This document shows, piece after piece, positions 1 to 64,000 of a stretch of DNA of 64,000 nt (position 1 is the stretch's first letter; each line of letters begins with the position of its first letter). The position numbers were made by a program, and so were the translations under genes. This DNA comes from Phytohabitans houttuyneae (GTDB lineage Bacteria; Actinomycetota; Actinomycetes; Mycobacteriales; Micromonosporaceae). Where the stretch lies: positions 744,001 through 808,000 of the forward strand of contig NZ_BLPF01000003.1 in the NCBI RefSeq assembly GCF_011764425.1. Reading direction: 5' to 3'. Below the pieces are notes generated by a model. It searched no databases and was not told the origin of the DNA. It worked only from the letters and a program-made list of their open reading frames with translations.

Positions 1-608
1 TGGACATCGTGGTGTTGCAGGGTGAGCGGGAGCGGGCGGCGGACAACCGGGTACTCGGCCGGTTCCGCCTGGAGGGCATCCGCCCCGCGCCGCGCGGCGA
101 GCCGCAGGTGGAGGTCACGTTCGACGTGGACGCCAACGGCATCCTGAACGTCTCGGCCCGGGACAAGGACACCGGGGCGCAGCAGACGATCACCATCACC
201 GACACCGGCAACCTGGATCGGTCCGATGTGGAGCGGATGATCGCCGAGGCCGAGCGGCACCGCGAGGAGGACGCCCGGCTACGCGAGACGGTCGACGCCC
301 GCAACACGCTGGAGTCGGTGGCACACCAGGTGGAGCGCCGCCTCGGCGAGATCGGCGACGCGGCCCCAGAGCACGAGCGGGCCCGCGCGCAGATGCTGGT
401 CGCCGACGCGCAGCAGGCATTGAAGGAAGGCGCGGCGCTGGACCGGCTGCGCGGCCTGACCAACGAGCTGCAACAGGTGGCACAGGCTCTGATGGCACGC
501 GGTCAGCCCAGCGGGGGTCCCGACGGGGACGGCCGTGCACAGCAGCAAGGACAGCCCCGCGACCAAGGCGCCGACGACGTGATCGACGCCGACTTCACGC
601 CGAGCTGA
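1..608 (+). CDS. dnaK: DnaK (Hsp70) C-terminal part, cut by window edge
   Basis: ATP-dependent Hsp70 chaperone; only about the last 200 residues are in the window. The visible part starts in the substrate-binding beta-sandwich (QGER, then GRFRLEGI and [21 protein letters not shown], hallmarks of DnaK), continues through the alpha-helical lid ([12 protein letters not shown]) and ends in a Gly/Gln-rich tail finishing [10 protein letters not shown]. The ATPase domain lies upstream of base 1. grpE starts 8 nt after the stop and cbpA, cbpM-like and clpB follow on the same strand, so this is probably an accessory dnaK operon rather than a lone gene. No HAIR or CIRCE operator can be checked because the promoter is outside the window. 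Identity is certain from conserved motifs; whether it is the main or a second dnaK copy is inference. Confidence 0.95.
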
Positions 609-616
609 GCGCTGTC

Positions 617-1129
617 GTGTCTGATCAACAGATGGAGAACGGCCCGGTCCCCGTCGATACCAAATCCACAGTGGACGACGAGCGCACGGTGGCGGAGCTG
701 GAGGACCGATGGCGGCGGGCGCTGGCTGACCTGGACAACCTGCGCAAGCGGTACGCCCGCGAGCTGGAGCGGGAGCGGGCCGCCGAGCGGGCCCGGGTAG
801 CCTGCGCCTGGCTGCCAGTCCTGGACAACCTGGAGCTGGCGCTGGACCACGCGCAGCGCGATCTCAGCCACGACTCGGGGCCCCTGGCGCAGGGCCTGCT
901 CGCCGTGCGGGACCAGGCGATCGTGGTGCTCGCCGGACTTGGATACGAGCGCCACGACGAGACCGGCATCCCGTTCGACCCGGAGCGGCACGAGGCTGTG
1001 GTCGCCCGTGCGGACGACCATGTGCCGCCCGGGACGGTCATCGAGGTGCTACGACCCGGATACGGCGACGGCGACCGCCAGCTGCGCCCGGCCGCCGTGG
1101 TGGTCTCCGCCGATACGCCGGGAGCGTAG
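617..1129 (+). CDS. grpE: GrpE nucleotide exchange factor
   Basis: Co-chaperone that releases ADP from DnaK. GTG start 8 nt after dnaK. The 170-residue product has the usual GrpE plan: a variable acidic N-terminus, a coiled-coil helix (VAELEDRWRRALADLDN, then LRKRYARELERERA), the four-helix region (WLPVLDNLELALDHA) and a C-terminal beta domain with GIPFDPERHEAV and PGTVIEVLRPGY, matching the family signature. Length is normal for an actinobacterial GrpE. It lies between dnaK and the J-domain gene, spaced 8 and 6 nt, and so is almost surely co-transcribed. Confidence is high. Confidence 0.95.
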   Translation: MSDQQMENGPVPVDTKSTVDDERTVAELEDRWRRALADLDNLRKRYARELERERAAERARVACAWLPVLDNLELALDHAQRDLSHDSGPLAQGLLAVRDQAIVVLAGLGYERHDETGIPFDPERHEAVVARADDHVPPGTVIEVLRPGYGDGDRQLRPAAVVVSADTPGA

Positions 1130-1135
1130 CGCCTC

Positions 1136-2010
1136 ATGCCGCGTGACTACTACGAGACGCTCGGGATCTCCCGGGACGCGTCGCCGGAGGAGGTGCAGCG
1201 GGCCTTTAGGACCCAGGCCCGCCGCTTCCACCCCGACGTCAACCGCAGTCCGGACGCGGAGGAGCGGTTCAAGCAGATCAACGAGGCGTACCAGGTGCTC
1301 TCCGACCCGGAGAGCCGCGAGCGGTACGACCGCTTCGGGCCGGACTTCCGGCGTGCGCCGCAGGACGGAAGCAGTCGTGGCGGCGCGCGCGGCGCCGGTA
1401 CCCGTGGAACGCCTTTCACCGACGCGGACCTGGACCTGGACGAGCTGTTCGGCGGGCTGTTCGGCTTCGGCGGGCGGGGCCGATGGCCGGTGCCGACCAG
1501 GAGGCCGAGCTTGAGCTGAGCGTGGCCGAGGCGTTCCGGGGCGGCCGGCGCCGCATCACACTGGACGGCCGCGGCTACGACGTGAACATCCCGCCCGGCG
1601 TCACCGATGGCCAGCGGATCCGCCTCGCCGGGCAGGGCGGCCGCTCCCGTGGTGGCGCGGCGGCGGGCGACCTTTACCTGGTGGTGCGGATCGCACCGGA
1701 TCCGCGGTACCGGGTGGAGGGTCGCGACCTGCACACCCGGCTGCCGGTGGCGCCGTGGGAGGCGGTGCTCGGCGCGCGGGTGCCGGTGCGCACGCCCGGC
1801 GGCGAGGCGCGGGTGAGCGTACCGGCCGGCTCGACGACCGGGCGGCGGCTGCGGCTGCGGGGCCAGGGTATGCCCAACCCGCGGGGCCCGGCCGGCGACC
1901 TGTACGCGGAGCTGGAGGTACAGGTGCCCACGCGGGTCACCGGCCGGGAACGCGACCTCTACGAGGAGCTGGGGAAGGTGTCCACATTCGACCCGCGGGA
2001 GAGTAGATGA
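1136..2010 (+). pseudogene. cbpA: CbpA/DnaJ-type J-domain co-chaperone, split by a frameshift
   Basis: Hsp40 partner of DnaK. The first frame (1136-1519) carries a complete J domain (about residues 4-69) with the essential HPD triad at residues 32-34 and a Gly/Phe-rich linker ([10 protein letters not shown]). The second frame (ATG 1483 to 2010) carries both C-terminal peptide-binding beta domains (GGRRRITLDG; PVAPWEAVLGARVPVRTPGG) and no zinc fingers, so this is the CbpA class. The frames overlap by 37 nt, and the normal protein would be restored by one extra base near 1475-1495. Either the gene is broken, or a base is missing from the sequence, or the two halves are made separately (ATG 1483 follows a G-rich stretch). 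The neighbouring CbpM-like gene starts at the stop with an ATGA overlap, which supports a functional CbpA. Confidence 0.85.
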
Positions 2011-2296
2011 CCGGCTTCGCACTGGCCCGCCCGAACCGGTTGCGGCTGGACGCGTTCGCTCGCCAGCTGGGCCTGCATCCCCAGCTGGTACGGCGGTACG
2101 TGGCTCTGGGCCTGCTGGACGCGCATCGAGACCCGGGTGGCGAGCTGTGGTTCCGCCCCGCCGAGCTGGCCCGGGCCGGGCGGGTGCAGCGGCTGCATGC
2201 CGGGCTGCCACTCAACTACGCGGCCATCGGGCTGGTGCTGGACCTGCTGGAACGGATCGAGGAGCTGCAAACCACGCTGCGAAAGGGCGGGCGAGG

Positions 2297-2315
<19 letters not shown>
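2007..2315 (+). CDS. CbpM-like chaperone modulator (MerR-type helix-turn-helix)
   Basis: A protein of 102 residues with an N-terminal MerR_2-like winged helix ([24 protein letters not shown]) and a C-terminal helical stretch ([19 protein letters not shown]), the layout of CbpM proteins that bind and inhibit the J domain of CbpA, and of HspR-type repressors. The start overlaps the cbpA stop by 4 nt (ATGA) and the 3' end overlaps clpB by 19 nt, indicating translational coupling. Position directly after cbpA favours CbpM; an HspR-like autoregulator of the operon is the alternative, and both can be true. The sequence does not decide. Confidence 0.8.
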
Positions 2316-4917
<2,602 letters not shown>

Positions 4918-4921
<4 letters not shown>

Positions 4922-6090
4922 CTGTCGTGAGGCCGGTCGAGTTCGGTTTCGGTGTCTTCCTGGTAGCTGGCGCCGCCCCTCGACTCGCTGGTTAGCGGCT
5001 TGGCGCCGCCCTCCGGGGGGCCGGCCGCGGACTGGTGCCCGGCGGCCAGGTGGGGAAACTTCAGGCCGAAGGCGGGCCGTTCGGAGCGGATTCTGGGCAT
5101 CTTGTCGAAGTTGCGCAAGGGTGGTGGCGAGCTTGTCGCCCACTCCAGGGAGTTGCCGTAGCCCCAGGGGTCATCGACCTCGACCTTTTCGCCGAACCGT
5201 AGGGACTTCCGCACGTTGTACATCAGGAAAAGGGTGGAGAGGCCGAGCACGAACGAGCCGATCGTGGAGATGGTGTTCAGCAGCGTGAAGCCGTCGAACT
5301 GGCGATAGTCGGCGTACCGGCGGGGCATGCCGCGGTTACCCAGCCAGTGGTGGACCAGGAAAGTCATGTGGCAGCCGACGAACATGGTCCAGAAGTGCAC
5401 CTTTCCCAAGCGTTCGTCGAGCATCCGCCCGGTCATCTTGGAAACCAGAAGTAGATGCCGGCGAAGGCGGCGAAGACGATCGTTCCAAAGAGGACGTAGT
5501 GGAAGTGGGCTACGACGAAATAGCTGTCGTGTGTGTGGAAGTCGATGGGCGGACTGGCCAGCAGCACGCCGGACAGTCCACCGAACAGGAACGTGACCAG
5601 GAAGCCGATGGAAACAGCATCGGCGTCTCGAAGGTGAGCTGCCCGCGCCTCATGGTGCCGATCCAGTTGAAGAACTTCACACCTGTGGGTACGGCGATGA
5701 TGAACGTTGCCGCGGAGAAGAATGGCAGCAGCACGAAGCCGGTGGGTACATGTGGTGCGCCCACACGATCATCGAGTAGGCGAAGATGACGACCGTGGCG
5801 GCGACCATGCCCTTGTAGCAGAACAGTGGCTTGCGGGAGAAGACCGGGATGACCTCGGTGTACTGCTCCGGCGACAGGAACTGCAGCCCCGGTCTGGCCA
5901 GCTCGCCGCGCATCAGCATCGCCATGAGACCGCCGGCCAGGAAGAAGCCGAACGACGTCGTCAGGTACAACAGCCCGATCTGCTTCGCATCCGTGGTGCG
6001 CAGCAGCCGCCCCAGCGCGCTGCCCCGCACAGGCCGGTGCACCGGCCCCGGAAAGCGGGGCGCCGTGCCCGGCTCGACGACAGTCGCCAT
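4918..6090 (-). pseudogene. ctaD: Cytochrome c oxidase subunit I (aa3 type), degraded
   Basis: Remnant of the haem-copper oxidase catalytic subunit. The start at 6090 gives a good N-terminus through the first membrane helix (to about residue 77, LQFLSPEQY), then jumps in frame (junction near 5860) to [13 protein letters not shown], skipping about 190 residues. The lost part normally holds the low-spin haem ligand of helix II and the HPEVY His-Tyr motif. AHHMY (Cu-B ligands), [10 protein letters not shown] and HFHYV (haem ligands) are still recognisable, as is the C-terminus ([15 protein letters not shown]). Three further frame changes, near 5744, 5610 and 5441, each fit loss of one base. Even with the frames repaired, the protein could not reduce oxygen. 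It was probably the last gene of an operon with the dehydrogenase upstream (27 nt gap). Confidence 0.9.
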
Positions 6091-6117
6091 CCGACAAACC
6101 CCCGTTGAGTCAAAGAT

Positions 6118-7285
6118 CTAGGGCGTGAACACCGCGCGGACGCAGTGGTCTTGTTTGTCTTTGAACAGTTGGTAGCCGGTTGGCCCTTGGTCGAGGGGAG
6201 CACGTGGGTGGCGAGGTGTTCGGTGATCAGTTCGTCGCGTTGCATGCGGTCCAGGAGCATGGGGATGTAGCGCTGGCCGTGCATTTGGGCGCTGCGTAGG
6301 GTGAGGCCTTTGTTCATGAGTGCGCCGAGCGGAAATTTGTCGACCATGCCGGAGAAGACACCGAGCACGAAGACGCTGCCGGCCTTGCGGCAGGCGTGGA
6401 TTGCCTCGCGTACCGCGGTGGGCCGGTCTTGCTGCAGCCGCAGCTGCTGTTTGACCTGGTCGTACACGTGCTGTGGGCCGGTGTGGTGCGCTTCCATGCC
6501 GACCGCCTCGATGCACACGTCGGGGCCTCGCCCGCCGGTGCGCTCGCGCAGCTCGGCTTCCACGCTCGTCCCGGTGTAGTTGATGGTTTCGGCGCCGATG
6601 TGCCGTTCGGCCATCGCCAGCCGGTAGTCGAAGCGGTCGATCACGATGACGCGTGCGGCGCCGAGCAGCATGGCGGCTCGTGCGGCCATCTGGCCCACCG
6701 CGCCGGCGCCCCACACCGCCACGACGTCGCCGGGCTTGACGCCGCCGAGGTCGGCGCCCATCCAGCCGGTCGGGCCGAGTCAGAGGCGAACAGGGCGCGT
6801 TCGTCGCTGACACCGTCTGGGATCCGGAACGCGCCCACGTCGGCGTACGGCACGCGGATGTACTCGGCGTGGCTGCCTTTGAAGCCGCCCATCGCGTGCG
6901 AGTAGCCGTAGCAGCCGCCCGGCGCCTGACCCCACAGCGTCTCGGTGATGGCGGGGTTGGTGTTGCCGTTGTCGCAGCAGGAGTAGAGGTCGTTGGCGCA
7001 GAACCAGCACCGTCCGCAGGAGATGAACGAGGAGACGACCACCCGGTCGCCGGTGTTGTGTGTGCGCACGTCCGGGCCGACCTCGACGACCTCGCCGATG
7101 AACTCGTGGCCGAGTACGTCGCCGGCTTGCATGAACGGGATGTACCCGCCGAGCAGGTGCAGGTCGGAGCCGCAGGCGGCGCTTCGCCGCACGCGCACGA
7201 TCATGTCCTGGCGGTTTTCGATCCGCGGGTCTGGTACCTCGCGTACCGCGACCTTGTTGATGCCTTCCCAGGTCAGGGCTTTCAC
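6118..7285 (-). pseudogene. Zinc-dependent alcohol/formaldehyde dehydrogenase-like gene with two frameshifts
   Basis: Medium-chain dehydrogenase with GroES-like N-terminal catalytic domain: CGSDLH (catalytic Cys), GHEFIGEV (catalytic zinc His-Glu) and a structural zinc loop of CGRCWFCANDLYSCC, then a Rossmann domain (VVAVWGAGAVGQMAARAA) and the family C-terminus ending GYQLFKDKQDHCVRAVFTP. Frame changes near 6780 and 6200 split it into three frames; each is repaired by one additional base, so it may be a recent pseudogene or a sequence artefact. The GTG start at 7285 overlaps the stop of the upstream small gene by 4 nt. About 389 codons in total, normal for the formaldehyde dehydrogenase (glutathione-independent-like) branch. 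The substrate cannot be assigned. Confidence 0.85.
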
Positions 7286-7746
7286 AGCAAGCCCTCCTCA
7301 CGTCCGTGGCTGGTGGCGTACGCCAGCGGGCGGTTGAGGATCGTGCGGCGGTTGGACGGGCGGCTGTCCGGCTCGAGCACCTCACCGGTCTCGATCAGGC
7401 ATCGGGCCTCCCGCAACGCCCGCCGCACCGCATGTCGCGGGTCCCGGTCGGTGACCCTCGCGGCGATCGCCGACAGGCCGGCCGGCTCGCCGCCGCGCAG
7501 CCGCACCGCGATCTCCGTACCCCGCTCGCCCGGCGCCGCACGCAGCTCGACCTCCACCGCATCGCCCAGCACGGCAAGCGGCTCAGGCAGCGCCGCCGCG
7601 CGCACCTCGTCCACCGGCTTGTAGACGGTCAGCACATGCCAGCGCGGGTCCGGCTCCATCCGGCGCTCCCGGATCCGGGCCGCCAACACACCACCAACCA
7701 CCGCCACGCCGGCCGCACCCGCGAAGGCAACTTTGATCAACTTCAT
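7282..7746 (-). CDS. Small membrane-anchored hypothetical protein
   Basis: 154 residues from ATG 7746. It begins with a basic residue and a hydrophobic helix (about 5-25, VAFAGAAGVAVVGGVLAA) and continues as a soluble alpha/beta domain (WHVLTVYKPVDEV..., later EVELRAAPGERGTEIAVRLRG) that resembles an SRPBCC-like cell-surface domain seen next to alcohol dehydrogenases and haem oxidases in actinobacteria. Its stop overlaps the GTG start of the dehydrogenase, so the three genes 7746 to 4918 form one transcription unit on the minus strand. I do not recognise a named family; the SRPBCC suggestion is inference. Confidence 0.7.
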   Translation of the reverse strand: MKLIKVAFAGAAGVAVVGGVLAARIRERRMEPDPRWHVLTVYKPVDEVRAAALPEPLAVLGDAVEVELRAAPGERGTEIAVRLRGGEPAGLSAIAARVTDRDPRHAVRRALREARCLIETGEVLEPDSRPSNRRTILNRPLAYATSHGREEGLL

Positions 7747-8042
7747 TCTGTCCACCCCCCGAACCAGCGGGATACCCGCGAGGCATGGACCAAACGCCCG
7801 AACGCGAGGTTTATAGGTCAGGCCCAGCAGTCGAGTCGGATCCACTGGTTCGTGCCGGTGGACGCAACCTCACGGAACAAGGCCGCAATGGCTTCTGCAG
7901 GACACGATTCCGCTGAGCAGCCTGTGCCAGCAAGCCAGGAGCTCCGCGCGCCGCGTTCGGGACCGTTTCACCTGCAGCGCATCGACAACCCGCTATCAGC
8001 GAACACCAACTCCCGGCGTGCCAGCCAGGGGACAAACTACCG
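7747..8042. other. Intergenic stretch, no gene recognised
   Basis: About 296 nt between the start of the minus-strand membrane-protein gene and the end of the SDR gene. It must contain the promoter for the 7746-to-4918 operon, but no convincing -35/-10 pair, riboswitch or repeat was seen. Confidence 0.4.
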
Positions 8043-8714
8043 CTAGCGGGCCAAGGCGGCTTTGGCCTGGATGCTCGCCTCGTCGATCAGGACCTCGGTG
8101 CGGTTGGACTCGAGGCCGTCCAGTGCGGTGCGGACCACCGCGGCCGGGTCGTTCTTGGGGACGTCCCAGCCGGCCATCATGTCGGTGTCGGCGGCGCCCA
8201 GGTGCAGGCCCGTGACGAGGGTGCCCTGGCGGGCCAGTTCCACCCGGACGGCGTTGGTCAGGCTCCACTGGGCGGCTTTGGCCGCGCTGTAGGCGTTGGC
8301 TCCGTCGAAGGGCGCCCACGACAGCACCGACAGCACGTTGAGGATGGCGCCGCCGCCGTTGGTGCCCAGCAGCGGGGCGAACGCCCGGATCACGTCGAGC
8401 GTGCCGAAGAAGTGGGTGTACATCTCCAGGCGGATCTTTTCCAGGTCGCCGGTGACCAGGTTCTGGGAGGTGGAGATGCCGGCGTTGTTGACGAGCAGGT
8501 TGACGTCCGGTGCGCTGGCCGCGGCGGCCGCGACCTGGCTCGGGTCGGTGATGTCGAGGCGGAGCACCTGGACGCCGGGAACGTCGACACGTTCCGGCGT
8601 GCGCGCGGTGGCGTAGACCTTACGGGCGCCGCGTTCGAGCAGCTGTTGGGCGAAGTGTCGCCCGAGGCCACGGTTGGCGCCGGTGACGAGTGCGACCGAG
8701 TCGGAGATCTGCAT
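8043..8714 (-). CDS. SDR family NAD(P)-dependent oxidoreductase
   Basis: Classical short-chain dehydrogenase of 223 residues from ATG 8714. It shows the cofactor motif VTGANRGLG near the N-terminus, NNAG (LLVNNAGIS), a catalytic Ser (LSVLS) and the YSAAK catalytic Tyr-Lys pair. The start was chosen at MQISDS because it sits directly before the Rossmann fold and upstream sequence falls in the operator. It is divergent from a MerR regulator across a 59-nt gap containing a perfect palindrome, the usual arrangement for a MerR-controlled oxidoreductase. Substrate unknown. Confidence 0.9.
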   Translation of the reverse strand: MQISDSVALVTGANRGLGRHFAQQLLERGARKVYATARTPERVDVPGVQVLRLDITDPSQVAAAAASAPDVNLLVNNAGISTSQNLVTGDLEKIRLEMYTHFFGTLDVIRAFAPLLGTNGGGAILNVLSVLSWAPFDGANAYSAAKAAQWSLTNAVRVELARQGTLVTGLHLGAADTDMMAGWDVPKNDPAAVVRTALDGLESNRTEVLIDEASIQAKAALAR

Positions 8715-8731
8715 GGCGGCTAGGCTAAGAC

Positions 8732-8747
8732 CTGACGTTGACGTCAG
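8732..8747. promoter_or_regulatory. MerR operator palindrome between SDR and MerR genes
   Basis: CTGACGT-TG-ACGTCAG, a perfect 7+2+7 inverted repeat centred in the 59-nt gap between the two divergent genes. MerR-family activators bind such dyads between the -35 and -10 of the controlled promoter. The location and symmetry make this the probable site for the regulator starting at 8774, controlling both genes. Confidence 0.75.
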
Positions 8748-8773
8748 AGGCAAGAGTCGTGAGGGTGGTCACG

Positions 8774-9172
8774 ATGCGTATCGGAGATGTCGCGGCGCGG
8801 GCCGGGGTGAGTGTGCGGGCGCTGCGCTACTACGAGGAGCAGGGCCTGCTCGCTCCGACGCGCAGCGTCAGCGGGCAGCGCCACTACGCCGAGGCCGCGG
8901 TCGAGCGGGTTCAGCTGATCCAGCAGCTCTACGCCGCCGGGATCTCCAGCGCCCGGATCCGGGACCTGCTGCCCTGCATCCACGCCGGGGTGAGCACCCC
9001 GGATTCGTTGGCGCTGCTGGCTGCCGAGCGAGCCCGCATCGACGAGCAGATCATCGGCCTGATCGAGACCCGCGACCGCCTCGACAGTGTGATCGCCGCC
9101 GCCGAGCGCGCGGTAGCGCCGCAGTTGTCCCGCCCGCCCGCGCCGCAGGCGGATCGGGTCGAGGTCGGCTAG
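8774..9172 (+). CDS. MerR family transcriptional regulator
   Basis: 132 residues. N-terminal MerR winged helix (MRIGDVAARAGVSVRALRYY, then EEQGLLAPTRS), recognition helix region followed by a dimerisation coiled coil (AERARIDEQIIGLIETRDRL) and a short C-terminus. It has only one Cys (in LLPCIH), so it is not a SoxR or a metal-cluster sensor. ATG 8774 was chosen because the domain begins there; a GTG at 8759 is possible. Divergent to the SDR gene, it probably regulates that gene and itself through the palindrome at 8732-8747. The inducer is not predictable. Confidence 0.9.
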   Translation: MRIGDVAARAGVSVRALRYYEEQGLLAPTRSVSGQRHYAEAAVERVQLIQQLYAAGISSARIRDLLPCIHAGVSTPDSLALLAAERARIDEQIIGLIETRDRLDSVIAAAERAVAPQLSRPPAPQADRVEVG

Positions 9173-9343
9173 CTCCTGTCCGTACGGTGGCAGGCGCCCT
9201 GACACCCGAACGGGTGACTGCACACCGCAGTTGCGGCGGGCTTGGGTCGGAGGGTCTCCGTCGGTTGGTGGGAGTTTGGTGCTGGCCGGGGCGGTGTCTG
9301 CGTGGTCGTCGGCTGGCGGTGGTGGTGGCCAGAGAGGTGGGGG

Positions 9344-10120
9344 TCAGTCGGGTAGTGCGATGAGCGAGGTGTGGTCGTCGGCGGGTAGGTCGCCGTCGGT
9401 GGCGGCGGTGATCTGTTGTTCGACCGGGTTCAGCGTGCCGGTGAGCGTGGTGGAGAAGGCGACATCGGCCGCGTCCCGGCCGGTCGCGATGCGGGCCAGC
9501 GTGCCGCGCGGTGCCAGGCGGGTGGCGTCCCATATCCACCAACGGCCGTCGAGTGCGGTTTCGGTGACCAGGTGGAAGTCCATGGGGTCGAGGCCGGCGG
9601 CGTAGACGGCGACCACCCGGGCTGGTATGCCGACCGCGCGGCACAGCGCGGCGACCAGGTGTGCGTAGTCGCGGCACACTCCTTGGCCCGACAGCAGTGT
9701 GTCCACGGCGTCCGTGGTGGGTCCGCTGGTCGCAGGGGTGTACGACAGGTGTCGATGCACGTGTGCCTCGATAGCGCGCACGGCGTCAGCTTGGGGGAGT
9801 GCGCCGAACCTGTCGGTGGCGTATCCGGCGAGCCGGTCGGACGGGCAGTAGCGGCTGGGGCGCAGCGCCACGAGCCGCTGGTGTTCGGTCAGTGGCGCGG
9901 GCGGCTGGCGGCGGTCCGGCAGCTCTGCGCTGTAGGTGACGACGAGCCGTCCCGACCCTACGCGTACCAGATGGGTGCGGTCGACGGCCGTGGCGGCGAC
10001 GTCCGCCCCGTCGAGCGTGACGGTGAGCTGCTCGGAGGTGACCGGGCCGGCGACAGCCACCTGGAAGGCGACCTCCGCTGGCCCGTCGACCTCGTACGAC
10101 AGGGTGGTGGCGACCCGCAT
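9344..10120 (-). CDS. Transglutaminase-like protein
   Basis: About 258 residues. N-terminal beta domain (Bact_transglu_N-like) followed by a transglutaminase core with the papain-like triad: Cys in GQGVCRDYAHL (about 149), His in DFHLVTE (about 183) and Asp in WWIWDATR (about 198). Such proteins are cysteine peptidases or amidases rather than true transglutaminases; no signal peptide is seen, so it is probably cytoplasmic. A GTG 24 nt upstream (10144) is an alternative start. It is downstream of the FAD oxidoreductase on the same strand, gap about 50 nt. The molecular substrate is unknown. Confidence 0.85.
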   Translation of the reverse strand: MRVATTLSYEVDGPAEVAFQVAVAGPVTSEQLTVTLDGADVAATAVDRTHLVRVGSGRLVVTYSAELPDRRQPPAPLTEHQRLVALRPSRYCPSDRLAGYATDRFGALPQADAVRAIEAHVHRHLSYTPATSGPTTDAVDTLLSGQGVCRDYAHLVAALCRAVGIPARVVAVYAAGLDPMDFHLVTETALDGRWWIWDATRLAPRGTLARIATGRDAADVAFSTTLTGTLNPVEQQITAATDGDLPADDHTSLIALPD

Positions 10121-10173
10121 GCCGCCATTGTCGAGCCGCCGCACGCCGTCCGCACTCCGGCAACGGCTCGGGT

Positions 10174-11355
10174 TTACTCAGGAGGGCGGGGTGCGGCGAG
10201 TCCGTTGCGCGGTGAGCGAGCGGGCACTGCGCGGACTGGACCGTCGCTGAGCGGTGGGTCGACCGTGGGAAACGAGCGGTCGCCGAACAGGATCCGCGCC
10301 GCCATCGCACGACCGGCACGGCCGCGCAGCAGGGCCACCGCCGCTTCCGCCGCGGCGGGGGATCGGATGCCGGCGAAGGTGCGGCGCAACAGCAGCCGGC
10401 CGCGAAATCGGGCCCGCAGCGCGTCTCCCGAGTACTGGTCCAACACTCGCTGGTCGCCGGTGCGCAGGTAGGCGGCGGCCACTGCCGCGGCCAGCTCGGA
10501 CATGCGCAGGCAGGGGTCCAACCCGCCGGCCGTCAGCGGCGACACCGCGCCCGCCGCGTCGCCGACGAGCAGCCCGGCGGGGCACGCCAGCCGCCGCAGC
10601 ACACCGCCGATCGGGATCGGACCGCCCCGGCGCTCGATCGGGCCGCTCGGCGCCGCGCGGCCGGGAGCGTCCACTGTGAACGCGTCCAGCAGGTGGCGGA
10701 TACCGGCGCGCATCGCGTGCGGATATCCGGCGACGCCGACGTGCGCGTGCCGGCCGTCGTCGATGACCCAGCCCAGGTACCCGGGCGCGAACCGGGGGTC
10801 GAGTACACAGTGGAAGGCCGGCAGGGTCGTGCCCGGCGCGACCGGGTGGACGATCTCGGCACCGACGAGGAAGCGCCGGTTGACATCGAGGCCGAGCTCG
10901 CGGGCCACGCGGGAGCGGGCGCCGTCCGCGCCGACGACGAACCGCACTGTCACCGGCTCCGCGTCCGCGAACCGCGCCAGGCCCGCCGACCCGCCGGTGT
11001 ACCGCACTCCGAGCAGGACCCGCGCTCCGGCCGACTGCGCCGCGCGATACGCGTGCTGGTAGACGGCCGCCATGTCGGCCACCCGGTACTCGTCCCGGTC
11101 GCTGGTGAGCCGGATCGGCGCCCGCCGGGACGGCGGATACAACAGCATGTCCCGGACACCGGGGCCGAGGAGGTGGTCCGGCAGGTCGAAGTCGTCGAGG
11201 GTGCGGCGCACGAAGATCCCCGTCGTACGGATGCCGGCCGACAGCGACCTGCGGCGGTCGACCACCAGCACATCAAGGCCCTGCGCCGCCAACAGGCGGC
11301 CGGTGTGCAACCCGGCCAGGCCGGCACCCACCACCAGTACATCAACGGTCCGCAC
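10174..11355 (-). CDS. FAD-dependent oxidoreductase, geranylgeranyl-reductase-like
   Basis: 393 residues from GTG 11355, chosen because the dinucleotide-binding motif DVLVVGAGLAGLHTG starts immediately after it. A second FAD motif, GADGARSRVARELGL, lies mid-protein, and the ribose-binding GDAAGAVSPLTAGG is near residue 280. This set is typical of the p-hydroxybenzoate hydroxylase fold and particularly of the geranylgeranyl reductase/lycopene cyclase-like branch. There is no membrane anchor. It precedes the transglutaminase-like gene on the same strand. Role uncertain: isoprenoid reduction or a small-molecule hydroxylation are both possible. Confidence 0.8.
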   Translation of the reverse strand: MRTVDVLVVGAGLAGLHTGRLLAAQGLDVLVVDRRRSLSAGIRTTGIFVRRTLDDFDLPDHLLGPGVRDMLLYPPSRRAPIRLTSDRDEYRVADMAAVYQHAYRAAQSAGARVLLGVRYTGGSAGLARFADAEPVTVRFVVGADGARSRVARELGLDVNRRFLVGAEIVHPVAPGTTLPAFHCVLDPRFAPGYLGWVIDDGRHAHVGVAGYPHAMRAGIRHLLDAFTVDAPGRAAPSGPIERRGGPIPIGGVLRRLACPAGLLVGDAAGAVSPLTAGGLDPCLRMSELAAAVAAAYLRTGDQRVLDQYSGDALRARFRGRLLLRRTFAGIRSPAAAEAAVALLRGRAGRAMAARILFGDRSFPTVDPPLSDGPVRAVPARSPRNGLAAPRPPE

Positions 11356-11577
11356 ACGCCCGACGCTAGAAGGCGACACCCGGCCACACCACGATCGGCA
11401 CACAACCCACCCGGTACCTTCACACCCCCGCCACACCTCAAACCGTGACACCCGGTCGTGCGCACGGCAGGTCGATCGCGCTGTCCAGTTCCGTGAAGCC
11501 GGTTTGAAGCCGCCCTATGTTCGGATCCCTTCGTCGGCTGCGGATCGCCGCGCCACGGGGAGACGGGGAAAATCTCG

Positions 11578-14500
11578 ATGCGAACCCTCTTGAGTGGACT
11601 CGCCGCCGTGCTGGCGGTGGTGGGGGTCCTTGTTGTACCGGCGCCTCCGCCGGCAAGCGCCGCGCCGCAGCCTCCGGCGGCGAAGGCGGCGACGTCCGTG
11701 GCGGCCGCTCCGATCTGCTCGCCGTACCTGGTGATCGGCGTGCGCGGCTCGGGTGAGGACAAGGTGGGGCCGTTCGGGTTCGGGCACCGCGCCGGGGCGT
11801 ACGCCCAGGCGGCCTCCAACGCGCTACCCGCTGTCGATACGCGTTACCACACGCTCGACTACGCGGCCGCACCCGTGACCAACCCGCTCACCTGGTGGGG
11901 CTCGGCGACCAGGGGCGCGGAGCTGCTGGTGAGCCTCGTGTACGAGATGGTCAGCTCCTGCCCCGGGATCCGGATCGGCCTGATGGGCTACTCGCAGGGC
12001 GCATATGTGATCAACCTTGCCCTCAGGCTGATGTCCGCCGATGCGCGGAACTCGGTGCGTGCGGTGCTGCTCCTCGCCGATCCGATCAGCTGGGGACGCT
12101 CCAACTACAGCAAGTGGCTGGAGGAAGGGGGCAGTCCGGGCAGCGCCTACCGGCAGGGCCACGGCATGCTCGGCAGAGAGATCATCCCCTCGGACATCGA
12201 GTGGCGCACGACCGACTTTTGCATCGTCGAAGACAAGGTGTGCAACTCACGATCGTCCAACACGCTGTGGAACGCGTTGTCGGCGTTGATGAACCAGCGG
12301 GTGCACAAGGAGGGCTACACGGTCTGCTGCGGCCACCGGAACTACCGCGCCTACCTCGGCGGCGAGTTCGCCACGCGGCTGCTGGGGCAGCTGGGGTACG
12401 GGCGGCCGGCACCGCCGGAGATACCGGCGCCGCCAACAGGCCCGCCGCCGGTCACCTCGGTCAACGGGTTGGCGGACGGCACCGTCCTCGTCACCTCGGA
12501 CACCGGCCGGGTGTACCGGATGGTGGGCGGGGCACCGATCTGGATCTCCAGTTGCGCGAACAACCTCTGCCCTAACCCTCGCCCCACCACGCAGGCGGTG
12601 ATCAACGCGGGTCCGGCCGTGCCGCGGGACGCCGCCACCGCCTCGGACGAGGCGGGCAACGTCTTCAAGTTTGTCGGTGGGGCGCCCATCCACCTGTCCA
12701 GCTGCTCGGTGGGATGCGGCAGCCCGGTGCCGATCACCGCCAGCAGCATCGTCAACTACGACCACATGCGCCCGAAACCCGCCGACGGCGCCACCGCCAA
12801 GGACGAGGCGGGCAACGTCTTCAAGTTTGTCGGTGGGGCGCCCATCCACCTGTCCAGCTGCTCGGTCGGATGCGGTACCCCCGTGCCGATCACGGCGTGG
12901 AGCGTCGCCACCTACGAGCACATGCGTCCGGTACCTGCCGACGGGGCGACCGCCAAGGACGAGGCGGGCAACGTCTTCAAGTTTGTCGGTGGGGCGCCCA
13001 TCCACCTGTCCAGCTGCTCGGTCGGGTGCGGCAACCCGGTGCCGGTCACCGGGTGGAGCATCGCGACGCTGGAGCACATGAGCGCCGTGCCGGACGACGG
13101 CTCGACCATCCGGGACGAGGCCGGCAACATCTTCAAGTTTGCCGGCGGCGCCCCGATCTTGCTCGCCTCCTGCGCCGTCGGCTGCGGTAACCCCGTGCCC
13201 ATCACCGGGTGGAGCGTCGCGACGCTGGAGCACATGAAGCCGGTACCCGACGACGGTACGACGATCGTGAGCGAGACCGGCGACACGTACGTCTTCGCCG
13301 GCGGCGCGCCGCTGCGCGTGCCGGACTGTCAGGTCAGCTGCGACACGATGGTCCGGATCAGCGGCGCCAGCGTCGCCAACCTCGACCACATGCGGGCGGT
13401 ACCCGCCGACCACGCGACGGTGCGGACCGAGACCGGCGCGGTGTACAAGTTTGCCGGCGGCGCACCGCTGTGGCTGTCCGACTGCGCCTCCGGGTGCGGC
13501 GATCCGGCCGAGGTGACACAGTGGACGATCGACACCCGTGAACACATGCACCGGCTGCCCGTCGACGCCACCAACCTGCGGGCGGTGGAGACCGGCACGC
13601 TGTACCGTACCCGCGGAGGTGAGGCCGACCTGGCCGGGCAGTGCCCGGCCGAGACCGGCTGCGCCAACGCGGTGGCCGTCAACCAGAAGTCCGTCGACTC
13701 GATCGCCCACGGCGTCGCCAACCGCGGCCCCGCCTACGGCGTGCTCTCCCGCTACTTCAACGGTGTGGACCACTTCACGACCGTCGGCGGCGTGCCCGCC
13801 GGCTACCGCCTGGAGTACGCCTTCGGGCTGCTCGCCCGCACCGCCGAGCCCGGCACCGTGCCGCTGTACGCCTGCCGGCTGGGCACCGACACCTTCAGCT
13901 CCACGTCGTCCACATGCGAGGGTCAGACCGTCGTCGGGTACCTCGGCCACATCTACGCCGCGGCACCGGCCGACCAGGCGGCGATCGCGCTGTACCGGTG
14001 CATCGCCCCCGGCGGTGGGCACTTCGACTCGCTCAGCTCCACGTGTGAGGGCAAGACGGTGGAGTTCCGGCTCGGGTTCGTGCCGGCGCTGGCACCGCTG
14101 ACCCGCTACTTCGACGGCACCGACCACAACACCACGACCGCGGGCGTCCCAGCCGGCCACCAGCCAGAGTGGACACTCGGTATGCTCTCGCTGGTATCGC
14201 AGCCCGGCACGCTTCCCCTCTACTCGTGCCAGAACGGGTCGGACACGTTCCTGGCGCGGGACGCCGCCTGCGAGGGCAAGCAGGTGGTGCGCCACCTCGG
14301 GTACATCTACACGGCGCCGCCGGCGGGCTGGCCGTCAATCGAGCTCTTCCGCTGCATGACCGCGACCGGGGAGCACTTCGACTCGATCAGCGCGACCTGT
14401 GAGGGCAAGACGGTCGAGCGCTCGCTCGGCCACCTCGTGGCCCGGACCCTGCTGACCCGCGCGATGCGCGGCTCCGACCACCGCACCAGCGCCGGCATCT

Positions 14501-14811
14501 ACCCCGCCGGCTATCGACACGAGCACACGTTCGGCTACCTCTCCGCGGTCAGCGAGGCGGGCACCCGCCCGCTGTACTCCTGCCTGCTCAACGGCACCGA
14601 CTCGTTCACCTCCGCGGCCGCCGACTGCGAAGGGCGCGAGGTGCTCGGGAGGATGGGGTGGATCTGGCAGCAGCCACCGGCGGACGGTCCCTCGGCGGCA
14701 CTGTACCGGTGCACGGTCAGCGGCACCGCCGAGCACTTCGACTCCGTCAGCGCCACCTGCGAGGGGCACAACACCGAGTTCCTCCTCGGGTACGTGCGGG
14801 TGCGGCCGTGA
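11578..14811 (+). CDS. Secreted cutinase-fold protein with 52-residue repeats and CEG modules
   Basis: 1077 residues with a signal peptide (about 1-29, cleavage after ASA). Residues 45-270 form a cutinase-like alpha/beta hydrolase: GVRGSG oxyanion region, nucleophile elbow GYSQG with Ser139, and a probable Asp near 219 (IVEDKVC). Next come eight tandem repeats of about 52 residues (about 290-715) with a core of [14 protein letters not shown] and two Cys each. The C-terminus (720-1077) has three copies of a roughly 120-residue module with motifs RYFxGxDH, PLYxC and HFDSxSxTCEG. The esterase would act outside the cell on polymer or lipid esters; the repeats may form a propeller or bind surface glycans (inference). 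A good ribosome site (GGGGA) precedes ATG 11578. The 3' end overlaps the next secreted gene by 4 nt. Confidence 0.85.
12646..13022 (+). repeat. Three near-identical 65-bp DNA units at exactly 156-bp period
   Basis: The segments at 12646-12710, 12802-12866 and 12958-13022 are essentially identical at the DNA level and begin GACGAGGCGGGCAACG. The spacing is 156 bp, or 52 codons, matching the protein repeat. Flanking repeats have diverged in DNA but not in pattern, so this block has been recently duplicated or homogenised by gene conversion. Confidence 0.9.
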
Positions 14812-16367
14812 GGCGGCTGGCCGCGGTGGTCGCCGCCGCCCTCCTCGCCACCGTTGGACCCGCGCCGGCGCGAGCGGCGGCCGACGCGGTGCCCTACCCG
14901 GAGCGCGACGGGTACCGGATCAAGGCGATCCAGCCGGACGCCTGGCCGGACAAGGCGGAGATCGCCGGCAACAACACCGGTGGCGTGGCGATGAACCTGG
15001 TCTGGGCGCAGTGGCAGCCGACCCGCAAGGCGGCACCCTGCGCGGCGGGGGAGGAGACCTACGACGGGTACTGCTTCGCGGTGCCCGCCGAGGTGGACGC
15101 CGACATCGCGGACTGGACCGCGCGGGGCCTGGCGGTCACGTCCGTCGTCTACGGCGTGCCGGCCTGGGCGCGGCACGACAAGGTGTGCTCGCCGGTCGCG
15201 CCGGGGTTCGACATCTTCTGCACGCCGAACGACCCCGCCGACTACGGCCGCTTCGCCGGCATGCTCGCCAGGCGGTACAACGGCCTTGGCGGCCACGGCC
15301 GGATCGCCGACTTCGTCGTGATGAACGAGGTCAACTCCAACGCGTGGTTCGACATCGGCTGCGGCGGCGGCGTGGCCTGTGACGTCGACGCCTGGCTCGA
15401 CGAGATCGCCGGCACCTACAGCGCCGCCTACGACAGGGTGATCGCCGAGCAGCCGACCGCCAAGGTGCTCATCTCGCTGGACCACCAGTTCGGCGCCGCA
15501 CTCCAGCGCCCCACCGCGTCCGACGCCACGCTCGCCGGCGAGACGGTACTGCGCGGGCTGGCCGACCGGGCCGGCGACCGGGCGTGGCGTGTCGCGTTCC
15601 ACCCGTACCCGAAGAACCTGCGCGACCCCGCCTCCAGCCCGGACGACTACCCGCACGTCACCTACGGCAACATCGGCGTGCTCGCCGGCTGGCTGCGCGC
15701 CACCTTCCCCACCCGGCCGCACACCTGGGACATCCAGCTCACGGAGAGCGGCCTCAGCTCGGCCGCGCCCTCCACCCCACAGCGGCAGGCGGCCGCCGTC
15801 TGCGACTCCTTCCGCAACGTGCTGGGCACCCCGGGGATCAGCAACTACGTGTACCACCGGATGCGCGACCACCCCGACGAGGTGGCCAGCGGGCTCGCGC
15901 TCGGCCTGCGCAACCCCGATGGCACGGCCAAGCCCGCGTGGAGCACCTGGGCTCTCGCCAACCGCAACGACCTGACGCCGCCGAGGCTTTCCTGCGGTTT
16001 CGAGTCACTGCCACACACCCGGCTCGTTCGCGGCTACAACCCCGCGCGCGGGCACTGGGCCTCGTCACGGCTGCTGCCGGCCGGCTTCACCGCCGAACGC
16101 TCGTGGCGGCTCTGGCGCGACCAGGTCGCGGGCACGGTCCCGCTCTTCGAGTGCAAGGTCGGGGGGCACAACCTGCTCACCCGGGCCGCGGGCTGCGAGG
16201 GGCAGGCTCCGCTCGGCCCGGTCGGGCACGTCCACACCCAGCCGGTGGCCGGCACGGCACCCCTGTACCGCTGTCTCGTCCCCGGCAACGGCGACCACTT
16301 CGTCTCCAGCAGCGCCACCTGCGAAGGGCAGCGCACGGAAGGCCTGCTCGGCTACGCGCTGCCCTGA
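14808..16367 (+). CDS. Secreted TIM-barrel glycosidase-like protein with one CEG module
   Basis: 519 residues from GTG 14808, which overlaps the previous stop (GTGA). Signal peptide about 1-25 ([22 protein letters not shown]). The body (30-395) resembles glycoside-hydrolase clan A or DUF5722-type barrels: alternating beta/alpha segments, [12 protein letters not shown] with a candidate acid/base Glu after a beta-strand and [12 protein letters not shown] with a candidate nucleophile Glu. The C-terminus (about 400-519) is a single copy of the module found three times in the preceding protein ([26 protein letters not shown]). Shared modules and translational coupling indicate that both proteins act on the same extracellular target. 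The enzyme class is inferred, not proven. Confidence 0.75.
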
Positions 16368-16646
16368 CCCCCGCGTGCGAGATCGCCGACCTGCACCGGG
16401 TCAGTTGGTGTGGATCGCGGCGGGTCGTCACCGGGCGGTGGGCCGGGTGCTGTCGTCGGCTGTGTGGATGGCACGGCCGCCGATGCTAACGGCCCGGCGC
16501 CAGTGAGCGGCTACCGCCGGCCAGGCGGATGGTTCGTTCGTAGACGGGTCGTGGCTGGGGTACAGGTGTTTAGCCATCGCAGGGCGTCGTGCGATCTATC
16601 CGCGAGTCGCACCGGCTGGTCGCCTCGCAGGTTCGATGATGCGGTG

Positions 16647-16853
16647 ATGAGAGATGTTCCGATCCGCGACGACATGATTCGCCTTGGGCAGTTCCTCAAG
16701 TTGGCCGGCGTCATCGAGTCGGGTGGTGAGGCCAAGTCCGCTATCGCGGCAGGCGAGGTTGAAGTCAACGGCGAGGTCGAGTTGCGCCGTGGTCGGCAGC
16801 TTCATCGTGGTGATGTCGTCGATATCGACGGGGAACGCCTTCGGGTGGCTTGA
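16647..16853 (+). CDS. S4-domain RNA-binding protein (YbcJ/RqcP-like)
   Basis: 68 residues from ATG 16647, consisting almost only of an S4 RNA-binding fold: IRLGQFLKLAGVIESGGEAK, then SAIAAGEVEVNGE, then RRGRQLHRGDVV. This is the pattern of small S4 proteins that bind structured RNA or ribosomal subunits. The start is supported by homologous small proteins beginning near the RDDMIRLGQF stretch; a GTG one codon upstream is possible. It is isolated: 279 nt without a gene before it and a convergent hypothetical after it. Confidence 0.85.
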   Translation: MRDVPIRDDMIRLGQFLKLAGVIESGGEAKSAIAAGEVEVNGEVELRRGRQLHRGDVVDIDGERLRVA

Positions 16854-16994
16854 AGCTGGGCGGCGAACGCGGCCGGGAGGAATCGCCCGCCCTGGATGCT
16901 CGCCGCGGCAACGTGCACGGATCTGCCGCGACCGCGTGCCTAGTCCGGTGTGAGCACTGGTTGGTGCGGTTCTCGGAGGTGTCCTGGTGAGTGG

Positions 16995-17462
16995 TTAGTC
17001 GAACCAGTTGAAGAGGGCGTCGCCGAGGCGTGCCGGCCGGTGGTAGGCGATGTCATGCCTCTCGCTGGCGTTCAGGTGGGTGAGATGCGCCTCTGTCAGC
17101 GGTTGTTCGAGTTCGGCTGGTGCGGCGACGTGCAGGCCGACCACGGTGAACAGGTCTGGACGCGGAACGACACGGAATGCTGGCGTGAGCGCCTGAGGGT
17201 CGGCGTCCTCGGTAGCCGCAACCAGGGACGCGCCCGCGTTCAACAGCAGTCGGAGCCGTCCGTCGTCGATGTCGACACAGACCCGGTAGTGGTTGCGGCC
17301 CACGGTCGGCGGCTCAACGGGGCTGAGAACGTGTCCGCCGGTTTCTCGAGCGACCTGGTGTACCGCGGCGAGCCACGTCCTGGCCATGATGGGATCGACG
17401 TGGGCCGTGGTCACGCCGGCGATCAGGGTCACGGTGCCACGATGCAGCCTGAGCCGAGTCAC
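16995..17462 (-). CDS. Conserved hypothetical protein
   Basis: 155 residues, no signal peptide or membrane helix. It begins MTRLRLHRGTVTLIAGV and has a mixed alpha/beta make-up with a central DIDDGRLRLLLNAGASL and a terminal LGDALFNWFD. No catalytic motif is evident. It is minus-strand, between the S4 gene and a YdeI-like gene transcribed the other way. Family not recognised. Confidence 0.6.
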   Translation of the reverse strand: MTRLRLHRGTVTLIAGVTTAHVDPIMARTWLAAVHQVARETGGHVLSPVEPPTVGRNHYRVCVDIDDGRLRLLLNAGASLVAATEDADPQALTPAFRVVPRPDLFTVVGLHVAAPAELEQPLTEAHLTHLNASERHDIAYHRPARLGDALFNWFD

Positions 17463-17611
17463 GGCAACCTACCCACGTGGCCGCCAACCGCCTCACCGCT
17501 CGGCCTGTGACGGTCTGCCGAGCGTCCGGCTCGCGGGCGGCCCGGCGGGTCGGGGCTGGGCGGCCCGCAGGTAGCGGCTGGGGGCAACAGGTGCAGCGAT
17601 AGCCTGCCGTC

Positions 17612-18217
17612 ATGACGAGTGCCGAGCTGGATGAGTTGATCGTCGCGGACGCCGAGGCGCTGCGGGCGTGGTTGTCGGCCAACCACGCGGTGTCACCCGG
17701 TGTCTGGCTCGTCCTGACCAAGAAGGGCGGCACGGTCACGACCCTGACGTGGCAGCAGGCGGTCGACGAGGCGCTGTGTTTCGGCTGGATCGACGGGCAG
17801 GCCCGTAAACGGGATCAGGAAACCTCCTGCATCCGGTTCACTCCTCGCCGGCCTCGCAGTGCCTGGTCACAACGCAACGTCGCCCACGTGGCCCGGCTGG
17901 AGGCGCAGGGCCGCATGCAGGCCGCGGGCCGCGTCGCGGTGGAAGCGGCGAAGGCGGATGGGCGGTGGGCGGCCGCCTACGCCCCGCCGTCGGAGGCCGA
18001 GGTGCCGGCCGACCTCCTCGCCGCCGTCGCTGCCGACCCCGCCGCCCAGGCCATGTTCGAGGTACTCACCAGCGCCAACCGGTTCGCTCTCATCCACCGC
18101 CTCAACGCCGTCAAGCGGGCGGAGACCCGCGAGCGGAAGATCGGCGAGTTCGTCGCCATGCTGGCCCGCCAGGAGACGATTTACCCGCAGAAGGCCAAGC
18201 CTGCCAACTCGCCGTAG
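17612..18217 (+). CDS. YdeI/OmpD-associated family protein
   Basis: 201 residues. The N-terminal half matches the YdeI/OmpD-associated (bacteriocin-protection) family: ALRAWLSANHAVSPGVWLVL, then WQQAVDEALCFGWIDGQ, RFTPRRPRSAWSQRNV. The C-terminal half has the conserved RLNAVKRAETRERKIGEFVAML helix. It is cytoplasmic. The family is widespread in soil bacteria and is tied to stress or antimicrobial peptide tolerance in enterobacteria; the molecular function is not settled. Confidence 0.85.
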   Translation: MTSAELDELIVADAEALRAWLSANHAVSPGVWLVLTKKGGTVTTLTWQQAVDEALCFGWIDGQARKRDQETSCIRFTPRRPRSAWSQRNVAHVARLEAQGRMQAAGRVAVEAAKADGRWAAAYAPPSEAEVPADLLAAVAADPAAQAMFEVLTSANRFALIHRLNAVKRAETRERKIGEFVAMLARQETIYPQKAKPANSP

Positions 18218-18241
18218 ACCTGCGGTTGCGTCCGTCGTGTC

Positions 18242-18637
18242 TTAATCCATGGCAGTGGCCTCGATGGCGACGACGAGGCCGGGCGCGGCGAGGCTCGCTA
18301 CGCCGAGCAGGGTGGTCGCGAAGCGTACGCCGGTGCCCTCGAAGCGCTGGTTGACGACCGTGAAGTTCTGGAGCAGGGCGTCCATGTCGGTGGTGTAGAC
18401 GTTGAGCCGTACCACGTTGGTGAAGGTCATACCGGCGCCGGTGAGGACCGCGTCGAGGTTGTCGAGGGCCAGTCGGAGTTGGGCGGCCATGTCGTGCGGA
18501 TGTTGCGGGTTGCCGCTGGCGTCGACGGCGTCCTGGCCGCTGCAGACGAGCTCCCGGCGCCGGCCCTCGACGAGTTGTGCTTGGTCGAAGCCGAGCTGCA
18601 CCGACCACGGCCAAGGGTTGACTGCGGTGCGTTCCAT
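18242..18637 (-). CDS. RidA/YjgF-family protein
   Basis: 131 residues from ATG 18637, preceded by GGGAA. The protein has the chorismate-mutase-like trimeric RidA fold with LVCSGQDAVD near residue 30, the conserved VVRLNVYTTDM and a C-terminal GLVVAIEATAMD; the usual RidA catalytic Arg is not clearly placed, so it may belong to an Rid subgroup without imine deaminase activity. It is divergent from a WYL regulator (121-nt gap) that probably controls it. Confidence 0.85.
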   Translation of the reverse strand: MERTAVNPWPWSVQLGFDQAQLVEGRRRELVCSGQDAVDASGNPQHPHDMAAQLRLALDNLDAVLTGAGMTFTNVVRLNVYTTDMDALLQNFTVVNQRFEGTGVRFATTLLGVASLAAPGLVVAIEATAMD

Positions 18638-18757
18638 CGGTTGGTTCCCTTCCCTCGTTGAACGGTCAAGGCCCACGATCGGCGGTCGATGCGACAACCC
18701 TGTGTCGGTGTTTCCCAGAGCTTTGGGTGATTGTCGGAGGTTGGGTCTAGCGTCCGG

Positions 18758-19471
18758 ATGGTGAACCGCACCGACCGGCTCTACGCCATCGTGGAGCAGC
18801 TGCGCGCGGCCGCGCCGGGCCGGCGCAGCGCTGCTGAGCTGGCCGCCCGCTACGAGGTGAGTGTGCGCACGATCGAGCGCGACCTCGACGCGCTCAAGCA
18901 GGCCGGCGTGCCGATCTACGCCGATGTCGGCCGGCACGGTGGATACACGCTGGACAAGGCGATGAGCCTGCCGCCACTGAACTTCACGCCGGCAGAGGCG
19001 GTGGCGGTCGCGATCGCCGTCGGCCGGGTCGACGGCACACCGTTCGCCCGGGTGGCCCGCAGCGCGGTCCACAAGATCGTCACAGCCATGTCAGCGCGGG
19101 ATGTCTCGGCTGCCCAGCACCTCGCCCGCCGAGTGAGGTTGCTTGACCACCCTGCCGACGAGCGGTCCCCGGTTCCCGCGCTGATCCAGGACGCCATATC
19201 CGACCGCCAGGTGCTGCGGCTGACCTACCTCGACCGCGACGGAGCCCGCACCGAGCGGGATGTGGAGCCCGTATCGTTCGCGACCGTGCGTGGCAAGCAC
19301 TGGTACCTGCTGGGCCGGTGCCGCCTGCGTGGCGGTCCGCGGGCCTTCCGTCTCGACCGGATCGTCGAGGCCGTACCGACGGGGGAGCCATCGCCGGCCA
19401 ACTCGCCCGAGGACTTCACGTTGCACACCTGCGACCTCGTCGACCGCACGCCCGCCCTCAGTAGAAACTGA
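18758..19471 (+). CDS. WYL-domain transcriptional regulator (YafY-like)
   Basis: 237 residues from ATG 18758. N-terminal DeoR/HTH_11 winged helix (AELAARYEVSVRTIERDLDAL), then a linker beginning GVPIYADVGRHGGYTL, and a C-terminal WYL domain (ERDVEPVSFATVRGKHWYLLGRC) whose WYL triad here reads WYL. WYL proteins sense small ligands or nucleic acids; several repress and others activate. Divergent to RidA and therefore likely its regulator. A short dyad (CCCAGAG-CTTTGGG, 18714-18727) lies in the gap. Confidence 0.9.
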   Translation: MVNRTDRLYAIVEQLRAAAPGRRSAAELAARYEVSVRTIERDLDALKQAGVPIYADVGRHGGYTLDKAMSLPPLNFTPAEAVAVAIAVGRVDGTPFARVARSAVHKIVTAMSARDVSAAQHLARRVRLLDHPADERSPVPALIQDAISDRQVLRLTYLDRDGARTERDVEPVSFATVRGKHWYLLGRCRLRGGPRAFRLDRIVEAVPTGEPSPANSPEDFTLHTCDLVDRTPALSRN

Positions 19472-19539
19472 TCTGGCAGCCAGGCCGACACTCTGCCGCA
19501 GGACTGCGGGCGGGACTTCCGGTGCGTATCGTGCGGCTC

Positions 19540-19923
19540 GTGACCGCCATCTCTCTGATGCTCGCGGTGCCGGACGCTGCTGCGGCATCTGCCTGGTATC
19601 AACGCGCTCTGGGCGCCACCGAGCTGTGGAACCTCGGTTCGGTGATCGGCTTGGAGGTCGGAGGGGCGCCGTTCTTTCTGGCCCAGCCGGAAGGCAACCG
19701 CTGGGAGAGCCCGGTTGAGGTGGGCACCACGACGGTGCGGGTCGAGCTCTTCGTGGACGACCCGGACTCGTTCGCCAGCGGTGCCGCGGCTGCGGGGGCG
19801 GAATACCACGATCCGGTACGAGACCATGAAGCGCCGTGGGGGACACATCGACAAGGGGGCTTCTTCGATCCGTACGGGCATCTCTGGCTCGTGGGCGACA
19901 AGTCGCCGCTACGACGCCGTTAA
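19540..19923 (+). CDS. VOC-family protein (glyoxalase-like)
   Basis: About 127 residues from a GTG at 19540 (upstream GTGs at 19522 and 19531 are in frame). One vicinal-oxygen-chelate domain: ISLMLAVPDAAAASAWYQRAL, LGATELWNLGSVIGLEVGG, VELFVDDPDSFASGAAAAGA, and GGFFDPYGHLWLVG at the end, the usual last strand with the Gly-His turn. It may be an antibiotic- or aldehyde-binding protein; no metal ligands can be assigned with certainty. It runs towards the TetR gene. Confidence 0.8.
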   Translation: MTAISLMLAVPDAAAASAWYQRALGATELWNLGSVIGLEVGGAPFFLAQPEGNRWESPVEVGTTTVRVELFVDDPDSFASGAAAAGAEYHDPVRDHEAPWGTHRQGGFFDPYGHLWLVGDKSPLRRR

Positions 19924-19934
19924 CGCATCGGGCG

Positions 19935-20570
19935 TCAGGGCGTCGGCGAGCCGGTCGCCAACTGCTTGGTCTGCTGTGCCGCCCAGTGGGCGGCTGCCGC
20001 GGCGACCGGGATCGTCGGGTCTACCAACCACGCGGCCTCGAGGCCGTAGCAGAAAGCGATGATCTCCATTGCCTTGAGCTGCGGGTCGATGTCGTCCCGC
20101 ATCTCGCCGCGCTCTTGTGCGGCCCGCAGGGTCGCTGTCACGCGGTTGATCGTTGTTCGGTAGCCATCGACCAGCCGTGGGTGGAGGTCGGTGTCGGGGC
20201 TGACGTTTTCGCCGAGGACGACGGTGTTCATGCCGAGCAGGCTGGCCACCTTGCCGTCGTGCTCGCTGGGCCAGCTGGCCATGTGCTTGGCGATGATGTC
20301 GACGATCTTGATGCCGGGGTCGGGTCCGCGGCCCCACAGCCACTCCTCGGAGAAGGCCAGGTGGCGATCCATGACGGCGTTGAGCAGGGCCTCCTTGCTG
20401 CGGAAGTGGTAGAGCAGCCCGGTCTGTGACACGCCGGCCTCGGCAGCGATGTCGGCGAGGCTGGTGCCGCGCGCTCCGTTGCGGGCGATGAATCGTACGG
20501 CGACGTCGACGATGCGGTCCCGTGTCTCGAGGCCCTTCGCTGAGGTCTTGGGCTTCTGGGCAGGGGACAC
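19935..20570 (-). CDS. TetR family transcriptional repressor
   Basis: 211 residues from GTG 20570, with a GAGGAG ribosome site 7 nt upstream. N-terminal TetR helix-turn-helix (RIVDVAVRFIARNGARGTSL, ADIAAEAGVSQTGLLYHFRS) and a variable all-helical ligand domain. It is divergent to the esterase/ABC transporter operon at 20697-24864 and separated from it by 126 nt holding two palindromic operators. The layout argues that it represses both itself and the importer operon until a transported or hydrolysed compound binds it. Confidence 0.92.
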   Translation of the reverse strand: MSPAQKPKTSAKGLETRDRIVDVAVRFIARNGARGTSLADIAAEAGVSQTGLLYHFRSKEALLNAVMDRHLAFSEEWLWGRGPDPGIKIVDIIAKHMASWPSEHDGKVASLLGMNTVVLGENVSPDTDLHPRLVDGYRTTINRVTATLRAAQERGEMRDDIDPQLKAMEIIAFCYGLEAAWLVDPTIPVAAAAAHWAAQQTKQLATGSPTP

Positions 20571-20620
20571 GGTTGATCTCCTCGCGGTGGTCGGGCCGGG
20601 TTATCGCTGAGTATAGACAA

Positions 20621-20638
20621 ACCGACTGAGTACTCGGT
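20621..20638. promoter_or_regulatory. TetR operator 1
   Basis: ACCGACTGAGTACTCGGT, an imperfect dyad (ACTGA-GTAC-TCGGT core, one mismatch) centred near 20631.5 in the gap between the TetR gene and the esterase. It shares the ACTGAGT half-site with operator 2. Confidence 0.75.
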
Positions 20639-20651
20639 AGCTTCTGCGAAA

Positions 20652-20671
20652 CAGACTGAGTGCTCAGTCTG
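20652..20671. promoter_or_regulatory. TetR operator 2
   Basis: CAGACTGAG-TG-CTCAGTCTG, a perfect 9+2+9 inverted repeat centred at 20661.5. Its centre is 30 bp (about three helical turns) from that of operator 1, so two TetR dimers would sit on the same face of the DNA. Confidence 0.85.
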
Positions 20672-20696
20672 AACTGTGGGCGAGAGGTGCGATCGA

Positions 20697-21689
20697 ATGA
20701 GTGCAGCTTCCCGGCGGGGAACCCCGGTCGTCCGTGAAGAAGACGCTCCGCTGCGGCCGCACGAGCAGGTTCAGGCCTTCCTGGACAGCTCCGTATCATC
20801 ACCCGACCCGTGGGCCGCCGACATCGCGGCCGTGCGGGCGGACGCACGTGCGAAGGTCCTGGCCGTGACGGGCGAGCCGGCGCCGGTGGCCTCAGTCGAG
20901 TCGGTTGACGCGGACGGCGTACCGGCTCGGCTCTACCGGCCCACGGGCGCGGAACGTGAAGTCCTGGTCTGGGCGCACGGCGGCGGCTGGATTCACGGAG
21001 ACCTCGACACCGCCGACGGCGTCTGCCGGGCACTCGCGAACCGGGCCGCGTGCGCCGTCCTGTCCATCGACTACCGGCTCGCGCCCGAGCACCCGTTTCC
21101 AGCCGGCTTTGACGACATGTGGACGGCCGTCACCTGGGCACGCGACAACTTCGGCAGCGTGGCTGTCGGTGGGGACAGTTCGGGCGGCAATCTCGCCGCG
21201 GCGGTCGCGCTCAAAGCGCGTGATGAAGGCGTTCGGTTGGCCGCCCAACTCCTCGTCTACCCGGCACTCGACAGCGTCGAGAACACCGACTACAAGGTCG
21301 CGTTCCGGCGGAGGTACGAGACCTTCGCGGGCCAGTCGGGTTTCGGCTCCAACAGCTACCAACGGCTCCAGTACATCTGGGCGACGTACGTTCCCGACCC
21401 AGCACACCGCAAGGCGTCGTACGTATCCCCGCTGCACGCTGAATCTGTGCGCGGTGTCGCGCCTGCGATGATCATCACGGCCGAGCACGATTTCCTCCGC
21501 CGCGAGGCCGAGGACTATGCCCGGCGTCTGGAGGCGGCCGGCGTGCCGGTCGAGCTGACCGAGTACGTGGGGCAGATCCATGGCTTCTTCGAGATGTTCG
21601 CCGTGATGACCGACGCGCATCACGCCGTTGGCAAGGCTGGCGACGCCGTACGCCGCGCGTTCCAGTCAACCCACACCATCGAGCCTTAA
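20697..21689 (+). CDS. Alpha/beta hydrolase, hormone-sensitive-lipase type esterase
   Basis: 330 residues from ATG 20697. HSL-family signature: HGGGW oxyanion motif (about residue 94), catalytic Ser in GDSSGG (about 161), Asp in the TAEHDFL segment and His in GQIHGFF. There is no signal peptide, so it acts in the cytoplasm, probably on acylated sugars or short-chain esters brought in by the importer that follows 9 nt downstream. It is the first gene of the operon controlled by the divergent TetR regulator. Confidence 0.92.
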   Translation: MSAASRRGTPVVREEDAPLRPHEQVQAFLDSSVSSPDPWAADIAAVRADARAKVLAVTGEPAPVASVESVDADGVPARLYRPTGAEREVLVWAHGGGWIHGDLDTADGVCRALANRAACAVLSIDYRLAPEHPFPAGFDDMWTAVTWARDNFGSVAVGGDSSGGNLAAAVALKARDEGVRLAAQLLVYPALDSVENTDYKVAFRRRYETFAGQSGFGSNSYQRLQYIWATYVPDPAHRKASYVSPLHAESVRGVAPAMIITAEHDFLRREAEDYARRLEAAGVPVELTEYVGQIHGFFEMFAVMTDAHHAVGKAGDAVRRAFQSTHTIEP

Positions 21690-21698
21690 GGACTTCTC

Positions 21699-23057
21699 GT
21701 GCGATCACCGACCCAGTACCGCGGAACCCTCCGGGCGGCCGCCGTCGCCGCGGCGGCTGCCCTGCTGCTGGCCGCCTGCGCACCCGGCGGCAACTCCGAA
21801 GCCGGCCCGGCGCCGTCCAAGCCGGTCTCCACCGGTATCGGCAGCGAACCGGTCACCCTGAAGCTGCTCGTCACCAGCGGCGTCGACGTCCCGTTCTACA
21901 CCGCTCTCGGCAAGCTTTTCCACGCCAAGTACAGCAACGTGACCGTCGAGGTGGAGAACCAGGACTACGCCACCTTGACCACGACCATCGCGCGTACCCT
22001 CGCCGGGAACAACGTGCCCGACCTCGTCCGCGTGCCGCAGCTCGGCAACCTGACCAAGGACCACCTGCTGATCAGCCTCGACCCGTATGCGGAGGCGTAC
22101 GGGTGGAACGAGTGGCCGCAGTCGCAGTTCGCCTCCACCCGTGTCGCGGCGGACGGCAGACAGCGGGGGACGGGCTCGTTGTACGCCGCGGGCGCTGGTT
22201 TTGGCCTGACCGGGGTGTATTACAACAAGGCGCTTGCGCAGCGGATTGGTATGACGCGGCCACCGGCGACTGTCGCCGAGTTCGAGCAGTTGCTCGCCAA
22301 GGCGAAGGACGCCGGGCTGCAGCCGATCATGATCAACGGCAAGGACGGCGGCAGCGTCTATCCGTTGCAGAACCTGGCGATGTCGTCCGCCGGCGACGCG
22401 CAAGCCGTCCAGGACTGGAACTACAGCAAGCCCGGCGCGAGTATCGACACGGCGGCGACGGTCAAGGCCGCCACGACACTGCAACGCTGGGGGCAGGCGG
22501 GATACCTGCCGGCCGACGTGAACGACATCGACCAGACCCGGGCGCCGGCCGAGTTCATCAAAGGCAACGGTGTGTTCTTCCCGAGCGGCAACTGGCAGGC
22601 TCCGGGACTCGACAAGGCCGGATCCGGTCAGTTCGGGTTTTTCCTGTTCCCGCCCGGCGTTGCCGGTGGGCCGTCGTACGCGATGACCGCTGCCGCCAAC
22701 CTAGGGATCCCGGCGAAGTCACCCAACGCAGACGTGGCGGCCGCGTTCCTGGACTTCGTGCAGACGGACCAGCAGGCGCGGCAGGAGACGGTGGCGCTCG
22801 GCGGGCTGGTGCCGGCGGGCCCGTCGGACGCGCCAGCGCCGACCGCGCCCGAAGGGTCGGCGGTCGCCGCCACCGTCAGCGCGTTCCAGGAGGTGCTGAA
22901 GAACAACGGGCTGGTTGGCTTCATGGCTGACGCGACGGCTTCGATCCACGTCAACAGCCTCATCCCGCAAACGCAGCTCCTGCTGGCCGGCAAGACCACG
23001 CCCGAGGCGTTCGCGGCCAAGGTGCAGTCCGACTACGAGCGCGATCTCGGGCAATGA
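21699..23057 (+). CDS. Sugar-type ABC transporter substrate-binding lipoprotein
   Basis: 452 residues from GTG 21699 with AAGGA upstream. Signal peptide with lipobox LLAAC (Cys27), so it is lipid-anchored outside the membrane. Family 1 solute-binding fold: LFHAKYSNVTVEVENQDY, GVYYNKALAQRIGM, then the FEQLLAKAKDAGLQPIM and NGVFFPSGNWQAP segments typical of oligosaccharide binders. It overlaps the first permease by 4 nt. The ligand cannot be read from sequence; the esterase partner suggests an ester-decorated saccharide. Confidence 0.92.
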   Translation: MRSPTQYRGTLRAAAVAAAAALLLAACAPGGNSEAGPAPSKPVSTGIGSEPVTLKLLVTSGVDVPFYTALGKLFHAKYSNVTVEVENQDYATLTTTIARTLAGNNVPDLVRVPQLGNLTKDHLLISLDPYAEAYGWNEWPQSQFASTRVAADGRQRGTGSLYAAGAGFGLTGVYYNKALAQRIGMTRPPATVAEFEQLLAKAKDAGLQPIMINGKDGGSVYPLQNLAMSSAGDAQAVQDWNYSKPGASIDTAATVKAATTLQRWGQAGYLPADVNDIDQTRAPAEFIKGNGVFFPSGNWQAPGLDKAGSGQFGFFLFPPGVAGGPSYAMTAAANLGIPAKSPNADVAAAFLDFVQTDQQARQETVALGGLVPAGPSDAPAPTAPEGSAVAATVSAFQEVLKNNGLVGFMADATASIHVNSLIPQTQLLLAGKTTPEAFAAKVQSDYERDLGQ

Positions 23058-24043
23058 TCGCGGCGAGCCGACCCAGGGGTGATGCGGTGCCGTCCGTCTC
23101 GACCCCGCACGCTCCGGCGATGACCGACCCGTCGAGCGTTCCCGCGGCGCGACAACCCGCCGCACGGCGCCCATCCGCGCGCCGGCGGCGGAGGTGGAGC
23201 GCGCTCCTCTGGGTTGCGCCAGCGTTCGGTATGTACGGCGTTTTCGTGCTGTTCCCGATGCTCCAGTCCGTGCAGTACTCGTTCTACGACTGGGATGGCA
23301 TCGGCCCCGCGACGCCTGCCGGACTGGACAACTGGAAAGCGATCTTCACCCAGCCGGAGCTGCTGCAATCCGTGGTGCACGCGTTCGTGCTCGTCCTGTT
23401 CTACACGGTCCTGCCGGTCGGGCTCGGTCTGGTCGCCGCGTCGCTCATCCGCGAACTGAAGCCCGGCGCGTTCAGCACCACCGCCCGGGTCGTACTGTTC
23501 GTCCCGCAGGTGCTTCCGCTGGTCGCGGCCGGTATCGCGTGGACGTGGATGTACTCCTCGGACGGCCTTGTCAATCAGGTCATGCGCGCGGTCGGCCTCG
23601 ATCAGTACACACGGGCCTGGCTCGGTGACTTCACTTTCGCTCTGCCCGCCGTCGGTGTGATCGGGGTCTGGGTCATGCTCGGCTTCTGCACGGTGCTGCT
23701 GCTCGCGGGCATCGGCAAGATCGACCCGGTGCTGTACGAGGCGGCCCGACTGGACGGGGCAGGGCCGGTCAGGGAGTTCTTCGCCGTGACGCTGCCCGGG
23801 TTGCGGCGCGAGCTCGCCGTGTGCACGACGTTCACGATCATCGCCGCGCTGGCGAGCTTCGACGTCGTCCAGATCGCGACGCAAGGCGGCCCCGGCTACC
23901 AGACGATGGTGCCCGGCGTGCAGATCTACCGGTTGACGTTCCTGCAGCAGCACGTCGGCCAGGCCTCGGCGCTCGCGGTGTTCCTGGCCGTCCTCGTGCT
24001 GGTGGTCATCTGGCCGATCCAGCGTCTCGGGAGGGAGAAATGA
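23054..24043 (+). CDS. ABC transporter permease (MalF type)
   Basis: 329 residues; ATGA overlap with the binding protein. Cytoplasmic basic N-terminus (to about 45) then six predicted membrane helices. The coupling loop EAA motif reads YEAARLDGAGPVREFF, as expected for carbohydrate importers of the CUT1 class. Partner of the following permease; no ATPase gene is present in the window, so a shared MsiK-type ATPase encoded elsewhere is likely (established for actinobacterial CUT1 systems). Confidence 0.93.
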   Translation: MIAASRPRGDAVPSVSTPHAPAMTDPSSVPAARQPAARRPSARRRRRWSALLWVAPAFGMYGVFVLFPMLQSVQYSFYDWDGIGPATPAGLDNWKAIFTQPELLQSVVHAFVLVLFYTVLPVGLGLVAASLIRELKPGAFSTTARVVLFVPQVLPLVAAGIAWTWMYSSDGLVNQVMRAVGLDQYTRAWLGDFTFALPAVGVIGVWVMLGFCTVLLLAGIGKIDPVLYEAARLDGAGPVREFFAVTLPGLRRELAVCTTFTIIAALASFDVVQIATQGGPGYQTMVPGVQIYRLTFLQQHVGQASALAVFLAVLVLVVIWPIQRLGREK

Positions 24044-24864
24044 CCACATCGGGCCTCGCCCATCGCGTAACGCGCACCGGTATCCTGCTCGCGCTGATGC
24101 TGTTCGCCGTGGTGCCGCTGCTGAGCATGTTCACCACGGCACTGGCGGCGCCGGGCAGCACGCCGCAAGGCCTCAGCTGGCCCAGCGACCCGCACTGGCA
24201 CAACTTCGTCGACGCCTGGAGCGCGGCGAACTTCGTCGCGCTGTTTCGCTCCAGCACCCTTATCGTGCTCGGCGTCGTACCGGCCACGGTCGCGATGGCC
24301 ACCGCCGCGGGCTACGCCCTCGCTCAACTGAACGTGCCCTTCGGTAAGGCGATCTACGGTTTTCTCCTCATCGGACTCACCCTGCCGTTCGAGGCGCTGA
24401 TCACCCCGTTGTACTACGACCTGCGCAGCATGGGACTGCTCGGGACGCGGCTGGCGATCGTCCTGCCACTCATCGGACTGCTCATGCCGTTCGGCGTCTT
24501 CTGGATGCGCGCACACTTCCTCGGCGCCGAGCCCGCGATCACCGAAGCCGCGAAAGTCGACGGCGCCAACACCTGGCAGACGTTCCGCCGCATCCACCTG
24601 CCGCTCGCCACCTCGGCGTGGTCCGCACTATCCGTGCTCTTCTTCCTCGCCAGCTGGAACCAGTACCTGCTGCCCCTCGTCCTCGTCGACGACCCGACGA
24701 AGCGGACCGTGGCCGGCGGGTTAGGCGCCTTCCAGGGCCAGTACGGCACCGACATCGTGCTGCTCTGCGCCGGATCCCTGCTGATCATCCTGCCCTCGCT
24801 GGTGATCTTCCTGATCTTCCAGCGCAACTTCGTCAAGGCGCTGATGCAGGGAGCCGTCAAGTGA
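24040..24864 (+). CDS. ABC transporter permease (MalG type)
   Basis: 274 residues from ATG 24040, overlapping the previous stop by 4 nt and preceded by GGGAGGG. Six membrane helices; EAA motif ITEAAKVDGANTWQTF in the loop before helix 5. Last gene of the esterase-importer operon. The C-terminal RNFVKALMQGAVK is typical of MalG proteins. Confidence 0.93.
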   Translation: MTTSGLAHRVTRTGILLALMLFAVVPLLSMFTTALAAPGSTPQGLSWPSDPHWHNFVDAWSAANFVALFRSSTLIVLGVVPATVAMATAAGYALAQLNVPFGKAIYGFLLIGLTLPFEALITPLYYDLRSMGLLGTRLAIVLPLIGLLMPFGVFWMRAHFLGAEPAITEAAKVDGANTWQTFRRIHLPLATSAWSALSVLFFLASWNQYLLPLVLVDDPTKRTVAGGLGAFQGQYGTDIVLLCAGSLLIILPSLVIFLIFQRNFVKALMQGAVK

Positions 24865-25320
24865 CCGCTTGAGTCTCGCACCTGGACGTTGCATCGCATC
24901 TGGTCGACCGGTCGTCCCCGGGGCGCTTCGGCGTGTGTGCCGGTGGAATGGTCGGACGCGTACGGGTGCGTGTGGCGTGGAGTGGAGTGGACGGAATGGT
25001 CGAGACGAGGGTCGTGGTCGAGCGGGGCGACGAGCTCGGCGAGAGGTACCGGCGCCCATCACCTCGATCACTGGCACACAATGCCGATCGGTGGTCCCTG
25101 GCTGCCCGACTCGATGTGCGATCATCTGCTCGTCAGCTTGCGTACCGGCGAGAGCACGGCACCGAAGCCCTGGAGCAACGCTTCGATGAGGTCGGGATCG
25201 ACCCAACAGACGCGTCGCGCGGGTCGGTGGTGTAACCGCAACCGCGCCAACTCGGCACGCTCGTCCTCACCGAGCCCACCACCAGCGGCCGCCTCGCCTC
25301 GGCTCGCCAGTCCTGGTCAA
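24865..25320. other. Intergenic stretch without recognised gene
   Basis: About 456 nt after the importer operon. It contains in-frame stretches on the plus strand but none with recognisable sequence or start signals. The 3' end borders the group II intron remnant at 25321-25393, whose 3' exon would lie here. Confidence 0.5.
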
Positions 25321-25393
25321 GTCGGGTGGCCCGGGGAATCACAGCCCCGGGCTCCCACAGAACGGTGCGTGAACCGTACCAGTTCAGCACCTC
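25321..25393 (-). mobile_element. Degenerate group II intron 3' end (domain V and VI like)
   Basis: Read on the minus strand, 25393-25360 is a 34-nt element ending GGTTCACGCACCGTTC, matching the right arm (with a two-base CG bulge) of intron domain V. It is followed by TGTGGGAG and a hairpin CCCGGGG-CTGTGATT-CCCCGGG (25351-25330) in the place of domain VI, and then CCACCCGAC, the usual 3' terminus. The left arm of domain V is altered, lacking the expected AGC triad, and no reverse transcriptase gene lies nearby. It is therefore a non-functional remnant. Confidence 0.5.
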
Positions 25394-25418
25394 GCGCTGC
25401 TTGTGGTGCAACGGGCTG

Positions 25419-26126
25419 TTATGCGACGAGGGCCGCGTTCTGGCGCTCGAGCGCCTTGGCCGCGCCGGCACGCCAGCTGTCGGCCACGGCCTGTGACATG
25501 GGATCGGGAAAGATGTCCTCTTCCCCGTTCTCGACCGCGTCAAGGATGGCTCGCGCGACCGATTCCGGGGAGGCCTTGGGGAGGTCGAGGCCCCGGGTCA
25601 TGTCGGTGTCGGTGGGGCCGGTCAGGACGGCATGGACCCGCACGTCTTGTCGGGCCAGCAGGGCTCGCAGCGACTGGGTCAGCGAAAACGCGGCCGCCTT
25701 CGAGATCGAGTACGCCGGAGTGAGCGGCACAGGGGCCAGGGCCGCCAGCGACACGTTGTTGACGACGGCTCCCCGAGACCGCGTCAGCAGCGGCAGGAAG
25801 GCCTGGGTCACGGCGTTGGTGCCGAAGAGGTTGACGGCAAGGTGCTGCTCGAATGCTCCACGATCGCTGAGGTCGTCGTAGAGGAACACGCCGGCGTTGT
25901 TGATCAGGATGTCGAGGGACTCGACCTGGCCGGCGGCTGCCTGGATCTGCGCCGGGCTGGTCACGTCCAGGGTCAGCGGCGTGACCCGTCCATCCGGGTG
26001 GGTCAGCGGCTGGCGGGTGCCGGCATACACCTGCTTCGCGCCTCTGCGTAGGGCTTCCTCGACCAACGCCTGCCCGATGCCGCGATTGGCGCCGGTCACC
26101 AGGACTGTCTTGTCGGCGATTGTCAT
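25419..26126 (-). CDS. SDR family oxidoreductase
   Basis: 235 residues from ATG 26126, preceded by GGAGGTACAGAC. It has the cofactor motif VTGANRGIGQALVEE, NNAG (ILINNAGVF), catalytic Ser (NNVSLAALAP) and YSISK (Tyr/Lys). It belongs to the same broad family as the SDR at 8043-8714 but is not a recent duplicate. A 10-bp motif GGTCTGTATC upstream is shared with the ECF sigma gene at 27861, so the sigma factor may drive this gene. Confidence 0.92.
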   Translation of the reverse strand: MTIADKTVLVTGANRGIGQALVEEALRRGAKQVYAGTRQPLTHPDGRVTPLTLDVTSPAQIQAAAGQVESLDILINNAGVFLYDDLSDRGAFEQHLAVNLFGTNAVTQAFLPLLTRSRGAVVNNVSLAALAPVPLTPAYSISKAAAFSLTQSLRALLARQDVRVHAVLTGPTDTDMTRGLDLPKASPESVARAILDAVENGEEDIFPDPMSQAVADSWRAGAAKALERQNAALVA

Positions 26127-26189
26127 GTCTGTACCTCCGGTTCTGCCGCATCCCTGCGGGGCTCCGCGCCGCTCGTTTGACGGCCTACT

Positions 26190-26199
26190 GATACAGACC
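26190..26199 (-). promoter_or_regulatory. Motif GGTCTGTATC upstream of the SDR gene
   Basis: Minus-strand GGTCTGTATC lies 64-73 nt upstream of the SDR start and recurs identically at 27917-27926 upstream of the ECF sigma gene. Flanks are partly shared (a CCT three bases before and GCGG two bases after on the plus strand). A possible ECF -35 element; the -10 partner is not clear. Confidence 0.45.
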
Positions 26200-26251
26200 A
26201 GCGGGATACCGGGGAATCGCCGCGAGCCGGCCTGAAACTGGGTGCCCGGGC

Positions 26252-26854
26252 TCAGGCGCTGGCGGGCCCGGGCGCGGCGTAGCGCGGCTGGCGGCCGAGG
26301 AAGGCGACGAGCTGGTCGCCGGGGCGGGCTGGGCCCGGCAGCCGGACCGGGTCGGCGAACAGACCAGGCCGGGTGGCTGGCGTGATGAGTAGCGGGGCGA
26401 TCGGCAGCAAGACCGCTGCGAGGCCCGAAGGGACCGGCCGGGCGGCGCCGCATGCAACCGACATGTCCCAGCCGTGGACGGTGATCTCGATGGCGCCGGT
26501 CACCGCGACCATGCTCGCGGTCAGGTCATGGTCGCCGATGGCGACCCACCGCTCTGGTGTCCGGGCCGCGGCGCAGGCGCCCAGCAGCCCGGCTACCTGG
26601 CCGCGCAGCCGCGCAACCGGGTCAGGCCAAACCGCGGGGTGACCTGCCGCTGGGCCGGCGCCGACGCATGCGGTGGCTATCGCCTCCCGCATCACCGCGA
26701 TGGAGTCGCTGACATGGTCCAGCAGCGTTTCCAGGTCCCAGCCCGGGCACGGAGTGGGTCGCGACAGGAGCTGGGGAGTGACCAGCGCGGCACCGCCCAG
26801 CGCGTAGTCGACTGCGGATTCGAGCAGCTCCAGCCCTCTGCTCAGAGGAGCCAC
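26252..26854 (-). CDS. TIGR03086-type / DinB-like metal-binding protein
   Basis: 200 residues. Four-helix bundle protein of the mycothiol-dependent maleylpyruvate isomerase (DinB-like) class: CPGWDLETLLDHVSDSI near the N-terminus (the H of LDHV is a metal ligand) and ITVHGWDMSVA in the second half, the conserved HGWD motif. It may use mycothiol as a cofactor. It overlaps the end of the ECF sigma gene by 13 nt, so it is likely co-transcribed with it. Confidence 0.8.
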   Translation of the reverse strand: MAPLSRGLELLESAVDYALGGAALVTPQLLSRPTPCPGWDLETLLDHVSDSIAVMREAIATACVGAGPAAGHPAVWPDPVARLRGQVAGLLGACAAARTPERWVAIGDHDLTASMVAVTGAIEITVHGWDMSVACGAARPVPSGLAAVLLPIAPLLITPATRPGLFADPVRLPGPARPGDQLVAFLGRQPRYAAPGPASA

Positions 26855-27861
26855 GGAGACACCGCCGGGTCCTGCGCCGGCACCGGCCAGGCTGCCGCGG
26901 AACTATACTCGCGGGGCAGGCCGAACGACCCGAACAGGTCCGGGCTGAGGAAGGCGACGATCCGCGCGATCCCCGTCGTGGTGAGGGTGAGCACCAGCAC
27001 GGCGTGCGCGTGATATGCCCCGCCTGGTTCGCGCTGGTAGACCGCGAACGCCGGCTGCCCGTTCGCCATGACCGGAACCAGCTGGAGCCGTCCGGGCTCG
27101 GTCAGAAAGTGCAACGCGGCGCAGCGCGCCACGGCCTGACGGCCGGCAAACCAGCTCAGCACCGGGGGCATTTCCAGGACAGCATCCTCCCGCAACAGCT
27201 CTGCCAGCGCGCTTACGTCGGCGTTCTCGACGGCCGCGGCGAACCGGTCCAGTAGCGCCCGCCGGTCCGGCTCGGCGGGCTCGGCAAGATCATCCTCGGC
27301 GGGCAGCGCGCGGGCGAACTGGGCGCGGGCCCGCCGCAGGCCGCTGTTGACCGCGGTAGTCGTCGTGCCCAGCAGATCCGCCACCTGTGCAGCCGGCCAC
27401 TCCAACACGTCCCGCAAGATCAGCAGCGCCCGCTGCTGGGCGGAGAGGTACTGCAGCGCCGCTACGAAGGCCAGCCGGATACCCGCCCGCGACACGGCCA
27501 CCGCGGCCGGATCCTGCTCCCAGGCCGACAGCGCGCCGGGAAACGGCTGCAGCCACGGCACCTCCGGCCCGGCCACGAGTGGCGCCTCCGGGTCCTCCTC
27601 CGGGCCAGCCAGCCCAGACGGCAGCGGCCGGCGCCCGCGGCGCTCAATCGCGGTCAGGCACACGTTGGTTGCGATCCGGTACAGCCAGGTCCGCACCGAC
27701 GAACGGCCCTCAAACCCTTTATAGGACCGCCACGCCCGCAGGTACGTCTCCTGAACCATGTCCTCGGCCTCCTCGGCCGAGCCCAGCATCCGGTAGCAGT
27801 GAGCCAGCAACTCACCCCGGAACCGGCCGGTGAGACTGGTGAAATCCTCGCTGACCGTCAT
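26842..27861 (-). CDS. ECF-type sigma factor with C-terminal SnoaL-like domain
   Basis: 339 residues from ATG 27861, with GGGGGAAG upstream. Region 2 (FRGELLAHCYRMLGSAEEAE then DMVQETYLRAWRSYKGFEG), region 4 (AQQRALLILRDVLEWPAAQVADLLG) and a C-terminal NTF2/SnoaL-like domain (about 210-330; AAAVENADVSALAELLRED, VLSWFAGRQAVARC). This is the SigG/SigJ (ECF41/ECF56-like) architecture in which the extra domain replaces an anti-sigma factor and modulates activity. Flanked by an SDR gene and a metal-binding gene, the usual neighbourhood of such sigma factors. Confidence 0.9.
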   Translation of the reverse strand: MTVSEDFTSLTGRFRGELLAHCYRMLGSAEEAEDMVQETYLRAWRSYKGFEGRSSVRTWLYRIATNVCLTAIERRGRRPLPSGLAGPEEDPEAPLVAGPEVPWLQPFPGALSAWEQDPAAVAVSRAGIRLAFVAALQYLSAQQRALLILRDVLEWPAAQVADLLGTTTTAVNSGLRRARAQFARALPAEDDLAEPAEPDRRALLDRFAAAVENADVSALAELLREDAVLEMPPVLSWFAGRQAVARCAALHFLTEPGRLQLVPVMANGQPAFAVYQREPGGAYHAHAVLVLTLTTTGIARIVAFLSPDLFGSFGLPREYSSAAAWPVPAQDPAVSPWLL

Positions 27862-27916
27862 CGACTTCCCCCGAACTCTCCCAGGCGAACGCCAGCGACC
27901 CCGCTGGCCCCCTGTA

Positions 27917-27926
27917 GATACAGACC
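27917..27926 (-). promoter_or_regulatory. Motif GGTCTGTATC upstream of the ECF sigma gene
   Basis: Same decamer as at 26190-26199, 56-65 nt upstream of the sigma start. Suggests the sigma factor autoregulates together with the SDR gene. Confidence 0.45.
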
Positions 27927-28037
27927 CGGCGGCCAGCGCAGAATCGTCGCGCACCTCGCTCGCACGCCTGGCAGGCACCTCCGAGTGCCGGACCCCGGCG
28001 CTCGCCACTTGGGCGGTGGCAGTGCGCTCTCTTGCCT

Positions 28038-28499
28038 TTAATTCTGAATTCGGCTGTATACAATCCGCTCGTCGGCTGCGCCGCTGTCAACATCGTCGGG
28101 ATAGTGCCAGGTGCCGATATACTCCGTATCTTCGTCATTGAAGGTAGCCTCAAAGAACGTATCTGACTCTTTGCCGCCCAGGCTGACGCGCAGTTTCTGG
28201 CCATCGAGGACCCACGTGTAGGTGGACTCATCGCCCATGGTGTCCATGTAACGAGCCTGGAGCGTGTCACTGTCTTGATCGTAGGCGACATGCTGGATTA
28301 CCTTCATCTCGGTGCCGCTGACGACGAAATCGACGTTCATTACGAGAAGAAGACCTCCACGCAGAGACTTGTACTCAGCCTTGCCGTCGATTCCAGACCC
28401 AGTGACTCGCCATCGTCCGCTCAAACGCTCGGTCAACTCGACGAGCTTGTAATGAGGTTTCGTTGGCGAATGTCCACCCGCGTTGTCGCTGACCGCCAT
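28038..28499 (-). CDS. Hypothetical protein, DUF1579-like
   Basis: 153 residues from ATG 28499. A lipocalin-like beta-rich protein with internal strands (GRWRVTGSGIDGKAEYKSL, LLLVMNVDFVVSGTEM, DGQKLRVSLGGKESDTFFEA). Low Cys content, no signal peptide. Similar proteins are annotated DUF1579 (lipocalin/calycin-like). Same strand as the dihydrofolate-reductase-fold gene, which ends 14 nt upstream. Confidence 0.65.
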   Translation of the reverse strand: MAVSDNAGGHSPTKPHYKLVELTERLSGRWRVTGSGIDGKAEYKSLRGGLLLVMNVDFVVSGTEMKVIQHVAYDQDSDTLQARYMDTMGDESTYTWVLDGQKLRVSLGGKESDTFFEATFNDEDTEYIGTWHYPDDVDSGAADERIVYSRIQN

Positions 28500-28513
28500 A
28501 GCCGATCCCCTCG

Positions 28514-29107
28514 CTACGCTGCGCGTCGTTGCGGCCCGACGCCGTCCGGTATGCCCGTGTGCAGGTGCGGAACGTACACGAGCTTCTGCGTGCGGCCGTC
28601 GAGCACGGTCGACTCGATGAGCTCGAGGTCGAACTCCGGGCCGTCGTGGAACAGGGACGCGTAGCCGGCCTTTCCGGTGATCGCCGGGAAGACCATCACC
28701 TCGAGAAAATCGACGAGTCCCGCCGCAAGCAGGGCGCGATTGAGCGAGATGCTGCCGTGGGATCGCATCGGCACATCGGTCTCGCGCTTGAGCCGCGCCA
28801 TCTCGGTCACGGCATCTTCCGAGATGACGGTTGAGTTCGACCATCCGAGCGGCTCGCTCAGCGTGCTGGAGAACACGATCTTCGGCAAGGCCGTGAGGCT
28901 GTCGTAGTAAGGCTCGTCGTACTCAACGACGAACTTGCGGAACTCGCGGAATGTCGTTGCTCCGTAGACCAGCACCTGGTCCTGCGCGTACTTCCGCACC
29001 AGGTAGTCCCGAAGCTCAGGGCCCTCCTTGCCCCAGTACCCGGGCCAGCCGCGCGCCGAGCCATTGCCGTCGAGGCTGCTGAAGAAGTCGACCGTCAGGG
29101 TGGCCAT
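28514..29107 (-). CDS. Dihydrofolate reductase family protein (RibD C-terminal fold)
   Basis: 197 residues from ATG 29107 with GGAGGAT upstream. Matches the RibD_C/dihydrofolate-reductase-like family: TVDFFSSLDGNGSARGWP at the N-terminus, VYGATTFREF, PKIVFSSTL, and MRSHGSISLNRALLAAGLVD with the conserved Gly-Ser before helix. NADPH-dependent reductase of unknown substrate, not the folate enzyme. Adjacent to the hypothetical gene at 28038-28499. Confidence 0.88.
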   Translation of the reverse strand: MATLTVDFFSSLDGNGSARGWPGYWGKEGPELRDYLVRKYAQDQVLVYGATTFREFRKFVVEYDEPYYDSLTALPKIVFSSTLSEPLGWSNSTVISEDAVTEMARLKRETDVPMRSHGSISLNRALLAAGLVDFLEVMVFPAITGKAGYASLFHDGPEFDLELIESTVLDGRTQKLVYVPHLHTGIPDGVGPQRRAA

Positions 29108-29365
29108 CAGATCCTCCCCCGCTCGCCGGTCCTGGTTGTCGTCATCTCGGTACTCCTCATCCGGGGTGGTCCAGTCGACCACGCTCAATGGAGCCACGAA
29201 GGCCGCGACCCGCATCCGACAGATCACGCAGAGCCGTTACCGTTTCGTTACATAGTGCCAGGCTCAGCGCGCTGTCGGGTTGCCGGCGCCGACACGAGAA
29301 CCTTGCTGGTGGATCACATGTCGAGGGCCCGACTGACCGCGTCCTAACCGCGTACCGTCTTGATC

Positions 29366-29581
29366 ATGCTCGAGGTGGACGAGTGGTGGGCCGGCCTGAC
29401 CGAAGCCGAACGCGAGCTCGCCCTGCGACACCGTGACGACGACCCGCTCCACGCGGAAGTGGTCCGCCAGCTGTACACACCCGGGGCCATGTGGGGCGAG
29501 CCGGCCAGGAACGGCCGCGGTGTGGATCGGTGGCACTGGGCGCCGGAGGTTCGGGACTTCCTCGCCGGCGGGTGCGAGTAG
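29366..29581 (+). CDS. Small hypothetical protein
   Basis: 71 residues from ATG 29366 (an in-frame TTG lies two codons upstream). Rich in charged residues and aromatic side chains (EVDEWWAGLTEAERELALRH; DRWHWAPEVRDFLAGG). Coding bias fits the rest of the chromosome. Divergent to the reductase gene. No family recognised. Confidence 0.5.
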   Translation: MLEVDEWWAGLTEAERELALRHRDDDPLHAEVVRQLYTPGAMWGEPARNGRGVDRWHWAPEVRDFLAGGCE

Positions 29582-29758
29582 ATGCCCTCGCCGTTGACCG
29601 TCCCGGCGGGGAGAAGCGGTAGCGCCGCTCCTGCACCTGTCGTCCTTCGTGCTCCAGGCCGTTGATGCGCCGGCGGCTGGTCCTCTCGTGGAGCTGCGAC
29701 GCCCGGCCGTGATGTCAGCGCGTTCCGCTCAGAGCACATCTGGGCGAGAATCGTCGGC

Positions 29759-30280
29759 ATGGATGGAGCCACCGTCGGTGCCGCAATCCTGCCCCTCGTT
29801 GGAGTTGCACTGGGAACGGCAGGAACGCTGACAGGTCAATACCTTGCAACCCGCGGAGAGTCCAGGCGACACGCTGACCAGCGCGCCGCTGCGGCTCGGG
29901 CGGAGCGCAAGGAGGCCATCGTTGCCTTTCTTGACGCTGTTCAGCGAGTGGAACAGGTGGTGGACGACAGAATGCATCGCGTCCCGCCCGATGACGCGTC
30001 AGTGCACGATCTCCTGCATGCATTGTGGCTTTCCAAGAAGCTGCTTGAACTCGTCTGCAGCTTCGGCTTGGCGTCGGTCGCGCACAAGTACACGTCGACC
30101 CTTCACTCCCTGGCGTCCTCATCGGCAGGTGGATCACCAGCCAGGCAGAAGGAGTACCGTGCCGAGTTCATGGAGGCGGCACGAAATGAACTCGGAATCG
30201 ACGGTCCTCGGCTCTACCCGGCCATCAGAACGGGCAGCAAACCAGCCCACCAACCGTCAGTCACGGGACTCTCATCTTGA
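29759..30280 (+). CDS. Membrane-anchored hypothetical protein
   Basis: 173 residues. One hydrophobic helix near the N-terminus (VGAAILPLVGVALGTAGTL) followed by a Arg/Ala/Glu-rich likely coiled coil (ESRRHADQRAAAARAERK) and a helical domain with several Leu/Ser residues. Single-helix cytoplasmic-tail type protein. It ends just before a 670-nt non-coding stretch. Unknown function. Confidence 0.6.
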   Translation: MDGATVGAAILPLVGVALGTAGTLTGQYLATRGESRRHADQRAAAARAERKEAIVAFLDAVQRVEQVVDDRMHRVPPDDASVHDLLHALWLSKKLLELVCSFGLASVAHKYTSTLHSLASSSAGGSPARQKEYRAEFMEAARNELGIDGPRLYPAIRTGSKPAHQPSVTGLSS

Positions 30281-30950
30281 GGTGGTCCGAATGGTAGCGC
30301 TCGCCGCGCGGGCGCGAAATTGATCGTCGTGGGGCGCGGGCGCCGGGTCGGCCGGTCCTGGCCCGCGGTAGCGATTCGGAGTCGAGGTCGACAGCGAACG
30401 CCTTGCCGCCGACCCGCCATCGCAGGCCTGCCGATCCCGCACCGATCGCGAGGGATGGGCGGCCTGCCCCCTGTAGCAGGGTTCACTGAGCTGATCGTCC
30501 GATCAAACCACCTGAAGGATGACCGTCAAGGTGGCGGCCGGGCCGCCCGCCGTCTTGACGGCGCGCTTGGACTCGCTCGGCGAGCGTGGGACTGGCCTCC
30601 TTACGGTCGGCCGGCGTGGCGCGGCCGGCCGTCGGACAGCTCGCTGTCCGCCGTCAGGCGTCGGTAGCGCACCGCGGACCACCGTGAGGCGTGGCTATGA
30701 TCGCCGCCTCGGCTAGAAGGCGGACTGTGATGTCGAGTAAACGATGTATTGGCCGTGTCGTTGATCTGCCGCCTTCGCGGCGTACATGAAGATTTCCTCG
30801 GGGTCGACCGCTCGTGACGTCGGCGTCGCTCGCGAAGGCGCCCGTGCGGAACTTCGTGCAGGCCTTTGGTCAGCTGATTGCCCAGACCGGCGACGCGTGA
30901 CGCTCATCGTCCGTTCGTTTGGTGCGGCCATGCCGGGGAACTCGCCTTGT
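30281..30950. other. Non-coding stretch with two strong hairpins
   Basis: About 670 nt without a recognisable gene. Notable structures are a nested inverted repeat at 30523-30561 (CCGTCAAG with CTTGACGG, inner GGCGGCC with GGCCGCC) and a short stem at 30633-30650 (CGGACAG-CTCG-CTGTCCG). These could be a structured RNA, a terminator pair or chance in GC-rich sequence. Confidence 0.45.
30523..30561. repeat. Nested inverted repeat
   Basis: Outer arms CCGTCAAG (30523-30530) and CTTGACGG (30554-30561) enclose inner arms GGCGGCC (30533-30539) and GGCCGCC (30541-30547). The arms are exact complements with a one-base inner loop. Located in a gene-free region. Confidence 0.6.
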
Positions 30951-31133
30951 ATGGGTGACTTCACGGAACGAGCCAAGGACTTGGCTGACAAGCACGACGA
31001 CAAGGTCGACAAGGGCCTCGAACGCGCAGGCGACGAGGCTGACGAGCGCACCGGCGGCAAGTACGGCGAGAAGATCGACAAGGGCGTCGACCAGGCACAA
31101 CAGCGCACCGGCGAAGGCGACCAGGTCGCCTAG
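30951..31133 (+). CDS. MT0933-like antitoxin-type protein
   Basis: 60 residues from ATG 30951. Matches the small MT0933-like family: KAKDLADKHDDKVDKGLERA-type repeats of charged residues, EADERTGGKYGEKIDKGVDQ and a C-terminal QAQQRTG. The TGGKY motif is the family signature. Named as an antitoxin by family only; no partner toxin is adjacent (the next gene is a convergent VOC protein), so it is an orphan or a stress protein. Confidence 0.8.
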   Translation: MGDFTERAKDLADKHDDKVDKGLERAGDEADERTGGKYGEKIDKGVDQAQQRTGEGDQVA

Positions 31134-31783
31134 GTGGGCAGTTGCGCGCCGGTCTGTTCGCGGACCAGGTAGTCGGCGTACCAGTCGGGCCAGTTCTCGT
31201 CGTACTGCCCGCCGGCGCGCTTTTCGTGCTCGCCGTGCGCGGCTGCCGCCCGTCGCAGCGCGCTGGCCAGCTCCGCCGTCGTGGCGTACACGGTCCCGGC
31301 GGTCTCGACCCGTCCCGGCAGCCGGGTGGTGACCTCCTGGACCAGCCAGCCGTTGCCGTCCGGGTCGCTGAACGTGGCGAACGAGCCGTAGCTCGCCTGC
31401 TCGGCCGCCGGGCCGCTGGCGCGGCCGTCCTCGCCACCCGGCTGGAACTGCGCGCCCGGCGTCGTGGGATGGAACACCTCGCTGACCTCGACACCACGGG
31501 CGGCGAGCTCGGCACGCGCCGCCTGGATGTCGGAGACGACCAGGTAGAGGCCCTGGGCCGAGCCGGGTGCCGCGGGCGTGATCCTTGTCCCGAACTGGAC
31601 GGAGCACCCCGAGCCGGGCGGCGTGAACTGGACGACCCGGAAGCCGTTGTCGAAGGCGAAGTCGGCGTCGAGCCGCCAACCCAGGCTCCCGTAGAAGTCC
31701 TTCGCCCGGTCGACGTCCGTCACCGCGATGACGATCGCCTCGAGCTTGAAGTCGACGGTGCTGCGGTCCTCGGTGGAACTCAT
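31130..31783 (-). CDS. VOC-family protein (glyoxalase/bleomycin-resistance-like)
   Basis: 217 residues from ATG 31783. A single VOC domain at the N-terminus (FKLEAIVIAVTDVDRAKDFYGS, LGWRLDADFAFDNGFRVVQF, GLYLVVSDIQAARAELAARG, FATFSDPDGNGWLVQEV) with an Asp-Pro-Asp-Gly-Asn-Gly-Trp final strand, followed by a helical extension (about 155-217) not found in the usual 120-residue proteins. Convergent with the antitoxin gene; their stops overlap. Confidence 0.82.
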   Translation of the reverse strand: MSSTEDRSTVDFKLEAIVIAVTDVDRAKDFYGSLGWRLDADFAFDNGFRVVQFTPPGSGCSVQFGTRITPAAPGSAQGLYLVVSDIQAARAELAARGVEVSEVFHPTTPGAQFQPGGEDGRASGPAAEQASYGSFATFSDPDGNGWLVQEVTTRLPGRVETAGTVYATTAELASALRRAAAAHGEHEKRAGGQYDENWPDWYADYLVREQTGAQLPT

Positions 31784-31874
31784 CGGGCCTCCCGCGAGTG
31801 ATCTCAGGATGACGGTAGCCCGTTCACCGCCTGGCCCGACCTGTTTGCCGAATCGGACCAGCGCTGGCCCCGGC

Positions 31875-33502
<1,628 letters not shown>

Positions 33503-33521
33503 TCACCCCCGGAGGTTTCGC

Positions 33522-33668
33522 ATGTCGACCCAGGCTGTCCTCTACATCATCGCCATCATCCTTCTGGTGCTCGCCGCGCTGCCGGTTCCCACGCGCGGCA
33601 TCAGGTTGGCGCCACTGGCCGCCGCGGCCGCTCTGGCCGGCTACGCCTGGCCGGTTCTGACCGGCTGA
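33522..33668 (+). CDS. Very small membrane protein, two predicted helices
   Basis: 48 residues from ATG 33522, with GGAGGTTT 5 nt upstream, a strong ribosome site. Two hydrophobic stretches: about 5-21 (AVLYIIAIILLVLAALP) and 27-44 (IRLAPLAAAAALAGYAW) linked by VPTRG. No family is recognised. The excellent ribosome site and membrane pattern support a real gene although it is short. Confidence 0.6.
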   Translation: MSTQAVLYIIAIILLVLAALPVPTRGIRLAPLAAAAALAGYAWPVLTG

Positions 33669-33726
33669 CCGCGACCGAGGACGCCCGCGCGAGTGGGCGG
33701 CGGCCCGCACCACCGCGGCGGCGGCC

Positions 33727-33905
33727 TCAGCACGCGTCGACGTCGAGCACGAGGTTGTCGCTCAGCGCGGACGTTGCCGGAGCCGTCGACCGCCTCGACG
33801 GTGAACGCGGTCGGGCCGGGCGCCGGCCCTTCGAGGACGGTGGCGCCCACGTTTGTGATGTCCGCCCGGCCGCCGAGGTTGGAGCTGGGGGGCCTTGTGA
33901 CATAC
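33727..33905 (-). pseudogene. Fragment of a fibronectin/Ig-like secreted protein C-terminus
   Basis: On the minus strand, one frame reads PPSSNLGGRADITNVGATVL then TVEAVDGSGNV, and another reads SALSDNLVLDVDAC followed by a stop at 33727-33729. Together these resemble the last strands of an Fn3- or Ig-like domain. A small frame break lies near 33770. There is no start or upstream domain, so it is a remnant. Confidence 0.4.
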
Positions 33906-33999
33906 ACCGCTTCTTACTAGCGAACCGCGGTTTACCGGTGAGATCGTCGACGGCATGTGCAACCGGTCAAGAGTCGGTGAACGGTGAGAGAATCGGTTC

Positions 34000-34570
34000 G
34001 TGAGCGACACCGCCCTCGTCGGCAACACGTTGTGCCTGGACTTCGTGAACACGGTGAACAAGCGGCCGGATCCGGACCGCGACGACCTCGAGTCGCCGCA
34101 CTCCCTGGTGCGGTGGGCGTCCGTCGCGGGGATCCCGATGCCCCGCCACCAGCCGCTGGCTCGGGGAAAGCGGCGGCCGCCTCCCTCGCCGAGGCGGTGC
34201 GCCTACGCGAGGCGGTCTACGGCGTCTTCTCCGCTGTGGCGGGGGCGCCGAGCCGCCGGCGGCGGACGCCGCCGTGGTGCTGAGCTTCTACGGGGAGGCG
34301 CTCGCCTCGGCGGGCCTGGCGCGCGAGGGCGCGCGGTGCGACCTGTCGTGGACCCCGCCGTGCACCATCCGCAAGCTCACCTGGCGGGTCGCGACCTCCG
34401 CAGTGCGGCTGCTGCTGGAAGGCCCGCTGGATCGGGTCGGCGAGTGCCCGGCCTGCCACCGGCTGTTTCTCGACACGAGCCGCAACGGCCGGCGCCGCTG
34501 GTGCGACATGGCGGTCTGCGGGTCCAGGGTGAAAGCGCAGCGCTACTACGCGAGCCAGACCGGGCGCTGA
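34000..34570 (+). pseudogene. CGNR zinc-finger regulator, frameshifted twice
   Basis: GTG start at 34000 gives SDTALVGNTLCLDFVNTVN, typical of CGNR-domain proteins. The middle (AAAASLAEAVRLREAVYGV) is in a second frame and the C-terminus in a third, with a zinc-ribbon CPACHRLFLDTSRNGRRRW, WCDMAVCGSR (the CGNR box here is CGSR) and KAQRYYA. Each of the two changes (near 34140 and 34250) is repaired by one base. Putative stress-response transcription factor when intact. Confidence 0.8.
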
Positions 34571-34598
34571 CCCGGCCGCGCCGCCGAGGGGCGGCGCG

Positions 34599-35404
34599 AT
34601 GAGGACGTACGTCATCACCGGCGGTACCGACGGCATCGGCGCCGCCCTGGCCCGCGCACTGCTCGCCCGCGGCGATCACGCCGTCGTCATCGGCACCAAT
34701 CGCGGCAAGGCGGAGCGGATAGCCGCCGGGGAGGCCGGGCAGATCACCTTCGTCCCGCCGACCTGTCCCTCGTATCGGACACCCGGCGGACCATCGATGT
34801 CCTGAAGCAGGCGCATCCGGTCATCGACGGCCTCGTGCTCTGCGCCCGCTACTTCCGCTCCCGGCGCAGGGTGACCGCGGAGGGTTTCGAGGACAACTTC
34901 GCGTTGTTCTATCTCAGCCGCGCGCTGTTCAGCTACGGGCTGCTCGAGCCGCTCACGGCCGCCGGCCGGCCGGTCATCGTCAACGTCGCCGGCCCGGGTC
35001 ACCGCACGCCGATCGACTGGACGGACCTGCAGAGCCAGAAGCGGTACGACGGCGTGGAGGCGATGTTTCTGACCGGGCGCCTCAACGACCTGCTCGGCGT
35101 CAGCTTCGCCGAGCGGCACGGCGGGGGACCGGTCCGGTACGTGCTGATGCACCCGGGCACCACCTCCACCGGCTTCGTCGGCGACTTCGACCCGGCGACG
35201 GCACGCTTCATCGAGCAGCAGAAGGCGGTGGCCAAGCCGGCCGCCGACGTGGCGCCCGCGATCATGCGACTGCTCGACGACCCGCCGGCCGCCCCACTGA
35301 GCGCGTTCAACATGTACCGGCCGCTGACCGTCGACAGCGACCTCTTCTCACCCGCGCAGGCGTCGGTACTGGCCGAGATGACGGCCGCGATCCTGCCCGC
35401 CTGA
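34599..35404 (+). pseudogene. SDR family oxidoreductase with frameshift
   Basis: ATG 34599 follows the CGNR gene by 28 nt. N-terminal motif TGGTDGIGAALARALL is followed by a break near 34757, where the second frame reads DLSLVSDTRRTIDVL, then DGLVLCARYF, NVAGPGHRTPI and MHPGTTSTGF. One missing base accounts for the shift. The catalytic Tyr lies in KRYDGVEAMF-like sequence and is less clear. About 268 codons in total. Confidence 0.8.
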
Positions 35405-35426
35405 GTGGTGGAGCATGCCGGGCCGG

Positions 35427-37640
35427 TCACCGTACCTCTTGGGGCGTGGTGGTTGTCGGGTCGGTGGGGAGGCGGAGCTCGGGGTTCGGTCGCTCCCAGA
35501 GGCGGCTGGGGTCGTTGAGTGGGTCGACGTGCCACATCCGGACCGGGATGGTGGGCTCGGTCAGCCGGCCTTCGCGGACGGTGGCCTGGGCGCCGGTGGT
35601 GAGTGTCGTTGTCGTTTCGAGGCTGGTCAGGTAGTCCTTGCCGGCCGGTGGCCGGTCGGGCAGCAGCGAGTCGGCCAACAGCACGGCGTCCCACATGGGG
35701 ATCAGGTAGGTGCCCAGGTCGTTGGGGCGGCACGGTTGGCTGGTCAGCTTCGCGGCGGCGTCGAGGGTGCAGGCGTTGCGGACCTCGCCGGCGCTGGCGC
35801 TGTCGGCACGGTCCGCGCAGGCGAAGGTCTCGCCGGGGCGGAGGTTCAGCACGTCGCGCGAGGCGTCCATCTGCGTGGTGAGCGTCGCGAAGGTCTCTTC
35901 GGTCAGGTCCGCGCATCCGGGACCGCTGACGTAGTAGTCGACCCGCCAGTCGGCGCTGCTGGCCGCGCGCAGCTGGTAGTTGGCCATGAACCGGCTGGCC
36001 GAGACGTCGGCGATGACCAACCGTGGTCTGGAGTGGCCGCAGACGTGGTTGATCTGCTGGACGAAGTCGGCGAAGCGTGTCCACCGGTCGGCGAAGTACA
36101 GCACGGTCGGCGGCCCGTCGGTGTGTGCGGTGCACGCGGAGGCGTTGATCTGGTCCAGGCCGGGCACGTGCCGCGCGCTCGCGCCGGCGGCCGGCTTCAC
36201 GGCGGCGAGCAGGTCGTTGACCAGAGACGTCGTGTACTGGTCGGTGGGGTCACGGTGCTGGTAGATGTCCAGCCGGAAACCTTCGGGGAAGCGCTGGGTG
36301 AGCCGGGCGACGGTGTCCCTCGCGTAGTCCATGTTGGAGGGAGCCAGCTGCAGGTATCCGGGTCGGTCCACGAACGGGCGGTCCGGCGCACCGAGGTCGG
36401 CCAGCAGGTTCGGGGCGATGAACGGGATGCCGGCGTCGAGCAGCCTGTTGATTGCGCGTTGCGTGACGTCGCGGCTGTCGCCGCCACCGATGACGACCAG
36501 GCGTTCGCCCAGCGCCTCCCGGCGCGAGATGATCAGCTGCGCGACGTCGTCGGCGTGCCGGACGTCCTGGGCGGCGTCGGCGATGACCACGTGCAGGCGG
36601 TGGTCGCCGGCCGCCTCGATCTGCGTCTGTGCGAACAGCAGCGCGCGCAGCTGGTCGCGTTCGGACGGGTAGTCCCGGCCGTCCGCGCACCGCGTGGCAT
36701 CGGTCGGGTGTGGATCGCAGGAGAGGGCGCCAAGCCACACCACGGTGAGGTCGCCGTCGCGCAGCGGCCTGTTGTTGGCCAGGATCTCGCGTTCCAGTGC
36801 GACGGTCACCGGGTCCGGCCCGAAGGAGGGTGTGGCGAACACGCCCGGGTCGTCGGTGTCGAGCAGGCCATAGCAGCGTTCGCCGTCGGCGGTCGCCCGC
36901 AGCACGGTGATCCCGGTGGAGGTCGGCAGCGTGTAGCAGCGGTTCATGACCCCGGGCAGCCAGTCGGCGCGGGTCCAGCCGAGGAAGCCCAGCACCAGCG
37001 TGAGTATCGCCAGGATCGCGTGGTGGGTGGTGGTCAGCGCCGGCTGCCTGGCGAGCTTGCCGATCTTTTCCGAGACAAGCGCGGGAAGGACCACCGCGGC
37101 GATGGAGATGGCCAGCGCGCGGGCCTCGGTGCTGCCGCGGAACACCTCGGCCACGAAGACGGTGGCGGCCGCGAAGACCAGGGCCGTGCCGCCCAGCAAC
37201 GCCACCAACCGCAGGTCAGGACTGAGGAGGGTGGCGATCGCGGCCAGGGCGATCGCCACCAGGATCGTCCACACGCCGACGTAGCCGGTGATCGCGGCGT
37301 GGACCACCAGGATCAGCAGGGCGAGCATCGCGGCGAGCCGGGAGCGGGCGCGGCTGACCACTGCGGGCACGCGGGAGGGCGGCAGCCACTGCCCGGACCC
37401 GGTCCTGGCCCGGGCCAGCAGCGTACGCAGTCGTTCAAAGAACCGGACCGTCCCCCACAGCACCGCGGACACGGCCAGCACCAGCACGACCGACCAGAGG
37501 CCGGACGCGCCGGCCAGCAACGCGCGGACCACGATGAGGCCGGCCAGCACCACCGCCGCAAGGCGGAGAACGACATCCACGGTCAGCAGGGAGCGCCAGA
37601 GACTGCCCGGTTGCTCACGGTCCGACAATGGGTACCTCAC
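35427..37640 (-). CDS. 7-TM protein with C-terminal periplasmic-binding-like domain
   Basis: About 737 residues from GTG 37640 (VRYPLSD). Seven predicted membrane helices in the first ~260 residues (for example VVLRLAAVVLAGLIVVRAL, LWSVVLVLAVSAVLWGTVRF, AILAILTLVLGFLGW). The rest (260-737) has alternating beta/alpha strands of the type I periplasmic-binding/ANF fold: DLTVVWLGALSC, RALLFAQTQIEAAGD, LHVVIADAAQDV, LVVIGGGDSRDVTQRAINRL, LDAGIPFIAPNLL, RLDIYQHRDPTDQY. No effector domain is attached, and it is not beside an ABC transporter. It looks like a membrane-tethered sensor. The stop precedes the end of the plus-strand SDR; a small gene of the same strand ends 58 nt upstream. Confidence 0.7.
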   Translation of the reverse strand: MRYPLSDREQPGSLWRSLLTVDVVLRLAAVVLAGLIVVRALLAGASGLWSVVLVLAVSAVLWGTVRFFERLRTLLARARTGSGQWLPPSRVPAVVSRARSRLAAMLALLILVVHAAITGYVGVWTILVAIALAAIATLLSPDLRLVALLGGTALVFAAATVFVAEVFRGSTEARALAISIAAVVLPALVSEKIGKLARQPALTTTHHAILAILTLVLGFLGWTRADWLPGVMNRCYTLPTSTGITVLRATADGERCYGLLDTDDPGVFATPSFGPDPVTVALEREILANNRPLRDGDLTVVWLGALSCDPHPTDATRCADGRDYPSERDQLRALLFAQTQIEAAGDHRLHVVIADAAQDVRHADDVAQLIISRREALGERLVVIGGGDSRDVTQRAINRLLDAGIPFIAPNLLADLGAPDRPFVDRPGYLQLAPSNMDYARDTVARLTQRFPEGFRLDIYQHRDPTDQYTTSLVNDLLAAVKPAAGASARHVPGLDQINASACTAHTDGPPTVLYFADRWTRFADFVQQINHVCGHSRPRLVIADVSASRFMANYQLRAASSADWRVDYYVSGPGCADLTEETFATLTTQMDASRDVLNLRPGETFACADRADSASAGEVRNACTLDAAAKLTSQPCRPNDLGTYLIPMWDAVLLADSLLPDRPPAGKDYLTSLETTTTLTTGAQATVREGRLTEPTIPVRMWHVDPLNDPSRLWERPNPELRLPTDPTTTTPQEVR

Positions 37641-37698
37641 GAAGGGCGACGGCCAAAGGTCGCCATCGATGGTACGAACCGGCGCAAACGCAGCGTCG

Positions 37699-38136
37699 TC
37701 AGCGGGTTGTTTCGCGCAGCGCCTGCTCGTACTGGCCGCGGTCGAACGTGATGTCCCGCAGCTCGCGGTAGTCCCAATCGCGATGCCCGGTGCGATAGCC
37801 GGACCAGGTGACCACCTCGTCAGCCACCGCGACGGTCGCGGTAAACGGCCAGCAGCCCCAGTCGCCGCAGACGCAGCCGAGCAGGACGGTGTCGCCGTCA
37901 CCGAACCAGCTGAGGACCGGTTCGCCGAGGAAGTGCCGGCTCGGCCAGCGGACACCGTCGCCGGCCAGGCCGGCGTAGCTGCCCGCCAGGTCCGGGTTGC
38001 CCTCACGGCGGGCGAAGGGCAGCTCCACTGTGCGGACGAGGTCGCGCAGGGATACGCCACCGAGGAACGGCACGAGCGTGGGCACCATGTCGCCGCCGAG
38101 CTCCTGCTCGACCGTGCGGAACTCGATACGTTCCAT
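37699..38136 (-). CDS. Conserved hypothetical protein
   Basis: 145 residues. Pattern MERIEFRTVEQELGGDMVPT, then CVCGDWGCWPFTATVAVADEVV, YRTGHRDWDYRELRDITFDR near the C-terminus. The GDWGCWPF box is typical of an actinobacterial family of unknown function. Lies upstream of the 7-TM gene on the same strand (58-nt gap) and starts 10 nt after the stop of the condensation-domain gene, so it may be part of one operon 39579 to 35427. Confidence 0.65.
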   Translation of the reverse strand: MERIEFRTVEQELGGDMVPTLVPFLGGVSLRDLVRTVELPFARREGNPDLAGSYAGLAGDGVRWPSRHFLGEPVLSWFGDGDTVLLGCVCGDWGCWPFTATVAVADEVVTWSGYRTGHRDWDYRELRDITFDRGQYEQALRETTR

Positions 38137-38145
38137 GAGAGCAGA

Positions 38146-39579
38146 CTAAGCAGTCAGCGCGGCAGCGGTCGGCTGGAACGCGGCCTCGAGCGCGACCGCC
38201 TCCATCCCGCGTAGGCATGCCTCCATCTGTGCCGGCGACACGTACGCGGTGTCGCCGAAGATGTTGATGTCGGTCACGCCGTCGGCCGGGTTGATGAACA
38301 CGAACAGCCGCTCGCTGGCCTCGTCACCCTTGGACTCCCAGCGAAACGTGGTCTCCGGCAGCGCGGCGCGCACCTCCCGTTCGTCCGGAACCGGTGCGTC
38401 GACCGACGGGTCCCGCTCGATCAGGCGGCGATCGCTGTAGAAGCAGCCGATGTCGAGCTCTTCGCCGCGCTCGCGGCCGACTCGCCGCACCAACGCTTCC
38501 AGCCGTTCCGGGTCGTAGTAGGCGTGCTTGTACGCGACGATCGCCCGCCGCCGCACGCGATCCAACGCCGCATCCACGCTCAGTCCCGCCAGCTCCGCCA
38601 CAAGCAGGCCGGTCTGCGCGACCTGGCTCACCGACTCGCCCAACCCCGGCCGGAACCGGTTGTTGACCACCACCCGCGCCACGACCGGATCCTTGCCGGT
38701 CACCCGTCCCCAGGCGGTCGCGAAGACCCCCAGCAGCAGGGGAGAGGTATCCGAGTTCAGGCGGGCCGCCAGCACGAGCAACGCTCCGTACATCGCACGC
38801 GAGGTCAACCGCGCCGACCAGTGACGCGGTTGCTGAGCGGCCGCACCTCCGCCGGTGAACCGCCCGGCGGGCATGCTGTGGAGGGCCTGCTCCCAGTACC
38901 GCAGCGCCGCGTCGCACTGCCGCCGCCCGGCCGGTGACCGCTGCCACCGCGCCTGCTGTACCGGCTGCATCGCCACCGGTGTGCCCGGGCCGGTGTGCGG
39001 GTCCCGTTCGGACAGTTCACGCAGCATCACCAACGCGCCGAAGCCGTCGGTCACCAAATGGCACAGGACCATCACCCGGTGCGTGAGCAGTCCACGGTGG
39101 CGGACGACCGCGGCACGCACCGGCCACTGCTCGACGAAGTCGTAGTCGCTGTCCCAGTACCGCCGCCGCACCTGCTCGGCGACCTCGGCGGGGTCGCCGT
39201 CGTCGCGGACGTCGACGACCTCCAGGGTGACCTCACCTCGCCGGGACACCACCTGCCGGGTCCGCCCGTCCGGGTCGAACCGCAACCTGGTGCGCATCGG
39301 CTGGTACCTGCCCATCGCGAACCGCAGCTCCGCGACCACGTCCGCCACCGTGGTGCCGGGCTCCGCCGGTAACGCGTAGCCGACCGGCATCCACGTGTTT
39401 CGCCGCCGCATGCCCTGCCACAGCTCCAGTTGGCCCCACGACAGGTCCTCCACGCCCTCGCCGTCACCCTCGAACGGCACGACGATCCGCGTGGTCGCCA
39501 GGACGTCGTCCGAACGAAGTGGCAGCACGACATCGATCGTCCACCAACCGCCTCGACGGGCGACCACAGGAACGCACAA
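38146..39579 (-). CDS. Stand-alone condensation-domain-like acyltransferase
   Basis: 477 residues from GTG 39579 (GAGGAAC 7 nt upstream). The chloramphenicol acetyltransferase/condensation fold is indicated by LSWGQLELW near the N-terminus, the active-site-like HLVTDGFGALVM (HxxxDG) near residue 190, and NNRFRPGLGESVSQVAQ. Stand-alone condensation-like proteins make acylated products in lipid or peptide pathways; the acyl carrier partner is not in the window. It is divergent to the PadR-ABC operon across a 65-nt gap. The N-terminal 18 residues might be a wrong extension. Confidence 0.75.
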   Translation of the reverse strand: MCVPVVARRGGWWTIDVVLPLRSDDVLATTRIVVPFEGDGEGVEDLSWGQLELWQGMRRRNTWMPVGYALPAEPGTTVADVVAELRFAMGRYQPMRTRLRFDPDGRTRQVVSRRGEVTLEVVDVRDDGDPAEVAEQVRRRYWDSDYDFVEQWPVRAAVVRHRGLLTHRVMVLCHLVTDGFGALVMLRELSERDPHTGPGTPVAMQPVQQARWQRSPAGRRQCDAALRYWEQALHSMPAGRFTGGGAAAQQPRHWSARLTSRAMYGALLVLAARLNSDTSPLLLGVFATAWGRVTGKDPVVARVVVNNRFRPGLGESVSQVAQTGLLVAELAGLSVDAALDRVRRRAIVAYKHAYYDPERLEALVRRVGRERGEELDIGCFYSDRRLIERDPSVDAPVPDEREVRAALPETTFRWESKGDEASERLFVFINPADGVTDINIFGDTAYVSPAQMEACLRGMEAVALEAAFQPTAAALTA

Positions 39580-39607
39580 GTGTTCCTCGAGGCCGCCGAC
39601 CCGTTCC

Positions 39608-39644
39608 TTGACAAGAACTAGTAACTCGGTGTCTAGTCTCGTCT
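39608..39644 (+). promoter_or_regulatory. PadR promoter with overlapping ACTAG/CTAGT operator
   Basis: TTGACA (39608-39613), 18-bp spacer, TCTAGT (39632-39637). A +1 about 7 nt after the -10 would coincide with ATG 39645, predicting a leaderless mRNA. The dyad ACTAG (39617-39621) with CTAGT (39633-39637) overlaps the spacer and -10, fitting PadR autorepression. Confidence 0.65.
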
Positions 39645-40169
39645 ATGTCGGTTCCGGAGATTCTGCTTGGGCTGCTGGAGCATGGCCCACGGCACGGGTA
39701 TGAGCTCAGCCGCGAGTACGACGCCCGCTTCGGCTGGCAGCGGCCGGTCAAGGCTGCCCAGGTGCACGCCACGCTGAGCAGGCTTCGTCGCGACGGCGAC
39801 GTGGAGATCGTCTCGGTGGAGCGGGTCGGTGGGCCCGACCGCACCACCTACGCGTTGACACCGGACGGGGTTACCCATTTGGAGCGGTGGCTGGACACGC
39901 CGGAGGCGGTCACACCGTTCCTGCAGTCGGTGGTCTTCGTCAAGGTGATGCTCGCGCTGCTTTCCGGCCGCGACGCCCGGCGGATTCTCGGCGACCAACG
40001 CGCGGCGCACCGCCAGGTGATGCGCGAGGTCACCGCCCGCAAGACCGGGGCCGACCTCGCCACGAAGGTCGCGTGGGACTTCACCCTTTTCCATCTCGAG
40101 GCGGATCTGCGCTGGCTCGACCACACCACCGCCCGACTCGACCACCTGGCTGGCGAGGCCGCCCGATGA
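39645..40169 (+). CDS. PadR family transcriptional regulator
   Basis: 174 residues. PadR winged helix (EILLGLLEHGPRHGYELSREY, QVHATLSRLRRDGDVEIVSV) and a C-terminal dimerisation helix. ATG lies at the predicted transcription start. First gene of an operon with an ABC ATPase and an FtsX-like permease (overlaps of 4 nt), so it most likely senses a toxic compound exported by this transporter. It may also regulate the divergent condensation-domain gene. Confidence 0.93.
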   Translation: MSVPEILLGLLEHGPRHGYELSREYDARFGWQRPVKAAQVHATLSRLRRDGDVEIVSVERVGGPDRTTYALTPDGVTHLERWLDTPEAVTPFLQSVVFVKVMLALLSGRDARRILGDQRAAHRQVMREVTARKTGADLATKVAWDFTLFHLEADLRWLDHTTARLDHLAGEAAR

Positions 40170-40840
40170 GCGCTGACCTGCTCACCGCTACCGACGTGCA
40201 TCTGGCGTTCGGGCCGACCCGGGCGCTCGACGGGGTCAGCGTCGCGGTACGGCCTGGCGAGGTCCTCGCGCTCGTTGGTCCCTCCGGCTCCGGCAAGTCG
40301 ACACTCCTGCACTGCCTCGCCGGTGTCCTGCGTCCGGACCGGGGCACCGTTGTCTATGCGGGCCGGCGGATCGATGACGCCGGCGACGAGGTCCGCAGCC
40401 GCGTGCGGCGGGAGCGGTTCGGTTTCGTCTTCCAGTTCGGCTCCCTCGTGCCGGAGCTGACGGCGGTGGAAAACGTCGCGTTCCCGCTGCGCCTGTCGGG
40501 TGTGCGCCGGCGCCCCGCTGAGGCGCGGGCGCGCGCGTGGCTGGACCGGCTCGGGGTCGGCGAGGTCGCGGCGAAGCGGCCCGGCGAGATGTCCGGTGGA
40601 CAGGGTCAACGGGTCGCGGTCGCCCGGGCGCTGGTCGGCAAGCCGACCGTGGTCTTCGCCGACGAGCCGACCGGCGCCCTCGACAGCTTCAACGGCGAGC
40701 TGGTCATGGGCGAACTGATGACCGCCGTGCGTGAAGAGGGCGCTGCGGTGGTGCTGGTGACGCACGAGGAACGGATCGCTGCCTACGCTGACCGCGAGAT
40801 CGAGCTGCGCGACGGCCGCTTGGCGGGAGTGCCGGTGTGA
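40166..40840 (+). CDS. ABC transporter ATPase (MacB/LolD type)
   Basis: 224 residues. Walker A GPSGSGKST, signature MSGGQGQRVAVARAL, Walker B VVFADEP, H-loop VTHEE. The ATP-binding cassette is of the export type partnered with FtsX-like permeases. ATG overlaps the PadR stop by 4 nt and its stop overlaps the permease by 4 nt. Confidence 0.95.
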   Translation: MSADLLTATDVHLAFGPTRALDGVSVAVRPGEVLALVGPSGSGKSTLLHCLAGVLRPDRGTVVYAGRRIDDAGDEVRSRVRRERFGFVFQFGSLVPELTAVENVAFPLRLSGVRRRPAEARARAWLDRLGVGEVAAKRPGEMSGGQGQRVAVARALVGKPTVVFADEPTGALDSFNGELVMGELMTAVREEGAAVVLVTHEERIAAYADREIELRDGRLAGVPV

Positions 40841-43317
40841 GGGCGCTCGTGTTCGCGGCCGGCCTGGCGTTTCGCGACGTGAGCCGGGCCGGCCGGGACG
40901 GCCGGGCGCGGCTGGTGATGATGGTCGGCGCGGTCACGGTGGCCGTGGCCATCCTGCTGGCGGCCGCCGCGGTTATGCCGGCGATGGCCGCGCGGATCGG
41001 AAAGACCGCCGGCCGCGGGGTCGCCTTCGACGGCGATGGCGTCGTGCACACGACCGGCGTGCGGGCCAACCTCTCCGTCGGCTACTGGCGGGGTCAGCAG
41101 ATCAAGGTGCTCTACGTCGAGGTGGGCGACGGGATCCGCGCCGAGCCGCCGATGGGCGTGCCACGCACACCGCTGCCGGGCGAGGTCTTCGTCTCCGCCG
41201 CCCTCGCCCGCGCGCTGGCCGGCCCAGGCGCGGCTGAGCTGTCGCCGCGGATCCCCGGCGCCGTCGTCGGCGCCGTGGACCGGGGTGGGCTGGTCGGCCC
41301 CGATGAGCTCTACGCCGTCGCGGGCGCCCGGCCGGGCCAGCTCGACGCCGCCCCGGGCAGTCGCGGTGACTGGGCACCCCGGTTCGCCCGCCCCGAACCC
41401 GGTCCACAGTGGATGTCCCAAGCCGCCTACACGGACGGCTCGGGCAGCCGGGGCGAGTCCGGGCCGGTCGACGAACTGATAATGGTCGCGGGACTGGCCG
41501 TGTTCGGGCTCGTGGTACCCCTGCTGGTGTTGATTGGCACCGCGACCCGGCTCTCCGCCGCGACGCGTGAGCGGCGGCTCAGCGCGATGCGCCTGGTCGG
41601 TGCCAGTGCCCGGCAGTTGCGGATGTTCGCAGCGGTCGAGGCAGGACTCGTCGGTGTCGTCGGCGCGGGGTTCGGGACGGTGCTGTTCTATGCGCTGCGC
41701 ACACCCGTCGCCGGTCTGCTGCCGATCCGAGACGGCCTCTACGCCGCCGAGTTCGCGCCGCCGGCCGAGGCGCTGCTCGCCGTCCTCGCCGGGGTGCCGG
41801 TGCTGGCGGCGGGCGCCGGGCTCCTGGCGCTGCGCCGGGCTGTCACCGCGCCGTTGAGCGTGCGCCGCCAAGCGGGCCGGGCACCGTCGAGCGTGCTGCT
41901 GCTGACGCCGCTCGCGCTGGGCCTGTTGCTGCTCGTCGGCGCCTACCTGGACCGACGCGCGCTGCTCGCCGGCGCCTGGCATGGTCGAGGGCTGCTGCTC
42001 GGCGGCGCGGCGCTGTGTCTGATCGGGCTGGCGATCGGTGCGGCGGCGTTGACCAGGCTCGCCGGTGAGCTGCTGTGCCGGTACGGGCGCGGCCTCGCCA
42101 GTCAGCTCGCCGGCCGGCGGTTGGTCGCCGACCCCGCCGGGGCGGCGCGGGCGCTCACCGGCACCGCCCTGATGGTGGTGCTGCTCGGCTGGGCGGCCGC
42201 GCTGCTCCCCATCCTGGTCAAGCCGGGGGAGGCCACCGACGCGGACGGGCTCACCGCGACACTGCGGCCCCACACGATGGTGGTGACGCTCAAGTCCCAC
42301 GCGGAACTCACCACCGCACGGTCCGCGCTTCAGGGCGTCGACGGAATCGGCGGCACCGCCGCCATCCGCCACGTCGACCTGCTGCCACCGGGCGTACGGC
42401 TCGCGGACAGCTACAGCGCCGACGGCGCTCCCACTGTCGGACAGCAACGGGTACTCGGACTCGTAGCCGACTGCGCCGAGTTGGCGACCGTGCTCCGGGC
42501 TCCCTTGCCTGGATGCCGCCCCGACGAGGTGCAGCTCATCGACAGCAGCTGGTTCGACCCGGCCGAGCTGGCCGCGGTGGGGCGGCTCCAGAAGCTGACA
42601 ACCGACTTCACCACAGCCGGGACGGCGGTCACGACCACGGCAGGGCCGGTATTCGGCGTGCCCGCCGACGTGACCTCGGTGACCCTGCCCGACGCGCTGC
42701 TCAACCGCCGTGACGGCCTCGTCTTCGACGGCGACGTACTCGTGCCGCCACCGCTGATGCCGGCGGTCGACGACTGGACCCCGCCCACCCTGCTGGTCTC
42801 GACCGACGGGCGGACCGCCACGCTGGAGGCGATCCGGACCAGGCTCGGCGCAGCGCGAACGGCCTACCCGCCGATGACCGCGGAGGAGTCGGTCACGCTC
42901 GCCCGGGCCGAGCAGGATGGGTACATCACAGGTGCCGTACTGGCCGCCCTGGCCGTGGTGTTGGTCGGCGGCCTCTCGCTCGCCGTGACCACGGCAGACG
43001 GGGTGCGCGAGCGACACCGGGCCAACTCGGCGCTGACCGCGATAGGAACGCCGGTAACGGTGCTCCGGCGCGGCGTGCTACTGCACACGGCGGCGCCGCT
43101 GCTGCTGACAGTCGCGGTAGCAGTCGCCGTCACGGCCACGACGTCCTGGCTCTACCTGCGACTGGGAGCCGACGAATCCACCACCGTGCCCCCGCTGCCG
43201 TGGGCCGCCTACGCCGCTATCGGTGCCGTCGCCCTCGGCACGTGCCTACTCGCGAACGTCGCCGCACTACCCTTCGTACAAGCCGCAACCCGGCCAGACG
43301 CGCTGCGCACCGAGTAG
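40837..43317 (+). CDS. FtsX-like ABC permease
   Basis: 826 residues from GTG 40837. Two FtsX-type halves: an N-terminal helix then a large extracellular domain, a group of three helices around 210-330 (GLAVFGLVVPLLVLIG, VEAGLVGVVGAGFGTVLFYA, ALLAVLAGVPVLAAGAGLL), further helices at 350-440 and a final group (AVLAALAVVLVGGLSLAV and the C-terminus). Works with the ATPase as a mechanotransmission-type exporter or lipoprotein/peptide translocator. The regulator, ATPase and permease order is a resistance or envelope-stress operon. Confidence 0.92.
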   Translation: MRALVFAAGLAFRDVSRAGRDGRARLVMMVGAVTVAVAILLAAAAVMPAMAARIGKTAGRGVAFDGDGVVHTTGVRANLSVGYWRGQQIKVLYVEVGDGIRAEPPMGVPRTPLPGEVFVSAALARALAGPGAAELSPRIPGAVVGAVDRGGLVGPDELYAVAGARPGQLDAAPGSRGDWAPRFARPEPGPQWMSQAAYTDGSGSRGESGPVDELIMVAGLAVFGLVVPLLVLIGTATRLSAATRERRLSAMRLVGASARQLRMFAAVEAGLVGVVGAGFGTVLFYALRTPVAGLLPIRDGLYAAEFAPPAEALLAVLAGVPVLAAGAGLLALRRAVTAPLSVRRQAGRAPSSVLLLTPLALGLLLLVGAYLDRRALLAGAWHGRGLLLGGAALCLIGLAIGAAALTRLAGELLCRYGRGLASQLAGRRLVADPAGAARALTGTALMVVLLGWAAALLPILVKPGEATDADGLTATLRPHTMVVTLKSHAELTTARSALQGVDGIGGTAAIRHVDLLPPGVRLADSYSADGAPTVGQQRVLGLVADCAELATVLRAPLPGCRPDEVQLIDSSWFDPAELAAVGRLQKLTTDFTTAGTAVTTTAGPVFGVPADVTSVTLPDALLNRRDGLVFDGDVLVPPPLMPAVDDWTPPTLLVSTDGRTATLEAIRTRLGAARTAYPPMTAEESVTLARAEQDGYITGAVLAALAVVLVGGLSLAVTTADGVRERHRANSALTAIGTPVTVLRRGVLLHTAAPLLLTVAVAVAVTATTSWLYLRLGADESTTVPPLPWAAYAAIGAVALGTCLLANVAALPFVQAATRPDALRTE

Positions 43318-43366
43318 CGAAGCAAAACACCTCGCACCCCGCCCACCTGACCGGCACCATGACCAC

Positions 43367-43900
43367 GTGCACGATTGGCCCGGACATGCCGGCGGCGAGG
43401 TGCCCTCACCGACCCTGGTCGCCGCCTGGCTGACCCTGGACATGGTGCCCGCTGAGCGGATCCCTCGCTGGGCAGCGTTCTGGCTCGTCGACGGGTGCGA
43501 CGGGCCAGCGCTCATCGAGCTCGCCGGGCTGCACGGCGACGACCCTCGCGAGGTCCGGGACCTGCTTCCCGCCGCGCTCGCCGAGTGCCGCGTGGCCGTA
43601 CCAGCAGCCGAGGCCGCGGCCGCGATGGAAACCTTTACCCACCTCGCCCAGCTCTGTGTCGAGGGCAGGGCCGGCGAGCGGTGGATCGTCGACAAGGTGG
43701 CCGAAATCCTTCGCAGGTCCGGCTACGCCAACGAGGTCATCGCTCTTCCGCTCGGGCAGCTATACGACCTGGACGACGAATGGGGCGCGGGCTGGGGCCG
43801 CACCGACGCAGAACTGCGCACCGTCACCCGCCAAGCCTGCGACGATCAACTGCGCTTGGCCGCCGCCCACCAGGCCCCGCCTCGCACTGAACGCACGTAG
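43367..43900 (+). CDS. Hypothetical protein
   Basis: About 177 residues if started at GTG 43367; GTG 43400 is an alternative. Cytoplasmic, with LVAAWLTLDMVPAERIPRWA near the start and a helical C-terminus rich in Ala/Glu/Asp (WGRTDAELRTVTRQACDDQL). Similar proteins are found in actinobacteria without assigned function. It follows the exporter operon after 50 nt but no functional tie is shown. Confidence 0.55.
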   Translation: MHDWPGHAGGEVPSPTLVAAWLTLDMVPAERIPRWAAFWLVDGCDGPALIELAGLHGDDPREVRDLLPAALAECRVAVPAAEAAAAMETFTHLAQLCVEGRAGERWIVDKVAEILRRSGYANEVIALPLGQLYDLDDEWGAGWGRTDAELRTVTRQACDDQLRLAAAHQAPPRTERT

Positions 43901-43969
43901 GCCAGAGGATCCGTCCGCGCGGCGAACGCGGCGGCGTGCCTGTGGCCGTCTCGTGGTTCTATTCTCGGC

Positions 43970-44596
43970 ATGTCGGACTACCGGGCGATGCCCGTGCTGG
44001 AACTGTCGATCGACCTCGGTGTCCGACCCAGCATGGTCGAACTCGCCAAGCAGACGCAGGCGATCGTGCAGTTGTGGGAGTTCTCCCGCAGCGTCGTCAT
44101 GTCGATGCCGGTTTTCCCGGAGCAGTGGCACGAGCCGACCGCCCGACGCCTGACCGCCGTCCCGCACCCGCGGTGGGTCCAGTACGGGGACGACGACTGG
44201 CCAGGGCCGGAGGTCCTGTGCATCAGGCAGATGTCGATCGCCAGTCCGTGGGAGGTCTTCCTGACGGTTGCCGCAGAGCGTGCCGCGCCCCTGATGTACG
44301 GCGGTGCAGTCCTTGTCGGACTCGAACGGATCATCCGGCTGGTGATGGACTGGCAGGTCCACCGCCAGCAGCTACAGCAGGCACGTAACAGCGCGGCCCC
44401 ATCAGGACAGCTGGTATCGGAACCGGGTGATCGGCGGCAGGAACCTGACCTCGCTCAGATCTTGAGTGCCTTCGTCGCGCGCCACAATGCACAGGAGGGC
44501 GCTCCAGCCGAACAGATCGACGTAGCGTTGTCGGCTATCGATGTGCTCAAGGCCCATCCGATCCAGCGGGTTCGTCTCCAGCAGCCAGAGGACTAG
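43970..44596 (+). CDS. Hypothetical protein
   Basis: 208 residues from ATG 43970. Central segment (LTVAAERAAPLMYGGAVLVG then LERIIRLVMDWQVHRQQL) suggests an amphipathic helix near a membrane. The C-terminal third is helical (LAQILSAFVARHNAQEGAP). No conserved family recognised. The 3' end overlaps the convergent STAS gene by 50 nt. Confidence 0.55.
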   Translation: MSDYRAMPVLELSIDLGVRPSMVELAKQTQAIVQLWEFSRSVVMSMPVFPEQWHEPTARRLTAVPHPRWVQYGDDDWPGPEVLCIRQMSIASPWEVFLTVAAERAAPLMYGGAVLVGLERIIRLVMDWQVHRQQLQQARNSAAPSGQLVSEPGDRRQEPDLAQILSAFVARHNAQEGAPAEQIDVALSAIDVLKAHPIQRVRLQQPED

Positions 44597-44948
44597 CGGG
44601 CTCTTTCGCCGCAAACCCGGTTTTGCGCAGGTCAGGGTTTCGCAGGAGCGGATAGACGCCGGTCACGACCAGGACCCGCTCCACCAGGCCGCGCGCATTG
44701 GCCACGGTGACGGTGACGCCGCGGGTGCTGGCGTGCTGGTGGGCGGCGACCAGAGCACCGACGATCGTGGAGTCGATGAAGGTGGCGTTGGCCAGGTCGA
44801 CCAGTACCGCTTGGCGCGGGTGATCGGCGGCGACCCGTGCGAATGCCGTCTGAAGGTCGCCCAGGGCAGCCAGGTCGAATTCGCCGCTGAGGGCGACGCG
44901 GACGTGGTCGACGTGTACCTGCGTACTGATGGCGTACTCGGTTGCCAC
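44547..44948 (-). CDS. STAS-domain anti-sigma factor antagonist
   Basis: 133 residues from GTG 44948, GGAGGAGG upstream. STAS fold: VRVALSGEFDLAALGDLQTA, AVLVDLANATFIDSTIVGALV. The phosphorylatable Ser60 in FIDST is present, as in RsbV/SpoIIAA. The extended C-terminus (KTGFAAKEPASPLAAG) is unusual. No anti-sigma kinase or sigma gene is adjacent, so partners lie elsewhere. Confidence 0.9.
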   Translation of the reverse strand: MATEYAISTQVHVDHVRVALSGEFDLAALGDLQTAFARVAADHPRQAVLVDLANATFIDSTIVGALVAAHQHASTRGVTVTVANARGLVERVLVVTGVYPLLRNPDLRKTGFAAKEPASPLAAGDEPAGSDGP

Positions 44949-45154
44949 CCGTACCTCCTCCGCGGGCACGACCATCTCGCACCCGAGCGCCGCGCGGCCG
45001 GGTGAAGCGCCATGACTAGAGGCACTTTCCGGCCACGAGGCTAGTCCATAACTGGGCCGCGGGACGACACGCCGAGCCGGACACCGGTGACTTTTCGGGT
45101 CGGTCCCCAGCCTCCTTCTCGGAACCGGGGAGCGCGTGGTGGCGTCGTAACGGC

Positions 45155-46009
45155 ATGCGTACGGCGGTGCTTGGCGTGGCGGCGGTCCTGATGGTGGGCG
45201 GCTGCGCCGCGGACGCCCAGCGACCCGCGGACAGTGCGCCCGCCGGCGCCGATCAACTCGTCGGCGTGGAGTGGCAGCTGACCGAGGTCGTCGAGCCGTC
45301 CGGCCGTTGGTCGCCACAGCCGGGGGCGGAGGCCCGGTTGCGGTTCGACGGCGACGGCGGCTGGAGTGGTGAGCCGTGTAACCACCTCACCGGCGCGGCG
45401 CGCCTCGAGTCCACGACTGCCCACTTCGAAGCCGGCGGGGGCACCGAAATGGCGTGCTCGGGGGAGAGGGGCAGGCTCGAGCAGGCGTTCGGCAAGGTCC
45501 TGAGTGGACAGGCGAGCTGGGCGGTCGAGGCGGGCACGCTGCGGATCGACAAGGGGGACGGCTGGGGCCTGCGGTTTCGGGTCAGCGACCAGATCTACCC
45601 CAGGTCGGACGTGCAAGGGTTGGCGCAGGGGCGGCGGGGTCCGTACGAGTACCGGTTCGGTTGGCAACGCTGCGACCCGGACATCTGCCTGACCTGGGAG
45701 CGGCGCGACGCGGCAGGACAGCCGTGGGGGACGTCGGGGACGGCGTTCTCCGAGCCGTCTTTGTCCGGAATCGTGGACTCAGTGGGGGACGCGCTGTTTC
45801 TCGGCGGTGTGGCACCACCGAAGACGGCTCGCGTGATTTACAAGCCGTCACCGGAGGCCGATCCTGTCGAGCTAACGCTGTACGACGTGCCCGGCGTCTC
45901 GATCGGGAAGGTGTTCGGCGGTTTCGTGGACAGGCCCGTGGCCAAGGCGTCCTGGATCGCGCTGGACGCCAGCGGGCGGGAGCTGCTGCGCCGCGACGAC
46001 GTGTCGTAG
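45155..46009 (+). CDS. META-domain lipoprotein
   Basis: 284 residues. Signal peptide with lipobox VGGC (Cys17). A META domain (about 35-130; VGVEWQLTEV, EARLRFDGDGGWSGEPCNHLTGA, EMACSGERGRLEQAF) and a second region (130-284) without recognised family. Exported to the outside of the membrane. META-domain lipoproteins are associated with envelope stress. Isolated gene. Confidence 0.85.
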   Translation: MRTAVLGVAAVLMVGGCAADAQRPADSAPAGADQLVGVEWQLTEVVEPSGRWSPQPGAEARLRFDGDGGWSGEPCNHLTGAARLESTTAHFEAGGGTEMACSGERGRLEQAFGKVLSGQASWAVEAGTLRIDKGDGWGLRFRVSDQIYPRSDVQGLAQGRRGPYEYRFGWQRCDPDICLTWERRDAAGQPWGTSGTAFSEPSLSGIVDSVGDALFLGGVAPPKTARVIYKPSPEADPVELTLYDVPGVSIGKVFGGFVDRPVAKASWIALDASGRELLRRDDVS

Positions 46010-46159
46010 CTGCTGTCCGGAAGTCGCCGCGGACGTCTGCGACGACGGGCGCCGGAAACTCCCCAAGGAAATCCGGGAGGAGGTGTCGGATCGGCGCGGT
46101 GAGGTTCGTAGGAGGGGTGACGCCGCCCGCTGTCCTGACACCACAGGAGATGATCTTCG

Positions 46160-46483
46160 ATGCAATACCTGGTTTCCGTGATCGATGACAAGAACAATCC
46201 CGGCAGCACGGACCGGCGGCCTGCCATCAGCGCGTTCAACGAACGACTGATCGCCGAGGGCTACTGGGTCTTCGCGGGCGGACTCGCGGATACCGACACC
46301 GCCACGGTCGTCGACAACCGGGGCGAGCGGGTGGTGTTCACCGACGGGCCTTTCGTGGAGACGAAGGAGTACCTCGCCGGTGTCTGGGTGTGGGAGGTCC
46401 CCGATCTGGATGTGGCGCTCAAGCTCGCTTCCGAGGCGTCGAAGGTCTGCGATCGGAAGATCGAGGTGCGGCCGTTCCGGTGA
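46160..46483 (+). CDS. YCII-related (DGPF) protein
   Basis: 107 residues. The YciI-like ferredoxin-fold domain includes QYLVSVIDDK at the start and the DGPF signature (FTDGPFVETKEYLAG). These proteins commonly precede an ECF sigma factor (ECF42 group) and are thought to be its regulatory partner. Here the following gene is only a fragment of that sigma factor, overlapping by 4 nt. Confidence 0.9.
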   Translation: MQYLVSVIDDKNNPGSTDRRPAISAFNERLIAEGYWVFAGGLADTDTATVVDNRGERVVFTDGPFVETKEYLAGVWVWEVPDLDVALKLASEASKVCDRKIEVRPFR

Positions 46484-46671
46484 GCGACATCGACGAGGTG
46501 ATGCGGGCACGTGCCTCGCCTCGGTCCCTCGCCGAGGCGACGTGGAGAGCAACGGCGCAGGAACTCGGAGGTGCCGGGTTGTCGGATCGGGTCATCGGTG
46601 TTCGTGGTGGGGGTGAGAGGCCGCCCAGAAGGGCGCCCCCGACGGAACCGAGAAGGACGTTCCTCATATGA
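46480..46671 (+). pseudogene. Start of an ECF42-type sigma factor, truncated
   Basis: GTG 46480 overlaps the YCII stop and gives SDIDEVMRAR, the N-terminal signature of ECF42 sigma factors, but after about 10 residues the reading frame diverges to low-complexity Arg/Gly/Pro sequence and never shows sigma regions 2 or 4. Interpreted as a truncated gene whose body has been deleted or replaced. Confidence 0.7.
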
Positions 46672-46935
46672 CTACCTTGACGGAGCCGAGCACACCCGCT
46701 GCACACCGCTCCAGTCGCCGGATGTGGGCGATCCTGGGGCTGGTGCTGCTCGCCGACGCTCTCGACGTCATCGATGCGACGGTCACGAACATCGCGGCTC
46801 CCACCATCGCCAGCGAGCTCGACGGCGGAGAGAGTTTGATCAAGTGGTTGGGGCCGGCGTACATGCTCGCCATGGGTGTCCTGCTCGTGGTCGGCGGACG
46901 GCTGGGTGACAAGTTCGGCCAACGCAGGCTCTTCC
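46668..46935 (+). pseudogene. MFS drug-exporter (DHA2) N-terminal fragment
   Basis: ATG 46668 starts a protein with MWAILGLVLLADALDVIDAT (first membrane helix), GPAYMLAMGVLLVVGGRLGD (second helix) and the DHA2 signature GDKFGQRR, then departs after RRLF at about 46935 to sequence without membrane helices. Only 90 of about 500 residues are present. Follows the truncated sigma gene, suggesting one deletion hit both. Confidence 0.8.
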
Positions 46936-47498
46936 GCGAACGTCGTGGGGAGGGCTGGTGTCCGCGACGGTCGCGTTCACCGCTCACGTCGAGCGCGATG
47001 CGAGTCATCCTCCTGGCGCAGCACATTGAGCGCTGTTTCGGGCTACCGGCGGATCGCACTGGGGTGCCAGCGCCGGTCTGCCGTCGCTCGATGCCCCACG
47101 CGAAGATCCCGGATCCGAGGACACCGACCACGAAGCCGGTGAGCGCCCACCAGCCTCAGGCCCGCCGCCGACGGTCCGCAACGCCTCGGCCAAACACAGC
47201 ACCGGCGACCCCGCCGGTTGCGGGGAGCCCCGAGCGAGCCCTGCGGTTTCCCGCCGGCTGGCAACTGCGGCGCACTCAGCAACCTAACTGGCGGTCGCTG
47301 CGTAACCCCCACATCTGCTCTCGTACCAGCGGGCCTCGACTCGTTCGAGGGCCGGTCAGCGGCAGGTCGGCCGGGCATCGCGGCGCAGCTGGGCCTGTGT
47401 CCGTTGAGTAGTCGGAAGACGTACGTTCATGTTCGACTCGCGGCGAGGGCGGCTGGGCCATGAGATGATTGAATCCTTCCAGCTAAGGCCGTGACTCC
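46936..47498. other. Decayed or recombined stretch
   Basis: About 560 nt without an intact gene. A minus-strand patch near 47080-47131 reads GVLGSGIFAWGIERRQ in one frame, resembling a membrane protein end, but has no continuing frame. Likely the scar of the deletion that removed the sigma and MFS bodies. Confidence 0.45.
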
Positions 47499-47870
47499 AT
47501 GTCAACAGCGCAGGATCCTCCGCAGACCCCTGCCCGGCTCGGTCCGCCAGGTACAGCCCCGCGCGAGGACGCAGCGGACGGGACGTCTGCCTACGAGGAG
47601 CAGATCGCGGGGATCGTCGACAGGCTTCAGCAGCGGTACCCGCGTGCGGCGGTCTCCGGACTTGACCTCGAAGGTCGGGTCCGCGGCGCCTACCGCCAGT
47701 TCGACACCGCCCGCGTCCGAACCTTCGTCACCATCCTCGTTGAGCGCCTCGTGCGGCGTTCCATCGAGGAGCCCTCCTTGGCCGTGCCAAACCCGGTGGC
47801 GGCGTCGAGCGGGTTGAGATCGCCTTGGCGCAGCTCGCGGCGGACGCGACGGCACGTGCCATCGACCTGA
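47499..47870 (+). CDS. Three-helix bundle dimerisation-type protein (DUF3562-like)
   Basis: 123 residues. A disordered Pro/Ala start then a helical core (EQIAGIVDRLQQRYPRAAVS, FDTARVRTFVTILVERLVRR) typical of a three-helix-bundle dimerisation family of unknown role. The C-terminus is Arg/Ser-rich and possibly misread. It lies 18 nt before a 61-residue gene on the same strand; the pair recurs in related actinobacteria by my recollection (inference). Confidence 0.65.
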   Translation: MSTAQDPPQTPARLGPPGTAPREDAADGTSAYEEQIAGIVDRLQQRYPRAAVSGLDLEGRVRGAYRQFDTARVRTFVTILVERLVRRSIEEPSLAVPNPVAASSGLRSPWRSSRRTRRHVPST

Positions 47871-47888
47871 CAAGGGTGAGGACAAACG

Positions 47889-48074
47889 ATGCAGATTGAC
47901 AAGGCAGAGATCATCGCGGTCCTGCGGTCCAGAGGGCTGTGGGAAAGAGCCGACTGGGTCGACCGGACACTGCCGCTGGTCATCGATACAGCAAAGAATG
48001 GCTCACTGTTGCGGATGCTCCACATCGACCCCGCCCGCATGTCAGCCATGAGCGGGGCCAAGCAAGACAGTTGA
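47889..48074 (+). CDS. Small conserved hypothetical protein
   Basis: 61 residues: MQIDKAEIIAVLRSRGLWER, ADWVDRTLPLVIDTAKNGSL, LRMLHIDPARM. Charged and soluble, alpha-helical. GTGAGGAC lies upstream. It follows the DUF3562-like gene and probably functions with it; function unknown. Confidence 0.65.
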   Translation: MQIDKAEIIAVLRSRGLWERADWVDRTLPLVIDTAKNGSLLRMLHIDPARMSAMSGAKQDS

Positions 48075-48103
48075 GCGGGCGCTGTGGCCTCGCCGCATAG
48101 TGG

Positions 48104-48330
48104 TTGGTCGTTGAGGTTGTCCCCTACGACCCGAACTGGCGTGGCCAGTTCGAGCTTGAACGGCAGCGGTTGGTGCGCGTGCTGCCGGGGTTTGAGCATC
48201 GAGCACATCGGGTCGACCAGCGTGGTGGGATTGGCAGCCAAGCCGATCATCGACATCTCGGCGGTGGTGCCCGAGGTCTGCGAGATCGCCGCGGACATCC
48301 GGCTGGTCCGGCCTACCACCGTGACCGCCT
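48104..48330 (+). pseudogene. GrpB-family remnant
   Basis: One frame gives VEVVPYDPNWRGQFELERQR (the GrpB start, TTG at 48104) and, after a break near 48190, the next gives SIEHIGSTSVVGLAAKPIID, the GrpB catalytic core. Downstream sequence does not resemble the rest of the family. Both a frame break and truncation; non-functional nucleotidyltransferase-like gene. Confidence 0.7.
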
Positions 48331-51599
<3,269 letters not shown>

Positions 51600-51615
51600 G
51601 CATTTCGCTGACAGT

Positions 51616-51655
51616 TCGGGTGTGTCCGGCGCCGACCCGCGCCGGACACACCCGA
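51616..51655 (+). terminator. Strong hairpin terminator after the xylanase
   Basis: A 17-bp perfect stem (TCGGGTGTGTCCGGCGC with GCGCCGGACACACCCGA) with loop CGACCC, starting 16 nt after the xylanase stop. No T-run follows, as usual for high-GC actinobacteria, but the stem alone is very stable. Confidence 0.85.
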
Positions 51656-51711
51656 TGCCGCTTATGGCGCCATGGCGGTAATGGGTGGCTGCGCGGGTCC
51701 GAGAGGAAGTC

Positions 51712-52317
51712 TCACCGCCACCAGCGTTGTGACGGAGCGCATTGCGGGCAGGTGCAGCGCGGCAGGACGGACGGCACCGGTTGCCGGGGTGTCAGGGGCA
51801 GCGCGAGGGTCTGGCGTGCGCCGAGGTTGACCTGCCGGGCGGCCACGGCGCGGAAGGGGTCAGGCTCGGTGAACAGCGCGTCGCGGCGGCTGGCGAACGC
51901 GGTCAGCGTGTACGGCCCCAGCGGAACGGCGAGCTCGACCTGGTCGCCGACCAGCGCCGGCACGACCAGGCCGCTGGCGGACCGCAGGTAAGGCTGGCCG
52001 ACGAGTACCAGAGTGACCGGATCGCCCTCGCGGAGGCCGAGCTGACGGACGGCGCCGGTTAGTCCGGTGTAGAGGGAGAGCGTGGCGGGTCGTGCCGCCG
52101 ACGGACGCCCCACTGTGGACAGGTTCAGCGCCCGTCCGGTGGCGTCGAACGCCCGCGCCGGCGCTCCGGACCGGTTGAAGGTCAGGCGGTCGTAGAGGCA
52201 TTGCCCCGCCCACGCGACGACCGGTCCGGCCGGACCGAAGAAGAATCCCGCCGCCGACTGGACGAAAGCCTCGCGCAGCCGTCGCCACTCCTGCTCGGTA
52301 AGGCTCCTTGAGTTCAT
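51712..52317 (-). CDS. Hypothetical protein
   Basis: 201 residues from ATG 52317 with GAAGGGAGAG upstream. Beta-rich internal repeats (VTLVLVGQPYLRSASGLVVP, VELAVPLGPYTLTAF) and a C-terminal Cys patch (PRCTCPQCAPS) that may bind metal. Begins 49 nt downstream of the membrane-protein gene on the same strand. Unknown function. Confidence 0.6.
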   Translation of the reverse strand: MNSRSLTEQEWRRLREAFVQSAAGFFFGPAGPVVAWAGQCLYDRLTFNRSGAPARAFDATGRALNLSTVGRPSAARPATLSLYTGLTGAVRQLGLREGDPVTLVLVGQPYLRSASGLVVPALVGDQVELAVPLGPYTLTAFASRRDALFTEPDPFRAVAARQVNLGARQTLALPLTPRQPVPSVLPRCTCPQCAPSQRWWR

Positions 52318-52365
52318 GTCTCTCCCTTCTCGCCGCACCCATCGCGGCATGGGCACGCCGGTTGG

Positions 52366-52950
52366 TCAGCGGATCGTGACCTCGCGGGGCTTCGCCGGCG
52401 AGATCGCTGGAACCTCACGGCGCAGCGCGAGTCCCAGGGCGAGCCAGACCAGGCCGATGCCGGTGATCGCGGGTGTGTTCGGCATACCGAAGACCACGAA
52501 GGCGGGCAGTTCGATGGCGAAGGGGTACAGGCCACAGGCCAGCGGGGCGAAGCGGCGCCAGCCGTGCCAGCGGTTGGTGCGTACCGCGGCGATGCCGGTC
52601 AGGATCATGCCCAGGCCGATAAGCGGGTCACCGATGCCGAACAGGGTCTCGGCGACTGTGAAGTCGGCCCCGACCGTCAGCTCCGCCACCGCGATCAACG
52701 TCCAGCCCAGGCCGGCGAGCGGCAGGCCGATCCTGGGCAGCCGGCCGGAGCCGGCGGCGCCCGAGGTGGCGAGTGCCAGCACGCCCGTGAGGACCAGCAG
52801 GTGCGAGGTGGTCGTCGCGATCGTGAACGGCAGGCCGGGGTGCTCCGGGTCCACCGGGTTGATGAACTGGACAACGCCCACGGCCACGTGCAGCAGCGCG
52901 CCGGCGATCAAGGTAGACGTGGCCGCTCGGCCGAGCCTGGTGACGTCCAT
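52366..52950 (-). CDS. Integral membrane protein, six helices
   Basis: 194 residues. About six hydrophobic helices (for example ATSTLIAGALLHVAVGVVQF, HLLVLTGVLALATSG, LIGLGMILTGIAAV, ITGIGLVWLALGLAL). Belongs to the small DUF-type membrane proteins of actinobacteria; no motif points to function. Precedes the hypothetical gene at 51712-52317 in a probable two-gene operon. Confidence 0.65.
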   Translation of the reverse strand: MDVTRLGRAATSTLIAGALLHVAVGVVQFINPVDPEHPGLPFTIATTTSHLLVLTGVLALATSGAAGSGRLPRIGLPLAGLGWTLIAVAELTVGADFTVAETLFGIGDPLIGLGMILTGIAAVRTNRWHGWRRFAPLACGLYPFAIELPAFVVFGMPNTPAITGIGLVWLALGLALRREVPAISPAKPREVTIR

Positions 52951-53110
52951 GGCTTCTCTCCGCTCAGTCGGTGATTGAGCCGACGGTAGGGATCACCGGG
53001 GTGCGCCCGGAACGTGGCGGGCACACACAGACGACCCCGAGGCCAGCCCCGGGGTGGGGGAGGGGAACGCCTCCTGGACCGGTACGAACGCGTCGGGAGA
53101 CGATCCATGG

Positions 53111-55120
53111 GTGGTGAGTCGGATCCGGCGGACGGTGGTCCCCTTCGGCCTGTTCGGGCTGGCGGCGGTGTGCGCGGCCGCCGCCGTGACGGGCGCGATC
53201 GTGGCCGGCTACGACCTCGACGAGGCGATACAGGGATTCCTGCTCCCGCAGGCCGTCATCGGCGCTTCGTTCGCGGTCAGCGGAGTGCTCATCGCGTGGC
53301 AGCGCCCGGGCAACCCGGTGGGGTGGCTGGTACTGTCGGCCGGTTGCGTGCAGACGGCTACCGCAGCGGCGGTGCCCTGGCTCGACTTCGGCGCCCGCGA
53401 GGGCTGGCCGGAGGTGGTCCTGCGGAGCATCGCGACCGTCTACGCGTACGCCTGGCCGTGGGGGATCTCCCTGTTCGTACCGTTGGCGTTGCTGCTGTTC
53501 CCGAACGGCACACTGCCCGGCCGGCGGTGGCGGCCGGTGGTCTGGCTGGTCGCGGCCGGCAGCCTGCTCTTCGTCGCCGCGCTCGGCGGGGAGGGCGCGC
53601 GGTTGAAGACCTCGCTGGCCCAGGCCTGGATCGAGGTGCCCGGATATGACCACCTCGACACGCTGTGGCTCGTAGCCAAGATCGTGAACGTCGCGATCAA
53701 CGCGGTGGTGCTGGCAAGCCTGGTGGTCCGGTACCGGGGCGGAGACAGGGTGCTGCGCCAACAGGTCCGCTGGCTGCTGCTGGCCGCTCTGCTGTCCGCG
53801 GTCGCGCTGGTGCCGCAGCCACTGTTCGGTGTGGGGTCGGTGCTGTTGTTTCTGGCGCTGGCGTTCATTCCGGTGGCCATCATGTTCGCCGTGCTGCGGT
53901 ACCGGCTCTTCGACATCGACCTGGTCGTGCGCCGCTCTTTGGTCTATGGCGTCCTGTCCCTCGGCATCACCGCGGTGTACGCGGCCCTGGCCGCCGCTCC
54001 GGGCCTCACGTTGGGCAACCGGATTCCGGTCGAGCTGGCCGTGACGCTGACCATCGTCGCCGCGGTCGCGTTCGCGCCGATGCGGCGACGCCTGGACGCC
54101 CTGGCGGATCGGTGGGTTTTCGGCCCACGGGTAAACCGCTACCAGCTGCTCACCGCGTTCGGCGCCGGCCTGGAACAGACGCTCGACCTGCGCGACCTGC
54201 TGCCGCAGCTGGCCGCCACGGTGCGACGCGGGCTCGCCGCGAGCTGGGTCCGGGTATCGCTGCCCGGCACCGCCGCGGTCGCGGGCAAGCCGGATGGCCG
54301 CGCCGCACTTGACGTGCCGCTGAAGCGCAACGGCGAGACCGTCGGGCACATCGAGTGCGGCGCCAAGGATGGCGGCTACGACCCCGACGACGTGCAGCTG
54401 CTAGCCACACTGGCCGGGCAGGCCGCCACCGCCATCGCCAACGTACAGCTGACGGCCGAGCTCGCGCAGCGGCTGGACGAGCTGTCCCGATCGCGGGCCC
54501 GCATTGTCGCCGCACAGGACAGCGAGCGCCGCCGCATCGAGCGAGATCTGCACGACGGCGCCCAGCAGCATGTCGTCGCGCTGCTCACGAAACTGCGGCT
54601 GGTCCGCAACCAGCTGGCCCGCGGCGAGGGCTCCGCCGCCGAAGCGCTCGACGAGCTTCAGGCCGACGCCCGGGATCTGCTCGGCGACCTGCGCGACCTG
54701 GCGCACGGCATCCACCCGCCCGTGCTGTCCGACCGTGGTCTCGTGGCCGCCGTCGAGGCCCGCGCCGACCGGCTCCCGCTCGACATCCTCGTAGAGGCCG
54801 AGCCGGCCCTGCGTGAACGGCGATTCGGCGCCGCCACCGAGGCGGCCGCCTACTTCGTCGTCTGCGAGGCGTTGACCAACGTCGTGAAACACGCCGGCAC
54901 CGAGGCGGTACGCATCGCCCTGGCCGTCGCCGACGGCCACCTGGAGATCGTCGTACACGACGACGGCATCGGCTTTCCCAGCACGGCCACCGCCGGCCAC
55001 GGCCTGACCAACCTGCGCGACCGCATCGAGACGCTCGACGGCACGATGCACATCGAGGGCCGGGCCGGCGCCGGAACGCGCCTGCGCGCCCAGATTCCCA
55101 TCGGAGGTACTGCCACATGA
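53111..55120 (+). CDS. NarL-type sensor histidine kinase
   Basis: About 669 residues from GTG 53111 (a GTG at 53054 is an alternative). Multiple N-terminal membrane helices (about eight), then a GAF-like domain (about 355-440; AFGAGLEQTLDLRDLL, DDVQLLATLAGQAATAI), a HisKA_3 dimerisation box with phospho-accepting His near residue 481 (RRRIERDLHDGAQQHVV) and an HATPase_c domain (VVCEALTNVVKHAG, HDDGIGFPS, GHGLTNLRDRI). Partner of the response regulator that overlaps its stop. The membrane region is the probable sensor. Confidence 0.93.
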   Translation: MVSRIRRTVVPFGLFGLAAVCAAAAVTGAIVAGYDLDEAIQGFLLPQAVIGASFAVSGVLIAWQRPGNPVGWLVLSAGCVQTATAAAVPWLDFGAREGWPEVVLRSIATVYAYAWPWGISLFVPLALLLFPNGTLPGRRWRPVVWLVAAGSLLFVAALGGEGARLKTSLAQAWIEVPGYDHLDTLWLVAKIVNVAINAVVLASLVVRYRGGDRVLRQQVRWLLLAALLSAVALVPQPLFGVGSVLLFLALAFIPVAIMFAVLRYRLFDIDLVVRRSLVYGVLSLGITAVYAALAAAPGLTLGNRIPVELAVTLTIVAAVAFAPMRRRLDALADRWVFGPRVNRYQLLTAFGAGLEQTLDLRDLLPQLAATVRRGLAASWVRVSLPGTAAVAGKPDGRAALDVPLKRNGETVGHIECGAKDGGYDPDDVQLLATLAGQAATAIANVQLTAELAQRLDELSRSRARIVAAQDSERRRIERDLHDGAQQHVVALLTKLRLVRNQLARGEGSAAEALDELQADARDLLGDLRDLAHGIHPPVLSDRGLVAAVEARADRLPLDILVEAEPALRERRFGAATEAAAYFVVCEALTNVVKHAGTEAVRIALAVADGHLEIVVHDDGIGFPSTATAGHGLTNLRDRIETLDGTMHIEGRAGAGTRLRAQIPIGGTAT

Positions 55121-55791
55121 GCGACCGTCTGCGCGTCGTCATCGCCGAAGACAACTACCTGGTCCGCGAGGGTACGCGCAAGCTGCTCGAGGACTCCGGC
55201 GAGATCGACGTCCTCGCCGCGGTGGGTGACGCCGAGCAGCTGCGCCACGCGGTGCGCCGCCTGACTCCCGACGCCGTCCTCACGGATATCCGCATGCCGC
55301 CGGGTCACCACATGGAGGGCATCGAAGCCGCCCACGCCATCCGCGCCGAGCACCCCGGCATCGGCGTGGCCGTGCTGTCCCAGCACACCGACGAGAGCTA
55401 CGCGTTCGCACTGCTGCGCGACGGCACCAGCGGGCTGGCCTACCTGCTCAAAGACCGTCTCGGCGACCTGGAAGACCTGATCCGCGCGCTCCGGGAGGTA
55501 GCCCGCGGCGGCTCGGTCATCGACCCCCAAGTGGTGGATGCCCTTGTCGCACGCCGCACCCGCACCACGAAGTCCGTGCTCGCCGCCCTGACCCAGCGCG
55601 AGCTCGACGTCTTGCGTGAGATGGCCCAAGGCAAGACCAACGCCGGCATCGAACAGGCGCTGCACCTGTCGAGCTCAACGGTCGAGAAACACGTCAACTC
55701 GATCTTCGGCAAGCTTGGCCTGGCGGACGAGCCGGTGCACCGCCGCGTTGCCGCGGTGCTGACCTTCCTCCGCCAGCCACCCACCGCATGA
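55117..55791 (+). CDS. LuxR/NarL-type response regulator
   Basis: 224 residues, ATGA overlap with the kinase. Receiver domain with phospho-acceptor Asp57 (AVLTDIRMPP), Thr/Ser and Lys of the switch (AVLSQHT; YLLKDRL), and a LuxR helix-turn-helix (LTQRELDVLREMAQGKT, SSSTVEKHVNSIF). Controls genes not identifiable here. Confidence 0.95.
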   Translation: MSDRLRVVIAEDNYLVREGTRKLLEDSGEIDVLAAVGDAEQLRHAVRRLTPDAVLTDIRMPPGHHMEGIEAAHAIRAEHPGIGVAVLSQHTDESYAFALLRDGTSGLAYLLKDRLGDLEDLIRALREVARGGSVIDPQVVDALVARRTRTTKSVLAALTQRELDVLREMAQGKTNAGIEQALHLSSSTVEKHVNSIFGKLGLADEPVHRRVAAVLTFLRQPPTA

Positions 55792-55832
55792 CGAGGCTGT
55801 ACGGGCGGCAGGTAGCGCAAACGTATCCCTCG

Positions 55833-57251
55833 TTACCGGCGGGTCTGCTCGACGAGCGTGGCGACGAATCTGGCCAGCCTTTCGGCGTCGCGTGGGTCGG
55901 ATGCCGGCCAGCGGGTCATCAGCAGCGGCGCGGCCCGGTCCAACACCACGCCTTCGCGAGCAAGCACGAAGTACAGAGCGAGCGCCGCCGATCGCGCGTT
56001 GCCATCGACGAACGGGTGAAAGTGCAGCACGTCGAGATACACCCGCGTGGCTCGCGACGGCAGCGGTACGGCCGGGTCGGTTGCCTCGGCCAGACACGCC
56101 TCGAACACCTCCGGTAGCTCGTCGCGGTACGGGTACCGTTCCCTGCCGGCCCGCGCCCAGGCGGGCGTCGTGCGGAAGGGTGCGGTGGCCACACCGAGCA
56201 CCTTTCGTTGCCACGCCTCAAGTCGTGCGAACGTGAGGGGGCCGCCTTCGGCCGCGTCCGCGCGCACCAGGTCCATTGCGGCAAGGACCTGTTCGGCGCC
56301 GTACTTTCGTCTGGCGAGGTGCTCGGCGACGCCGTCGCGGGTGGTGCGCGCCGGCCCGGAGACGTGCTCGGCGCCCTGCTCCCACCGGACCGTCTGCCGG
56401 ACCTGCCGCCAGACCGCGAGGGCGTCGGGAACCACCGGTGGCCAGACCCGCGGCGCCCGCGCGGCGGTGGGCAGCTCGGTGCTGCGCCAACTCGGCCAGT
56501 CCTGCGGCCAGGTGTCGGGCCACGCGTCGTCCGGTGGCGGCGTGATACCGGTGAGCCTCGCCGCGAGGGACTCCGCAGCGTCGGCCACCTCAGCACCCAA
56601 CGGGGAGACCGAGCTCCAGAACCGCCCGCCGATCGCGTCGTCGACCAGAGCGTCGTGGTCCTCGCCCGGCACCTCCGCGACAGCGAGAAACCACTTCAGG
56701 GTCAAGGCGCAGACGGGGTACCAGTGTTCGTCCGCGCCGGACCGCGCCGCCACCGCCGCGACCAGGGAGGCGGCCGTGGCCTCCCAGGCGACAGCTGCCG
56801 CGCGGGGTTCGGCCGGTAGTGGCAGGTGCCGCGTGAACAGCTCGGCCAGGTCTTCCAGGAACGTCCGCCAATCCAGCAACGCCCCGGCGACGGCGACGAG
56901 CGTCTGCTCCGGTGTCGTGATCGAGTCACGGGCGCCGCTCCACCGCACGACCAGCGCACCGTCCGCCGTGTGGCCGGCCATCTGTTCGGTCCAGCCACAG
57001 GCCCAGGAACCGTAGTGCTCGACGAGGGCGGCGCCCATCACCCGCTGCCAGTCCCAGCGCGCGTCGTCCGCGGCGCGATCGAAGCCGCGGCCAGGGTGGT
57101 ACCGGTAGGGCTCGGGCACGCCGCCCGCCGGTGCCACCGCCCGCACGACGTCGAGCACAGTGTCCGGGTCGAACGGGTGCCGTGCCGGCTCGACGTCCGC
57201 CCAAGTAAGGGTTTCGATCCGCAGCCGCGGATCGTCAGGCTCGACCGTCAT
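55833..57251 (-). CDS. Fic-domain protein
   Basis: 472 residues from ATG 57251. The Fic core near the C-terminus has the active-site motif HPFVDGNARS (about 412-421), fitting HPFx(D/E)GNxR, preceded by VYLDVLHFHPF. The first ~350 residues are a separate domain with Trp- and Asp-rich sequence (RYHPGRGFDRAADDARWDW, ADEHWYPVCALTLKWF) not seen in common Fic proteins. AMPylation or another nucleotidyl transfer to a protein target is expected. No clear inhibitory [S/T]xxxE[G/N] helix is seen, though it may be in the N-terminal part. Divergent to a hypothetical gene 151 nt away. Confidence 0.85.
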   Translation of the reverse strand: MTVEPDDPRLRIETLTWADVEPARHPFDPDTVLDVVRAVAPAGGVPEPYRYHPGRGFDRAADDARWDWQRVMGAALVEHYGSWACGWTEQMAGHTADGALVVRWSGARDSITTPEQTLVAVAGALLDWRTFLEDLAELFTRHLPLPAEPRAAAVAWEATAASLVAAVAARSGADEHWYPVCALTLKWFLAVAEVPGEDHDALVDDAIGGRFWSSVSPLGAEVADAAESLAARLTGITPPPDDAWPDTWPQDWPSWRSTELPTAARAPRVWPPVVPDALAVWRQVRQTVRWEQGAEHVSGPARTTRDGVAEHLARRKYGAEQVLAAMDLVRADAAEGGPLTFARLEAWQRKVLGVATAPFRTTPAWARAGRERYPYRDELPEVFEACLAEATDPAVPLPSRATRVYLDVLHFHPFVDGNARSAALALYFVLAREGVVLDRAAPLLMTRWPASDPRDAERLARFVATLVEQTRR

Positions 57252-57402
57252 CGCCGGCCATCGTGCCACGGTGCATGCCAAGAGCGTGCACCGCGAACGT
57301 CGCTACCAGCGCGAGCGGCTGATTACGCGCAGACAGCGGCAGATCCCGCGCGGCGAGCGCGAGGCGGGAGCCTGGCGCGGCGGACCTTGGATAAGGTGCG
57401 GC

Positions 57403-58035
57403 ATGGGCTTGCACTGTGGGTACATCGTGGCGACCGCCTCGGCTACGGCGCTGCTTGAGGAGTTGGCCCGGCACACCGGCGAGTTCACGCTCGAATCGGT
57501 CGTCGACCGCACGGCAGACGCCGATATTGACCCCGCCGGGTTCGACATGCTGCTCGGCGAGATCGACGGCCGGGCGTGCCTGCTCGACACATCGATGACT
57601 TTGTCTGACAGCCCAGACATGATCGTTACCATGTCGACCACCCTGGGCACCGTCGTCGGTTGCGGCGCCGAGACGACCTCCGGCTCGTACTGGCTAACGG
57701 CCGCCCGGGCCGGCCAGCCCCTACGACATGTATTCGTTTCGCACGCCGCCATGACGCGTGGCATGGCAATCGGTGAGCCGCTGCCCTGCGAGAAGGCGCA
57801 TCCGATCGAGGACATCAGCGGAAGCGGAGTCTTCGCTGCGATGGCGGCATTCGGGCTCGATCCGTCCGTGTGGCTGAACTCCGGTCCCGCCCGCGTCGTC
57901 AAGTACGACCACAGTCGTCCAGCAGTGAAGGGGCCAATCGCCGCCATCGTTCGAGGGCACTACGAGCGATACAAACGTCCCGGGGGCGAATGGCTACATC
58001 ACATCACCGCAGTCGTCCGAGACGAATCCCGATAG
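57403..58035 (+). CDS. Hypothetical protein
   Basis: 210 residues from ATG 57403. A well-formed coding frame with DIDPAGFDMLLGEIDGRACL and HVFVSHAAMTRGMAIGEPLPC, ending KRPGGEWLHHITAVVRDESR. Divergent to the Fic gene. Conserved in appearance but the family is not known to me. Confidence 0.6.
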   Translation: MGLHCGYIVATASATALLEELARHTGEFTLESVVDRTADADIDPAGFDMLLGEIDGRACLLDTSMTLSDSPDMIVTMSTTLGTVVGCGAETTSGSYWLTAARAGQPLRHVFVSHAAMTRGMAIGEPLPCEKAHPIEDISGSGVFAAMAAFGLDPSVWLNSGPARVVKYDHSRPAVKGPIAAIVRGHYERYKRPGGEWLHHITAVVRDESR

Positions 58036-58176
58036 CCGCATCGCGAGACGATCGTCCGCCGAGTCCACCTCCCGGGCACGTCGAACCCGCCCCGCCTACC
58101 GCCGCATGTTACTGCGACGATCCGGTCTTGCTCGTTGCGTTCACTGCGGCGCTATTGTCGGTCGCACGGAGGCGGC

Positions 58177-58935
58177 ATGGCGAAGATCGTGGTTATCGGT
58201 GACGTCGGCGGGTGCGCCGACCAACTCGCGGAGGCGATCGAGCCGATAGTCGAGGACCCTGCCGCTTTGGTGATCCAGGTTGGTGACTTGATCGACCGAG
58301 GTCCGGACAGCTCGGGGGTGCTGGCGCTGGTCCGCCGACGGTTCGACGCCGGAACAGACAGCTGGATCCAGCTCATCGGCAACCACGAGGCGCAGTACCT
58401 CGGCGGCGGGCGGTTCTGGCCGCATCAACTCGCATCCAACGATGCTCAGCTGCTGCAGACGTGGTGGATGAAAGAGTGGCTGCGGGTGGCCGCCGCGGTG
58501 CGTACCGCCGACGGGGAGGAGCTTCTGGTAACCCACGCCGGTCTGAGCGTCGACGCGTGGCGGGACCTGGGCGCACCGGTGACCGCGAGCACTGCCGCGG
58601 ACCTGCTCAACACCAGACCCGAGCAGCTGCTGTGGAACGATCGCGGGCCGTTGTGGGCCGAAGCCGGCCCAGACGTCTACCAGTCCTGGATGTACGCCCG
58701 CGAGCCCGTCCCGTTCGGCCAGGTCCACGGCCACTCGACCATCGTCAGCTACCGGCGGGAGACCTGGCTATGCGGCGAACGGATCCGCCAGCGGGCGACC
58801 GTCGACTGGACCGCCCGGCACACCATCACTCGCATCGGCGGCTGCCGCTTCATTGGCATCGATCCCAAACACGGCAACACCGGCGCGCCGACCTGGTCTC
58901 CACTCATCCTCCACGACGCCGTCCTACTGACCTGA
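58177..58935 (+). CDS. Metallophosphoesterase
   Basis: 252 residues from ATG 58177. Calcineurin-like phosphoesterase motifs: GDVGGCADQL near the start, GDLIDRGPDSSG (GDxxDRG), GNHEAQYLGGG (GNHE), LVTHAGLS, and GHSTIV. Active-site metals are bound by these conserved Asp/His/Asn residues; the layout recalls PPP-like bis(5'-nucleosyl)-tetraphosphatase or phosphoprotein phosphatases. Stand-alone gene. Confidence 0.92.
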   Translation: MAKIVVIGDVGGCADQLAEAIEPIVEDPAALVIQVGDLIDRGPDSSGVLALVRRRFDAGTDSWIQLIGNHEAQYLGGGRFWPHQLASNDAQLLQTWWMKEWLRVAAAVRTADGEELLVTHAGLSVDAWRDLGAPVTASTAADLLNTRPEQLLWNDRGPLWAEAGPDVYQSWMYAREPVPFGQVHGHSTIVSYRRETWLCGERIRQRATVDWTARHTITRIGGCRFIGIDPKHGNTGAPTWSPLILHDAVLLT

Positions 58936-59060
58936 TCAGCAGACCCAACCCTGCGCCGCTGGGCCGATGCGGGAAGATAGCCTCCGGGCGCCACACGTGA
59001 ATCGAGAGCCCGCGATCTCGTGCGACGGATGGCCTACCGAGCGCGCTGTATCGGCTGGAT

Positions 59061-59939
59061 ATGGTGGCGGGCGTGTATCGGACGGCTGCCGTTGACGGGT
59101 TCCGGCTTGCCTACGATCGGACCGGTACTGGTCCCGCGGTGGTGTTGCTGCACGGGTGGCCGAGCGACCGCACCGAGTACCGCGAGGTCGTGCCCCTGCT
59201 GCCAGAGGCCGACGTGGTGGTCCCCGACCTGCGCGGCTTCGGTGCCTCTGACAAGCACGCGGCCGACCCTACGCAGCATTACAGCGCCGACGCGCAGGCT
59301 CGCAGCATCATCGGGCTGATCGAGGAGCTCGGGTTGGACCGACCGGTCCTTTGTGGGCACGACATTGGCAGCCGGATCGCGCTGGCAGTGGTCCGGCGTC
59401 GTCCGGACCTGGTCCGAGCGATGGTACTCACGCCACCGCTGCCAGGAATCGGCGAGCGGATCCTCGCGCCGTCGGCGCATCAGGAGTTCTGGTATCTGGG
59501 CTTGCATCAGCTTCCGCTCGCGGACGAGCTGATCGATGGCAGGCCCGAGGCTGTGCGCTGCTACCTGCGGCATTTCTGGACGCACTGGTCGGGCCCTGCG
59601 TTCGCCCTCGCCGAGGAGCACCTGGAGCATCTCGTTGCGCTCTACGCCGAGCCGGGCGCGTTCACCGCGTCCATCGGTTGGTACCGCGTCGGCTCCGGCG
59701 GATTGGCCAAGGTCGCGGCCGAACCGGTTTCGCGACCAGAGCAGCGCATCGGTGTGCCTACCACCGTGCTGTGGCCCGAACACGACCCGTTGTTTCCTGT
59801 CGACTGGTCCGACCGGCTCGGCCAGTTCTTCGCCGACCTACAGATACAGCACGTTGACGGCGGACATTTTCTACCGCTGGAGTGCCCGCGAGAGTTCGCT
59901 GTGGCCGTAGGGCGGCGGTTGAGTTCCCGGTCCAGCTGA
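59061..59939 (+). CDS. Alpha/beta hydrolase of the epoxide-hydrolase/haloalkane dehalogenase class
   Basis: 292 residues. Oxyanion HGWPSD, nucleophile Asp in CGHDIGSR, acid Asp/Glu in the LWPEHDPLF segment and His in DGGHFLPLE. The Asp nucleophile (instead of Ser) marks an epoxide hydrolase or dehalogenase. No signal peptide. The ATG choice follows the first strand TAAVDGFRLAYDRTGTG. Confidence 0.88.
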   Translation: MVAGVYRTAAVDGFRLAYDRTGTGPAVVLLHGWPSDRTEYREVVPLLPEADVVVPDLRGFGASDKHAADPTQHYSADAQARSIIGLIEELGLDRPVLCGHDIGSRIALAVVRRRPDLVRAMVLTPPLPGIGERILAPSAHQEFWYLGLHQLPLADELIDGRPEAVRCYLRHFWTHWSGPAFALAEEHLEHLVALYAEPGAFTASIGWYRVGSGGLAKVAAEPVSRPEQRIGVPTTVLWPEHDPLFPVDWSDRLGQFFADLQIQHVDGGHFLPLECPREFAVAVGRRLSSRSS

Positions 59940-59968
59940 GCAGGGTGCCCGGCGTAGCCGGACGCACC

Positions 59969-60310
59969 TCACCTGCCCGGTCTGGGTCTCTGCCGACCGT
60001 TGGGGTGGTCGGATGTCAGCATGGTCAGGACGTTCGCGAAGTCCAACACCTCGCGGACGAACCCTTGAGGCTGGGTCACCACCACGGTTTTTCCGCGGTG
60101 GCGCGCGTCGACGTGGGCGCGCACGAGTTCGCCGATCGCCGCACAGTCCATAAAGGTGACATGGCGTAGGTCTACCTCGGTGACCCTCGCGGAGTCGGCG
60201 ACGACGTGCAGGACGTCGTGTAGCTGCTCCTTGACGGCCATGTCGACCTCGCCGGACAGCAGAACCCGCACCGTGTCGGACTCGCTGCACACCTGATGCG
60301 AAAGAATCAT
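59969..60310 (-). CDS. STAS-domain protein with Cys at the phosphorylation site
   Basis: 113 residues from ATG 60310 (an in-frame start at 60400 would add 30). STAS pattern VRVLLSGEVDMAVKEQLHDV, VDLRHVTFMDCAAIGELV. The usual phosphorylated Ser in the DS motif is Cys56, so it may not be controlled by a serine kinase like RsbW, or it may be redox-responsive. Contrast the other STAS protein at 44547-44948, which has Ser. No adjacent partner. Confidence 0.85.
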   Translation of the reverse strand: MILSHQVCSESDTVRVLLSGEVDMAVKEQLHDVLHVVADSARVTEVDLRHVTFMDCAAIGELVRAHVDARHRGKTVVVTQPQGFVREVLDFANVLTMLTSDHPNGRQRPRPGR

Positions 60311-61048
60311 GACGTACCTGCCCTCGGCCCGAACCGGAACAAGTCGGCTAACTTGCCCCTCAACCGCCAACGCCGGGGTCCGAGGCAATTGGTCCGTCAC
60401 TGGTGAGACTAACCCCGGCCGATCCTGGGCGCAATCGACGCAACACCCGGGCGGCGCGGCGACGGGACCGGTCCCGCCGCCGCGCCGCCCGAGCCACCTT
60501 CGCCTAGATCGTGCGCAGGCTCGGGCTTAGCCGGTCAGGCTGTCGGTGAAGCCCAGGGGGTTTGGTGAACAGCGCGGCGGTGTGGCGCCCACGGCTGGTT
60601 ACGTTGACCTGATCGGGTTGAGGTGCGGCGAGCTATCCATCGTGGACGTCCGCGTCGGCGCCTCATCCCGCAGCGCCCGTCCCTGAGTTGTCCCCACCGC
60701 CGACCGATGCAACATTCCACGGCCGTTTCCTGTGGCCGCCGGGCCAAACTCGGCACGTTCGTCCTGCCGTCGCGCGGATCGGACCGGCCAGGCCCGGTGA
60801 GCGTCTTCGCTGCGTGATCCGACCGAGGCGATCCACCCGGCAGTGCCGGTCGTCCGCCGAGCGTCACGATGATCGGCTTGCGCGACGCCGCAGGTCCTGC
60901 CGTCTGAGCGTGATGCTTTGATCTTCGTCGCGGCGACCATCCTGGTGCAACTCGTGTCGCCCCTCGGTGAACGGAGCGCCCGGCGCGAGCCGCCGGGTCT
61001 TCCTCGTCGTGGGCTGCGGGCGGGCCCGTGCTTTGGCAAGGTGGCCTG
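60311..61048. other. Non-coding region with a 44-nt palindrome
   Basis: About 738 nt between the STAS gene and the kinase. Contains the palindrome at 60448-60491. Several long open frames overlap here but none has recognisable protein sequence. A minus-strand end reading NPLGFTDSLTG and a stop near 60530 might be the tail of a lost gene. Confidence 0.45.
60448..60491. repeat. Near-perfect 44-nt palindrome
   Basis: A continuous palindrome of 22-bp arms with a single A-C mismatch and no loop, around core CGGGACCGGTCCCG. Arms begin CGGGCGGCGCGGCG. Very GC-rich; candidate bidirectional terminator or protein-binding site. Confidence 0.7.
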
Positions 61049-62572
61049 GTGCGGATCGATCAGGTTCTTGGTGGCCGGTATCGGCTGCTTTGTCATCTCG
61101 GCTCGGGCGGGATGGCCACCGTGTGGCGTGCCCATGACGAGGTCCTTGACCGGGTCGTGGCGGTGAAGGTGCTCGCCGGCCCGTACAGCACTGATCCGGG
61201 AGCCAGAAGCCGGATCCGGGCCGAGGCTCGCGCGGCGGCCAGCCTGTCCCATCCGCACGTGACCAATGTGCACGACTATGGCGAGTGCGTCGGCGAGGAC
61301 GGTGCGTCACTTCCGTACGTGGTCATGGAACTGTTGCCCGGGCAGACGCTCGCGCAGCGTCTCGCCGACGGGCCGATCCCGCCGCGGGCTGCGATGCGGC
61401 TGTGCTCGCAGATCGCGGAGGCGCTGGCCGCCGCGCACGCTCGGGGACTGGTGCACCGTGATGTGAAACCGTCCAATGTGATCCTGACGCCGGCCGGGGC
61501 GAAGGTGCTCGACTTCGGTATCGCGGTCGCCGCTGGCCAGGAGGAGCCCGAGGCTGACGGCCGCCTGCTCGGCACCCCGGCGTACATCGCGCCGGAGCGG
61601 ATCACCGCGGACCTGGCGTTGCCGTCCTCTGACGTGTACGCCCTCGGTGTCCTCATCCACCGGGTGTTGACCAACCGGTTGCCGTGGACGGTCGAGACCA
61701 CGATGGAGATGCTGAACGCCCACATCTTCGCCGAACCCGCGCCGCTGCCGGCCATCGAGGGCGTCCCGTTCGAGATCAATGAGGTCACCGCCAGGTGCCT
61801 GGCGCGAGATCCGTGGGACCGGCCCGAGGCCGCCGTCGTCGCTGGCATCTTCGCGACGGCCGCCGGGCTGGCGGTCGTGGCCGATGATGACGGTGACCTC
61901 GCGGCCGCGCCGGCGCCACCGCCACAACGACCGCGTCCGGACGACGAACCGGATGCGATGCCAGCGTCGCCGGCATTGCCAGCTTCACCCGGCCGGCCTG
62001 GCGTCGCCCGCCGGGTTCTGCTCGTGGGTGCGCTCGTCATAGCGTTGGTCACCGCCGCCGCGGCCGCGCTCCGCCAGGCCGACGACCGGCCCAGCACCGC
62101 CGGGGGACCGCTGTCGACGGGACAGCCTGCCCAGGATGCCGCGCAGACCCGAGCGACCCAGACACCGCAGAGCCTGCCGGCTGCCTCGAGCGGCAGTACG
62201 GTGACGCCCCCGTCAACCCGCCCAAACCTGGGTGCCGCGCCCGACCAGAAGCCCTCACCATCGGCTGCCTCTTCGGACACTGGTTCGCCGGCGGCTAGCC
62301 GCACCAGCGTGCCGCCGCCGGGCACCACGCCGGGACCCGCGCCGGGCACCACGGTGACCGCGCTGGGCGGGGTGGTCCGGGTGCAATGTGCCGGTCGTAC
62401 GGCCCAGGTCCTGGACGTTCAACCCGCGGCTGGCTACACGATCAAGGATTATGACGCCGGACCGGCCGCCGAAGTCCAGGTCGTGCTGCAGTCCGCAACC
62501 AACGAAAGCGAGATCAAAGTCAGGTGCGGTTCGAACGGACCGCTGCCGAGGATCAAGGAAAGCCAGCAGTAA
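61049..62572 (+). CDS. Membrane Ser/Thr protein kinase (PknB-like)
   Basis: 507 residues from GTG 61049. Kinase domain (1-260): Gly loop LGSGGMATV, Lys40 in VAVKVL, catalytic HRDVKPSN, DFG, and GTPAYIAPE. A Pro-rich linker, a transmembrane helix (about 313-333, VLLVGALVIALVTAAAAAL) and an extracellular tail (VVRVQCAGRTAQVLD through the C-terminus) that is not a PASTA repeat. Regulates envelope or stress processes by phosphorylation. An upstream ATG-like start at 61028 is weaker. Confidence 0.92.
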   Translation: MRIDQVLGGRYRLLCHLGSGGMATVWRAHDEVLDRVVAVKVLAGPYSTDPGARSRIRAEARAAASLSHPHVTNVHDYGECVGEDGASLPYVVMELLPGQTLAQRLADGPIPPRAAMRLCSQIAEALAAAHARGLVHRDVKPSNVILTPAGAKVLDFGIAVAAGQEEPEADGRLLGTPAYIAPERITADLALPSSDVYALGVLIHRVLTNRLPWTVETTMEMLNAHIFAEPAPLPAIEGVPFEINEVTARCLARDPWDRPEAAVVAGIFATAAGLAVVADDDGDLAAAPAPPPQRPRPDDEPDAMPASPALPASPGRPGVARRVLLVGALVIALVTAAAAALRQADDRPSTAGGPLSTGQPAQDAAQTRATQTPQSLPAASSGSTVTPPSTRPNLGAAPDQKPSPSAASSDTGSPAASRTSVPPPGTTPGPAPGTTVTALGGVVRVQCAGRTAQVLDVQPAAGYTIKDYDAGPAAEVQVVLQSATNESEIKVRCGSNGPLPRIKESQQ

Positions 62573-62873
62573 CCGCGACGGCGTTGCAAGCAGCAAGCCG
62601 TGTGGTGCGCGGGGTTTACGCTGCCCGGTGAGATCGTTGGTCCGGACCACGCTGAGAGCACCGAAGCGTTGGTTCGCGAGTCCAGTGCGCCGGGCTGGTC
62701 CGGCTACTTCGCCTCGATCGCCCCAGATGTATCGACCCGCCCGGCCTGCGGTGCGGCTACGCGGTACCCGCTACCGGCGGGATCGAGGCCGAACTCCTAC
62801 CTCTCCTAGTCCAAGCGGTTCCGTCTGATGTCTGCCGCGGTACGGCTCGGCCGGTGAGGCGTTGGCCCGGGGC
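62573..62873. other. Intergenic stretch, no gene recognised
   Basis: About 301 nt between the convergent kinase and YtxH-like genes. An open frame at 62600-62809 (starting MWCAGFTLPG) lacks recognisable features and a clear ribosome site, so it is not called. Confidence 0.4.
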
Positions 62874-63635
62874 TTATCGGGCCGGCCGGCCTGGACCGCG
62901 TTGCTGGGGTGGTCGGGTGGAGACTGATCGCGTCGGCCGTCGCCGTGCTGCTTGGCTGGGGATGAGCGCTGGTGGGTCGACGCAGACTGCGATCCAGGGT
63001 CCGACGTTGCCTGCGGGTGATTCACCGTCGGTGTGGCGCAGGCGGCGCAGGACAGCTCTGCAGTGTAGCCAGCGACCGTACTCGACGGTGACGCCGCTGG
63101 GATGTGGGGAGGTTCGCACCGTGTCGACGGCGCCGCCGCAGGCCGCGCAGTCCGGACCGTCGCGCTCCATCGCGTTGACCACGGTAGGCGCCGCTTGCCG
63201 TGACCGCAGGGCGCTAGTCGCCGCTGTCGGTTGCCGGCGGGGTCGGTGTAGGCGGGGGTCGGCTGCTTGGTCGCGGCCTGTGACGTCGCCCTGGGTTTGG
63301 TCCGTCGAGGGGGCGTTGGCCGGCTGCTGCGGTGCGTCCGGGTCCGCTGGGTGCGCCCGCCGGCTGATCACCACTGCCGCGACCGCGCCGATGACCACCC
63401 CGGCGGCCAGGCCGGCGCCGGCCCACCGCCAGTGCGAAGTCGGCCGCTGTCCGCGCAGCGCGAGCCGGGCCAGTGCGACCCGCTCCCGGGCCACCGATCC
63501 GCCGGTGCGGGATGTGTCGCCGACTTGGCGGGCGGCTTCGGAAGCGGCGGTCAACAGGTGCTCCCACGCCGCCGACAGTTCGGTACGGGCGCGCTTCGAA
63601 TAGTGGGAAGGAAGCCGATCGGACAGGTTGATCAT
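62874..63635 (-). CDS. YtxH-like membrane protein with unusual Cys-rich tail
   Basis: 253 residues from ATG 63635, GGAGGTGG upstream. N-terminal amphipathic helices, a transmembrane helix (about 72-91, WAGAGLAAGVVIGAVAAVVI), then a low-complexity Pro/Gln/Asp linker. The tail has DCAACGGAVDTVRTS (possible zinc site), EYGRWLHC and AVCVDPP. The N-terminal half resembles YtxH-type proteins that normally end soon after the helix, so the tail could be a separate domain or a readthrough by frameshift. Unknown function. Confidence 0.65.
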   Translation of the reverse strand: MINLSDRLPSHYSKRARTELSAAWEHLLTAASEAARQVGDTSRTGGSVARERVALARLALRGQRPTSHWRWAGAGLAAGVVIGAVAAVVISRRAHPADPDAPQQPANAPSTDQTQGDVTGRDQAADPRLHRPRRQPTAATSALRSRQAAPTVVNAMERDGPDCAACGGAVDTVRTSPHPSGVTVEYGRWLHCRAVLRRLRHTDGESPAGNVGPWIAVCVDPPALIPSQAARRRPTRSVSTRPPQQRGPGRPAR

Positions 63636-64000
63636 GACGCCACCTCCAGTTGCCTGGCCGCGTATGACGCTCGCTGAGCCGACACGATACACACCGGCAC
63701 CGGCTGCCGGGCCGTTCAATCCATCACCTCAGACACGAGGAAATCTTCTTCCGCGAAGGTAGACATGCGGCGTGGGCCTGTGTATGGTTCTAAGTGTTGC
63801 GAAGAGAGATCCAGTGCGACAGCCGACCTGGCGCACCGAGGTAAACGGCCCGCGCGGTCCGGCGCCGACCCGCTCACGATGGTGAGCCGGCGTAACGGGG
63901 CTGGACCCGGGCTCAACGCCCGGACAATCACGGGCGTCATGCACCACCAGCACCACAGGTACATGCAAGACCAGTAAGGCCGCAGTTCAAAAAGGTGTGT
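63636..64000. other. Window-end stretch without recognised gene
   Basis: About 365 nt containing the promoter of the YtxH-like gene. Short open frames on both strands (for example a minus-strand frame ending EEDFLVSEVMD) lack ribosome sites or family resemblance. Nothing else seen. Confidence 0.4.

What the first reader, a model, noticed from the sequence alone, without database searches (positions are those of the whole stretch)
11578..16367. Two-gene secreted system built on a shared CEG module
A cutinase-fold protein with eight 52-residue Cys-paired repeats and three CEG modules is translationally coupled to a TIM-barrel glycosidase-like protein with one copy of the same module. Eight repeats of about 52 residues could fold as a propeller. 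A paired esterase and glycosidase sharing an apparent anchoring or binding module looks like a dedicated, possibly undescribed, polymer-degrading or host-surface system. Repeats and modules are directly visible; function is inference.
Basis: partly seen in the sequence, partly recalled or inferred. Interest (0 to 1): 0.8.

Follow-up and report, generated by a model that had tools for sequence, protein, structure and literature searches.

The report
Secreted enzyme pair with swappable heads
Two neighbouring genes of a soil actinobacterium encode a secreted esterase and a probable sugar-cutting enzyme that share a sugar-binding-like module; in some relatives the esterase part is replaced by toxin-like parts, so this may be a targeted attack kit rather than a simple polymer digester.

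Summary
Gene A (11578-14811) is a cutinase-family esterase (triad Ser139/Asp219/His243) with eight ~52-residue Cys-paired GGAP repeats, the eighth degenerate, and three CEG modules. Gene B (14808-16367, GTG start, 4-nt overlap) is a DUF5722 protein with two invariant Glu and one CEG module.

The propeller idea is not supported: copy number differs widely between relatives and AlphaFold gives no confident fold. The CEG module is a compact threefold domain distantly resembling DUF5648 (10 of 27 modules hit it weakly, none over its cut-off), proposed to bind glycans in antibacterial toxins.

The pair recurs, but re-headed. Catenulispora rubra has the same pair. In four Nonomuraea a gene-B homologue lies beside a GGAP array headed by an aerolysin-like domain (weak evidence); two more array loci have unassigned heads. 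In one genome the array ends in a CdiA_C nuclease domain, followed by an immunity-like ORF and gene B. In 61 relatives, 11 of 20 CEG-bearing genes directly precede RHS genes. Other gene-B homologues stand alone or near rhamnosidase loci.

Best reading: a surface-targeted secreted effector pair with interchangeable effectors, probably for antagonism. Function is inferred; polymer digestion is a serious rival.

The parts
11578..14811 (+). Gene A: secreted cutinase + 8 GGAP repeats + 3 CEG modules, 1077 aa
   Evidence: open frame and translation; Pfam
11578..11664 (+). signal-peptide-like N-terminus of gene A, about residues 1-29
   Evidence: read from the translation by eye; no predictor was run
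11716..12306 (+). cutinase domain with triad Ser139 (11992-11994), Asp219 (12232-12234), His243 (12304-12306)
   Evidence: Pfam PF01083 E 4.6e-17 over residues 47-226; triad placed by alignment with four other cutinase domains, one of which ends before the His
12403..12450 (+). proline-rich linker
   Evidence: sequence
12469..13713 (+). eight GGAP repeats of about 52 aa, starting near 12469, 12619, 12775, 12931, 13087, 13243, 13399 and 13558; two Cys each, the eighth degenerate
   Evidence: tandem repeats
13738..14091 (+). CEG module 1
   Evidence: model
14092..14445 (+). CEG module 2
   Evidence: model
14446..14808 (+). CEG module 3
   Evidence: model
14808..14811 (+). GTGA overlap: GTG start of gene B and TGA stop of gene A
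   Evidence: sequence
14808..16367 (+). Gene B: secreted DUF5722 protein + 1 CEG module, 519 aa
   Evidence: translation; Pfam PF18989 E 1.2e-35 over residues 149-384; signal-like start by eye
15327..15746 (+). stretch between two candidate catalytic Glu of gene B: E174 of NE (15327-15329) and E313 of LTE (15744-15746)
   Evidence: invariant in 15 of 15 aligned sequences, window included, and in alignment A7 of 12
16014..16364 (+). CEG module of gene B

Best explanation
The two genes encode a co-secreted, surface-targeted effector pair. Gene A is a modular secreted protein: an N-terminal effector (here a cutinase-type esterase, perhaps acting on lipid or polyester), a GGAP-repeat stalk, and three CEG modules that bind surface glycans. 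Gene B is a glycosidase-like enzyme with the same CEG module, which would cut the glycan coat at the same surface. The GGAP-array protein belongs to a family in which the effector is interchangeable (cutinase, aerolysin-like domain, CdiA_C nuclease with an immunity-like gene) while a gene-B partner is kept. The most likely use is antagonism against other microbes or cells. Shown: architectures, recurrent pairing, changed head domains, CEG modules next to RHS genes. Inferred: secretion, enzymatic activities, glycan binding, target and purpose.
For: Same pair with the same architecture in Catenulispora rubra, GGAP region 65% identical in its best segment. A pattern scan with the GGAP alignment (genome contigs, close relatives only) gave 22 loci; 7 of 22 have a gene-B homologue adjacent: L104, L108 (truncated copy), L110, L115, L116, L122, L123. 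Four of these (L110, L115, L116, L122) share an N-terminal domain by profile (E 1e-28 or better; L110 and L115 were profile seeds). The alignment profile of such N-terminal domains plus two repeats weakly finds parasporin-2 (E 0.038) and monalysin (0.13) in the PDB. The L110 model (domain blocks at pLDDT 56-85) draws toxin folds that I recall as aerolysin-like in 49 of the 50 Foldseek rows shown (best E 4.7e-3) and VIA-align Z up to 7.3. In G811 the array ends in CdiA_C PF18451 (E 1.3e-9, over its cut-off), then a 128-aa ORF one nucleotide after the stop, then the gene-B homologue. Of 20 CEG-bearing genes in 61 relatives, 11 are directly followed on the same strand by an RHS-like gene and one is divergent from one (Pfam). 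In G854 a two-CEG gene, an RHS gene and a gene-B homologue lie in a row. The CEG model (mostly pLDDT 80-95) shows three strands times three per module, as told for DUF5648, a proposed glycan-binding domain of antibacterial BSAP toxins (passages of PMC11299179 and PMC12853789).
Against: In the window there is no C-terminal toxin domain and no immunity gene: gene B overlaps the end of gene A. Seven of nine gene-B loci found by gene B alone lack a GGAP neighbour; three of them sit by LacI, GH78 rhamnosidase and ABC-transporter-like genes. In the window itself a solute-binding protein and two permease genes of an ABC transporter start 5.3 kb downstream of gene B, and a GH10-GH62 gene lies 33 kb away. 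CEG modules also occur on subtilases. The aerolysin-like assignment is weak: no Foldseek E below 1e-3, Z under 8 (which the tool warns may mean only a common arrangement), one model. The heads of L123 and L108 match neither N-domain profile. The nuclease version is a single case, and its immunity-like ORF has a slightly negative codon score in its own frame. No single CEG module reaches the DUF5648 cut-off. Cutinases are ordinary secreted hydrolases.
Confidence: 0.44

Rival explanations
1. Secreted polymer-degrading pair: the cutinase cleaves ester bonds (cutin, suberin, acylated polysaccharide or lipid) and gene B cuts the accompanying glycan; CEG modules are ordinary substrate-binding modules.
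For: Cutinase with intact triad; gene-B homologues beside LacI + GH78 alpha-L-rhamnosidase + ABC-transporter-like genes in G800, G845 and G762 (Pfam on LacI of G800 and GH78 of G800 and G845; the rest by eye) and about 7 kb from a GH67 gene in G540; an ABC transporter 5.3 kb downstream and a GH10-GH62 gene 33 kb downstream of the pair in the window; CEG modules on subtilases; DUF5648 also occurs on GH70 enzymes (PMC11299179, passages).
Against: Beside some gene-B homologues the esterase is replaced by aerolysin-like or nuclease domains, which do not digest polymers. CEG modules are commonest before RHS genes. One split of the tree (99/95) separates the rhamnosidase-linked gene-B sequences plus G452 from all GGAP- and RHS-linked ones.
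Confidence: 0.36
2. Self-directed cell-envelope or spore-coat remodelling: GGAP and CEG bind the producer's own wall, and cutinase and glycosidase remodel its surface lipids and glycans.
For: GGAP-like repeats in other actinobacteria are fused to a CAP domain (L040) and, by eye, to amidase-, serine-hydrolase- and subtilase-like domains, some of which could act on cell walls; LGFP repeats of similar length on mycoloyltransferase MytA interact with the wall (as told in PMC11299179).
Against: GGAP profile does not align with LGFP; gene B is rare (4 of 300 and 5 of 200 genomes), unlike a housekeeping wall enzyme.
Confidence: 0.12
3. Chance neighbours: two secreted proteins that share a promiscuous module and lie together without a joint role.
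For: Both modules are promiscuous and gene B often stands elsewhere.
Against: The same pair in Catenulispora rubra, and gene B next to GGAP arrays in 7 of 22 array loci and 2 of 9 loci found by gene B, although gene B occurs in only 4 of 300 and 5 of 200 genomes searched.
Confidence: 0.08

Closest known systems
Cutinase family (PF01083)
   Same: Gene A residues 47-226 match over the Pfam cut-off; GYSQG Ser, Asp and His in place
   Different: Carries eight GGAP repeats and three CEG modules; whether this architecture is in print was searched only by one listing (cutinase + Micromonosporaceae). Own genome has a cutinase + FG-GAP paralogue
DUF5722 (PF18989)
   Same: Gene B residues 149-384 match, E 1.2e-35, over cut-off
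   Different: Pfam gives no function and no held paper names the family; gene B adds a CEG module
DUF5648 (PF18885), (beta3-alpha)3 three-bladed domain
   Same: Threefold unit with strands b1-b2-turn-b3, HF(D/Y)(S/T) and EG...GY patterns (pattern by eye); 10 of 27 CEG modules hit it weakly, no other family more than one
   Different: CEG has invariant Cys, no long helix, and no single module reaches the cut-off; profile-profile match is poor (E 0.006, probability 6%)
RHS/YD-repeat polymorphic toxin loci
   Same: CEG-bearing partner genes lie directly before RHS genes; a CdiA_C domain and immunity-like ORF occur in one GGAP-array relative
   Different: Gene A has no RHS match, no C-terminal toxin domain and no immunity gene
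BSAP antibacterial pore-forming toxins of Bacteroidales
   Same: Effector plus C-terminal DUF5648-type receptor-binding domain for surface glycans (PMC12853789, one passage)
   Different: BSAP effectors are MACPF-type (recalled); here a cutinase, and the binding domain is only distantly DUF5648-like
LGFP repeats (PF08310), about 54 aa
   Same: Repeat length, actinobacterial secreted proteins, attached to a mycoloyltransferase (MytA; PMC11299179 passage)
   Different: No significant profile similarity

Membership tests
Cutinase PF01083 | match over curated cut-off | tested here: met
   62.9 bits against 25.9
Cutinase PF01083 | Ser-Asp-His triad | tested here: met
   S139, D219, H243; Ser and Asp shared by all five aligned cutinase domains, His by four (the L030 slice ends before it)
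Cutinase PF01083 | esterase activity on cutin or other esters | not testable with these tools
   needs enzyme assay
DUF5722 PF18989 | match over curated cut-off | tested here: met
   123.6 bits against 30.5
Glycoside hydrolase (clan GH-A type) | acid/base and nucleophile Glu in a TIM barrel | tested here: inconclusive
   E174 and E313 invariant in 15 of 15; their roles are recalled motif knowledge; fold not predicted; no PDB relative by profile
DUF5648 PF18885 | match over curated cut-off | tested here: not met
   10 of 27 modules hit weakly, best E 0.0025, weaker than the 19.2 bits (E 0.0015, cut-off 25) of the whole L036 protein; first window module no hit
DUF5648 PF18885 | three beta3-alpha sub-units around an axis | tested here: inconclusive
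   Model of modules shows three strands times three with only short turns in place of the helix, pLDDT mostly 80-95; not superposed on a DUF5648 model
Polymorphic toxin system | variable effector domain on a conserved carrier | tested here: inconclusive
   cutinase (2 loci), a shared aerolysin-like domain (4), CdiA_C (1) and unassigned heads (2) on GGAP arrays beside gene-B homologues; the variation is real, but toxin nature is shown only for CdiA_C, by family match
Polymorphic toxin system | C-terminal toxin domain in gene A | tested here: not met
   gene A ends in CEG module 3
Polymorphic toxin system | adjacent immunity gene in the window | tested here: not met
   gene B overlaps gene A directly
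LGFP repeat PF08310 | profile similarity | tested here: inconclusive
   hhalign probability 0.6 and 1.7%; fold not comparable because the GGAP model is poor
Beta-propeller | closed ring of blades | tested here: inconclusive
   low-confidence model; copy number from 7 to 13 among apparently full-length array proteins of one group argues against one closed ring
Aerolysin superfamily (Nonomuraea N-terminal domain only) | fold similarity | tested here: inconclusive
   Foldseek best E 4.7e-3, VIA Z up to 7.3, PDB profile E 0.038

The most novel reading that the evidence does not exclude
An undescribed actinobacterial secreted effector platform: a GGAP-repeat carrier whose effector is exchanged (cutinase/lipase, aerolysin-like domain, CdiA-type nuclease with immunity), coupled to a dedicated glycosidase that bears the same glycan-binding CEG module as the cutinase carrier and as RHS-toxin partner proteins. 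The glycosidase would cut through the target's glycan coat for the effector.
Probability: 0.38. Interest if true: 0.78.

Novelty: new variant of a known kind. Interest (0 to 1): 0.6.

Why it matters
It joins three unexplained things: a repeat family without a Pfam or NCBIfam match in gene A, a CEG module that marks RHS-toxin partner genes, and the function-unknown DUF5722 family. If true, it gives a testable idea of how actinobacterial secreted toxins find and enter glycan-covered targets, and a handle (the CEG and GGAP profiles) for finding more such loci. Even if the pair only digests polymers, it is an unusual cutinase plus glycosidase architecture.

Tried and rejected
Propeller: not supported. 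LGFP kinship: hhalign negative; an iterated LGFP search also drew in the G040 cutinase loci (L010, L030), but Pfam at E 0.05 did not list LGFP there, so no claim is made. CEG versus DUF5648 by hhalign with only four DUF5648 sequences was weak; one extraction before that used wrong frames and was discarded. PDB searches with CEG, GGAP and gene-B profiles found no credible relative. NCBIfam had nothing credible for genes A and B; it confirmed only the RHS protein of G854, with the TafC hit of L136 far below its cut-off. Weak Pfam and NCBIfam hits inside GGAR-type repeats (DUF3809, Cpn60, DUF7887, Cas2e and the like) were taken as spurious, although DUF3809 (L110, L120) and DUF7887 (L114) passed their cut-offs. 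A short gene-B match in G024 contig 26 (residues 2-55, E 3.1e-4) was fetched and could not be reproduced with tblastn, so it is not counted. Papers: none in the held library for DUF5722 or for 'polymorphic toxin' + aerolysin + Actinobacteria; three for DUF5648, one for PF18885; a letter search for VGGAP/IAGGAP/GGAP repeat gave 24 papers, 20 listed, none on this repeat by title. The results were seen as listings; passages were read in PMC12853789, PMC11299179, PMC13379245, PMC3482391 and PMC13018210.

Full report
WHAT IS THERE. Gene A (window 11578-14811) reads as a signal-peptide-like start, a Cutinase domain (residues 47-226, E 4.6e-17), a proline-rich linker, eight GGAP repeats and three CEG modules. 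Gene B starts at GTG 14808 and its first four bases overlap the end of gene A (GTGA). It reads 519 aa: a signal-like start, a DUF5722 match (E 1.2e-35) and one CEG module. The repeats are also visible in DNA as a 156-bp period. Neither GGAP nor CEG is matched by a Pfam or NCBIfam family in these two proteins. Candidate catalytic residues are in place: Ser139, Asp219, His243 in A; Glu174 and Glu313 in B, invariant in 15 of 15 aligned sequences.

WHERE IT COMES FROM. The window's genome is 11.3 Mb in 5 contigs. Its congener G001 contig C449 has the length (98736) and gene arrangement of a contig of Micromonospora sp. CPCC 205371, which the tree tool places in Micromonosporaceae.

THE PAIR IN RELATIVES. 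Searching by gene B: the barrel part was found in 3 of 61 close relatives (own, G001, G040), 4 of 300 genomes of the family (own, G001, G452, G540) and 5 of 200 genomes of the family of Planomonospora (G762, G800, G811, G845, G854), that is nine distinct loci besides the window. In a sample of 394 genomes of the class, the two hits at 1e-30 were the own gene and one that covers only the CEG end. Of the nine loci, two adjoin a GGAP array (G001, G811), one lies in a row with a two-CEG gene and an RHS gene (G854), three lie beside LacI, GH78 and ABC-transporter-like genes (G762, G800, G845), one is about 7 kb from a GH67 gene (G540), and two have no telling neighbour (G040, G452). Searching by the GGAP array (alignment A3, genome contigs, a pattern scan for close relatives) gave 22 loci. 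Seven have a gene-B homologue adjacent: Catenulispora rubra L104, Nonomuraea L108 (only a truncated, frame-broken piece), L110, L115, L116, L122, and Micromonospora L123, which is G001 again and has the reverse order. Catenulispora has the same architecture on both proteins.

THE HEAD CHANGES. In L110, L115, L116 and L122 the array follows a shared N-terminal domain: a profile of five Nonomuraea sequences, L110 and L115 among them, finds L116 (E 9e-65) and L122 (E 2e-29). L123 and L108 match neither this profile nor that of a second group, so their heads are unassigned. The first two GGAP repeats are strikingly conserved behind these divergent heads. AlphaFold on alignment A5 (16 rows, first L110) gives long strands (28-49, 115-140, 143-169), domain blocks at pLDDT 56-85. 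Of the 50 Foldseek rows shown (434 matches at E up to 10), 49 are botulinum haemagglutinin HA70/HA3, C. perfringens enterotoxin or epsilon toxin, lamprey immune protein, Dln1, monalysin or lysenin, which I recall as aerolysin-like folds; none is below E 1e-3. VIA-align gives up to Z 7.3 (rmsd 5.7, 124 residues) to the same kind of protein, with 88 of 990 chains at Z 2 or more. A profile search of PDB sequences, independent of the model, gives parasporin-2 (0.038) and monalysin (0.13). Together this is suggestive, not proof. In G811 the array protein has another N-terminus and ends in a CdiA_C domain (PF18451, 38.5 bits against a cut-off of 26.6). A 128-aa ORF starts one nucleotide after its stop; its codon score is slightly negative (-4) but far above the other two frames (-53, -85), and it has no family match. 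It looks like an immunity gene; that is inference from position.

THE CEG MODULE. In 61 relatives 20 genes carry CEG modules (counted by hand). Eleven carry two modules and are followed on the same strand by an RHS-like gene with no same-strand gene called between them (L031, L033, L034, L035, L155-L161; in L156 one 44-codon call on the other strand lies in the gap). One (L028: FG-GAP, GGAP and three CEG) is divergent from an RHS gene; three are subtilases (L037, L038, and L042 which is cut at a contig end and matches weakly); three are gene-B homologues, the window's included; one is gene A; one is unclassified (L036). Pfam confirmed RHS_repeat in five of the RHS neighbours and SpvB starts in three more, and LamG domains in the four two-CEG proteins of this set that were scanned. 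Ten of 27 modules hit DUF5648 weakly, while no other family hit more than one. The model of gene A residues 286-1077 gives the modules mostly pLDDT 80-95 and three strands per sub-unit, three sub-units per module, the topology told for DUF5648 in PMC11299179 (passages read) apart from the helix. PMC12853789 (one passage read) describes DUF5648 in C-terminal domains of antibacterial toxins, likely for O-antigen glycans. Membership fails the Pfam cut-off, so CEG is called DUF5648-like only. For toxins with adhesion domains in general, PMC3482391 (passages read) notes laminin-G and lectin domains.

THE GGAP REPEAT. Related repeats of roughly 50-61 residues occur in other actinobacteria on a CAP domain (Pfam) and, by reading the sequences, on amidase-, serine-hydrolase- and subtilase-like proteins. 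Copy number by the iterated profile is 7 to 13 among array proteins of the window's kind that appear full length, and down to 3 in others (3 was the display limit; the counts depend on the profile, G811 giving 8 or 12). The model is poor (pLDDT 25-64), showing only short strands and in some units a helix. A stalk is more likely than a closed ring, but this is open. No relation to LGFP was detected.

NEIGHBOURHOOD IN THE WINDOW. No immunity-like or RHS gene was seen next to the pair. Upstream lie a transglutaminase-like and an FAD-dependent protein on the other strand; downstream an S4-domain and an OmdA/YdeI-type gene, then 5.3 kb from gene B a solute-binding protein and two permease genes of an ABC transporter, and far off a GH10-GH62 gene. 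The transporter would suit a polysaccharide-use reading, though it is not adjacent.

TREE. Gene-B sequences (15 rows) show one well-supported split (99/95) between the three rhamnosidase-linked sequences plus G452 and all the rest, which holds every GGAP- and RHS-linked sequence plus the solo G040 and G540. The root is at the midpoint, so direction cannot be told.

JUDGEMENT. A secreted, surface-targeted effector pair with interchangeable effectors explains most of the neighbourhood data of relatives. The window's own version has an esterase as effector and lacks an immunity gene, so polymer digestion remains a serious rival. All functions are inferred from sequence.

Noticed in passing
L041:5650-7233 (own genome, G000:C2): A second cutinase of the same genome is fused to FG-GAP repeats, another cutinase-plus-repeat architecture.
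   Followed up: no
L093:3-5849 and L093:6093-9260 (G467; same locus as L106, Asanoa ishikariensis): A GGAP + FG-GAP array protein lies divergently next to a SpvB/TcdB/RHS-type gene.
   Followed up: partly
L133, L134, L135 (G800, G845, G762): Gene-B homologues sit beside LacI-type regulator, GH78 rhamnosidase and ABC-transporter-like genes, suggesting a rhamnose-containing glycan as substrate of that branch.
   Followed up: partly
L105-L123, first two GGAP repeats: The first two repeats are far more conserved between species than the N-terminal domain in front of them, hinting at a binding or processing role.
   Followed up: no
L028:5077-9648 (G001:C471): A 1523-aa protein combines FG-GAP, GGAP repeats and three CEG modules and is divergent from an RHS gene.
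   Followed up: partly
G000:C3:1450230-1450496 (outside the window): The own genome also has a DUF5648 domain over the Pfam cut-off.
   Followed up: no
window 9344-10144 (-) and 10174-11451 (-): Upstream neighbours are a transglutaminase-like protein and an FAD-dependent oxidoreductase; no visible link to the pair.
   Followed up: no
window 20832-24864 (+): An alpha/beta hydrolase, a solute-binding protein and two ABC permease genes lie in a row, 4.5 to 8.5 kb downstream of gene B.
   Followed up: partly
window 49224-51599 (+): A GH10 xylanase with ricin-type lectin and GH62 domains.
   Followed up: no
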